This document shows, one piece after another, positions 1 through 32,861 of a DNA stretch of 32,861 nucleotides. The notes under the pieces were generated by a model. That model was not told the DNA's origin and made no database searches. It saw only the letters and a list, made by a program, of their open reading frames with translations. A program made the translations under genes and the position numbers. The stretch is from assembly GCA_015068825.1 (NCBI GenBank), contig SVJU01000020.1, positions 1 through 32,861 of the forward strand, in the 5' to 3' direction. The DNA comes from Oscillospiraceae bacterium (GTDB lineage Bacteria > Bacillota > Clostridia > UMGS1810). Positions within the stretch are counted from its first letter, which is position 1. Each line of letters begins with the position of its first letter.

Positions 1-21
1 AAAAAATATGATGGTACATAA

Positions 22-87
22 TATGTAAAAGGTGAACATGAAAGAGGCGTTTGCTTTGATGCAAGATGCGAGCTGGTTGATTTGTAA
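22..87 (+). other. Tail of an upstream open frame, unidentified
   Basis: A short open frame ends with TAA at 85-87 and reads ...VKGEHERGVCFDARCELVDL. It is closed upstream by an in-frame TAA at 19-21, so it is either the very end of a gene broken by a stop or a chance frame. A terminator follows 12 bases later, which supports some gene ending here. An alternative start, ATG at 38-40 behind AAAGGTG, gives only 17 residues. No family is recognised. Confidence 0.2.
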
Positions 88-93
88 TTAAAT

Positions 94-127
94 AAAAAAC
101 AGAAACTATTAAAGTTTCTGTTTTTTT
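94..127. terminator. Bidirectional intrinsic terminator
   Basis: The stem CAGAAACT/AGTTTCTG (about 100-120) is followed by seven T on the plus strand (121-127) and preceded by six A (94-99), which become a T-run on the minus strand. It sits between the upstream plus-strand end and the converging hydE stop at 130, so it can serve both directions. Confidence 0.75.
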
Positions 128-129
128 GT

Positions 130-1158
130 TTATCTTTTTACATCGCCTCTTAGTGAGACTACCTTATATCCTGCGTTTTCAACTCTTTTTTCAAGAAGAG
201 CTTTGCTTTGCGCCGCTTCTTCCCCTGTTGAAATTTTGTTATCATAAAGCATATAAAGCTTTCTTACTCTCTCGGGCGAAAGATTGGGCATTACAACATT
301 TGCTCCTGCTTTAAGTCCCATTTCCCTGCCGTTTTCGTTTATTGTTCCGAGGGCGGTTGTAGATGGCAAAAGTACATACGGAAACATAATTCTTATTATT
401 GATAAAAGTCTTAGGCTTAAATAAAACGAGCCGTTTTCAAAATTTTTAAATGGGGTATCTTTATGGCTTAAAAACGGACCAATTCCAATCATATCGGGCT
501 TTAAATCCTGTAAAAATCTTAAATCAGCAACAATGTTTTCCATTGTCTGAAAGGGTGATCCAACCATAAAGCCTGCGCCAACCTGATAGCCTATTTCTTT
601 TAATGTGTAAAGGCATTTTTTTCTTGTTTCAAGACTTAAATTTTTTGGGTGAAGTTTTTTGTAATGCTCATTCGTTGCAGTTTCGTGTCGCAAAAGATAT
701 CTTGTGGCACCTGCATCAAAATAAGACTTATAACTTTCTTTATCTTTTTCGCCTACTGATAAGGTTATTGCACAATCGGGATATTTATTTTTAATGGAAG
801 ATATGATATCACACAAAATTTCATCGGTAAAATATGCATCTTCTCCACCCTGAAGGACAAATGTTTTAAAACCCAAATAAAAACCCTCGTCGCAGCAGGA
901 TAAAATTTCTTCTTTTGTAAGACGATAACGAACAGCTTTATCGTTCCCGCATCTTATTCCGCAGTAGAGGCAGTTGTTTTTGCAGTAATTTGTAAATTCT
1001 ATAAGGCCTCTTATATAAACCTCATCGCCATAAACTTCTCTTCGTACTTTATCGGCAATTTTATATAATTCTTCATCGTAAATATCTGTATTTAAAATTT
1101 GCAAAAATTCTGTGTCGGTTAAATTTTTTTCTTTTAAAAGCTTATCTAAAATATTCAT
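130..1158 (-). CDS. hydE: [FeFe] hydrogenase H-cluster maturation radical SAM enzyme HydE
   Basis: This 342-residue radical SAM enzyme of the HydE/BioB-like group works with HydF and HydG in the cytoplasm to build the diiron subcluster of [FeFe] hydrogenase. The CX3CX2C motif for the SAM-binding 4Fe-4S cluster is C59, C63 and C66 in the HydE-type context EFTNYCKNNCLYCGIR. RHET and GFMVGSPFQT further on also fit HydE. The length is typical. The C-terminus has no cysteines for the second, dispensable cluster seen in some HydE proteins. The ATG start has a weak GGTG ribosome site. No hydF, hydG or hydrogenase gene lies in the window. The close relative PylB (methylornithine synthase) is the main alternative, but the motif context favours HydE. 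Confidence 0.88.
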   Translation of the reverse strand: MNILDKLLKEKNLTDTEFLQILNTDIYDEELYKIADKVRREVYGDEVYIRGLIEFTNYCKNNCLYCGIRCGNDKAVRYRLTKEEILSCCDEGFYLGFKTFVLQGGEDAYFTDEILCDIISSIKNKYPDCAITLSVGEKDKESYKSYFDAGATRYLLRHETATNEHYKKLHPKNLSLETRKKCLYTLKEIGYQVGAGFMVGSPFQTMENIVADLRFLQDLKPDMIGIGPFLSHKDTPFKNFENGSFYLSLRLLSIIRIMFPYVLLPSTTALGTINENGREMGLKAGANVVMPNLSPERVRKLYMLYDNKISTGEEAAQSKALLEKRVENAGYKVVSLRGDVKR

Positions 1159-1175
1159 TTTAATTCACCGATAAA

Positions 1176-1204
1176 ATTGTAACATAGCCAAAAAAAGATG
1201 TCAA
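1176..1204 (-). promoter_or_regulatory. Vegetative promoter of hydE
   Basis: On the minus strand, TTGACA (plus 1199-1204) is followed after 17 bases by TACAAT (plus 1176-1181), about 20 bases before the hydE start. This is a near-consensus SigA promoter. Confidence 0.75.
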
Positions 1205-1214
1205 TAACATATAA

Positions 1215-1243
1215 TTGACAATAAAATTAAAGGGTGATAAAAT
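1215..1243 (+). promoter_or_regulatory. Vegetative promoter of cysK
   Basis: TTGACA at 1215-1220, a 17-base spacer and TAAAAT at 1238-1243, 31 bases before the cysK start. It lies back to back with the hydE promoter, 11 bases apart. Confidence 0.75.
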
Positions 1244-1274
1244 AAATTTATAATTTTTTATTCAGGGGGATATT

Positions 1275-2201
1275 ATGAAAATATTTAATTCCGTTTCAGA
1301 TTTAATTGGAAAAACTCCTCTTATGGAACTTAAAAACTACCAAAAAAACAACAATATAGATGCTAAAATTCTTGCAAAGCTTGAATATTTTAATCCTGCA
1401 GGAAGTATTAAAGACAGGGTTGCGCTTTCTATGATAAAAGATGCTGAAGAAAAAGGTATTTTGAAAAAAGGTTCTGTTATAATTGAGCCGACAAGTGGAA
1501 ATACAGGTATTGGACTTGCCGCAATAGGTGCATCAAAGGGGTATAGGGTTATTCTTACAATGCCCGATACAATGAGTGTTGAAAGACGAAATCTTTTAAA
1601 AGCCTATGGTGCCGAAATTGTTTTGACAGACGGTAAAGATGGTATGAAGGGCGCAATTGATAAAGCAAACGAATTAAAAAACAGCATAGAAGCAAGCTTT
1701 ATTCCTTCACAGTTTACAAATCCCTCAAACCCAAAAGCTCACATAGATACAACTGGCCCTGAAATATGGGAGGATACTGACGGTAAGGTTGATATTTTAG
1801 TTGCAGGTATTGGAACAGGCGGCACACTTACGGGTATTGGAAAATATTTAAAAGAAAAAAATCCCGACATAAAAATAGTTGGAATTGAGCCTTACTCATC
1901 ACCACTTATAACAAAGGGAGAAGCGGGAGTGCATGGACTTCAGGGTATTGGTGCAAACTTTATTCCTGATATACTTGATAAAGATATTTATGATGAGATT
2001 ATTACTGTAAAAGACGAAGATGCGTATAAAGTGGGCAAGGAAATTGCTCACAGCGAAGGGCTTTTGGTAGGAATAACATCGGGTGCGGCTGTTTTTGCGG
2101 CTACTTATCTTGCGAAAAGAAGCGATAACAAAGGTAAAGTTATTGTTGCTATTTTGCCTGACACAGGAGAAAGATATTTATCAACACCAATGTTTTTATA
2201 A
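1275..2201 (+). CDS. cysK: Cysteine synthase (O-acetylserine sulfhydrylase)
   Basis: A 308-residue PLP enzyme that converts O-acetyl-L-serine plus sulfide to L-cysteine and acetate in the cytoplasm. The PLP lysine is K46 in PAGSIKDR, the substrate loop is EPTSGNTG (71-78), the phosphate-binding loop is GTGGT near 180, and the C-terminus has the usual LPDTGERYLST. The length is normal for the CysK family rather than for cystathionine beta-synthase. The ATG follows an AGGGGGA ribosome site with good spacing. It is a single-gene unit with its own promoter and a strong terminator. No serine acetyltransferase (cysE) is adjacent. Confidence 0.95.
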   Translation: MKIFNSVSDLIGKTPLMELKNYQKNNNIDAKILAKLEYFNPAGSIKDRVALSMIKDAEEKGILKKGSVIIEPTSGNTGIGLAAIGASKGYRVILTMPDTMSVERRNLLKAYGAEIVLTDGKDGMKGAIDKANELKNSIEASFIPSQFTNPSNPKAHIDTTGPEIWEDTDGKVDILVAGIGTGGTLTGIGKYLKEKNPDIKIVGIEPYSSPLITKGEAGVHGLQGIGANFIPDILDKDIYDEIITVKDEDAYKVGKEIAHSEGLLVGITSGAAVFAATYLAKRSDNKGKVIVAILPDTGERYLSTPMFL

Positions 2202-2210
2202 AAATCAAAA

Positions 2211-2250
2211 ATGCGAAGGAGTTTTATTTATTCCTTCGCATTTGTTTTTT
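2211..2250. terminator. Terminator between cysK and the zinc-ribbon gene
   Basis: A perfect 10-bp stem ATGCGAAGGA/TCCTTCGCAT (2211-2220 with 2231-2240) is followed by a T-rich tract on the plus strand. The A-rich left flank gives T on the minus strand, so it probably ends both converging genes. Confidence 0.85.
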
Positions 2251-2264
2251 AATTTATTATTGTA

Positions 2265-2540
2265 TTATTGCTCTTTGCTTTCTTCAAAGCATTTACTGCA
2301 AAGAACGGGTCTGTCACCCTTTGGCTCAAACGGAACAACAGCTTCGCCACCGCAGTTTGAACAGGTTACTGTGTACATTTTTCTTTCTTTTTTGAAGTTT
2401 TCTTTTCTTGCTTTTCTGCAATCAGGGCATCTTAAAGGTTCGTTTTCAAACCCTTTTTCAGCATAGAACTCTTGTTCACCCTTTGTAAAAATGAACTCAT
2501 TTGCGCAGTCTTTACATACCAATGTTTTGTCTTCGTACAT
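2265..2540 (-). CDS. Small protein with two zinc ribbons
   Basis: A 91-residue, highly charged protein with two four-cysteine sites: C9/C12 with C38/C41, and C60/C63 with C81/C84. The first half resembles the family annotated as 'probable zinc-ribbon domain' in Firmicutes. The second pair lies in CSNCGGEAVVPFEPKGDRPVLCSKCF, a CxxC-x17-CxxC ribbon. It probably binds two zinc ions and may contact nucleic acid or protein, but its function is unknown. A GTGAGG ribosome site precedes the ATG. It lies 67 bases downstream of sigH on the same strand with no obvious promoter, so co-transcription is likely. Confidence 0.8.
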   Translation of the reverse strand: MYEDKTLVCKDCANEFIFTKGEQEFYAEKGFENEPLRCPDCRKARKENFKKERKMYTVTCSNCGGEAVVPFEPKGDRPVLCSKCFEESKEQ

Positions 2541-2570
2541 TTTTTTAACCTCACTTTGTAATAATATTAA

Positions 2571-2587
2571 ATTCCCACCTTGGGAAT
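2571..2587. repeat. Perfect 7-bp inverted repeat between sigH and the zinc-ribbon gene
   Basis: ATTCCCA and TGGGAAT are separated by 3 bases. There is no adequate T-run, so this is a mild mRNA hairpin or a protein-binding palindrome rather than a clear terminator. Confidence 0.4.
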
Positions 2588-2607
2588 AAGAGCAACAAAT
2601 TTATAAA

Positions 2608-3234
2608 TCAGAAAAATTTAGAAACCTTTCTTTTTATTCTTTGAAGTGCGTTGTCTATTGATTTTTCGCTTTTATTAATTCTTTTAGCAATTTCGGTATA
2701 GCTTTTTCCGTCAAGATAGAGCGATAAAACATTCCATTCAAGCTTACTTAAATTCTTTGACATTTTTTCTCTTAAATCCGAAAAATGTTCTTTTGTAATC
2801 ATTATTTCTTCCGGATCAAACACCTTTTTTTCCGAAAGTGTATCAAGAAGAGTCTGCTCTGTATCTTCGTCAAAAACAGGTTTGTTGAGCGATATATAAG
2901 AATTAAGCGGTATGTGTTTTTGCCTTGTGGCAGTTTTTATTGCGGTAATAATCTGCCTTGTAATGCAAAGCTCCGCAAATGCCTTAAAAGACGATGTTTT
3001 ATCGGGCTTAAAATCTCTTATTGCTTTAAATAAGCCAATCATACCCTCCTGAACAATATCCTCTTTGTCAGCACCTATAAGAAAATATGTTCTTGCCCTT
3101 GATTTAACAAGATTTTTATACTTTTTAATAATATATTCAGTGGCAAGGCTGTCACCTTTCTGGGCAGCACCGGCAACATCTTCATCAGCCATATTACTGA
3201 ATGCAGGATTTGTAATAAGTATATCTTCCGACAT
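2608..3234 (-). CDS. sigH: RNA polymerase sporulation-initiation sigma factor, SigH type
   Basis: A 208-residue sigma-70 family protein of the size of SigH (Spo0H). Region 2 holds YIIKKYKNLVKSRARTYF and the core-binding EDIVQEGMIGLFKAIRDF. Region 4 is the C-terminal helix-turn-helix in SYTEIAKRINKSEKSIDNALQRIKRK. In Firmicutes SigH drives entry into sporulation and early-stationary genes. A GTG nine bases upstream (3243) would add three residues but sits directly against the AGGGGGTGG ribosome site, so the ATG at 3234, 6-7 bases from that site, is chosen. It is divergent from the spoIIIA operon. An uncharacterised SigH paralogue cannot be excluded. Confidence 0.88.
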   Translation of the reverse strand: MSEDILITNPAFSNMADEDVAGAAQKGDSLATEYIIKKYKNLVKSRARTYFLIGADKEDIVQEGMIGLFKAIRDFKPDKTSSFKAFAELCITRQIITAIKTATRQKHIPLNSYISLNKPVFDEDTEQTLLDTLSEKKVFDPEEIMITKEHFSDLREKMSKNLSKLEWNVLSLYLDGKSYTEIAKRINKSEKSIDNALQRIKRKVSKFF

Positions 3235-3269
3235 ATCCGCCACCCCCTATAAACCAAATATACACCTTA

Positions 3270-3298
3270 ATTCTACCTAAAAATCAATAGCTTGTCAA
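3270..3298 (-). promoter_or_regulatory. Vegetative promoter of sigH
   Basis: TTGACA (plus 3293-3298), a 17-base spacer and TAGAAT (plus 3270-3275) on the minus strand, placing the transcript start about 30 bases before the sigH ATG. Confidence 0.75.
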
Positions 3299-3313
3299 GA
3301 TATTTTGTTCTAA

Positions 3314-3348
3314 TTGCAAAATAACGGAATATATTTTTATTATACAAG
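3314..3348 (+). promoter_or_regulatory. Possible promoter of the spoIIIA operon
   Basis: Two weak readings overlap. One is TTGCAA (3314-3319) with TATTAT (3338-3343) at 18 bases. The other is a SigE-like pair, GCAAAAT (3317-3323) and TATACAA (3341-3347), whose 17-base spacer is long for SigE. In Bacillus this operon is SigE-dependent. The choice cannot be made from sequence alone. Confidence 0.35.
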
Positions 3349-3366
3349 CTATTAAAGGTGATATAT

Positions 3367-4266
3367 TTGACTTCTGATAATATAAAAAGTGACATTTTTC
3401 CTTATTTGTCACCAAAAATAAGGCAGTATCTTTTAAATGTTGAAGATGCTTATTTAAACAATCTTCATGAAATACGCATTGGAATAAATAAGCCTGTTAT
3501 GCTTGTTTTTGATGGCAAAGTGTATTTTCTGGACAAAAATTATAATCTTACAAAAAGTTATAAAAATTGTTTAATAATTGAACAGGCTGAAATTGAAAAA
3601 ACACTTGAGTTTATGACTAAAAGCTCTGTTTATGCGGCTATTGATGATTTAAAAAAAGGTTTTTTAACCATCAGTGGCGGATACAGGGTGGGCATTTGCG
3701 GAAGGTGCGTTTTCGATAATGATAAAATTTCGTATATTAAAAATATTTCTTATTTAAATATCAGGATAAAGCGTGAAGTAAAAGGGTGCGCAGAAAAAAT
3801 AATTCAAAAAATTATAAATGGTGATGATATAAAAAATACCCTTATTGCAGGAAGGGTTAAAAGCGGAAAAACAACTCTTATAAGGGATATTGCAAGGATT
3901 TTATCGGATTCGTTTTCAAAAAAAGTATCAATTGCTGATGAAAGAGGAGAGATTGCCGCTCTTGATAATGGATCAGCCTTAAATGATGTTGGTATTTTAA
4001 CCTCTGTTATGGAGTTTTGCCCCAAAATAAAAGCAATGACAATGCTTATCCGTTCTATGTCGCCCGATGTGATTATAACTGACGAAATAGGCTCGGATGA
4101 AGATATTATAGCAATAAAAAAGGCGCTTTTATCGGGTGTTAAAATAATAACCACCATTCACGCAGACAAAAAAGAAGATTTAAAAATGTATGAAAATATT
4201 TTTGATATTATTGTTATTCTTGATGGCGATAAAAAAGGTGAAATCAAAGAAATTATAGGTGATTGA
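3367..4266 (+). CDS. spoIIIAA: Stage III sporulation ATPase SpoIIIAA
   Basis: A secretion-type ATPase of the mother-cell half of the SpoIIIA-SpoIIQ channel. The Walker A is in AGRVKSGKTT, followed by SIADERGEIA and the Walker B-like PDVIITDEIG, in the order usual for SpoIIIAA. The length (299 residues) matches the family. A GTG at 3358 overlaps the ribosome site AAAGGTG (3354-3360). The TTG at 3367 lies 6 bases beyond that site, so it is the better start. It is the first gene of the eight-gene operon, and its stop overlaps the ribosome site of spoIIIAB. Confidence 0.93.
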   Translation: MTSDNIKSDIFPYLSPKIRQYLLNVEDAYLNNLHEIRIGINKPVMLVFDGKVYFLDKNYNLTKSYKNCLIIEQAEIEKTLEFMTKSSVYAAIDDLKKGFLTISGGYRVGICGRCVFDNDKISYIKNISYLNIRIKREVKGCAEKIIQKIINGDDIKNTLIAGRVKSGKTTLIRDIARILSDSFSKKVSIADERGEIAALDNGSALNDVGILTSVMEFCPKIKAMTMLIRSMSPDVIITDEIGSDEDIIAIKKALLSGVKIITTIHADKKEDLKMYENIFDIIVILDGDKKGEIKEIIGD

Positions 4267-4267
4267 A

Positions 4268-4783
4268 GTGATAAAAATACTATCTTGCATAATGATTTTA
4301 ATATCGAGCATAGCTTTAGGATATTTAAAAGCACTTGATTTTGAAAAAAGATATTCTGTTTTGGTAAGTTTAAAAACAAGTATTGTTTTTATTGAAAACG
4401 AAATGTCACTTATAAGAGAAAGTGTTATTGACATTATAAAAAAGCTTTGCAGCAAGGATTTGGAAACAGGTTTGTTTTATAAAGAAGTTTTAAATGAAAA
4501 AGAGAAAAATAATGAAATGGCAATATCGGATGTTTTTAAAATAGCGGCAGATAATTTTTACAAGTATATGCCCATTACAAATGACGATAAAGCTTTGCTT
4601 TATCTTTTGGGAGAAAGCTTTGGAAAAAGTGATGTGGAAGGTCAGATTAAAATTTTTAATACTTTAAAATGTGAGCTTGATGCAAAGATAGAAGAAGCAA
4701 AAAGTTTAAAAAACAAAAATGCAAAGCTTTATAAAAGTCTTGGATTTTATATGGGTATTCTTATTATAGTTATGCTTTTTTAA
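4268..4783 (+). CDS. spoIIIAB: Stage III sporulation protein SpoIIIAB
   Basis: An inner-membrane component of the SpoIIIA complex with a hydrophobic N-terminus (IKILSCIMILISSIALGYL), a long helical cytoplasmic domain and a hydrophobic C-terminal stretch (LGFYMGILIIVMLF). The size (171 residues) and layout match the family. The chosen GTG at 4268 follows AGGTGA (4257-4262) by 5 bases. The in-frame GTG at 4259 lies inside that ribosome site. The gene begins one base after the spoIIIAA stop, so translational coupling is likely. Confidence 0.88.
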   Translation: MIKILSCIMILISSIALGYLKALDFEKRYSVLVSLKTSIVFIENEMSLIRESVIDIIKKLCSKDLETGLFYKEVLNEKEKNNEMAISDVFKIAADNFYKYMPITNDDKALLYLLGESFGKSDVEGQIKIFNTLKCELDAKIEEAKSLKNKNAKLYKSLGFYMGILIIVMLF

Positions 4784-4795
4784 ACGGAGGTAAAA

Positions 4796-4990
4796 ATGAG
4801 CGTTGATTTAATTTTTCAGATAGCGGCAATTGGAATAATAGTTTCGGTTTTAAATCAGGTGTTAATCCGCTCGGGGCGTGAGGAAATGGCAATGATGACA
4901 ACACTTGCAGGACTTGTTTTTGTGCTTCTTATAATAGTAAAAGAAATAAGCTATTTATTTGATACTGTAAAATCGGTATTTGGGCTTTAA
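4796..4990 (+). CDS. spoIIIAC: Stage III sporulation protein SpoIIIAC
   Basis: A 64-residue protein with two hydrophobic helices, including the family-typical QVLIRSGREEMAMMTTLAGLVFVLLIIVKEI. It is a small membrane subunit of the SpoIIIA channel. A GGAGG ribosome site precedes the ATG by 6 bases. Position in the operon and length are both diagnostic. Confidence 0.93.
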   Translation: MSVDLIFQIAAIGIIVSVLNQVLIRSGREEMAMMTTLAGLVFVLLIIVKEISYLFDTVKSVFGL

Positions 4991-4992
4991 AA

Positions 4993-5376
4993 ATGGATAT
5001 TGCAAGAATTTCGGTTGTGGCGGTTATAACAGTTCTTTTGATTGCTGTTATAAAACCAAATAAAAAGGAATTTGCTATAACGCTTTCAATAATTTTTGGA
5101 ATTTTTTCGTTCTGGTTTGTATTTTCGTATCTTAAAACAATAATTGAAACCATAAATTTTGTTTTGGAAAAAATAAACCTCGATGTAACTATATTTTCTA
5201 TAATAATAAAAATTATTTTTGTTGCATATATTTGCGAGTTTGCGTCAAATATATGCCGTGATGCAGGCGAGGTGAGTATTGCCACAAAGTTGGAACTTTG
5301 CGGAAAAATAATTATAGTTTATATGTCACTTCCTATTGTTGAAGCAGTTATAAATCTTTTAATCAGTGTTTTATAA
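4993..5376 (+). CDS. spoIIIAD: Stage III sporulation protein SpoIIIAD
   Basis: A 127-residue membrane protein with several hydrophobic segments and the conserved C-terminal region FASNICRDAGEVSIATKLELCGK. It is related to SpoIIIAC and is part of the same channel. Only two bases separate it from the spoIIIAC stop, with no good ribosome site of its own, so it is probably translated by coupling. Confidence 0.92.
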   Translation: MDIARISVVAVITVLLIAVIKPNKKEFAITLSIIFGIFSFWFVFSYLKTIIETINFVLEKINLDVTIFSIIIKIIFVAYICEFASNICRDAGEVSIATKLELCGKIIIVYMSLPIVEAVINLLISVL

Positions 5377-5389
5377 CGGAGATGGAAAA

Positions 5390-6535
5390 ATGAAAAAACA
5401 AATGATTTTAATTCTGGTTATGCTTGTTGTATTATCTTTTTTTAAAACTGTATATGCAAATGAATATATTGATGAATTTATAAATTCCGAAAGAATAGAA
5501 AAACTTTCTGATATATCAGAAAAAAATGATAATATAAATAAGATTTATGATGACTTTTCTTTTGTTGATTTTGTAAATAATATAGTAAGCTCAAAAAGTG
5601 TTTTTGATGCAGAGAGTATTTTTATTAAAATAAGTAAAGTGTTTTTTGACGAAATTTACAAAAACATTGCCACCTTGAGCATACTAATAATCCTTTCAAT
5701 TATAAGTATGCTTATAACAAATTTAAATACATCATTTAATTCAAAAACAACAGGTGAAATTGCGTTTTTTGCATTTTATCTTGCATATACAGGAATATTA
5801 TCGGCAGGATTTTTTTCGTGTTATGAAAGTGCAAAAAGGGTTATAGATGAGCAAAGTGCTTTTATGCAGGCGGCAACACCAACTTATATAAGTATGCTTA
5901 TTATGACATCAAACGTTGGAACAAGCTCTGTTATAAAGCCACTGTTTTTATATTTTATATCGGTTATAACCTCTGTTACGCAAAAAATTTTACTCCCTTT
6001 AACAATTATAATTTTTGTTTTGTCGGTGGTAAATAATCTGTCACAAAGGGTGCAGATAACAAAGCTTATAAATTTATTAAGGCTTATTGTAAAAAAATCA
6101 CTTATGGTTCTTACAACGCTTTTTATAACTATGATATCGCTTGCAGGATTTGGTGCATCACAATTAGATAAACTTGGAGTAAAAGTTGCAAAATATGCAG
6201 TAGGAAATTTTGTTCCTGTTGTTGGGGGAATTTTAACAAGCACAGTTGATACGGTTACATCATCATTCATACTTTTAAAAAATGCACTTGGTGTGGCAGG
6301 AATTGTTGTTATAGCACTAATTTGTGCATATCCTGTTATAAAGTTTATTGCACTTGTTTTTATATATAAGCTTGCATCTGGTCTTATTGAGGTTTTTGGC
6401 GAAAAAAGAATAAGTGATGCGGTATCGGATGCCTCTGAGAGTATATCGCTTATTTTTACAATGATTTTGTGTATAAGCATTATGTTTATACTTAGTATAA
6501 CGGTTTTAATACAATTTGCAAAAGGAGCTGTTTAA
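5390..6535 (+). CDS. spoIIIAE: Stage III sporulation protein SpoIIIAE
   Basis: The largest membrane subunit of the SpoIIIA complex (381 residues): an N-terminal signal-like helix, an extracytoplasmic stretch, then about seven hydrophobic segments including the conserved GNFVPVVGGILTSTVDTV. An open frame begins upstream at 5366, but the ATG at 5390 has the ribosome site GGAGATGG and begins with a good signal sequence (MKKQMILILVMLVVLSFF). Its 3' end carries the ribosome site of spoIIIAF. Confidence 0.93.
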   Translation: MKKQMILILVMLVVLSFFKTVYANEYIDEFINSERIEKLSDISEKNDNINKIYDDFSFVDFVNNIVSSKSVFDAESIFIKISKVFFDEIYKNIATLSILIILSIISMLITNLNTSFNSKTTGEIAFFAFYLAYTGILSAGFFSCYESAKRVIDEQSAFMQAATPTYISMLIMTSNVGTSSVIKPLFLYFISVITSVTQKILLPLTIIIFVLSVVNNLSQRVQITKLINLLRLIVKKSLMVLTTLFITMISLAGFGASQLDKLGVKVAKYAVGNFVPVVGGILTSTVDTVTSSFILLKNALGVAGIVVIALICAYPVIKFIALVFIYKLASGLIEVFGEKRISDAVSDASESISLIFTMILCISIMFILSITVLIQFAKGAV

Positions 6536-6536
6536 A

Positions 6537-6989
6537 ATAAAATACATATCGGATTATGTTTTAAATATTGCTTTTGTTATAATTTTAAATGTTATTGTAG
6601 AATCTGTTATGCCGTCAAATCATTTTAAAAAGTATGTAAAAAGTGTTATGGGACTTGTTGTGATTATTGTACTTGCAAATCCTGTTCTTAAGTTTTCTGA
6701 TTTTGACCTTCAGCTTGAAAAATATATTTTAAGTGATAGTTTTAATTACGAAGAGAGTGAAACAGAGGATAGTTTTTTTGAAGAAAATGTAAATGACGAA
6801 TTTGAAAAAAACTTATCTCAAAATATAAAAAAGGATATAGAAAATAATTTTGGTATTGAGTGCGAGGTTTTTGTTGAATGTGAAAATATTAATATTAAAA
6901 GTGTAAAAATTAAATGTGAAGAAAAAGATTTTTTAAACATAAAAAACCTTATTGACAAAAAATATGGTTTAGAGTGTGTAAAATATTAG
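6537..6989 (+). CDS. spoIIIAF: Stage III sporulation protein SpoIIIAF, probable AUA start
   Basis: A 150-residue protein with two N-terminal membrane helices and a soluble C-terminal domain that forms part of the channel ring region. The strong ribosome site AAAGGAG (6521-6527) is followed after 9 bases by ATA at 6537. Starting there gives MKYISDYVLN..., which lines up residue for residue with the remembered Bacillus SpoIIIAF N-terminus (MSFLTEWLTT...). The only in-frame ordinary start upstream is a TTG at 6516, which lies before the ribosome site. The next ATG (6609) would delete the first helix. A CTG at 6528 touches the ribosome site. The family call is firm; the start codon is inferred. 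Confidence 0.85.
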   Translation: MKYISDYVLNIAFVIILNVIVESVMPSNHFKKYVKSVMGLVVIIVLANPVLKFSDFDLQLEKYILSDSFNYEESETEDSFFEENVNDEFEKNLSQNIKKDIENNFGIECEVFVECENINIKSVKIKCEEKDFLNIKNLIDKKYGLECVKY

Positions 6990-7004
6990 TATGAGGGATA
7001 CATA

Positions 7005-7550
7005 ATGCAAAAAATATCAGAAATTTTAAAAAATATTTCTTTTAAAAAGAATAAAAACAGCTTGTTCATAATATTACTTATAGGAGTAATGCTTCTTCTT
7101 TTTAATAAAATGCTTTTAAGTGATGGCAACAAAAATGAAAAAAGTTTAAATAAACAGAGCTGTGAATATGAAAAAAACGAGGATGCCTCCGAAAAAAAGC
7201 TTGAAGAAATACTTGGAAAAATAGATGGTACAGGAAGAGTAAGTGTTATGATTACTTATGACAATTCAAAAGAATATGTTACCATAGCGGATACAAAATC
7301 GAGTATATCGGATAAAGGAGGAGATGACAAAAAGGATGTTTCAAACGAAAGAAACACCGTAATGGTAAAAAACTCGAGTGAGCAGACTCCGTTTATAAAA
7401 AATGAAATAAACCCAAAGGTCAGGGGAGTTTTAGTTGTTTGTGACGGAGCAAAAAACGATAAAGTAAAGCTTAATTTAAAAAAAGCAGTATGTGCAGCAT
7501 TGAATGTTGAATTGCACAAAGTTGAAATAATGCCTATGAAAGGAAAATAG
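7005..7550 (+). CDS. spoIIIAG: Stage III sporulation protein SpoIIIAG
   Basis: A 181-residue protein with one N-terminal membrane helix (SLFIILLIGVMLLLF) and an extracytoplasmic ring-building domain. The conserved EEILGKIDGTGRVSVMITYD and VRGVLVVCDGAKNDKVKLNLKKAVCAALNVELHKVEIMPM are typical of SpoIIIAG, the channel ring facing the intermembrane space. GAGGGA precedes the ATG. Confidence 0.92.
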   Translation: MQKISEILKNISFKKNKNSLFIILLIGVMLLLFNKMLLSDGNKNEKSLNKQSCEYEKNEDASEKKLEEILGKIDGTGRVSVMITYDNSKEYVTIADTKSSISDKGGDDKKDVSNERNTVMVKNSSEQTPFIKNEINPKVRGVLVVCDGAKNDKVKLNLKKAVCAALNVELHKVEIMPMKGK

Positions 7551-7553
7551 ATT

Positions 7554-8135
7554 ATGAAAAAAATGTTTAAAAAACTAAAAATGAGGGATTTTAAAATGCA
7601 CATATACAACAAGAAACTTATTGTTGCATTATCGCTTGTTGTTATTGTTGGCGTTGCAGGGTATCTTAATTTTATGTATGATGCAAGTGAACAAACTACT
7701 TTAAAAGATTATATTGAAACGGTACAGAATATTGAAAACGACGAAGAAAATGCAGGCGAGATTGAAATGGTTGACGCACCTAAAACAAGTGCTGAAAACT
7801 ATTTTGTAACAGCGAGATTAAACCGCGAAACTGCCCGCAGCGAAGGAATAGAGCTTTTAAAAAATACAATAAACAACGAAAATGTATCTGATGAGGCCAA
7901 AATTGAAGCAGAAAACAAAATTTTTAAAATTTCGGATAATATTGAAAACGAAGTAAACATTGAAAATATTATAAAATCCAAAGGATTTTCAAATGTTCTG
8001 GTTTCTATAACCGACTCGGGAGTTAATGTAAGCATACAGGCAAAAAACCTTACAGCGCCCGAAACAGCGCAGATTTATGATGCAGTAAATCAATTTGTTA
8101 ATACAAATAATGTAAAAATAGTTGAAGTTCAGTAA
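7554..8135 (+). CDS. spoIIIAH: Stage III sporulation protein SpoIIIAH
   Basis: A 193-residue protein with one membrane helix (LIVALSLVVIVGVAGYLNFMY) and a YscJ/FliF-like extracytoplasmic domain that interlocks with forespore SpoIIQ. The conserved NYFVTARLNRETARSEGIELLKNTI and the C-terminal region fit the family. Two starts are credible: ATG 7554 (AAAGGA, 9-base spacing) and ATG 7596 (GAGGGA, 7-base spacing), the latter giving the shorter N-terminus usual in Bacillus. The asp23 promoter lies in the last codons of this gene. No spoIIQ is present in the window. Confidence 0.92.
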   Translation: MKKMFKKLKMRDFKMHIYNKKLIVALSLVVIVGVAGYLNFMYDASEQTTLKDYIETVQNIENDEENAGEIEMVDAPKTSAENYFVTARLNRETARSEGIELLKNTINNENVSDEAKIEAENKIFKISDNIENEVNIENIIKSKGFSNVLVSITDSGVNVSIQAKNLTAPETAQIYDAVNQFVNTNNVKIVEVQ

Positions 8136-8150
8136 AAAATAGTGTATAAT
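8122..8150 (+). promoter_or_regulatory. Promoter of the Asp23-family gene
   Basis: TTGAAG (8122-8127), a 17-base spacer and TATAAT (8145-8150). The -35 box lies inside the end of spoIIIAH, which makes the Asp23 gene independently transcribable outside sporulation. Confidence 0.75.
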
Positions 8151-8216
8151 ATATTTTACATAAAGAAAAAATATTAAAACAGTATTGTTTTTAATCGTAT
8201 GAAAGGAAGGAATACT

Positions 8217-8618
8217 ATGGATAAATCTTATGAAATTAATGTAAATTCAGGAAATGTAAAAATATCAGAAGAAGTTATTGCAACAATTTCGCAGATTGCT
8301 GTGAGCGAGGTTGAAGGTATTATAGGCACAGGTTCATCTTTTGCAGGTGAAATTAAACAAATTCTTTCTAAAAAAACAATGACAGGCAAGGGTGTTAAAG
8401 TTGAAATAAGCGATACAGATGTTACCATTGATATTAATGTTATTGTAAAATATGGTACAAAAATTCCTGAAGCAGCCTGGGAAATTCAGGAGAATGTTAA
8501 AAAGAATGTTGAGTCTATGACAGGGCTTTCGGTGTGCAAGGTTAATGTTCATGTAACAGGAATTGAAGCCGAAGAAGAAGTAAAACCCATTGAAGAAGTA
8601 AAAGAAGAAAACGAATAA
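8217..8618 (+). CDS. Asp23/Gls24 family envelope stress protein
   Basis: A 133-residue protein with the Asp23/Gls24 fold: ISEEVIATISQIAVSEVEGIIGTG at the N-terminus, GVKVEISDTDVTIDINVIVKYG in the middle and NVKKNVESMTGLSVCKVNVHVTGIE at the end. Members are membrane-associated cytoplasmic proteins linked to envelope stress. In Clostridia one copy usually follows spoIIIAH, as here. An ATG at 8199 is in frame, but the ATG at 8217 follows AAGGAAGG by 6 bases. The last 13 residues are acidic and repetitive. Confidence 0.92.
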   Translation: MDKSYEINVNSGNVKISEEVIATISQIAVSEVEGIIGTGSSFAGEIKQILSKKTMTGKGVKVEISDTDVTIDINVIVKYGTKIPEAAWEIQENVKKNVESMTGLSVCKVNVHVTGIEAEEEVKPIEEVKEENE

Positions 8619-8630
8619 GTTTTTATATGT

Positions 8631-8668
8631 AAAATCCCTCTTCGTAAAGAAGAGGGATTTTGCTTTTT
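8631..8668 (+). terminator. Terminator after the Asp23-family gene
   Basis: AAAATCCCTCTTC pairs with GAAGAGGGATTTT across a very small loop (8631-8661), followed by GCTTTTT. Confidence 0.88.
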
Positions 8669-8707
8669 ATGTAGTTTGTTTGGTGACAAAGAGAGCTATG
8701 AAAATTA

Positions 8708-8761
8708 AAATATGCTGTTAAGGTTAATTGAAACTTAAACTTAACAGCATATTTGTTTTTT
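8708..8761. terminator. Long hairpin terminator bounding the toxin island
   Basis: A perfect 15-bp stem (8708-8722 with 8740-8754) has a 17-base loop, followed by GTTTTTT on the plus strand and T-rich sequence on the minus strand. It lies just beyond the last minus-strand immunity gene and relic and is the natural end of that transcript. Confidence 0.7.
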
Positions 8762-8771
8762 CAAAACAGAA

Positions 8772-8806
8772 AACATCAAGACCTGCTGAAAGGAAATTGC
8801 CTTTTA
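8772..8806 (-). pseudogene. Relic of the pre-toxin segment (copy C)
   Basis: Read on the minus strand this gives LKGNFLSAGLDV, matching LLRGDFLSAGLDV of the full toxin (copy A) and of copy B. It starts right at the stop codon of the neighbouring immunity gene and ends after about 12 codons. It is a small scar of the module that separates the toxin cassettes. Confidence 0.7.
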
Positions 8807-9160
8807 ATCCCTTTCAATCTCAGCAATGATTTTCAAAGTTTTTTGTCCTACATATTGTATAAACATATTTTTTGTTATTTCGCCATCAAATAATAAAGAT
8901 TCAATAACACTAAATGATATAACTTCATCTGTATATTTATCATTTAATAATAATAAATCTTCAATGAACTGAAATAATTGTTTTAAATATATTTTATTGT
9001 TAAATTTAATCTGTTCTTTAATAAAAGGTGCGAACACATCGCCATAAACAATATGTGACCCAGTGTTATCTCCATCTTGCCAAGAAGTTTCATCATCGTA
9101 TAGTTCTTTTATTTCGGGGAGAGCATATTTTAACCTCAAATTCAATTCTTTACTTGTCAT
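8804..9160 (-). CDS. Probable immunity protein for the adjacent orphan toxin tip
   Basis: A 118-residue acidic, helical soluble protein with no signal peptide. The layout (SHIVYGDVFAPFIKEQI, LKQLFQFIEDLLLLNDKYTDEVISFSVIESLLF) resembles small immunity-type proteins such as the DUF7674 family, from memory and with moderate confidence. The ATG at 9160 has a strong GGAGGG ribosome site. It starts one base after the end of the toxin-tip frame, the usual toxin-immunity order, so it probably neutralises that tip. The exact mechanism is not visible. Confidence 0.6.
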   Translation of the reverse strand: MTSKELNLRLKYALPEIKELYDDETSWQDGDNTGSHIVYGDVFAPFIKEQIKFNNKIYLKQLFQFIEDLLLLNDKYTDEVISFSVIESLLFDGEITKNMFIQYVGQKTLKIIAEIERD

Positions 9161-9161
9161 A

Positions 9162-9626
9162 TTATTTTCCCTCCAATGCATTTTTTATATTTTCCATAAT
9201 TTCAATAGCTATTTTTTCTTCTTCACTGGTTAAGTTTTGCATCTTTATAATATTTTCGAGATTTTTCAAGCGTTCTTTTCCTTTTTGAATATGAGATTTA
9301 CCGCCTATCAATTTTCCAGTCTGTAATTCATATCTGATTGCATCTGCCAATCCACCGTCGCCAATTGTAGCATTTGATCTATAAATTTCATTTATAGCGT
9401 TTTTTAACTTCGGATTGTTGACTTTTGTCAATAATATATCTCTTAGGTAAATTTTTGCATTATCCGTAAAATCATCAACCTTATCAACAGCTTTAACTGC
9501 ATCAATAGCAGCATCAGCTTTATTGATGATTTTAGCGATATCTGCAACTTCGCCGACAAAAGGAATGACACCAAACGCATCAAGACCAGCTGAAAGGAAA
9601 TCGCCCCTTAATAAATCTACGGGTAT
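9162..9626 (-). pseudogene. Orphan toxin cassette: partial pre-toxin segment (copy B) fused to a C-terminal toxin tip
   Basis: One continuous frame of 155 codons without a usable start. It begins IPVDLLRGDFLSAGLD immediately after the stop of the upstream immunity gene, follows the pre-toxin segment of the toxin at 10721-11614 to about 9455, then changes to a different tip containing IYRSNATIGDGGLADAIRYE and GGKSHIQKGKERLKNLE. That tip recalls C-terminal domains of secreted polymorphic toxins in Firmicutes, but its activity is not recognised. It has no N-terminal delivery domain and no ATG before its end, so it is probably silent unless recombined onto the full toxin. A TTG at 9431 could give only the bare tip. 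Confidence 0.65.
9455..9626 (-). repeat. Pre-toxin segment, copy B
   Basis: Closely similar at DNA and protein level to copy A (about 10935-11101), shared from the IPVDLLRGDF codons to the VKAV region. The junctions are at the stop of the upstream immunity gene and at the start of the new toxin tip. Confidence 0.8.
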
Positions 9627-9627
9627 T

Positions 9628-9933
9628 TTAATTTATTTTAACACCATCTACTAAAATTTCTTTTGGAAAGTTATGATAATTTATTAAAAATCCATTACTT
9701 TGTGTAATAAATACAGGAGGATTTTTAAAAATTAAAATTGCCTTAAATGAAAATGACCATAGTTCTTCGCAGGTTTCATTTTCGCAATCGATCTCATCTT
9801 CAAAACAAGTATCTAGTTTCGCTAAAACAGAACTGCCATTTTCCCACAGCAATAACATATTATTTTTATCATATTTATATAAATTTTTTGAAAACTTTCC
9901 AATAATTTTTTCTTCTTTATTATTTAAATACAT
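9628..9933 (-). CDS. Probable immunity protein, orphan cassette
   Basis: A 101-residue soluble acidic protein. The in-frame open region extends to 10107, but the ATG at 9933 has a clear AAAGGAG site 7 bases away, and the upstream part belongs to a broken toxin. Features include LYKYDKNNMLLLWENGSSVLAKLDT and a cluster CENETCEELWSFSFKAI. No family is recognised. The immunity role rests on position: directly after a toxin C-terminal fragment and before copy B of the pre-toxin segment. Confidence 0.6.
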   Translation of the reverse strand: MYLNNKEEKIIGKFSKNLYKYDKNNMLLLWENGSSVLAKLDTCFEDEIDCENETCEELWSFSFKAILIFKNPPVFITQSNGFLINYHNFPKEILVDGVKIN

Positions 9934-9953
9934 CTTTTTCTCCTTTAGCATAA

Positions 9954-10143
9954 TTATGGTCTTGCTGGTACTATATGAGCACCGTCTATTGAATAGTGTA
10001 TTATTCCTTTTGTTGTTTTTTGAGGGATATTTGTTTCTATGTGCAAGAAAATTACTCAAAGCATATAAACCGCCGCTTTTTGTATTTTCAAAATCATTTG
10101 TATCCAAATGTGATGAAACGGATACAATATTTAGACATTTTAA
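9954..10143 (-). pseudogene. Frameshifted toxin C-terminal remnant
   Basis: Two frames join to make a plausible toxin end. The first reads ...LDTNDFENTKSGGLYALSNFLAHRN. The second, shifted, reads ETNIPQKTTKGIIHYSIDGAHIVPARP and stops with TAA at 9954-9956, just before the ribosome site of the following immunity gene. It begins straight after the stop of the previous immunity gene with no start codon. I read it as a degraded toxin tip with a one-base type frameshift near 10045. Confidence 0.5.
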
Positions 10144-10146
10144 TTA

Positions 10147-10707
10147 TTATTCTTCACAATATTCACAACCCATGATAACAATATGAGGGGTTTCATTATT
10201 TCCTATCTCAAAAAATCTCCAGCATTCTTCCGCTTCACTTGTATCTATGAACACATCAATATCATAATTATTAGACAAATTTATGTTTAAGTCTCCATAC
10301 TTATTGACTTGTATAGCTTTTACCAGCAGGGGGCTCTTTGTAAGGTCGAAAATATTTGCTATCTTTTCATCAAACTTATTATGTCCTTTTATATCCCACT
10401 GAAAAGTTTCTTCATAAAAATCATTATCTTGTAACGCAACACTTGGTTTAAAGATATCATCCTGTGTTAATAATATTTTGTTATTAAAGCTTATTCTAAA
10501 AAGTCCATCAATGTGTAATGCATATTTTGATTTTAGAGATTCTTTAACATCAAAAACACCTTCAGCTGTTTTATATACAGTTTTACTTGTAACTTTATCC
10601 CCAAATCCCAAACAGAGCATAGATCCGGTTCTTAGTATTTCATTAATAGGTTGTTCTTTTAGTTGTATTAAATTTTTCATTACCTTATCAAGTTCAATTT
10701 TATTCAT
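10147..10707 (-). CDS. Probable immunity protein of the MuF/pre-toxin toxin
   Basis: A 186-residue soluble protein. The ATG at 10707 follows GGAGG by 7 bases; an in-frame upstream ATG at 10746 overlaps the toxin end and lacks a site. LCLGFGD, KYALHIDGLFRISFNNKILLTQDDIF and AEECWRFFEIG recall a Firmicutes immunity-like family (DUF6188-type, from memory). It starts 13 bases after the toxin stop, which is the standard toxin-immunity arrangement. Confidence 0.62.
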   Translation of the reverse strand: MNKIELDKVMKNLIQLKEQPINEILRTGSMLCLGFGDKVTSKTVYKTAEGVFDVKESLKSKYALHIDGLFRISFNNKILLTQDDIFKPSVALQDNDFYEETFQWDIKGHNKFDEKIANIFDLTKSPLLVKAIQVNKYGDLNINLSNNYDIDVFIDTSEAEECWRFFEIGNNETPHIVIMGCEYCEE

Positions 10708-10720
10708 TTTATATCCTCCA

Positions 10721-11614
10721 TTATTTATTAAACCAACTCTTGGCAAAATCTAATATTTCCTGGTAACCCCAATTTTGTCCATGGATTAAATCATGTAATT
10801 CCCTTTGTTGTTTTGGGGTCAATTTAAGTTTTTTTGCAATACTTCCCGTTTGTTTGTTCTGTGCCTTATTATTGCGCGGAGTCCCTCGCTTTTGTTTATT
10901 TATAATATTGCTTGTCTTTCGGCTAACATTAAAGGTATCTGTTGCTTTGTCAGCTTTATTAACAGCTTTAACTGCATCAATAGCATCATCAGCTTTATTG
11001 ATGATTTTAGCGGTATCTGCAACTTCGCCGATAAAAGGAACAACGCCAAGCACATCAAGACCTGCTGATAGAAAATCGCCTCTTAGCAAATCTACGGGTA
11101 TAGAAACTAAATCGGTAAATGTATCAAACCCCGGTATAAGTGATGCTACTGCAAGAAAATTACTTATTTTATCCAGCACCGATACATTTTCGGTTTCGTT
11201 TGATTTATCGTTAACACTTGAAACAACATTTGAGTTTTCATCTGTTATAAGTATTTCGCATTTGCAGTTTGGGTGAACAACAGGGAAAAACTCATTTTCA
11301 TCAAAATCTTTTATCAAAAATTCTTTGCCGTTCAGCTTTGCGCATTCTTCACAAGCATCATCATTTGCTATTAATTTATATGTATAATATCCTTCTTTTT
11401 CATAATCCCATAATAGCATACAGCTTTTTATTTGTCCACTTAAATTTGTTATTTCGTTTTGGGAGTCATCAACTATTTTTGTAAGTGATTTTTCTAATAG
11501 TGAAGCACTTTGAATGTAATCATTATCAAGCGAAAAAATTCTTGCAAATTCGTTTGTTATAAATTCTATGGTGTCAGCTTTTGATTGCTTGATTAAATTA
11601 TTAAAAACGGATTT
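10721..11614 (-). pseudogene. 5'-truncated polymorphic toxin: MuF-like domain, pre-toxin segment, C-terminal tip
   Basis: The frame is open from 11614 (after TGA at 11615-11617) to the stop at 10721, 297 residues. Its only ATG, at 11419, lies well inside the domain. In order it has a helical stretch, a MuF/phage-head-like zinc motif (C23, C26, H49, C52 and C54 counted from that ATG), a hydrophobic Gly-rich pre-toxin segment of the PT-TG kind (roughly 80-155), and a short basic tip with RGTPRNNKAQNKQ and LTPKQQRELHDLIHGQNW, typical of nuclease-like toxin ends. The start and any export domain are missing, so the gene is probably inactive, unless 11419 is used to make an intracellular protein. 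The tip's enzyme class is not certain. Confidence 0.65.
10935..11101 (-). repeat. Pre-toxin segment, copy A
   Basis: The intact copy of the segment repeated at 9455-9626 (copy B) and 8772-8806 (copy C), all in the same orientation. It encodes the Gly/Val-rich IPVDLLRGDFLSAGLDVLGV through KIINKADDAIDAVKAV region. Confidence 0.8.
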
Positions 11615-11632
11615 TCAGGAAAGTTTTATGTA

Positions 11633-11682
11633 GTAAAATAATATTTTACAATTTTACTTTTTTTAAAAACATATTGTAAAAT
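11633..11682. repeat. Cluster of ATTTTAC/GTAAAAT heptamers and a 10-bp inverted repeat
   Basis: The heptamer occurs at 11633-11639, 11643-11649, 11651-11657 and 11676-11682. ATTTTACAAT (11643-11652) and ATTGTAAAAT (11673-11682) form a perfect inverted repeat that overlaps the -35 box of the RNA promoter. It looks like an operator. Confidence 0.5.
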
Positions 11683-11702
11683 CTTTTGCAATGTGATAAA
11701 AT
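11674..11702 (+). promoter_or_regulatory. Promoter of the structured RNA
   Basis: TTGTAA (11674-11679), a 17-base spacer and TAAAAT (11697-11702) with the extended -10 TG at 11694-11695. The predicted transcript start is at about 11709, at the first base of the outer RNA helix. Confidence 0.72.
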
Positions 11703-11707
11703 GAAGA

Positions 11708-11863
11708 TGTCACATAGCTTCATATTTTTATATACAACGGAGAAACTAACCTTTGGTAAAAGGTGTTTCTCTCTTTTTCGCGTTTCTCTGTTGAATGTCG
11801 AAGCTGTGTGACAACTGCGAGGGAATACACTTTTTCGTGCGTTCCTTCGGGGACGCATTTTTT
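11708..11863 (+). ncRNA. Structured RNA with switch-like alternative helices, unknown class
   Basis: An outer 14-bp helix joins 11708-11721 to 11800-11813 (one G-U). Inside it, 11735-11746 pairs with 11782-11793 (12 bp, one G-U), or its GAGAAAC (11740-11746) pairs instead with 11765-11771, extending the hairpin 11749-11754/11759-11764. After the outer helix, 11822-11830 can pair with 11837-11845 (antiterminator-like), which competes with the terminator 11838-11857. It may be a free-standing RNA of about 155 bases or a regulated leader of the 53-residue gene downstream. It matches no riboswitch class I can recall. The structures are read by eye and not energy-scored. Confidence 0.65.
11838..11863 (+). 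terminator. Terminator at the end of the structured RNA
   Basis: TGCGTTCC, loop TTCG and GGGACGCA form 8 bp with one G-U, followed by six T. It lies before the ribosome site of the downstream gene, so read-through would be needed to express that gene. Confidence 0.8.
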
Positions 11864-11884
11864 ATTTGTAAAGGAGAAATATTT

Positions 11885-12046
11885 ATGCCTGATTATAAGA
11901 AAATGTATTGTGAGCTGTTTAACGCAGTAACAGATGCAATAGAAATACTTGAAAAAGCGCAAGATAATACCTTGGATTTTTTAATTGAGTCGTGCGAAAA
12001 TGATAATAAAAATTTAGAAAGAAATAAAAAAGAACAAAAATTTTAA
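11885..12046 (+). CDS. Small helical protein of 53 residues, unknown function
   Basis: Begins MPDYKKMYCELFNAVTDAIEILEKAQ and continues with a charged Asn/Lys-rich tail. It is probably one or two amphipathic helices with no membrane segment or signal. The ATG follows AAAGGAG by 8 bases, a strong site. The frame is open further upstream (from 11795), but that part lies inside the structured RNA and terminator. I recall similar short 'DYKxLYxxLFNAxTDAI' proteins as hypothetical genes in Firmicutes, with no known role. The structured RNA and its terminator suggest expression controlled by antitermination. Confidence 0.7.
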   Translation: MPDYKKMYCELFNAVTDAIEILEKAQDNTLDFLIESCENDNKNLERNKKEQKF

Positions 12047-12080
12047 AAGGCTTCTAACCATCAGTTTAGAAGCCTTATTT
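12047..12080. terminator. Bidirectional terminator
   Basis: AAGGCTTCTAA (12047-12057) pairs with TTTAGAAGCCTT (12065-12076), with A-rich sequence on the left and T-rich on the right. It lies between the 53-residue gene and the converging SGNH gene. Confidence 0.82.
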
Positions 12081-12085
12081 TGTTA

Positions 12086-12721
12086 TTAAATTCCGTGAGG
12101 TTTTGCGGTATACATTTCTTCTTTATATTCAAACTCTTCGGTGATGCCAAGAAGTGGTTTTAAATGCGATAGCACCTGAAGTGTAAATGCTTTTGTTCCC
12201 ATTGGCGTATAGTAGTGAACAGCATCGGAGTGTGCTTCTTCGGGAAGTGATTTTGAAAGAGCATAAAGGTCGTTAACCTCAAAACCGTATTTTTTAACAA
12301 TTTCTACTGCTGTTTTATTATACTCTTCAATTTCTTCATTATAGCGCTTGAAGTTTACACTCATTCTTTCGGAAATAACACTTGTTGATGTTGCAAATAT
12401 AACTTTTGCATCAGGATAAAGATTTTTTATTCTTTTGCAAATTCTGTCTATGTAATATGCGTACATATCTATGGGGGTTTGCACATCTTCTTCAAACATT
12501 CTTAAACAATCCCATAATCCTGCATTCCAGTGGATTATATCAATATCTTCATTTTTAATGCCTGTTCCTTTGTAAAATTCGTGTAAGTTTCTTAACACAT
12601 AAGCGGCAAATCTACCACTTTCGTTTGGTAAAATTATATTTGCCCTTCCTTCTAATGTTTTTTTAACCGATTTGTCATATCCTGCACGAATTGAATCGCC
12701 GACAAGTAATACATTTTTCAC
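12086..12721 (-). CDS. SGNH/GDSL-type esterase
   Basis: A 211-residue cytoplasmic hydrolase with the block I GDS (S10 nucleophile), the block III-like HWNAGLW (N66) and the block V DAVHY with D166 and H169. The family removes acetyl or other acyl groups from sugars and other substrates. There is no signal peptide, so it acts on imported material. The GTG start follows AGGAGG with about 8 bases between. It has its own promoter and lies next to the AraC regulator and the sugar/uronate genes, so deacetylation of a plant-derived oligosaccharide or glycoside is a reasonable inference. Confidence 0.8.
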   Translation of the reverse strand: MKNVLLVGDSIRAGYDKSVKKTLEGRANIILPNESGRFAAYVLRNLHEFYKGTGIKNEDIDIIHWNAGLWDCLRMFEEDVQTPIDMYAYYIDRICKRIKNLYPDAKVIFATSTSVISERMSVNFKRYNEEIEEYNKTAVEIVKKYGFEVNDLYALSKSLPEEAHSDAVHYYTPMGTKAFTLQVLSHLKPLLGITEEFEYKEEMYTAKPHGI

Positions 12722-12755
12722 TCAAAATTCCTCCTTGTTTTTTGTGGGTATCATA

Positions 12756-12784
12756 ATTATATCTTAAAACAAAATTAAATACAA
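12756..12784 (-). promoter_or_regulatory. Promoter of the SGNH hydrolase gene
   Basis: On the minus strand: TTGTAT (plus 12779-12784), 17 bases, TATAAT (plus 12756-12761). It lies between the araC-type gene and the hydrolase. Confidence 0.7.
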
Positions 12785-12786
12785 GC

Positions 12787-13629
12787 TTAATTTCCTACTT
12801 CATATTTTAAGCCGTCGCGCGGGGATAAACCAGTTTCTTTAATGTATATCTTATAAAAATTTGAATAGCTTCCAAATCCCGCTTCAAATGAGGCATCAGA
12901 TATTGATTTTCCTTTTTTACAAAGCTTTTTAACATACATTATTCGTTTATTAGTTATGTATCTGTTTACTGTTATTCCTGTTCGTGTTTTAAAAATTCTG
13001 CAAAGATGACATTTCGATATAAAAAACTTTTCCGCAATTTCGTCGAGTGATTTTATTTCTGCAAGATTTTCGTTGAGATAATCTATGATTTTTTTAACAA
13101 TGTCATTTGGCATGTCCTCGGTGCTGTTTTCAAAGTCGGATTTGCTTATAAGATAAAGTATTTCCACAAGTGCTGCCCTTGCAGAGGCATCCTCATAAGG
13201 ATTTTCTGCTTCAAGATATTTTTCAAATCGTTCTATAGCATCAAAAAGTCCTGATTCTTTAACATATTCCGCTTTAATAAGATTGCATTCGCCCAATCGA
13301 TGCTCGGTAAAAATTTTTTGATAATATTTGCAATTTGTTGCTTCAAAAAAAGAAGGCGATACTGTTATAACAATTCTTTTATATGTCTTCTTTGAAAGAT
13401 GTATTGTCTGGTGCATTTCGTTATTTCGTATAATGAGCATATCATAAGGATTTAACTTATATGCACTACCCTCAATAAAAAATTTAATGTCACCATCTAA
13501 AAATGTAAATATTTCGTATGTATTATGGTTATGTAGTGTAACATCATCAAGATTATTAGCATCACTTACTTTTTTTTGAAAAGCATAAAGTCTTGTTGGT
13601 TCTGAATAACTTATACATGAATTATCCAT
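12787..13629 (-). CDS. AraC-family transcriptional regulator
   Basis: 280 residues: an N-terminal cupin-like sensor domain (HNHNTYEIFTFLDGDIKFFIEG near 35-58) and a C-terminal double helix-turn-helix of the AraC type (KSLDEIAEKFFISKCHLCRIFKTRTG... SISDASFEAGFGSYSNFYKIYIKETGLSP). The ATG at 13629 is 5 bases from GGGGTGA; the GTG at 13638 lies inside that site. It is divergent from the dehydrogenase-uxaC-uxuB gene set, so it probably senses the sugar and activates both arms. Direct repeats in the shared intergenic region fit AraC half-sites. Confidence 0.9.
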   Translation of the reverse strand: MDNSCISYSEPTRLYAFQKKVSDANNLDDVTLHNHNTYEIFTFLDGDIKFFIEGSAYKLNPYDMLIIRNNEMHQTIHLSKKTYKRIVITVSPSFFEATNCKYYQKIFTEHRLGECNLIKAEYVKESGLFDAIERFEKYLEAENPYEDASARAALVEILYLISKSDFENSTEDMPNDIVKKIIDYLNENLAEIKSLDEIAEKFFISKCHLCRIFKTRTGITVNRYITNKRIMYVKKLCKKGKSISDASFEAGFGSYSNFYKIYIKETGLSPRDGLKYEVGN

Positions 13630-13665
13630 ATAAATCACCCCATAAATATATCTTATAACAAAAAA

Positions 13666-13696
13666 TCAATATTTGCAATGTTTTTAGTCAATATTT
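13666..13696. promoter_or_regulatory. Direct repeats, candidate AraC-type operator
   Basis: TCAATATTT occurs at 13666-13674 and 13688-13696, 22 bases start to start and therefore on about the same face of the helix. A second motif, ATTTGCAA, occurs at 13671-13678 and 13705-13712. They lie between the regulator and the divergent catabolic genes. Confidence 0.5.
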
Positions 13697-13706
13697 ATGA
13701 GGAAAT

Positions 13707-13738
13707 TTGCAAAGATTTATGTTAAACTATGGTAAAAT
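13707..13738 (+). promoter_or_regulatory. Activator-dependent-looking promoter of the catabolic genes
   Basis: The extended -10 TGGTAAAAT (13730-13738) has no good -35 at the normal distance; the nearest, TTGCAA (13707-13712), is 20 bases away. A weak -35 beside AraC-like repeats suggests the need for an activator. Confidence 0.45.
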
Positions 13739-13769
13739 AGAGATTTTCTGTTTGAAAGGATTGATAAAG

Positions 13770-14927
13770 GTGAAAAAAGTAAAGATTGGTATTATTGGTA
13801 TTGGAAATATGGGAAGCAGCCATATTAAAAACATCAGTGAAGGCAAAGTGCCTAAAATGGAGGTTGTTGCAGCTTGTGATATTTCGCCCGAAAGAAGAAA
13901 ATTTGTTGAAGAAAATTACAAGAATGTAAAAGTTTTTGATAATGCAACCGATATGTATAAAAGCGGTCTTTTAGACAGCGTGCTTATTGCAGTTCCCCAC
14001 TATGACCATCCCAAGCTTGCAATAGAAGCTTTTTCTTACGGCCTTAATGTTCTTGTAGAAAAGCCTGCAGGTGTTTACACAAAACAGGTTGAAGAAATGA
14101 ACGAAGCGGCTAAAAAAAGCGGCAAGATTTTTGGAATTATGTATAACCAGAGAACAAACCCTGTTTATCTGAAATTAAGACAAATGATACAAGATGGTAT
14201 GCTTGGAAACATTAAAAGAGTTAACTGGACAATTACCGACTGGTATCGTCCTCAGGCATATCACGACAGCTCTACATGGCGTTCTGCATGGAAAACCGAG
14301 GGTGGCGGTGCACTTATAAATCAGAATCCTCATCAGCTTGATTTATGGCAATGGATGTTTGGTATGCCGTCAAAAATTATGTCACATATTTCTTTTGGAA
14401 AGTATTACGATATTGAGGTTGAAGACGATGTTACCGCTTTTATGGAATATAAAAACGGTATGACGGGTACATACATTACATCAACAGGCGAAGCTCCAGG
14501 AACAAACCGTCTTGAAATTGCCTGTGATATGGGAAGAATTGTTGTTGAAAACAATCAGATTACTTTTAACAGAAATGTTATATCTGAAAGAGAACACAAC
14601 AAGGTAAATACCAAAATTTTTGCAAAACCTGAATGCTGGAAATGTGAAATTCCTGTAAAAGGCGAAAATTTACAGCATGTTGGTATTTTAAGAAATTTTG
14701 CCGATGCGGTTTTGGAAGGGAAAGAGCTTTTAGCACCGGGTTACGATGGCATTTTTGGTCTTACCATTTCAAATGCAATGCATTACAGTGCATTTACCGG
14801 TAAATGGGCAGATGTTGAAAACTTCCCTAAAGATGAGTTTTATGAGCTTTTACAAGAAAGAATTAAAAATTCTACTATTGTTAAAAAAGAAAATAATGTT
14901 GTTGCTTCAACAGAAGGCACATATTAA
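13770..14927 (+). CDS. Gfo/Idh/MocA-family NAD(P)-dependent sugar oxidoreductase
   Basis: 385 residues. The Rossmann motif GIGNMG (10-15) is followed by the EKP motif with K98 and the GGGALINQNPHQLD region with H188 and D191, the usual catalytic Lys and His positions. Members oxidise a ring hydroxyl of sugars, inositols or glycosides. The frame is open from 13707, but the GTG at 13770 is 9 bases from AAAGGA and gives the normal N-terminus just before the first beta strand. It is the first gene of a run of five enzymes. The substrate cannot be read from sequence. Confidence 0.87.
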   Translation: MKKVKIGIIGIGNMGSSHIKNISEGKVPKMEVVAACDISPERRKFVEENYKNVKVFDNATDMYKSGLLDSVLIAVPHYDHPKLAIEAFSYGLNVLVEKPAGVYTKQVEEMNEAAKKSGKIFGIMYNQRTNPVYLKLRQMIQDGMLGNIKRVNWTITDWYRPQAYHDSSTWRSAWKTEGGGALINQNPHQLDLWQWMFGMPSKIMSHISFGKYYDIEVEDDVTAFMEYKNGMTGTYITSTGEAPGTNRLEIACDMGRIVVENNQITFNRNVISEREHNKVNTKIFAKPECWKCEIPVKGENLQHVGILRNFADAVLEGKELLAPGYDGIFGLTISNAMHYSAFTGKWADVENFPKDEFYELLQERIKNSTIVKKENNVVASTEGTY

Positions 14928-14941
14928 GGAGGAATATTAAA

Positions 14942-15724
14942 ATGGATAAAAGATTAGGTGCTCAGCTTTATACTGTAAGAAATCTTATGAAAACACCCGA
15001 AGATTTTTGTGATACAATGAAAAAAATAAGCGAAATCGGTTATAAAACCGTTCAGCTTTCGGGAATTGATAACAGCATAATCACACTTGATGTTGTTAAA
15101 AAAGGTGTTGAAGAGGCAAATCTTGAAGTTATTTGCGCTCAAAACTTTAAGCCAAATGAATTCCCTAACGATATTGATATGATAATAGATTATTATAAAG
15201 CTTTAAACTGTAATATTGCAGGTGTTGGCGGCGGAAATAACGAAATGCGTGACAATATGGAAGGGTTAAAGGCTTACATAAATCAGTATAACACTATTGC
15301 AAGAAAGCTTAAAGATAATGGTATTACTTTTACATATCACAATCATGCATTTGAGTTTTATAAATTAGACGGAAAATACATTATGGATTATCTTATTGAA
15401 GAAACCGACCCTGATGCTTTTGGATTTGTGCTTGATGCTTACTGGCTGTCTTTTGCAGGTATTGATCCTACCGAACATATCGAAAAATTAGGAAAAAGAT
15501 GTAAAATAATTCATCTTAAAGATATGATGGTGCTTCCTGCACAAAATAAAGTTGAAATGTGCGAGGTTATGGAAGGTAATTTAAACTGGGATAAAATTAT
15601 TGCTGCCTGTGAAAAGGCAGGCGTTGTGGCGGCAATGGTTGAACAGGATACTTGTGTAAATGGTAAACCTTTGGAATCTTTGAAAATAAGTTACAAAAAT
15701 CTTGCAAAAAAAGGCTTTTGCTGA
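14942..15724 (+). CDS. Sugar phosphate isomerase/epimerase-like TIM-barrel enzyme
   Basis: 260 residues of the xylose-isomerase-like (AP endonuclease 2) fold. Likely metal or catalytic residues are in TYHNHAFEF (H133, H135, E138), VLDAYW (D165), IHLKDM (H191, D194) and VEQD (E234). Family members isomerise or epimerise keto sugars and often pair with Gfo/Idh/MocA dehydrogenases, as here on both sides. AAGGAGG precedes the ATG, and the gene starts 14 bases after the preceding stop, so it is in one operon. Epimerisation or elimination on a 3-keto-sugar intermediate is an inference from neighbours. Confidence 0.83.
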   Translation: MDKRLGAQLYTVRNLMKTPEDFCDTMKKISEIGYKTVQLSGIDNSIITLDVVKKGVEEANLEVICAQNFKPNEFPNDIDMIIDYYKALNCNIAGVGGGNNEMRDNMEGLKAYINQYNTIARKLKDNGITFTYHNHAFEFYKLDGKYIMDYLIEETDPDAFGFVLDAYWLSFAGIDPTEHIEKLGKRCKIIHLKDMMVLPAQNKVEMCEVMEGNLNWDKIIAACEKAGVVAAMVEQDTCVNGKPLESLKISYKNLAKKGFC

Positions 15725-15770
15725 TAAAATAACATTTATAAATATACAATTTTAAGGGGTCTGAATTTTT

Positions 15771-16787
15771 ATGAAAAATGCTTGCATAGTAGGATTTGGT
15801 GCAATAGGTCCTGTTCACGCAAAAGCAATTTGTGAGCTTGATGATATAAATCTTTATGCCGTTTGTGACATAGACGAAAAAAAGCTTGATATTGCATCGC
15901 AGAAGTATGATATTGTAAAATATACTGATTTTGATGTTGCATTAAAAGATGATAATATTGATGTTATTCATATATGCACACCGCATTATCTTCATGTAAA
16001 AATGACAATAGATGCTATAAAGGCAGGAAAAGATGTTGTGCTTGAAAAGCCTGTTGCACTAAATAATAAAGATCTTGAGCTTCTTATTAAAGCATATAAT
16101 GAATATGGCAAAAAGGTTTGCGTAATGTTTCAGAACCGTTATAACGCTGCTTTTAAAAAGATGCTTGAAATGAAAAAAAGTGATAAATCGTTGGGCAAAT
16201 TTTTGGGTGCTTTTGCTAATATGCGATGGCAAAGAGATGAAAAGTATTATGCGCAGGATGATTGGAGAGGTAAGTGGAATACCGAAGGTGGCGGAGTTTT
16301 AATAAATCAGTCGGTGCATCTTCTTGATATGCTTCTTTTATGCACCGATACACCAAAAAGTTTAACAGCCACAATGTCCACCAAATTATTAAAAAATGCC
16401 ATTGAGGTTGAAGATAACTTTGATGCAATTTTTGAATTTGAAGATGATTATAGAGCAGCATTTTATGTTACAAATAACTATGCATATTCAGTTCCGTTTT
16501 TTGTGGAGCTTAATTTTGAGAATGCAACTTTAAGATATGCCGACAATGTACTTTATAAATTTACCAAAAACCCTGCCGATTGTTCTGTTATATGTGCAGA
16601 TAACACCAATTCACCCGGAAAAGCAGTATGGGGCACAGGACATAAAATGGTAATAGATGATTTTTATAAGTATCTTGAAGGAAAAAATAATTCTTACTTA
16701 ACGCTTGAAGATGCTTATCTTACAACAAACATAATGCACAAAATGTATAAAAGTGCAAAAAATAATGGTGAAAAAATAAATGTATAA
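15771..16787 (+). CDS. Second Gfo/Idh/MocA-family oxidoreductase
   Basis: 338 residues. The nucleotide-binding GFGAIG (8-13), EKP with K93 and GGGVLINQSVHLLD with H183 and D186 match the family. It is clearly related to the dehydrogenase at 13770 but diverged, so the two probably act at different steps, for example oxidation and later reduction of the same ring. AAGGGG lies about 10-12 bases before the ATG. Confidence 0.87.
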   Translation: MKNACIVGFGAIGPVHAKAICELDDINLYAVCDIDEKKLDIASQKYDIVKYTDFDVALKDDNIDVIHICTPHYLHVKMTIDAIKAGKDVVLEKPVALNNKDLELLIKAYNEYGKKVCVMFQNRYNAAFKKMLEMKKSDKSLGKFLGAFANMRWQRDEKYYAQDDWRGKWNTEGGGVLINQSVHLLDMLLLCTDTPKSLTATMSTKLLKNAIEVEDNFDAIFEFEDDYRAAFYVTNNYAYSVPFFVELNFENATLRYADNVLYKFTKNPADCSVICADNTNSPGKAVWGTGHKMVIDDFYKYLEGKNNSYLTLEDAYLTTNIMHKMYKSAKNNGEKINV

Positions 16788-16803
16788 TTAAGGAGAGAGA
16801 AAA

Positions 16804-18195
16804 ATGAAAAAATTTATGGACGAGAATTTTCTTTTGGAAAATGAAGTTTCGGTAAAACTTTTTAACGATTATGCAAAGGATATGCCAATTTATGATTATC
16901 ATTGTCATTTATCGCCAAAAGAGATTGCGGAGGATAAAAAATACGAAAATATAACAGAAGTATGGTTATATGGCGACCATTACAAATGGCGTTTTATGAG
17001 AAGTATGGGTGTTGAAGAAAGATACTGCACAGGCGATGCAACCGATTACGAAAAGTTTTTTGCCTATGCAAAATGTATTGGATATGCAGTTGGCAACCCA
17101 CTTTATCACTGGACACACTTAGAGCTTCAAAGATTTTTTAATATTTATGAGCCTTTAAACGAAAAAACTGCACCTATGATTTGGGAAAAGGCGAATAAAA
17201 TCATAAAAGAAGGCGATTTTTCAGCCCAGAAGCTTATTGAAAAATCAAATGTTTATCTTATAGGCACAACAGATGACCCTGTTGATGATTTAATTTATCA
17301 CGAAAAGCTAAAAGGATTTTCTACAAAGGTTGTACCTGCTTTCAGACCCGATAAGGCTGCTAATATTGAAAAAGACGAATTTTGTGATTACATAAAAACT
17401 TTATCTGATGTCAGCGGTGTAGAAATTAAAACTTTTGCTAATTTAAAAGATGCACTAAAATTAAGAATGGACCATTTTGAAAAAATGAACAGTAAAATTT
17501 CTGACCACGCAGTAGGTTTTGTTCCTTTTAAAGAGGCAACTGACGAAGAACTTGATAAGATTTTGGCAAAAAGGCTTAGTGGTGAAAAGGTTTCTGACGA
17601 GGAAGACGAAAAATACAAAACTGCATTTTTAAAATTCTGTGCGACAGAATATGCAAAACGCGGATGGGTATTTCAGCTTCATATTGCAGCGCTTAGAAAC
17701 AACAATTCAAAAATGTTCAAAATTCTTGGTGCTGATACTGGCTTTGACTCAATAGACGATAATCATCTTGCAAAAAAATTATCGCTTCTTTTAGATTCAC
17801 TTGATAAAGATGATAATCTTCCAAAAACCATTCTTTATTCATTAAATCCATCTGACAACTATGTTATCGGAACAATGCTCGGAAACTTTCAGGGCGGCGG
17901 TATAAAAGGAAAAATCCAGATGGGTTCAGGCTGGTGGTTTAATGATAATATAGATGGTATGAAAGAACAGATGAAAGCACTTGCAAATCTTGGTGCGCTT
18001 GCATCATTTGTTGGTATGCTTACCGATTCAAGAAGCTTTTTGTCATATCCAAGACACGAATATTTCAGAAGAATTTTGTGTAATCTTGTTGGCGATTGGG
18101 TGGATAAGGGTATGGTTGCTTATGATGAAGAAATTTTGGGCAATTTAATAAAAGATATCTGCTTTAACAATGCAAAAGAATATTTTAATATATAA
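16804..18195 (+). CDS. uxaC: Glucuronate (uronate) isomerase
   Basis: 463 residues, the normal length of UxaC. It converts D-glucuronate to D-fructuronate, or galacturonate to tagaturonate, in the cytoplasm. The N-terminal YDYHCHLSP (H33, H35) is the metal-binding signature of this amidohydrolase-fold family. Further agreement includes VWLYGDHYKWRFMRSMGV, LYHWTHLELQRFF, TTDDPVDDL and the C-terminal MLTDSRSFLSYPRHEYFRRILCN. AAGGAGAGAG precedes the ATG, and the spacing to the previous gene is 16 bases. It supplies the substrate of the SDR that follows. Confidence 0.95.
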   Translation: MKKFMDENFLLENEVSVKLFNDYAKDMPIYDYHCHLSPKEIAEDKKYENITEVWLYGDHYKWRFMRSMGVEERYCTGDATDYEKFFAYAKCIGYAVGNPLYHWTHLELQRFFNIYEPLNEKTAPMIWEKANKIIKEGDFSAQKLIEKSNVYLIGTTDDPVDDLIYHEKLKGFSTKVVPAFRPDKAANIEKDEFCDYIKTLSDVSGVEIKTFANLKDALKLRMDHFEKMNSKISDHAVGFVPFKEATDEELDKILAKRLSGEKVSDEEDEKYKTAFLKFCATEYAKRGWVFQLHIAALRNNNSKMFKILGADTGFDSIDDNHLAKKLSLLLDSLDKDDNLPKTILYSLNPSDNYVIGTMLGNFQGGGIKGKIQMGSGWWFNDNIDGMKEQMKALANLGALASFVGMLTDSRSFLSYPRHEYFRRILCNLVGDWVDKGMVAYDEEILGNLIKDICFNNAKEYFNI

Positions 18196-18210
18196 TTTAA
18201 GGAGACAAAA

Positions 18211-19062
18211 ATGAAATTACCATTAAATGTAGATTTAAAGGATAAAGTAGCTGTTGTAACAGGCGGCGGCGGAATTTTATGTTCAGCTTTTGCAAAAGCT
18301 ATTGCACTTTGTGGTGCAAAGGTTGCAATACTTGATTTAAGAGAAGAAAACGCCAAAAATGTTGCTGATGAAATAACAAAGCTTGGTGGATGCGCAATTG
18401 GAATAAGTGCAAATGTACTTGATAAACAAAGCCTTATTAATGCAAAAGAAATTATAAACGATAAATTAGGGAAATGCGATATTTTAATAAACGGTGCAGG
18501 CGGAAACAATCCAAAGGGCACAACAACAAAGGATTATTATGAATTGGGCGATGAAAATAAAGACGATATTGCATCATTCTTTGACCTTGATCAGAGCGGT
18601 GTTGAATTTGTTTTCAACTTAAACTTTATTGGAACACTGCTTCCAACACAGGTTTTTGCGCCTGATTTAATGGGCAAAAAAGATGCTACTATTATTAATG
18701 TATCGTCAATGAATGCGTTTTGTCCGCTTACAAGAATTCCAGCGTACAGCGGTGCAAAAGCGGCTGTTTCAAACTTTACACAGTGGCTTGCAGTGCATTT
18801 TTCAAAGGTTGGTATAAGGGTTAATGCAATTGCTCCCGGATTTTTCTTAACCGACCAGAACAGAGCTCTTTTGATTGACGAAAATGGCGATTATACACCT
18901 CGCTCTAAAAAGATTTTATCACAGACACCAATGGATAGATTTGGCGATAAGGACGAACTTATCGGCACTCTTTTATACCTTCTTTGTCATGAGGCTTCAA
19001 GCTTTGTAAATGGTGTTGTAATCCCCGTTGATGGTGGATTTAGTGCATATAGTGGAGTATAA
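18211..19062 (+). CDS. uxuB: D-mannonate oxidoreductase, SDR type (UxuB-like)
   Basis: A 283-residue short-chain dehydrogenase: cofactor loop TGGGGILCSAFA (17-28), NGAGG (94-98), catalytic serine in NVSSM (S165/S166) and YSGAK (Y179, K183), ending in the usual PVDGGF. The size and the N-terminal form fit the Gram-positive mannonate/fructuronate reductases, which follow UxaC in the pathway, as here 15 bases downstream. Other sugar SDRs of this subgroup are possible. uxuA, kdgK and kdgA are not in the window, so the route is completed elsewhere. Confidence 0.85.
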   Translation: MKLPLNVDLKDKVAVVTGGGGILCSAFAKAIALCGAKVAILDLREENAKNVADEITKLGGCAIGISANVLDKQSLINAKEIINDKLGKCDILINGAGGNNPKGTTTKDYYELGDENKDDIASFFDLDQSGVEFVFNLNFIGTLLPTQVFAPDLMGKKDATIINVSSMNAFCPLTRIPAYSGAKAAVSNFTQWLAVHFSKVGIRVNAIAPGFFLTDQNRALLIDENGDYTPRSKKILSQTPMDRFGDKDELIGTLLYLLCHEASSFVNGVVIPVDGGFSAYSGV

Positions 19063-19069
19063 AAATTTA

Positions 19070-19095
19070 AAAACCGCCTTTTTGGCGGTTTTTAT
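19070..19095 (+). terminator. Terminator after the uxuB-like gene
   Basis: AAAACCGCC, five T, then GGCGGTTTT and further T. A strong hairpin that closes the operon before the permease gene. Confidence 0.87.
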
Positions 19096-19143
19096 TCGTG
19101 ATAAAATAAACTTTGCAAATTTAAAACGATTGAAGGTATTAAA

Positions 19144-20082
19144 ATGGAAAATTTCTTACTTGCGCTATCGGTAATATTTCCGATTTTTGTAAATCTTGCA
19201 CTCGGATATGTAATGATGCGTTTTAAAATACTTGACGATAATTCAGTTAAAAAAATCAATGCGAGTGTATTTAAGGTTTTTTTGCCACTTTTGTTGTTTT
19301 ATAATATTTATTCAACAAATATAGAAAGTGCTCTTAAACCAAAGCTCATGCTGTTTGCGGTTTTGAGCATTGTAATTTTGTTTTTTGTGCTTCTTTTTGT
19401 TATTCCTCTTATAGAAAAGGATAACAAAAAAGTTGGTCCTATAATTCAGGGGATTTTCAGGAGTAACTTTGTAATTTTTGGAATTCCCGTTGCAACGCTT
19501 CTTTGTACAGCTGATGATATTGGAGCTACATCTCTTCTTGTTGCAGTGGTTGTACCGCTTTTTAATGTTCTTGCGGTATTTGTTATGGAATTTTTCAGGG
19601 GCGAAAAGGTTAATTTTAAAAATGTATTAAAAGGAGTTATAACAAATCCTTTAATTATTGCATCAATACTTGGTCTTGTTTTTGCATTTTTAAATATTAA
19701 AATGCCGTCAATACTGGTAAAATCAATATCTGATGTAGCAAAAATAGCAACACCGTTAGCACTTATTGCACTTGGTGCATCATTTACGTTTAAATCGGTT
19801 AAGGGATACATAAAACAGATTATTATAGGCGTTTTAGGTAAGCTTGTTATTGTACCTTTTATACTTTTAAGTGTTGCCGTTATGTTAGGCTTCAGAAATG
19901 GTGACCTTGTTTCACTTATGGTTTTGTATGCATCGCCTGCAGCGGTTTCGTCATTTGTTATGGCACAGCAAATGGATGCCGATGCACTCCTTGCAGGACA
20001 CTTTGTTGTTTTAGGGTCGATTTTTTCAATATTTACGGTGTTTATGTGGATTTTAATACTCAAAACACTTATGCTTATTTAA
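19144..20082 (+). CDS. AEC-family (auxin efflux carrier-like) permease
   Basis: A 312-residue integral membrane protein with about ten hydrophobic segments and the two-half layout of AEC transporters. It begins FLLALSVIFPIFVNLALGYVMMRFKILD, and the C-terminal half has LALIALGASFTFKSV and ASPAAVSSFVMAQQM. Bacterial members move dicarboxylates and other organic acids. It lies beyond the terminator of the uronate genes, so its role in uronate uptake is only positional. A GAAGGT site precedes the ATG. Confidence 0.87.
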   Translation: MENFLLALSVIFPIFVNLALGYVMMRFKILDDNSVKKINASVFKVFLPLLLFYNIYSTNIESALKPKLMLFAVLSIVILFFVLLFVIPLIEKDNKKVGPIIQGIFRSNFVIFGIPVATLLCTADDIGATSLLVAVVVPLFNVLAVFVMEFFRGEKVNFKNVLKGVITNPLIIASILGLVFAFLNIKMPSILVKSISDVAKIATPLALIALGASFTFKSVKGYIKQIIIGVLGKLVIVPFILLSVAVMLGFRNGDLVSLMVLYASPAAVSSFVMAQQMDADALLAGHFVVLGSIFSIFTVFMWILILKTLMLI

Positions 20083-20096
20083 GTTTTTTCCCAAAT

Positions 20097-20125
20097 TTGC
20101 TTTTTTAAAAGAAATATGATATAAT
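20097..20125 (+). promoter_or_regulatory. Promoter of the small SLH protein
   Basis: TTGCTT (20097-20102), 17 bases, TATAAT (20120-20125) with an extended TG at 20117-20118. Confidence 0.7.
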
Positions 20126-20155
20126 ACTTTATATTTTTGAGGAAAGGAAATAAAA

Positions 20156-20800
20156 ATGAAAAGATATACAGCATTTCTGGTGTTGGTTATCTGTCTTTTT
20201 AATTTCACATTATCTTTTTCAAAAGAAGATATATCAATAACCGAGAAAAAAGCAGAGGTATTGTCATACCTTAATATTTTAAAAGGCGATGATGAGGGTT
20301 TCAGACTTAATGACAAACCAAACCGCCTTGAAGCAGTTGTTATACTTATAAGGCTTTCTGGTAATGAGGCTGACGCAATTAGTAAAAATATGTATCATCC
20401 TTTTGTTGATGTACCAAACTGGGCATCGCCTTATGTTGGATATGCCTATGCGTTAGGTCTTACAAATGGTGTTAACGAAACACATTTTGGTACTGCAGAT
20501 GTTTTAACGGCACATCAGTTTGTAACTTTTATATTAAGAAAATTGGGTTATGATGATAAATTGGGCGATTTTAATGTCAATAACTCTATTGATTTTGTGA
20601 GAGAAAAGAACATTTTAACTACGCAAATTGATGAAATAGATTTTAGTCGTGCAGATGTAACTGCAATTCTTTATGACGCTCTCAAAGCAAAAATTAAAAA
20701 CACCAATATAACATTTTACAAACGGCTTAAAGACCTTAATGTTTTTAACTATGCAGATGAAATGAAAGCAGTTAAAATAATTGAAAATGATTTAAAATAA
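20156..20800 (+). CDS. Exported protein with S-layer homology repeats
   Basis: 214 residues: a signal peptide (KRYTAFLVLVICLFNFTLSFS), then SLH-like repeats. The clearest is HPFVDVPNWASPYVGYAYALGLTNGVNETHFG (around 82-113), with partial ones before and after. SLH repeats bind pyruvylated wall polysaccharide. There is no other domain, so it is either a wall-bound structural protein or a truncated member of the SLH family. GAGGAAAGGA precedes the ATG. Confidence 0.83.
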   Translation: MKRYTAFLVLVICLFNFTLSFSKEDISITEKKAEVLSYLNILKGDDEGFRLNDKPNRLEAVVILIRLSGNEADAISKNMYHPFVDVPNWASPYVGYAYALGLTNGVNETHFGTADVLTAHQFVTFILRKLGYDDKLGDFNVNNSIDFVREKNILTTQIDEIDFSRADVTAILYDALKAKIKNTNITFYKRLKDLNVFNYADEMKAVKIIENDLK

Positions 20801-20801
20801 A

Positions 20802-20830
20802 AAAGAGTCTTCTTTTTAAGAAGGCTCTTT
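20802..20830. terminator. Hairpin after the small SLH gene, stronger on the minus strand
   Basis: A 12-bp stem (20802-20813 with 20819-20830, one G-U). On the plus strand it is followed by only CGATTTT. On the minus strand it is followed by a long T-run, so it also looks like the end of a minus-strand transcript. Confidence 0.65.
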
Positions 20831-20835
20831 CGATT

Positions 20836-20947
20836 TTGGAATAAAATTATTCCAATGGGGGTAATAAAATAAAATCGGCATCTCTCTAAGTGCTTATTTT
20901 ATGTGGATAGTATATCACAACAATAAACGAAATACTTTTCGTTTATT
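20836..20947. repeat. Three further AT-rich hairpins in tandem
   Basis: TTGGAATAA/TTATTCCAA (20836-20855), ATAAAATAA/TTATTTTAT (20864-20902) and AATAAACGAAA/TTTCGTTTATT (20922-20947), all perfect. With the hairpin at 20802 they fill the 272-base gap between the SLH and DUF1836 genes. Nothing protein-coding was seen here. Confidence 0.55.
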
Positions 20948-21007
20948 TACCTGTTTTAAATAAAAACATTTCTTATATTGATGTTTTGCAAAACTTGTTT
21001 TGTATCA

Positions 21008-21037
21008 TTGACACAATGGCTTTAAAAGTGATATACT
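21008..21037 (+). promoter_or_regulatory. Promoter of the DUF1836 gene
   Basis: TTGACA (21008-21013), 18 bases, TATACT (21032-21037) with an extended TG at 21029-21030. Confidence 0.72.
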
Positions 21038-21072
21038 TTATGTTGAAAATGCGTGTTTAAGGCGGTGATTTT

Positions 21073-21534
21073 GTGGAAAATAGCAATTTTAATCTTCCGC
21101 TTTGGGAAGAACTTCCGGATATAGAGTTATATATGGACCAGCTTATAGGTTATCTTGAAAAAAAGCTTGGTTTTCTTTCGGGTGTTGAAGATGAAAAGTT
21201 TGTTACTTCAACAATGATAAATAATTATGTTAAAAAGAAAATTATTTTACCGCCCGAAAAAAAGAAATATAACAGAGAGCATCTTGCATATCTTTTTATA
21301 ATAATTATTTTAAAAAGAGTATTTGCAATATCAAAAATCAGTGCGTTTATTGAAAATATAACAAAAGAAAAGGGGATAGATGAGGCATATAATGAATTTT
21401 GCAGTGAAATGAAAAGTGCTTATGAGTTGGTTTTCAATGGCAAAAAGGATAAAGAACTTGAAAAAAATGATACTGCTTTAAAAGCAGTTGCACTTTTGTA
21501 TGCATATAAAATGTATGCCGAAAATCTTTTGTAA
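21073..21534 (+). CDS. DUF1836 helix-turn-helix protein
   Basis: 153 residues. The central VTSTMINNYVKKKIILPPEKKKYNREHLAYL has the MerR-like winged-helix layout of DUF1836, a common but uncharacterised Firmicutes regulator family; the rest is helical. It is probably a cytoplasmic DNA-binding protein. The GTG start follows GGCGGTG. It is co-transcribed with the next gene (14-base gap). Its targets are unknown. Confidence 0.82.
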   Translation: MENSNFNLPLWEELPDIELYMDQLIGYLEKKLGFLSGVEDEKFVTSTMINNYVKKKIILPPEKKKYNREHLAYLFIIIILKRVFAISKISAFIENITKEKGIDEAYNEFCSEMKSAYELVFNGKKDKELEKNDTALKAVALLYAYKMYAENLL

Positions 21535-21548
21535 AGGAGATTTATATA

Positions 21549-22097
21549 ATGGAAAAAATAATAAATGAAGCAAAAGAAGCTGTTAGTGAGCTTGTTGAAG
21601 TTTCTAAAATAAAAGAAGGCGAACTGTTTGTTGTTGGATGTTCGTCAAGCGAAATTGCTGGCGGCATAATTGGCAAAAATTCAAGTGGAGAGATTGGAGA
21701 AGTTGTATTTAGCGCAATTTATGAGGTTTTAAAAGAAAAAAATATTTATCTTGCTGCGCAATGTTGTGAGCATTTAAACAGAGCTCTTATAATGGAAAAG
21801 GAGGCTGCAGATAAATTTAATTATCCTTATGTAAATGTTGTGCCACAGCCTAAAGCAGGCGGTTCTTTTGCAACTGCGGCATATAAACATTTTAAAAATC
21901 CTGTTGCAGTTGAAAAAATATATGCAAAAGCAGGGATGGATATTGGCGAAACGCTTATTGGCATGCATATTGCTCCTGTTTGTGTTCCGGTCAGAATTTC
22001 GGTTAAAAAAATAGGTGAGGCAAACGTAATCTGCGCTCGTTCAAGGTTAAAATTTATTGGCGGTGAAAGAGCTGTGTACGATTTGGATTTGATGTAA
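21549..22097 (+). CDS. ywlG: TIGR01440/UPF0340 family protein (YwlG-like)
   Basis: 182 residues, the usual length. Conserved features include VGCSSSEIAGGIIGKNSS, LAAQCCEHLNRALIMEKE, VNVVPQPKAGGSFATAAY and the C-terminal IGGERAVYDLDLM. It is a cytoplasmic protein of unknown biochemical function, widely conserved in Firmicutes. AAAGGAGA precedes the ATG. Confidence 0.92.
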   Translation: MEKIINEAKEAVSELVEVSKIKEGELFVVGCSSSEIAGGIIGKNSSGEIGEVVFSAIYEVLKEKNIYLAAQCCEHLNRALIMEKEAADKFNYPYVNVVPQPKAGGSFATAAYKHFKNPVAVEKIYAKAGMDIGETLIGMHIAPVCVPVRISVKKIGEANVICARSRLKFIGGERAVYDLDLM

Positions 22098-22112
22098 AAA
22101 TATTTTTAAAAA

Positions 22113-22140
22113 AAGGATACCTTTTAATATAGGTATCCTT
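22113..22140. terminator. Bidirectional terminator
   Basis: AAGGATACCT (22113-22122) pairs perfectly with AGGTATCCTT (22131-22140). It overlaps the stop codon of the converging ACT gene; the A-rich left flank gives T on the minus strand. Confidence 0.75.
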
Positions 22141-22594
22141 AATTTATTAAGTGATTAAGACATTTTAAAAACATATCAGTTTTTGATTGTGACAGCACAA
22201 GTGAAATTTCACTTGGTGATGTTGTGATAAGTTTTATATCAGCATCGCAATCGTATAATGGGTCAAGAATATTTTTTACAATAAATTCGGTATCAGAAAG
22301 ACCGTTTCCAACGATTGATATTTTGGTATTCATACCGTTAACTGTTAAAAAAATATCTTTTATATCATTCAGCGCTTTTAAAGCAGAAATCAGCATATTC
22401 TGGTTTATTGCAAAGGTTACTTTGCACTCTTTACTTGGGATGAAAGAGGTTGTTACCATACCCGATTTTATATTAAGGGGTGAAATTAAATTTAAAATTT
22501 TATATACAAAGTACGGATCACATTCTTTACACTCACAGCTTATAAGCGCTACATCATCTGTAACAAAAATACCTGTAACAGAGCTTTTTTCCAA
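22139..22594 (-). CDS. Orphan tandem-ACT protein resembling the regulatory part of aspartokinase
   Basis: 151 residues that read like the C-terminal regulatory half of aspartate kinase without the kinase: SVTGIFVTDDVALISC..., then KISIVGNGL and IKLITTSPSEISLVLSQSKTDMFLKCLNHLI. These regions bind lysine or threonine in aspartokinases. It is the last gene of the asd-dapA-dapB operon under a lysine riboswitch, so a role in feedback control of the pathway is plausible. The start is uncertain: TTG at 22594 is 12 bases from the strong AAGGAGA (22607-22613), while an in-frame ATT at 22600 has the better 6-7 base spacing. Confidence 0.75.
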   Translation of the reverse strand: MEKSSVTGIFVTDDVALISCECKECDPYFVYKILNLISPLNIKSGMVTTSFIPSKECKVTFAINQNMLISALKALNDIKDIFLTVNGMNTKISIVGNGLSDTEFIVKNILDPLYDCDADIKLITTSPSEISLVLSQSKTDMFLKCLNHLIN

Positions 22595-22648
22595 AGGAAT
22601 AACATCTCTCCTTAAAACTTTTATATAGTTACAAATGTGCTTTTATAA

Positions 22649-23404
22649 TTATGAATTTATAATATCCTGCATATCATAAAGGCCTGCACCCTTGCCTGAC
22701 AAAAATTTTGCCGCTGCAAGTGCACCTACAGCAAAAACATCTCTGCTTGCAGCTTTGTGGGTTATTTCAACAATTTCGTCGCAACCTGCATAAATAACAG
22801 TATGCTCACCCACAATGTTTCCGCCTCTTATTGCCGATATGCCTATTTCTTTTTTATCTCTCTTTTTTCTGACACTATGACGGTCAAAAACAAATTCAGT
22901 TTCGCCATCTATTTCTTCTTTTATTGCATTTGCAAGCATAAGTGCTGTACCGCTTGGTGCATCAAGCTTCTGGTTATGGTGCTTTTCTAAAATTTCAATA
23001 TCAAATTTTTCGTATAAAAGCTTTGTTGCCTGTTTTGCAAGATTTACCATAAGGTTTACACCAAGTGACATATTTGCGCTAAAGAATACAGGAACTTTTT
23101 TTGCTGCTTCATAAACCTTGTTTAGTTCATCGTCAGAAAGGCCTGTTGTGGCAATAACCATTGCAATGTTTCTTTTAATGCCATAGTTTAAAATGTTTTC
23201 AAGATTTGAAGGGTGAGAAAAGTCAATTATAACATTTGCATTTCCTTCAAATTTTTCGTAATCGGAATAAACGGGATAGTCAAAGTTCTTTTCGGTGTTT
23301 ATATCAAATCCGCAAACGATATTAACACTTGGGTCATCTTTTGCAAGACTTGATATAACCTTACCCATTCTGCCGTTACATCCGCTTAAAATTATATTAA
23401 TCAT
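22649..23404 (-). CDS. dapB: 4-hydroxy-tetrahydrodipicolinate reductase
   Basis: 251 residues. NAD(P)H-binding GCNGRMG (8-14), ATTGLS (85-90) and the catalytic EKHHNQKLDAPSGTA with H142, H143 and K146. It reduces the DapA product in DAP/lysine synthesis in the cytoplasm. GGGGA precedes the ATG. It starts 14 bases after dapA in the same operon. Confidence 0.96.
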   Translation of the reverse strand: MINIILSGCNGRMGKVISSLAKDDPSVNIVCGFDINTEKNFDYPVYSDYEKFEGNANVIIDFSHPSNLENILNYGIKRNIAMVIATTGLSDDELNKVYEAAKKVPVFFSANMSLGVNLMVNLAKQATKLLYEKFDIEILEKHHNQKLDAPSGTALMLANAIKEEIDGETEFVFDRHSVRKKRDKKEIGISAIRGGNIVGEHTVIYAGCDEIVEITHKAASRDVFAVGALAAAKFLSGKGAGLYDMQDIINS

Positions 23405-23418
23405 TTGTAAAAATCCCC

Positions 23419-24309
23419 TTATTTAATTTTTACACCGAAGTTTAAAAGGGCGTTTTTAAGAATTTCGGCATTTTTAGGAGCTATTTCATATAGCGGCATT
23501 CTTAAATATTCGGTGTCGTATCCCATAAAGCTTAAAGCTTTTTTTACAGGGATAGGATTTACCTCAATAAAGAGTGCGTCGACTAATTCTATTGCATCAA
23601 GCTGGATTTTCAGAGCGCCTTCAATGTCTTTATCAAAGAATTTCTGACACATATCATGTGTTTCTTTTGGTGCAACATTTGCAAGCACAGATATAACACC
23701 TTTTCCGCCAAGTGCCAAAATTGGAATAACCTGATCGTCATTGCCTGAATAAATCACCATATCAGGACATTTTGCAGCCATTTGTGCAATCTGTGTGATG
23801 TTGCCGCTTGCTTCTTTGATACCGATAATATTTTCTACTTTTGAAAGCTCATAAAGAGTATCAGGTGTAATGTTAAGACCTGTTCTTGAAGGAACATTAT
23901 AAAGAATAACAGGGATATTAACTGCATTAGCAATAGCTTTAAAATGTTCTATAAGACCTCTTTGTGAAGTTTTGTTATAGTATGGAGTTACTGTTAAAAG
24001 GCCATCAACACCAACTTCTTCTGCGCGTTTGCAAAGATTGATTCCGTGAATGGTGTCGTTACTTCCTGTGCCTGCAATAACAGGAATTCTGCCTGCAACT
24101 CTTTTAACAGTGTAATCGATTGCTGCAATATGCTCATCGTCTGGCATAGTCGCACTTTCACCGGTTGTTCCGCAAATAATAATTGCGTCGGTGTTGTTTT
24201 CTATCTGAAAGTCAATAAGCCTTCCAAGCTCATCAAAGTTGATGCTGCCATCTTTTGTAAATGGAGTTACAATGGCAACTCCGGAACCTGTAAAAATAGG
24301 CTTTTTCAC
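23419..24309 (-). CDS. dapA: 4-hydroxy-tetrahydrodipicolinate synthase
   Basis: A 296-residue class I aldolase. It condenses pyruvate with aspartate semialdehyde. The Schiff-base lysine is K165 in GIKEASGN, with the GTTGES loop (47-52), Y137 in LYNVP and R142. The GTG start follows GGAGGG by about 8 bases. In spore formers its product also feeds dipicolinic acid. Confidence 0.96.
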   Translation of the reverse strand: MKKPIFTGSGVAIVTPFTKDGSINFDELGRLIDFQIENNTDAIIICGTTGESATMPDDEHIAAIDYTVKRVAGRIPVIAGTGSNDTIHGINLCKRAEEVGVDGLLTVTPYYNKTSQRGLIEHFKAIANAVNIPVILYNVPSRTGLNITPDTLYELSKVENIIGIKEASGNITQIAQMAAKCPDMVIYSGNDDQVIPILALGGKGVISVLANVAPKETHDMCQKFFDKDIEGALKIQLDAIELVDALFIEVNPIPVKKALSFMGYDTEYLRMPLYEIAPKNAEILKNALLNFGVKIK

Positions 24310-24334
24310 CTAAAATCCCTCCAAAATAATTATT

Positions 24335-25336
24335 TTATTTGTTTTCCCACTGCTCAATAAGCTTTTGTGCAATCTGAACTGCATTTGTAGCAGCACCTTT
24401 TCTGATGTTATCGGCAACAACCCAAAGGTTTACGCCTGATTCAACACTTTCGTCGCGTCTGATTCTTCCTACAAATGTTTCGTTTTTACCAGCTGCATTT
24501 AAAGCAAGAGGATATACATTATTTTCTACATCATCTTCAACAACAATTCCAGGTGCTTCTTCAAGTACTTTTTTAAGTTCATCCAAATCGAACTGATTGT
24601 AAAATTCTACATTGATTGATTCTGAATGGCTGTTAAATACAGGAACTCTTACTGTTGTAGCAGTAATTCTTATAGAATCGTCACCAAGAATTTTTCTTGT
24701 TTCGTTAACCATTTTCATTTCTTCTTTTGTGTATCCGTTAGGAAGGAATGAATCAATATGTGGCAGGCAGTTTCCTGCAATCTGATGCGGGAATTTTTTT
24801 GGTGCTTCGCCTTTTAATCCGTTTTCAAGATCCTGATATCCTGCAAGACCTGCACCTGATACTGCCTGATATGTTGAATATACAACTCTTTTGATTTTGT
24901 ATTTATCGTGTAATGGTTTTAGTGCAACCATAGCCTGAATTGTAGAACAGTTTGGATTTGCAATAATACCTTTGTTCCATTTTATGTCTTCAGGATTTAC
25001 TTCGGGAACAACAAGAGGTACTTCTTTATCCATTCTCCATGCACTTGAGTTGTCTATAACAACACAGCCTTTTTTAGCGGCAATAGGAGCAAATTTTTCG
25101 CTTGTAGAACCACCTGCAGAAAATAGTGCAATATCAAAACCTTCATCAAAAGAAGTTTCGGTAAGCTCTTTTACAATATGCTCTTTGCCCATAAAATCAA
25201 CTTTTGTTCCTGCAGAACGAGCTGATGAGAATAGTGTATAGCTTTCTGCCGGAAGTTTTACTTCTTCAAGAACTTTAAGAAAAGTTCTTCCAACCATACC
25301 GGTTGCGCCAACAATGGCAATTTTGTACTTTTTCAT
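24335..25336 (-). CDS. asd: Aspartate-semialdehyde dehydrogenase
   Basis: 333 residues. NADP loop GATGMVG (10-16), catalytic C130 in NPNCST, Q157 and H237 in FNSHSE. It makes aspartate semialdehyde for lysine, threonine and methionine. An in-frame GTG at 25348 overlaps the ribosome site AAGGGGTG, so the ATG at 25336 is chosen. It is the first gene of the operon behind the lysine riboswitch. Confidence 0.96.
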   Translation of the reverse strand: MKKYKIAIVGATGMVGRTFLKVLEEVKLPAESYTLFSSARSAGTKVDFMGKEHIVKELTETSFDEGFDIALFSAGGSTSEKFAPIAAKKGCVVIDNSSAWRMDKEVPLVVPEVNPEDIKWNKGIIANPNCSTIQAMVALKPLHDKYKIKRVVYSTYQAVSGAGLAGYQDLENGLKGEAPKKFPHQIAGNCLPHIDSFLPNGYTKEEMKMVNETRKILGDDSIRITATTVRVPVFNSHSESINVEFYNQFDLDELKKVLEEAPGIVVEDDVENNVYPLALNAAGKNETFVGRIRRDESVESGVNLWVVADNIRKGAATNAVQIAQKLIEQWENK

Positions 25337-25384
25337 AATAAAATACACCCCTTAAAAATTTGTATGTTTTATCTTTTTTGCATC

Positions 25385-25408
25385 AAAAAAGACGGCTATA
25401 CGCCGTCT
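25385..25408 (-). terminator. Riboswitch terminator before asd
   Basis: On the minus strand AGACGGC/GCCGTCT forms a 7-bp stem with a short loop, followed by six T (plus 25385-25390). It is the off-state hairpin of the lysine riboswitch. Confidence 0.88.
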
Positions 25409-25662
25409 GCCATAAAACAATGAATAAAATAACAACTTAAATGGCAGATAGCGCAACACTTAATGCCGTTATAAATGTTAAAAACAGCTCAACACTTTAC
25501 GGCGATAAAGTGACAGTTATACGGATATTCTCCGCATACCCAGAAAAAAGATGCAGCAAAAATTTCTTTTCTCTTCGGCGTCTTTTCCTTTCTCATATGC
25601 AATTTAAATGTTTGCTGCAAACACAGTGCACAGGGTACTTTTAAAAAACGCGCCTCTATCTT
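25385..25662 (-). promoter_or_regulatory. Lysine riboswitch (L box) with antiterminator and terminator
   Basis: Read on the minus strand, the leader has the L-box blocks in order: AGATAGAGGCGCG, AAAAGTA, GAAAGGAAAAGACGCCGAAG, CTGGG and ACTGTCACTTTATC. P1 pairs AGATAG (plus 25656-25661) with CTATCT (plus 25446-25451). Just beyond, TCTGCCAT (plus 25441-25448) can pair with ATGGCAGA (plus 25406-25413), whose end is the left arm of the terminator. Lysine binding should hold P1 and release the terminator, switching asd-dapA-dapB off. It fills the gap upstream of asd. An apparent minus-strand open frame here is not a gene. Confidence 0.93.
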
Positions 25663-25672
25663 TAATAAAATT

Positions 25673-25701
25673 ATAATACCATTTAAACTTAAATAAGTCA
25701 A
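25673..25701 (-). promoter_or_regulatory. Promoter of the lysine operon
   Basis: On the minus strand: TTGACT (plus 25696-25701), 17 bases, TATTAT (plus 25673-25678) with an extended TG. The transcript starts just before the riboswitch P1. Confidence 0.72.
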
Positions 25702-25823
25702 CAATTTAATTAAAATTTCGTAAAAATGCTTGACTTATTCGGCGCATTATCTTATTCTTATAATGTATATGTATGTTTTTTTATGCAATTTTACTTTATA
25801 TATAAATTTATGAGGTGCTATAA

Positions 25824-27059
25824 ATGAAGAAAATAATTCTGTTACTAATTATGATTTTCATACTTTCTTCTACAATATGTTATGCGGCAATGGAAGGCTT
25901 TGACACTATAAAACTCGGATTGTTTTTTGGAGATACTGCCAAAGACAGTGTTACAATTTCATCGGAAAACGGATTGGAGGTAGGATATGATTCGGAAGAT
26001 GGATTTGTTCCTACAATGGGGCTTGAAACAACCGAAATAAGAGTTTTTGTAAATGAAGACGGAAAAATAGAAATAGAAAATACAGCTGTTATTGACGGCG
26101 ATGCAATGTTTGTTCCAAAAGAAGGGTTTATTACAATAGAAGGTACAACATACAGAGGCAGTTGTATTCTTCTTTTAAAAGATGGAAAAATGACTGTAAT
26201 AAATAAGGTTGGAACAGAAGAATATTTGTATTCTGTACTTGGAAAAGAAATGAGTCCGTCATGGCCGCTTGAGGCATTAAAAGCGCAGGCAATATGCGCA
26301 AGAAGCTACGCATACCGCAATAAAAACAAATTTGCATCTTACGGATTTAATCTTTGCACCACAACAGTAAGTCAGGTTTATGGTGGCGTTGAAACTGAAT
26401 CTGAAAAAACTATTCAGGCGGTTGATGAAACAAAAGGACAGCTTTTAAAATATAATGGTCAGGTTGCGGAAACTTTGTTTTATGCATCTGATGGCGGATA
26501 TACTGCCGATGCAAAATATGTTTGGGGAAATGCCGTTCCGTATCTTACCGCAAAAGAAGATCCGTATGAAATTAATGAAAAAGCATCTTATGGAAGCTGG
26601 AGTGTTACATATACAATAGAAGACATTGAAAATATGCTTGCAAAAAGAGAAATAAATATCGGCAAGGTAAAAAATCTTGTTGTAACAGGTGTGGACAATA
26701 AAACCGTATATCAGGTTGATATTATCGGCACCGAAGGAACATACAGTGTAAAAAATGACAGTACTAGAACTTTTTTTGGATTAAAAAGTCAGTATTTTGA
26801 TATTGTTTCAAACTTATCTGAAGACGATAATATATTATCCGACTGGGAACTGTTTTCAAAAAATGCGTATAGCTTTTTTGAAAACGAGGATATGAGTGTT
26901 TTTGAAAAAAACACCAATGGCGCAACATTTACATTCAATGGCAGAGGCTATGGTCACAGGGTAGGAATGAGTCAGTGCGGTGCAAGAGATATGGCACTAA
27001 TGGGATTTAGCGCAAATAAAATTCTGGAATTTTACTATACGGGAACATATATTGAATAA
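25824..27059 (+). CDS. spoIID: SpoIID/LytB-domain lytic transglycosylase
   Basis: 411 residues: a signal peptide (KKIILLLIMIFILSSTICYA), then the SpoIID domain. The catalytic glutamate is E142 in LGKEMSPSWPLEALKAQAICARSYA. The C-terminal GHRVGMSQCGARDMALMGFSANKILEFYYTGT is the family signature. In sporulation SpoIID cuts septal peptidoglycan glycan strands during engulfment, with SpoIIP and SpoIIM (not seen here). A paralogue with another wall role is possible. GAGGTG precedes the ATG. The intergenic region upstream has no convincing promoter that I can choose. Confidence 0.88.
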   Translation: MKKIILLLIMIFILSSTICYAAMEGFDTIKLGLFFGDTAKDSVTISSENGLEVGYDSEDGFVPTMGLETTEIRVFVNEDGKIEIENTAVIDGDAMFVPKEGFITIEGTTYRGSCILLLKDGKMTVINKVGTEEYLYSVLGKEMSPSWPLEALKAQAICARSYAYRNKNKFASYGFNLCTTTVSQVYGGVETESEKTIQAVDETKGQLLKYNGQVAETLFYASDGGYTADAKYVWGNAVPYLTAKEDPYEINEKASYGSWSVTYTIEDIENMLAKREINIGKVKNLVVTGVDNKTVYQVDIIGTEGTYSVKNDSTRTFFGLKSQYFDIVSNLSEDDNILSDWELFSKNAYSFFENEDMSVFEKNTNGATFTFNGRGYGHRVGMSQCGARDMALMGFSANKILEFYYTGTYIE

Positions 27060-27080
27060 CGAGAGGATTTATTTTTATTT

Positions 27081-28106
27081 ATGAAAACAAGTGATTTTTA
27101 CTACGATTTGCCCCAAGAGCTTATTGCACAGGATCCACTTAGTGACAGAGCATCGTCACGTCTTTTGGTTCTTGATAAAAAAACAGGCAAAACAGAGCAT
27201 AAAATTTTTAAAGATATAAAATGCCATTTAAAAAAAGGTGATTGCCTTGTTTTAAATGATACAAAGGTTATTCCTGCCCGTCTTATTGGTGAAAAAGAAG
27301 GAACGGGCGGAAAAATTGAGTTTCTTCTTTTGAAAAAAATATCACTTGATACTTGGGAGGTTATTTTAAAACCTGGAAGAAAAGCAAAAGAAGGAGCTTT
27401 ATTTTCGTTTGGCGGCGGAATGTTGAAATCGGAAGTAATTGAAGTTCTTGCAAACGGAAATCGTATAGTAAAATTTTATTATGACGGTGTTTTTGAAAAT
27501 GTGCTTGATACACTTGGACAAATGCCGCTTCCACCATATATTACACATAAGCTTGAAGATAAAAACCGTTATCAGACTGTTTATGCAAAAAATGACGGCT
27601 CAGCTGCAGCACCTACTGCAGGACTGCATTTTACAAAAGAGCTTCTTTCGGAAATTGAAAAAATGGGTGTTAAGATTGCGTATGTTACACTTCATGTGGG
27701 GCTTGGAACATTCCGTCCTGTAAAGGTTGATGATGTTGAGAATCATGTTATGCATTCTGAATACTATAATATAAATGAAGAAAATGTAAAAATTATAAAT
27801 GAAACCAAAAAAAATGGCGGAAGAATCATTTCGGTTGGAACAACATCAACAAGGGTATTGGAAACCGTTGCGGATGAGAATGGTTTTGTCAGCGAAAAAT
27901 GTGGAGAAACTCAGATTTTTATATATCCACCATATAAATTTAAAATAGTTGATGCGCTTATTACAAATTTTCATTTGCCCGAATCAACTCTTTTAATGCT
28001 TGTAAGCTCACTTGCAGGAGAAGAAAACATTAAAAATGCCTATAAAGAAGCGGTTGATTTAAAATATCGTTTCTTTAGCTTTGGCGATGCAATGTTTATT
28101 GAGTAA
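27081..28106 (+). CDS. queA: tRNA preQ1(34) S-adenosylmethionine ribosyltransferase-isomerase
   Basis: 341 residues, the normal length. It begins [67 protein letters not shown] and the C-terminal [14 protein letters not shown] are all diagnostic. It transfers ribose from SAM to preQ1 at tRNA position 34. GAGAGG lies unusually far (about 14 bases) from the ATG. It is 21 bases after spoIID and followed by tgt. Confidence 0.96.
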
Positions 28107-28133
28107 TGTACATATAATAGGAAGGAAAAATAA

Positions 28134-29264
28134 ATGTTTAAAATATTAGCAACCGAACAAAGAGCCAGACGAGGCGAATTTGATACTGTTCACGGAAAAA
28201 TTCAGACACCTGTTTTTATGAATGTAGGAACTCTTGGTGCAATAAAAGGTGCAGTATCAACACTTGATTTAAAAGAAGTCGGCTGTCAGGTAGAGCTTTC
28301 CAACACATATCATCTTCATTTAAGACCGGGAGATGCTGTTGTAAAAGATTTGGGCGGTCTTCACAAGTTTATTAACTGGGACAGACCTATTTTAACAGAT
28401 AGCGGTGGCTTTCAGGTATTTTCACTCGCCTCTCTTCGTAAAATAAAAGAAGAAGGGGTTTATTTTTCGTCACATATAGACGGACACAAAATTTTTATGG
28501 GTCCTGAAGAGAGTATGCAGATACAGTCAAATCTTGCATCTACAATTGCAATGGCGTTTGATGAGTGTGTGGCGCTCCCTGCAAAATATGAATATGCAAA
28601 AAAATCGTGCGAGAGGACATATCGTTGGCTTGAAAGATGCAAAGACGAAATGAAACGCCTTAATCAAAAAGATGATACAATAAACAAAAAGCAGATGCTT
28701 TTTGGAATAAATCAGGGTGCAACATTTGACGATTTAAGAATAGAAAATATGAAACAGATTGCAAATCTTGACCTTGACGGTTATGCAATAGGCGGACTTG
28801 CAGTTGGCGAAACTCACGAAGAAATGTATCATATATTAGATGTTACTGTTCCATTTGCACCCGAAAACAAACCAAGATATTTAATGGGCGTTGGAACTCC
28901 AATAAACATTTTAGAGGCGGTTGACAGAGGTGTTGACTTTTTTGACTGCGTAATTGCATCAAGAAACGCCCGTCACGCAAATTTATTTACCGATAACGGT
29001 TATATGAATCTTTTAAATGCAAAGTATGAGCGTGATATGCGTCCCATTGACGAAAATTGTCAGTGCCCTGCGTGTAAAAATTATTCAAGAGCATATATAC
29101 GTCATCTTTTTAAAGCAAAAGAAATGCTGGCAATGCGCCTTTGTGTTCTTCATAATCTTTATTTTTACAATCATCTTATGGAAGAAATACGCACAGCGAT
29201 AGAAAACAAAAACTTTGCACAGTTTAAGAAAGAAAAAATAGAAAAATTTTCGCGAAGATTATAA
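28134..29264 (+). CDS. tgt: Queuine/preQ1 tRNA-guanine transglycosylase
   Basis: 376 residues. Active-site D89 in TDSGGFQVF and D271 in FFDCV, zinc ligands C309, C311, C314 and H340. It exchanges G34 of Tyr, His, Asn and Asp tRNAs for preQ1; QueA then completes the side chain. The normally conserved PTR after FDCV reads ASR here. AAGGAAGG precedes the ATG. No convincing terminator follows the gene. Confidence 0.96.
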   Translation: MFKILATEQRARRGEFDTVHGKIQTPVFMNVGTLGAIKGAVSTLDLKEVGCQVELSNTYHLHLRPGDAVVKDLGGLHKFINWDRPILTDSGGFQVFSLASLRKIKEEGVYFSSHIDGHKIFMGPEESMQIQSNLASTIAMAFDECVALPAKYEYAKKSCERTYRWLERCKDEMKRLNQKDDTINKKQMLFGINQGATFDDLRIENMKQIANLDLDGYAIGGLAVGETHEEMYHILDVTVPFAPENKPRYLMGVGTPINILEAVDRGVDFFDCVIASRNARHANLFTDNGYMNLLNAKYERDMRPIDENCQCPACKNYSRAYIRHLFKAKEMLAMRLCVLHNLYFYNHLMEEIRTAIENKNFAQFKKEKIEKFSRRL

Positions 29265-29288
29265 AAACTTAAAAAAGAAAAAATACTC

Positions 29289-29317
29289 TTGACATTTTTT
29301 AAATAAAAGATTAAAAT
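29289..29317 (+). promoter_or_regulatory. Upstream promoter P1 of the S-layer gene region
   Basis: TTGACA (29289-29294), 17 bases, TAAAAT (29312-29317). Between it and P2 there is AT-rich sequence with small hairpins and no credible gene. Confidence 0.6.
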
Positions 29318-29461
29318 GTTAGGGTTGGCAAAGAATAGCTTTGGTATTATATAATATCTATATATAATAAGGAAGAAACTTTGCAAATATTACAGCCGTT
29401 TTTCAAAAATGATAGAAATATTTCTGTATTTTTACATTTTTGTTACAACGGTAAATTGTTC

Positions 29462-29490
29462 TTGACGGCACTTTTTTTGGGTGCTATAAT
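29462..29490 (+). promoter_or_regulatory. Main promoter P2 of the S-layer gene
   Basis: TTGACG (29462-29467), 17 bases, TATAAT (29485-29490). The transcript would carry a leader of about 150 bases. Confidence 0.8.
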
Positions 29491-29514
29491 GAACTCAAAG
29501 ATTGGTAGTGGTGT

Positions 29515-29615
29515 CTGTATTTATAATTTTTTATAAATATATTCATCTTATCAATACAGTGGTTAGGCTGTAAATGAAAGAGGCGGCTTAAGCACGATTA
29601 AGCTTTTCTCTTTCA
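29515..29615 (+). promoter_or_regulatory. Structured 5' leader of the S-layer mRNA
   Basis: Two long-range pairings are visible. CTGTATT (29515-29521) pairs with AATACAG (29553-29559). TGAAAGAG (29575-29582) pairs with CTCTTTCA (29608-29615), enclosing GCTTAA/TTAAGC (29586-29591 with 29598-29603). The ribosome site AAGGAGG (29631-29637) stays free. This pattern fits a stabilising leader of a highly expressed mRNA. Confidence 0.5.
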
Positions 29616-29647
29616 AAAACTATATTTTATAAGGAGGATTTGAGACT

Positions 29648-32600
29648 ATGAAAAATCTCAAAAAAGTTTTAGCACTTGTTGTAGTATTCGCTATGATGCT
29701 TTCTACAGTAGTTTTCGCAGGAACTTTTGCTGATGTTGCTGATGATGCTACATACGCAGGTGCAATTGACGTACTTGCAGCTTTGGGTTATTTTAAAGGC
29801 GATGACGCTGGTAACTTTAATCCAGATGCTACAATCACAAGAGCAGAATATGCTACAATCGTTTGCAGATTGTTAGGTATTGCTGACTCTGCTACAGGTA
29901 CAGCAGACTTCGCTGACGTTGCTGCTGATCACTGGGCAACAGGTTACATTAAAATGGCTAATCAGTACGGTATCGTAGCTGGTTACGGTGATGGTAACTT
30001 TGGTCCTAACGACCCTGTTAAATACGAAGAAGCAGTTAAAATGCTTGTTTGTGCTTTAGGTTATGAACCAATGGCAGTTTCTAAAGGTGGCTGGCCTACA
30101 GGTTATGTTGCAGTAGCTTCTCAGATCGGTCTTTTAGACGGTGTTGCTGGTGCTGCTGAAGGCGCTGGTGCTGCAAGAAGCCTTGTTGCTGTTATGACAT
30201 ACAACGCTCTTGACATTCCTGTAATGGAACAGATGGGATTCGGTACAGAAATTTCTTACGAAATCATGAAAGAAAACGATGACCATGACAAATCTACCAT
30301 TCTTACAAAAGTTGGTATCTACAAATTAGGCGGTGTTATCGAAGCTAACTCTAAAGTAGCTTACTTCGGTCAGAACAAAACAGACATCGGTTACGTTACA
30401 ATGAACGTTGATGACGACTACGATGTTCCTGTAAAAGCTCTTAACATCGAAGCAGTTCTTAACAGACCAGCTTACGCTAAAACATTTGCTGTAGGTAACA
30501 CAAATGCAGAAGATTTAGTTGCTAACAGAGTTATTGTATATGTTGAAGAAATTTCTTCTGGCAGATACGAAATCAAAGCTATTGAATTAGATGCTGCTTC
30601 AGTTAGCACATTAAAAATCAAAGCTACAGATTTAAATCCTGATGAATTAAAATACACAGAATCTAAACCTTACATCAGATACTACAAAGAAGGCGTTACT
30701 TCTGGAGACGGCACAAAAGTTTCTTTAGAAGGTAATTACGCTGCTACATGGAATAACGAACAGGTTAATGCTTCTTTCTTAGCTTCTAACCTAAATGATG
30801 CTGTTGCTGCTATGGTTGAATTCATCGACCTTGACAACGACAACTATTATGATATCGTTAAAGTTTATGAATATTCTCACTTAATCGTTGAGGATGTTGA
30901 CGCTGAAAAAGGTGTTATCAACACATATCAGGGCACAAAAGTTGACCTTGACATCGAAAACGAAGATGCTAACGTAACTATCGTTGATGTTAACGGTAAC
31001 GAAGTTGCTATCGAAGATATCGCTGACGGTGACGTTCTTGCTATGATCATCGGTAAAGAAGGTACAGCAAGAGCTTCTCTAAACCTTGTTAAAACAGCTA
31101 ACTACGATTCTTTAGACATTATCGTTCTTAAAGCTTCTTCTGTAACAGGTGCTGTTACTGAATATGACGAAACTGTTGAAGATGGTTCTATGACAGAACT
31201 TACAATCGCTATCGACGGTACAGAATATGATGTTGCTTTCATCGACAAAGGTGCTCACAACATCTCTAAAATCGACCTTCAGTCAGAAGGTACATTCTAT
31301 CTTGGAATCAGCGGTGACATCATCGGATTCGAAGGTGACAAAGTTACAAACAACAACTACGGCTTAATCATGAGCGCTTACACATCTACAAACAAATCTG
31401 TAGCTCCTCAGCTTACAGTTCTTACAAAAGACGGAAGCGAAGTTACTTATGATGTTGCTTCTTCTTTAAGAATCGTTACACCTGCTGAAGTAGAAAATGG
31501 TGAAAACGATATCGCAGCTGGTAAATATACAAAAGTTGATGTTAAAGACAAAATGACATCTGATGATTTAAAATACATCTCTAACTCTACATGGGCTGGC
31601 GTTATTGATGATTCTGACACATTAAGAAATGAGCTTTATGCTGCTTTCGGTGCAGAACTTGACGAAATCGCTACTGATGATCAGGTTGCTGCTGTTAAAG
31701 CAAGACTTGTTACATACAAACTAAATGCTAACAACGAAATCGTTGAAATCACACCTGCTGTTGCTGGTGAAGCTGATGAAGATGTTGTTGAATTAGGTTT
31801 TGAAGCTACAAGCGGTAAAGTTGCTTACAATGCAAACGGACAGAAATTAGGTAAATACCTACTTGCTGACGATGCAGTTGTATTTGATGTAGATTTCTTG
31901 AACCCTACAAGCTCTAAAGTTTCAGATGTAAGCTACTTTGTAGATGATTCTGAATACGAAGCTCTTCTATATACAAAGAACGAAGATGGTTACTACGGCG
32001 CTGCTGTAATCCTTGCTTCTGACGCTGTATTTGAAGAAGGCGCTGGCCTTGCTATCGTTGAATCTAAAACATCTAAACTTAATGAAAACGAAGACACTGT
32101 TACAAAAGTTGTTGCTTACAAAGACGGTGCTGAAGTTGAATTAACATTCGACGATGAAGAATACACAGAAGTTTACTCTAAAGTAAATCCTGAAGATTTT
32201 GCAGTTGGTACAGTTATTATGTACAATGCAGACGCTAACGGCATCGTATCTAAATACGCTGTAGTTGGTCAGACAACTGTTACATCTTCTAAGAAAACAT
32301 TTGCATTCGATTCTGACTTTGCTAGTACCTTCAAAGCTGATATAGCTGATGGTGATGCATTCTATCTTGGCTGGATCGAAACAAAAACTAAAAACGATGC
32401 TAACATCAACGTTATCATCAAAGATGCTGTAGCTGGTTCTACTTATGCTAACACAGAAGAAGGATTCACAGTTACAAAAGCTAACCAGTACACAATCACA
32501 GGTACTGCTAGAAACACAACAATCACAAACGGAACATATACCGATGGTAATGTAGACGCTGCTGATTACGATTCTAACAACGACCTAATTGGTTACTATG

Positions 32601-32861
32601 TACTTGTTAGAACATTCGAAGAAGAAGTTATCGATATCGTTGCATTCGATGACAAAGGTCAGGAAGTAGCTTACGCTGCTGCTGATGGCGATACAGATAC
32701 AGATACAGATACTGATACTGATACTGATACAGATACTGATACTGATACAGATACAGACACAGATACAGACACAGATACTGATACAGATACAGATACAGAC
32801 ACAGATACAGACACAGATACTGATACAGATACAGATACAGACACAGATACAGACACAGATA
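29648..32861 (+). CDS. Large S-layer type protein with three SLH repeats and an Asp-Thr repeat tail (partial)
   Basis: Open from the ATG at 29648 to the window end (1071 codons, no stop). Signal peptide KNLKKVLALVVVFAMMLSTVVFA. Three SLH repeats follow: FADVADDATYAGAIDVLAALGYF..., FADVAADHWATGYIKMANQYGI... and a weaker WPTGYVAVASQIGLLDG.... After that comes a long beta-rich, acidic region of about 800 residues with no recognised domain, then from 32690 a (Asp-Thr)n repeat of at least 28 units. Codon use is rich in GCT, AAC, TAC, GAC and ATC, unlike all neighbours, as expected for a very abundant protein. It is probably the main surface-layer protein, anchored by SLH repeats to wall polysaccharide. 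AAGGAGG lies 10 bases before the ATG. Confidence 0.88.
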   Translation, partial: MKNLKKVLALVVVFAMMLSTVVFAGTFADVADDATYAGAIDVLAALGYFKGDDAGNFNPDATITRAEYATIVCRLLGIADSATGTADFADVAADHWATGYIKMANQYGIVAGYGDGNFGPNDPVKYEEAVKMLVCALGYEPMAVSKGGWPTGYVAVASQIGLLDGVAGAAEGAGAARSLVAVMTYNALDIPVMEQMGFGTEISYEIMKENDDHDKSTILTKVGIYKLGGVIEANSKVAYFGQNKTDIGYVTMNVDDDYDVPVKALNIEAVLNRPAYAKTFAVGNTNAEDLVANRVIVYVEEISSGRYEIKAIELDAASVSTLKIKATDLNPDELKYTESKPYIRYYKEGVTSGDGTKVSLEGNYAATWNNEQVNASFLASNLNDAVAAMVEFIDLDNDNYYDIVKVYEYSHLIVEDVDAEKGVINTYQGTKVDLDIENEDANVTIVDVNGNEVAIEDIADGDVLAMIIGKEGTARASLNLVKTANYDSLDIIVLKASSVTGAVTEYDETVEDGSMTELTIAIDGTEYDVAFIDKGAHNISKIDLQSEGTFYLGISGDIIGFEGDKVTNNNYGLIMSAYTSTNKSVAPQLTVLTKDGSEVTYDVASSLRIVTPAEVENGENDIAAGKYTKVDVKDKMTSDDLKYISNSTWAGVIDDSDTLRNELYAAFGAELDEIATDDQVAAVKARLVTYKLNANNEIVEITPAVAGEADEDVVELGFEATSGKVAYNANGQKLGKYLLADDAVVFDVDFLNPTSSKVSDVSYFVDDSEYEALLYTKNEDGYYGAAVILASDAVFEEGAGLAIVESKTSKLNENEDTVTKVVAYKDGAEVELTFDDEEYTEVYSKVNPEDFAVGTVIMYNADANGIVSKYAVVGQTTVTSSKKTFAFDSDFASTFKADIADGDAFYLGWIETKTKNDANINVIIKDAVAGSTYANTEEGFTVTKANQYTITGTARNTTITNGTYTDGNVDAADYDSNNDLIGYYVLVRTFEEEVIDIVAFDDKGQEVAYAAADGDTDTDTDTDTDTDTDTDTDTDTDTDTDTDTDTDTDTDTDTDTDTDTDTDTDTDTDTD
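32690..32861 (+). repeat. GAYACW hexanucleotide repeat encoding (Asp-Thr)n
   Basis: 28 full hexamers GA(T/C)AC(A/T) plus a partial one, in frame with the S-layer gene and cut by the window end. From 32732 they form a higher-order unit of 42 bases (seven hexamers): 32774-32815 and 32816-32857 are identical, and 32732-32773 differs at one base. Confidence 0.95.

Follow-up and report, generated by a model that had tools for sequence, protein, structure and literature searches.

The window, the whole 32,861-nucleotide stretch of an Oscillospiraceae bacterium analyzed here (contig SVJU01000020.1), carries the genes spoIIIAE, spoIIIAF and spoIIIAG in that order, the last with a score below its own cut-off. 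The ORF at position 6537 is spoIIIAF, scoring above the cut-off with both TIGR02896 (67.6 bits, cut-off 61.3) and PF09581 (63.2 bits, cut-off 28.3). Position 3 of the TIGR02896 profile falls at 6546, which puts the ATA triplet at the proposed start one codon ahead of the first profile position. The features of the region are as follows.

5390..6535, + strand: spoIIIAE (TIGR02829, 261.9 bits), ATG start with GGAG; GTG at 5366 is an alternative
6507..6509, + strand: TAA stop bounding the spoIIIAF frame on its upstream side (sequence)
6516..6518, + strand: in-frame TTG, the rival start, lacking a usable Shine-Dalgarno (SD) site (SD energy -2.9)
6521..6527, + strand: SD site AAAGGAG, within the last codons of spoIIIAE (sequence, SD energy)
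6533..6535, + strand: spoIIIAE stop TAA, between the SD and the ATA, 1 nucleotide 5' of the ATA (sequence)
6537..6539, + strand: proposed AUA start codon of spoIIIAF (gapless alignment with the ATG of three relatives, G001, G005 and G006; SD energy -7.8)
6537..6989, + strand: coding sequence of spoIIIAF, proposed ATA start through TAG stop (TIGR02896, 67.6 bits; PF09581, 63.2 bits)
7005..7550, + strand: spoIIIAG, the next operon gene (TIGR02830, 103.9 bits, below the cut-off of 147.7)

A preliminary description had noted that the AAAGGAG site has no canonical start at a usable distance, that ATA lies 9 bases beyond it, and that the in-frame TTG is upstream of the ribosome site, and the sequence bears out each of these statements. 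Downstream of the SD, positions 6528 to 6545 contain no ATG, GTG or TTG in any of the three frames, and the spacing from AAAGGAG to ATA is 9 nucleotides. Near the SpoIIIAF N-terminus, no in-frame codon other than the TTG at 6516 is a canonical start. The SD pairing energy is -7.8 kcal/mol for the ATA versus -2.9 for this TTG. The SD is otherwise ordinary, as -7.8 is the median of the best canonical SD energies among sampled genes, and the hairpin predicted over the SD and ATA is weak (z -1.74, with 13 of 200 shuffled sequences as stable).

A search for spoIIIAF in 60 relatives gave 30 genomes with a match, including the genome under study (G000), and thus 29 relatives were compared. Three genomes of the same family have a clear SpoIIIAF match, and one of these, G001, is another species of the same genus whose SpoIIIAF is 44% identical. 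In all three (G001, G005, G006) the ATG start aligns without gaps with the ATA. The preliminary description had reported such an ungapped N-terminus against Bacillus SpoIIIAF, and it holds with these relatives in place of Bacillus. As a yardstick, we used the number of residues from the start to the conserved proline with which the first membrane segment ends. This distance is 26 from the ATA and 33 from the TTG, whereas it is 26 in G001, G005 and G006 and 22-28 in 26 of the 29 relatives; the remaining three (L028, L029, L030) are without a comparable proline.

Comparing the codon in close relatives, which had been proposed as a check, upheld the position of the start, through the gapless ATG in three genomes, but not the AUA codon itself. 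The spoIIIAF start is ATG, GTG or TTG in 29/29 relatives, including ATG in the same-genus species. A single-protein scan of genome contigs for further loci gave no match. A second scan, with the spoIIIAE alignment as the query, found 12 loci, all 12 with a canonical spoIIIAF start, although three seem to be the contigs already compared as G001, G005 and G006. The near-cognate codon is therefore not conserved, being found only in this genome among those compared. Thus, the ATA appears to be the right position for the start of spoIIIAF, while the codon itself is confined to this one species of those compared.

Near-cognate codons at apparent starts are found elsewhere in the genome. We sampled 724,941 bases, including the window, in which a simple codon-usage gene finder called 572 genes. 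Genes were then selected that have a strong SD close to where coding begins but no canonical start at that place (an orphan SD), a selection that is blind to near-cognate codons. Ten of the 572 genes were found, and nine of these carry ATA, ATT, ATC, ACG or CTG in frame 4-9 nucleotides downstream. Near-cognate codons make up 11 of the 20 in-frame codons at this distance after orphan SDs, versus 177 of 1906 after internal SD-like sites (binomial p 3e-7). The spoIIIAF gene shows the same arrangement: where its SD would place the start, AUG, GUG and UUG are missing and an in-frame codon is near-cognate. Of the nine candidates, C16 (118 codons) is probably only a piece of a gene; infC is an already known case.

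The same procedure gave 0/230 genes for G005, 0/142 for G051 and 2/140 for G056 (one with a near-cognate codon), but the samples from these genomes are smaller, two of them with a higher GC content, so we do not claim the excess over other genomes as proven. For G001 the result was 4/175, which is a biased rate because the sample had contigs fetched for tsaD, rsmG, infC and spoIIIAF. A reciprocal-match comparison of G000 and G001 yielded 131 pairs, many of them antisense shadow ORFs, and was not used as a denominator. Coupling to an upstream gene was considered as a distinguishing mark of near-cognate genes and rejected, as an upstream stop lies within -30 to +40 nucleotides at 5 of 10 near-cognate candidates versus 228 of 439 canonical genes. 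Such a stop is thus common in the genome and not enriched, but coupling still fits the anatomy of spoIIIAF.

Several other ORFs were noticed along the way. On the - strand of the window, an ORF at 22141-22642 has AAGGAG followed by ATT 7 nucleotides and TTG 13 nucleotides later, possibly another near-cognate start. Elsewhere in the genome, a - strand ORF of C36 (20516-22043, strand coordinates of the joined stretch), which from the look of its sequence we take to be a kinase-like membrane protein, lacks a canonical start over 45 codons and carries GGGGAG before ATT. A lipoprotein-like ORF (C2:2324-3695) has AAGGAGGTGG with CTG/ATA at the start position.

Near-cognate starts are also present in the second species of the genus. 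Five genes are listed below with the codon at the aligned position in the genome under study and in G001, respectively. The names yidC, tsaD, rsmG and infC come from family models, and yycI is a probable assignment from the look of the sequence.

infC: ATC/ATC; 13/13 family genomes with a match have ATC, and G006 also has TTG two codons upstream
tsaD (L121; G000 C3): ACG/ACG; 11 others have ATG or TTG
rsmG (L154; G000 C9:38658-39354): ATT/ATC; 12/13 others canonical, G005 being ambiguous, with ATA aligned and GTG three codons upstream
yidC (L194; G000 C9:33673-34642): ATC/ATT; 11 others canonical, and in G001 a TTG without an SD lies upstream
yycI (L204; G000 C12): ACG/ATA; 12 others canonical, and G001 also has GTG with a weak SD (-3.1 vs -7.8)

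With a near-cognate codon in both species, none of the five genes is readily put down to misassembly. The rsmG, yidC and yycI codons differ between the two species yet avoid ATG, GTG and TTG in both, and sequencing error hardly explains them. In the portions of the literature consulted, near-cognate starts of yidC, tsaD, rsmG or yycI are not reported for any bacterium. Of our findings, this cluster of near-cognate starts conserved within the genus holds the greater interest and deserves following up.

We consider it probable that spoIIIAF starts at the AUA at 6537. This reading is supported by the alignment with the ATG of family members, the start-to-proline distance, the position of the SD and the near-cognate starts in the same genome. 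Anatomy, homology and the lack of another good start are direct observations, as are the near-cognate starts elsewhere in the genome and genus; initiation at the AUA, its coupling to spoIIIAE and its yield are inferred. The AAAGGAG site would position initiator fMet-tRNA on the AUA, where it would pair with the first two bases. Ribosomes terminating spoIIIAE translation one nucleotide earlier would probably supply or open the spoIIIAF site, a form of translational coupling. SpoIIIAF would then be made in full length, N-terminal membrane segment included, at a low but sufficient level.

It is rather unlikely that base 6539 is misassembled, or represents a minority or recent strain variant of a species that normally has ATG. 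The canonical starts in the same-genus species and in all other relatives examined speak for this explanation, as does the fact that the genome is a 62-contig draft. However, with several other near-cognate starts in the genome, and five genes near-cognate in G001 as well, such a state is unexceptional here, and frequent random error would break many genes; by impression rather than count, no such breakage was noticed. Quite unlikely, in our estimation, is translation from the TTG at 6516, which would add seven residues and overlap spoIIIAE by 20 nucleotides without an SD. This TTG is a legal start codon, is in frame and is the one chosen by a mechanical ORF finder, but its SD energy is only -2.9, its proline distance of 33 is outside the 22-28 of 26/29 relatives, and its use would leave the AAAGGAG site unexplained.

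The end of spoIIIAE also invites comparison with prfB, since an SD-like site lies just 5' of the last sense codon and stop (GGAG-CT-GTT-TAA) and spoIIIAF follows in the +1 frame. Were ribosomes to shift by +1 at this site, SpoIIIAE would be fused to SpoIIIAF. The prfB type has a slippery last codon that re-pairs in the +1 frame and an SD 3 nucleotides upstream, and the spoIIIAE end has neither feature; GUU re-pairs poorly with UUU, and the spacing from GGAG to GTT is 2 nucleotides. Moreover, spoIIIAF of the same-genus relative begins at an ATG of its own, which overlaps the spoIIIAE stop as TAATG. We regard such a fusion as very improbable.

If spoIIIAF does start at the AUA, a reduced yield of SpoIIIAF is to be expected, because AUA and AUU starts in S. 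aureus give about 10% of the output of AUG. The available part of the S. aureus report gives this reporter value for ccpN (AUA), cvfC1 (AUU) and citZ (AUA), with ccpN reaching up to 30% in rich medium (PMC13009471). The preliminary description had suggested that a weak start could set the stoichiometry of the SpoIIIA ring. This idea is not supported, because the AUA is not conserved and B. subtilis tolerates low levels of SpoIIIA proteins; tuning accounts for the data no better than tolerance does. In the portion of the study consulted, B. subtilis with 5-10-fold less SpoIIIAA or SpoIIIAE sporulates normally, as does a strain with low SpoIIIAF, for which the data are not shown in the paper (PMC2703783). 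Normal sporulation at low protein levels makes a weak spoIIIAF start tolerable and the stoichiometry idea unneeded, so weak AUA initiation is more likely tolerated than selected.

A broader explanation, which we advance tentatively and as possible rather than probable, is that start-codon stringency is lowered throughout the genus. Near-cognate AUA, AUU, AUC and ACG starts would then serve about 1% or more of genes, including the usually essential yidC and tsaD, and would drift among near-cognate codons between species, with the spoIIIAF AUA as one draw. As to the cause of any such tolerance, IF3, RsmH and RsmI look ordinary. Deletion of RsmI or RsmH in E. coli raises AUU mis-initiation, according to the part of the source consulted (PMC13317604), but loss of either was rejected as a cause since both genes are present in this genome and in G001. 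Altered IF3 was likewise rejected, as only two columns, both unremarkable, set the two species of the genus apart from the other 11 sequences. The initiator tRNA was absent from the sampled stretches, and the single tRNA-Met found (L050) looks like an elongator.

Gene-calling programs limited to ATG, GTG and TTG would mis-start or truncate such genes. Canonical-only calling would make spoIIIAF seven residues too long and would cost tsaD about 28 residues. A published survey, in the part consulted, compared 36 groups of close genomes and found that only one of 61,358 reconstructed AUG starts had changed to AUU, a figure limited by annotation (PMC5622118). That a single genus has five orthologous near-cognate starts, the infC one being of a known type, suggests that the true rate in some lineages is higher than surveyed.

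Near-cognate starts are already known from infC, pcnB and ccpN, and the AUA proposed for spoIIIAF adds a case. The AUU starts of E. coli infC and pcnB are thought to keep expression low, and infC is autoregulated by IF3. SpoIIIAF, in contrast, is not known to have a regulatory loop. The closest likeness is to S. aureus and B. subtilis ccpN and S. aureus citZ and infC (AUA) and cvfC1 (AUU), which also have a near-cognate start behind an SD in Bacillota. As far as the consulted text of that work goes, the S. aureus starts have extended SDs, whereas the spoIIIAF SD is ordinary; the ccpN and cvfC1 codons are conserved, whereas the spoIIIAF AUA is not; and initiation in S. aureus was demonstrated by Ribo-Ret and reporters, whereas the spoIIIAF start is proposed here from sequence (PMC13009471). 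An extended SD is not present in every known near-cognate case, and conservation is supporting rather than required. With spoIIIAF of other Clostridia and Bacilli, the gene shares its identity, its place in the operon and its N-terminal length, and it differs in its proposed ATA start, where all 29 relatives have ATG, GTG or TTG.

Follow-up and report, generated by a model that had tools for sequence, protein, structure and literature searches.

What kind of RNA precedes the 53-aa ORF found in the window, the 32,861-nt stretch of DNA from a gut Clostridia bacterium analysed here, and how might it govern the expression of that ORF? Reading the segment 11674-12046 from its letters alone, the earlier note had proposed a new switch-like leader or, alternatively, a stand-alone small RNA. 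Each of the elements on which this proposal was built could be located again on the plus strand: an extended -10 promoter with its start on a closing helix (P1, paired over the full 14 bp), an inner helix (P2) whose GAGAAAC segment at 11740-11746, part of strand U, has an alternative partner, GTTTCTC at 11765-11771, within strand M, an antiterminator-like pairing, a terminator followed by six T, and a strong ribosome site with its small ORF (Table 1). The intrinsic terminator T1 sits between the promoter and the ORF, the arrangement of an attenuator. The leader has a predicted folding energy of -62.4 kcal/mol (z = -8.05), and none of 200 shuffled sequences was equally stable.

Table 1. Location of the leader elements and of the associated ORF in the window.
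Feature	Position	Strand	Remarks
Sigma-A promoter	11674-11702	+	-35 TTGTAA at 11674-11679, 17-nt spacer, extended -10 TG..TAAAAT with hexamer at 11697-11702
P1 5' strand, TGTCACATAGCTTC	11708-11721	+	begins at the predicted transcription start; 14/14 pairs with 11800-11813
P2 5' strand	11735-11746	+	12 bp with 11782-11793; 11739-11746 also serves as strand U
Apical hairpin with conserved UUUGGUAAAA motif	11750-11773	+	includes strand M
Strand M, AAAAGGTGTTTCTCTC	11758-11773	+	partner of D; M:D duplex -15.8 kcal/mol in the window
P2 3' strand	11782-11793	+	rival of M for pairing with U
P1 3' strand	11800-11813	+	partner of 11708-11721
Strand D, GAGGGAATACACTTTTT	11819-11835	+	pairs with M in the predicted pseudoknot, or with T5 in the antiterminator
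T5	11837-11845	+	terminator 5' arm; also antiterminator 3' side (with 11822-11830)
Terminator T1	T5 arm 11838-11845; T3 arm 11850-11857; U-tract TTTTTT to 11863	+	
Ribosome-binding site AAAGGAG	11870-11876	+	from sequence
Regulated ORF, 53 aa	11885-12046	+	single relative within the window's family (G004, 35% identity, E 0.004)
Terminator 3' of the ORF	12047-12076	+	

The segment had also been said to match no known class. Indeed, Rfam 15 yielded no family at its gathering threshold, either for the window or for the element in 20 homologue loci; the low-scoring matches in the window (preQ1-II, 17.7 bits versus a threshold of 47) were rejected as chance. A literature search covering main texts found no description of the family. 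Fremin and Bhatt 2021 (PMC8040213) present a large catalogue of candidate structured RNAs from human microbiomes and gut bacteria; passages of its main text describe nothing like this leader, and the catalogue could hold fragments of the family.

BLASTN among relatives revealed partial copies of the window element. Two covariance models were used, R1 comprising 12 copies and R2 comprising 105, both limited to the 3' half (window 11806-11869 for R1, that is, the end of P1, the linker, D, the U-run and the terminator). R1 matched in 15 of the 16 genomes of the window's family, up to 17 times per genome; among 291 Clostridia genomes it matched in 90, with no more than 18 matches in any one. One match (L100), devoid of P1 and M, was treated as false. 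With R2, eight of nine chosen genomes gave 9 to 22 matches and the ninth gave 4. The search thus bore out the expectation that homologues would be found, and the sequence is one copy of a large family, widespread in Clostridia, absent from Rfam 15 and present overall in up to about 20 copies per carrier genome. Its multicopy character was absent from the earlier note: the window's own genome has nine R1 matches, one of which, a weak match on contig C54, looks false. Since the genome of the same-genus relative G001 (93% complete) contains no copy by R1 search, the distribution of the family is patchy. Among 398 genomes drawn evenly across the phylum, four had a match at E <= 1e-4, one of them being the window's own, and the other three were rejected as apparent generic terminators, so that almost no copies were seen in other classes in this sample. 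The phylum-level matches L214 and L215 (outside Clostridia) and L213 (in G045) look like generic terminators.

Mobile-element collections were also searched. BLASTN with the window copy as query found no match in INPHARED or PLSDB. In IMG/VR, two 28-31-base patterns of the 3' module and one 19-base pattern found nothing, and a looser pattern picked up 22 contigs, of which seven hold the RNA. These seven (L240, L244, L246, L249, L257, L258 and L260) are classed as viral, and in most of them a possible ORF follows the RNA, the one in L249 being lipoprotein-like. Scans with apical-hairpin patterns mostly returned coincidences in coding sequences, an exact 18-19-mer being too weak a probe.

Because R1 models nothing upstream of the 3' half, the sequences upstream of its matches provided a blind test of the structure. 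Nearly all of 117 distinct copies carry an upstream strand that restores P1, and a strand M, located about 40-70 nt 5' of the P1 3' strand, that can pair with D over 13-16 bp. Over these copies, P1 strands pair at -21.6 kcal/mol with their own partners versus -12.9 kcal/mol with those of other copies, and M:D at -16.7 versus -12.4 kcal/mol (p = 1e-20). When the own-versus-other test was performed by strand pair, p was 9e-20 for M:D, 2e-16 for U:M, 6e-12 for D:T5 and 5e-20 for T5:T3; the control combination D:T3 showed a small difference only (own -6.2, other -5.6 kcal/mol, p = 0.002). M was also placed by the GGUAAAA motif and D by the U-run, which makes the anchoring independent of pairing. 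Standard pairs were then present at positions 6-10 of the M:D duplex in 68-88 of 98 sequences, more often than in any of 1000 permutations, and were of several types (e.g., TA, TG, CG and GC). The first nine pairs of P1, whose 5' strand was placed by pairing, are kept in 106-111 of 111 homologues (95-100%), again with multiple pair types. A sigma-A promoter, whose start falls on the P1 helix, lies immediately 5' of P1 in 110 of the 111, with the consensus TTGA-N17-TGnTATAaT. Structure prediction for the 5' part places M in an upstream pairing in 98 of 108 copies.

The features first described from a single sequence therefore recur in the homologues: P1 with compensatory changes, the promoter at the same place, and the U:M, D:T5 and T5:T3 pairings. 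The M:D interaction, which the earlier note lacked, is one of the features with the best support across the family; it too shows compensatory changes, and is predicted to be a conserved pseudoknot of 13-16 bp with D lying just 3' of P1. These comparisons support the view that U:M, M:D, D:T5 and T5:T3 would form a mutually exclusive chain. Members whose D reads GGAGUUUGCG have a weak D:T5 pairing; a proposal that the antiterminator fails in divergent members was overturned by the own-versus-other test. An antiterminator that is conserved and mutually exclusive with the terminator, weak in some members, is thus supported by the predicted pairings.

Inspection of the sequences behind the copies showed that most have a ribosome-binding site and a start codon directly 3' of T1. 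The products are small proteins with no Pfam match above cutoff, lipoproteins and secreted proteins, and no common pathway is apparent among the genes. All nine clear members of the DVTGI..CCCDEC family lie directly behind a copy (three in the window's genome and six in G005, of the same family), and so do 10 or more of the 12-13 PRTID-family loci, the exceptions including one further locus with a partial match and one broken gene. The same is true of both members of the window-ORF family, the second being the G004 relative. Since ORF families sit directly behind copies, the RNA is best viewed as a cis leader. In gut Clostridia, the leader class defines a regulon made up of surface proteins and unannotated small proteins.

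About 22 copies have no ORF and carry instead a 30-50-nt tail after T1. The two forms envisaged at the outset, cis leader and small RNA, therefore both occur, with the former in the majority. These ORF-less copies, mostly provided with a second terminator, and the strength of T1 are what one would expect if all copies were stand-alone small RNAs ending at T1 and the downstream ORF were incidental. Such an interpretation is improbable: in most copies a ribosome-binding site and an ORF come immediately after T1, the ORF families are strictly linked to the RNA and the D:T5 antiterminator is conserved, all of which argue instead for the leader. Together with the compensatory changes and the conserved chain of alternative pairings, the ORF linkage upholds the initial idea of a new switch-like leader.

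We propose that the leader is very probably a two-state switch acting in cis by transcription attenuation. Transcription would begin on the first bases of P1, and the nascent strands would compete in the chain U-M-D-T5-T3. In the ON state, M would pair with U, leaving D free for T5; the terminator would be blocked and the small ORF transcribed. In the OFF state, M would pair with D across P1, forming the pseudoknot, T5 would pair with T3 and transcription would end. Duplex energies favour the termination state; these are thermodynamic values, while switching would be co-transcriptional. The strands and their alternative pairings come from the comparative data, and from them we infer the ON/OFF reading and the default state.

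What would set the switch? The tails of the ORF-less copies offer a candidate. They are complementary to the segment of other copies that spans the P1 3' strand, the linker and D, with best duplexes of -30 to -50 kcal/mol, and 20 of 23 tails examined end at a second terminator. Mean pairing energy with other copies was -31.6 kcal/mol for sequences lacking an ORF versus -24.3 kcal/mol for those with an ORF (p = 9e-11). For 8 tails, versus 1.7 expected, the best partner belonged to the tail's own genome, two of the 8 being tandem artefacts to be discounted; the combined p of 3e-11 is overstated, as it includes these artefacts as well as floored values. Many best partners are found in other genomes because the modules share a consensus. 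Pairing purely in cis was set aside, the tail's own module being rarely the best partner. In the window's genome, the tail on contig C9 has the leader on C55 as its best partner out of 175 modules, with a predicted duplex of -46 kcal/mol. It is the sole tail found there, and none for the window's own copy was found in that genome.

By capturing the P1 3'/linker/D segment of another copy, a tail would block the antiterminator and keep its target off. To judge from this complementarity, base-pairing in trans with RNA from paralogous tails may be the most likely input, a suggestion that we make tentatively. With somewhat greater reserve, one may picture an RNA-only network of 10-20 paralogous attenuators per genome, in which some outputs would be proteins and others antisense tails setting another switch. 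The data identify a real multicopy attenuator family outside Rfam with a conserved pseudoknot, and RNA-to-RNA wiring between its copies is plausible as a hypothesis. If tails do act in trans, the family would offer a naturally occurring parallel to the RNA switch cascades of synthetic biology, its pairing code readable from sequence.

Most copies reside in genomes that yielded few tails or none (e.g., G065 and G074); therefore, another input must be allowed for. Possibly, the conserved AAUA and GGUAAAA elements are the target of a ligand or a protein. The leader would then be a ligand-sensing riboswitch or a protein-sensing leader, whose P1-AAUA-P2-GGUAAAA core binds a metabolite, a second messenger or a protein; the bound input would tip the balance between U:M and M:D, the cis switch remaining the same and the tails becoming a side branch. 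The presence of conserved motifs that are unpaired or loosely paired (AAUA after P1, and UUUGGUAAAA) speaks for this explanation, as do the many copies per genome 5' of genes for secreted proteins and lipoproteins, a pattern that resembles known second-messenger regulons. However, conserved unpaired positions are few for a binding pocket, the strands vary freely in sequence while keeping their pairing, no common pathway is evident downstream and the tails are left unexplained. We regard sensing of this kind as a serious possibility, somewhat short of an even chance.

The patchy, multicopy distribution, including the absence from a same-genus genome, the location of several copies close to contig ends and the tandem duplicates might also suggest a dispersed mobile repeat of the MITE or REP type. 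The structure would then amount to inverted repeats only, and the tails to decayed inverted halves. Near-identical copies would be expected of such repeats; the strands of these copies differ widely with pairing kept. Unlike neutral repeats, the copies diverge greatly and yet retain five pairings and the promoter; moreover, they are linked to ORFs and their tails end at second terminators. This origin thus appears very improbable, and the attenuator reading is retained.

Several known systems resemble the proposed switch. Mutually exclusive terminator and antiterminator strands are likewise found in the pT181 repC leader and in synthetic STAR/attenuator circuits (PMC4878617), in which an antisense RNA decides the outcome, as it would here by analogy. 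Unlike in these systems, the switch here is represented by dozens of paralogues on chromosomes, its pseudoknot is large and spans P1, and it is these paralogues that bear the antisense segments. Pseudoknotted riboswitches such as preQ1 and c-di-GMP-II similarly comprise a 5' leader, an aptamer-like domain closed by P1 and a switching strand shared with the terminator, and c-di-GMP riboswitch classes occur in many copies per genome. In contrast to preQ1 and c-di-GMP-II, the present family does not match their Rfam models at the gathering threshold and is carried by pairing strands rather than by a fixed core. T-box, ribosomal-protein and amino-acid leaders also attenuate through competing helices; here no Rfam model matches and the downstream genes are neither aminoacylation nor ribosomal genes.

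Some minor observations concern the surroundings of the copies and the remainder of the window. At least eight copies begin less than 1.1 kb from a contig start (e.g., G000:C25:559, G007:C11:720, G005:C18:395 and G008:C32:460), hinting at repeats or variable loci adjoining them. The whole RNA is duplicated in tandem in L125 (415-477 and 724-786), where the duplication includes the antisense tail, and in L069 (1276-1339 and 1501-1564). On the minus strand of the window, 10721-11419 encodes part of a phage Mu F-like/minor head protein (Pfam PF04233, E 3.5e-07). It is joined to a C-terminal region of unrelated sequence, an arrangement that recalls the polymorphic toxins of the MuF type, and the genes that come next, at 8804-10746, are small. 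A Lysine riboswitch (RF00168, 97.8 bits) lies at 25477-25666 (minus strand), and the genes behind it read as asd/dapA/dapB (24335-25348 and on). The contig end at 32671-32856 (minus strand) holds a simple repeat, read as (SV)n.
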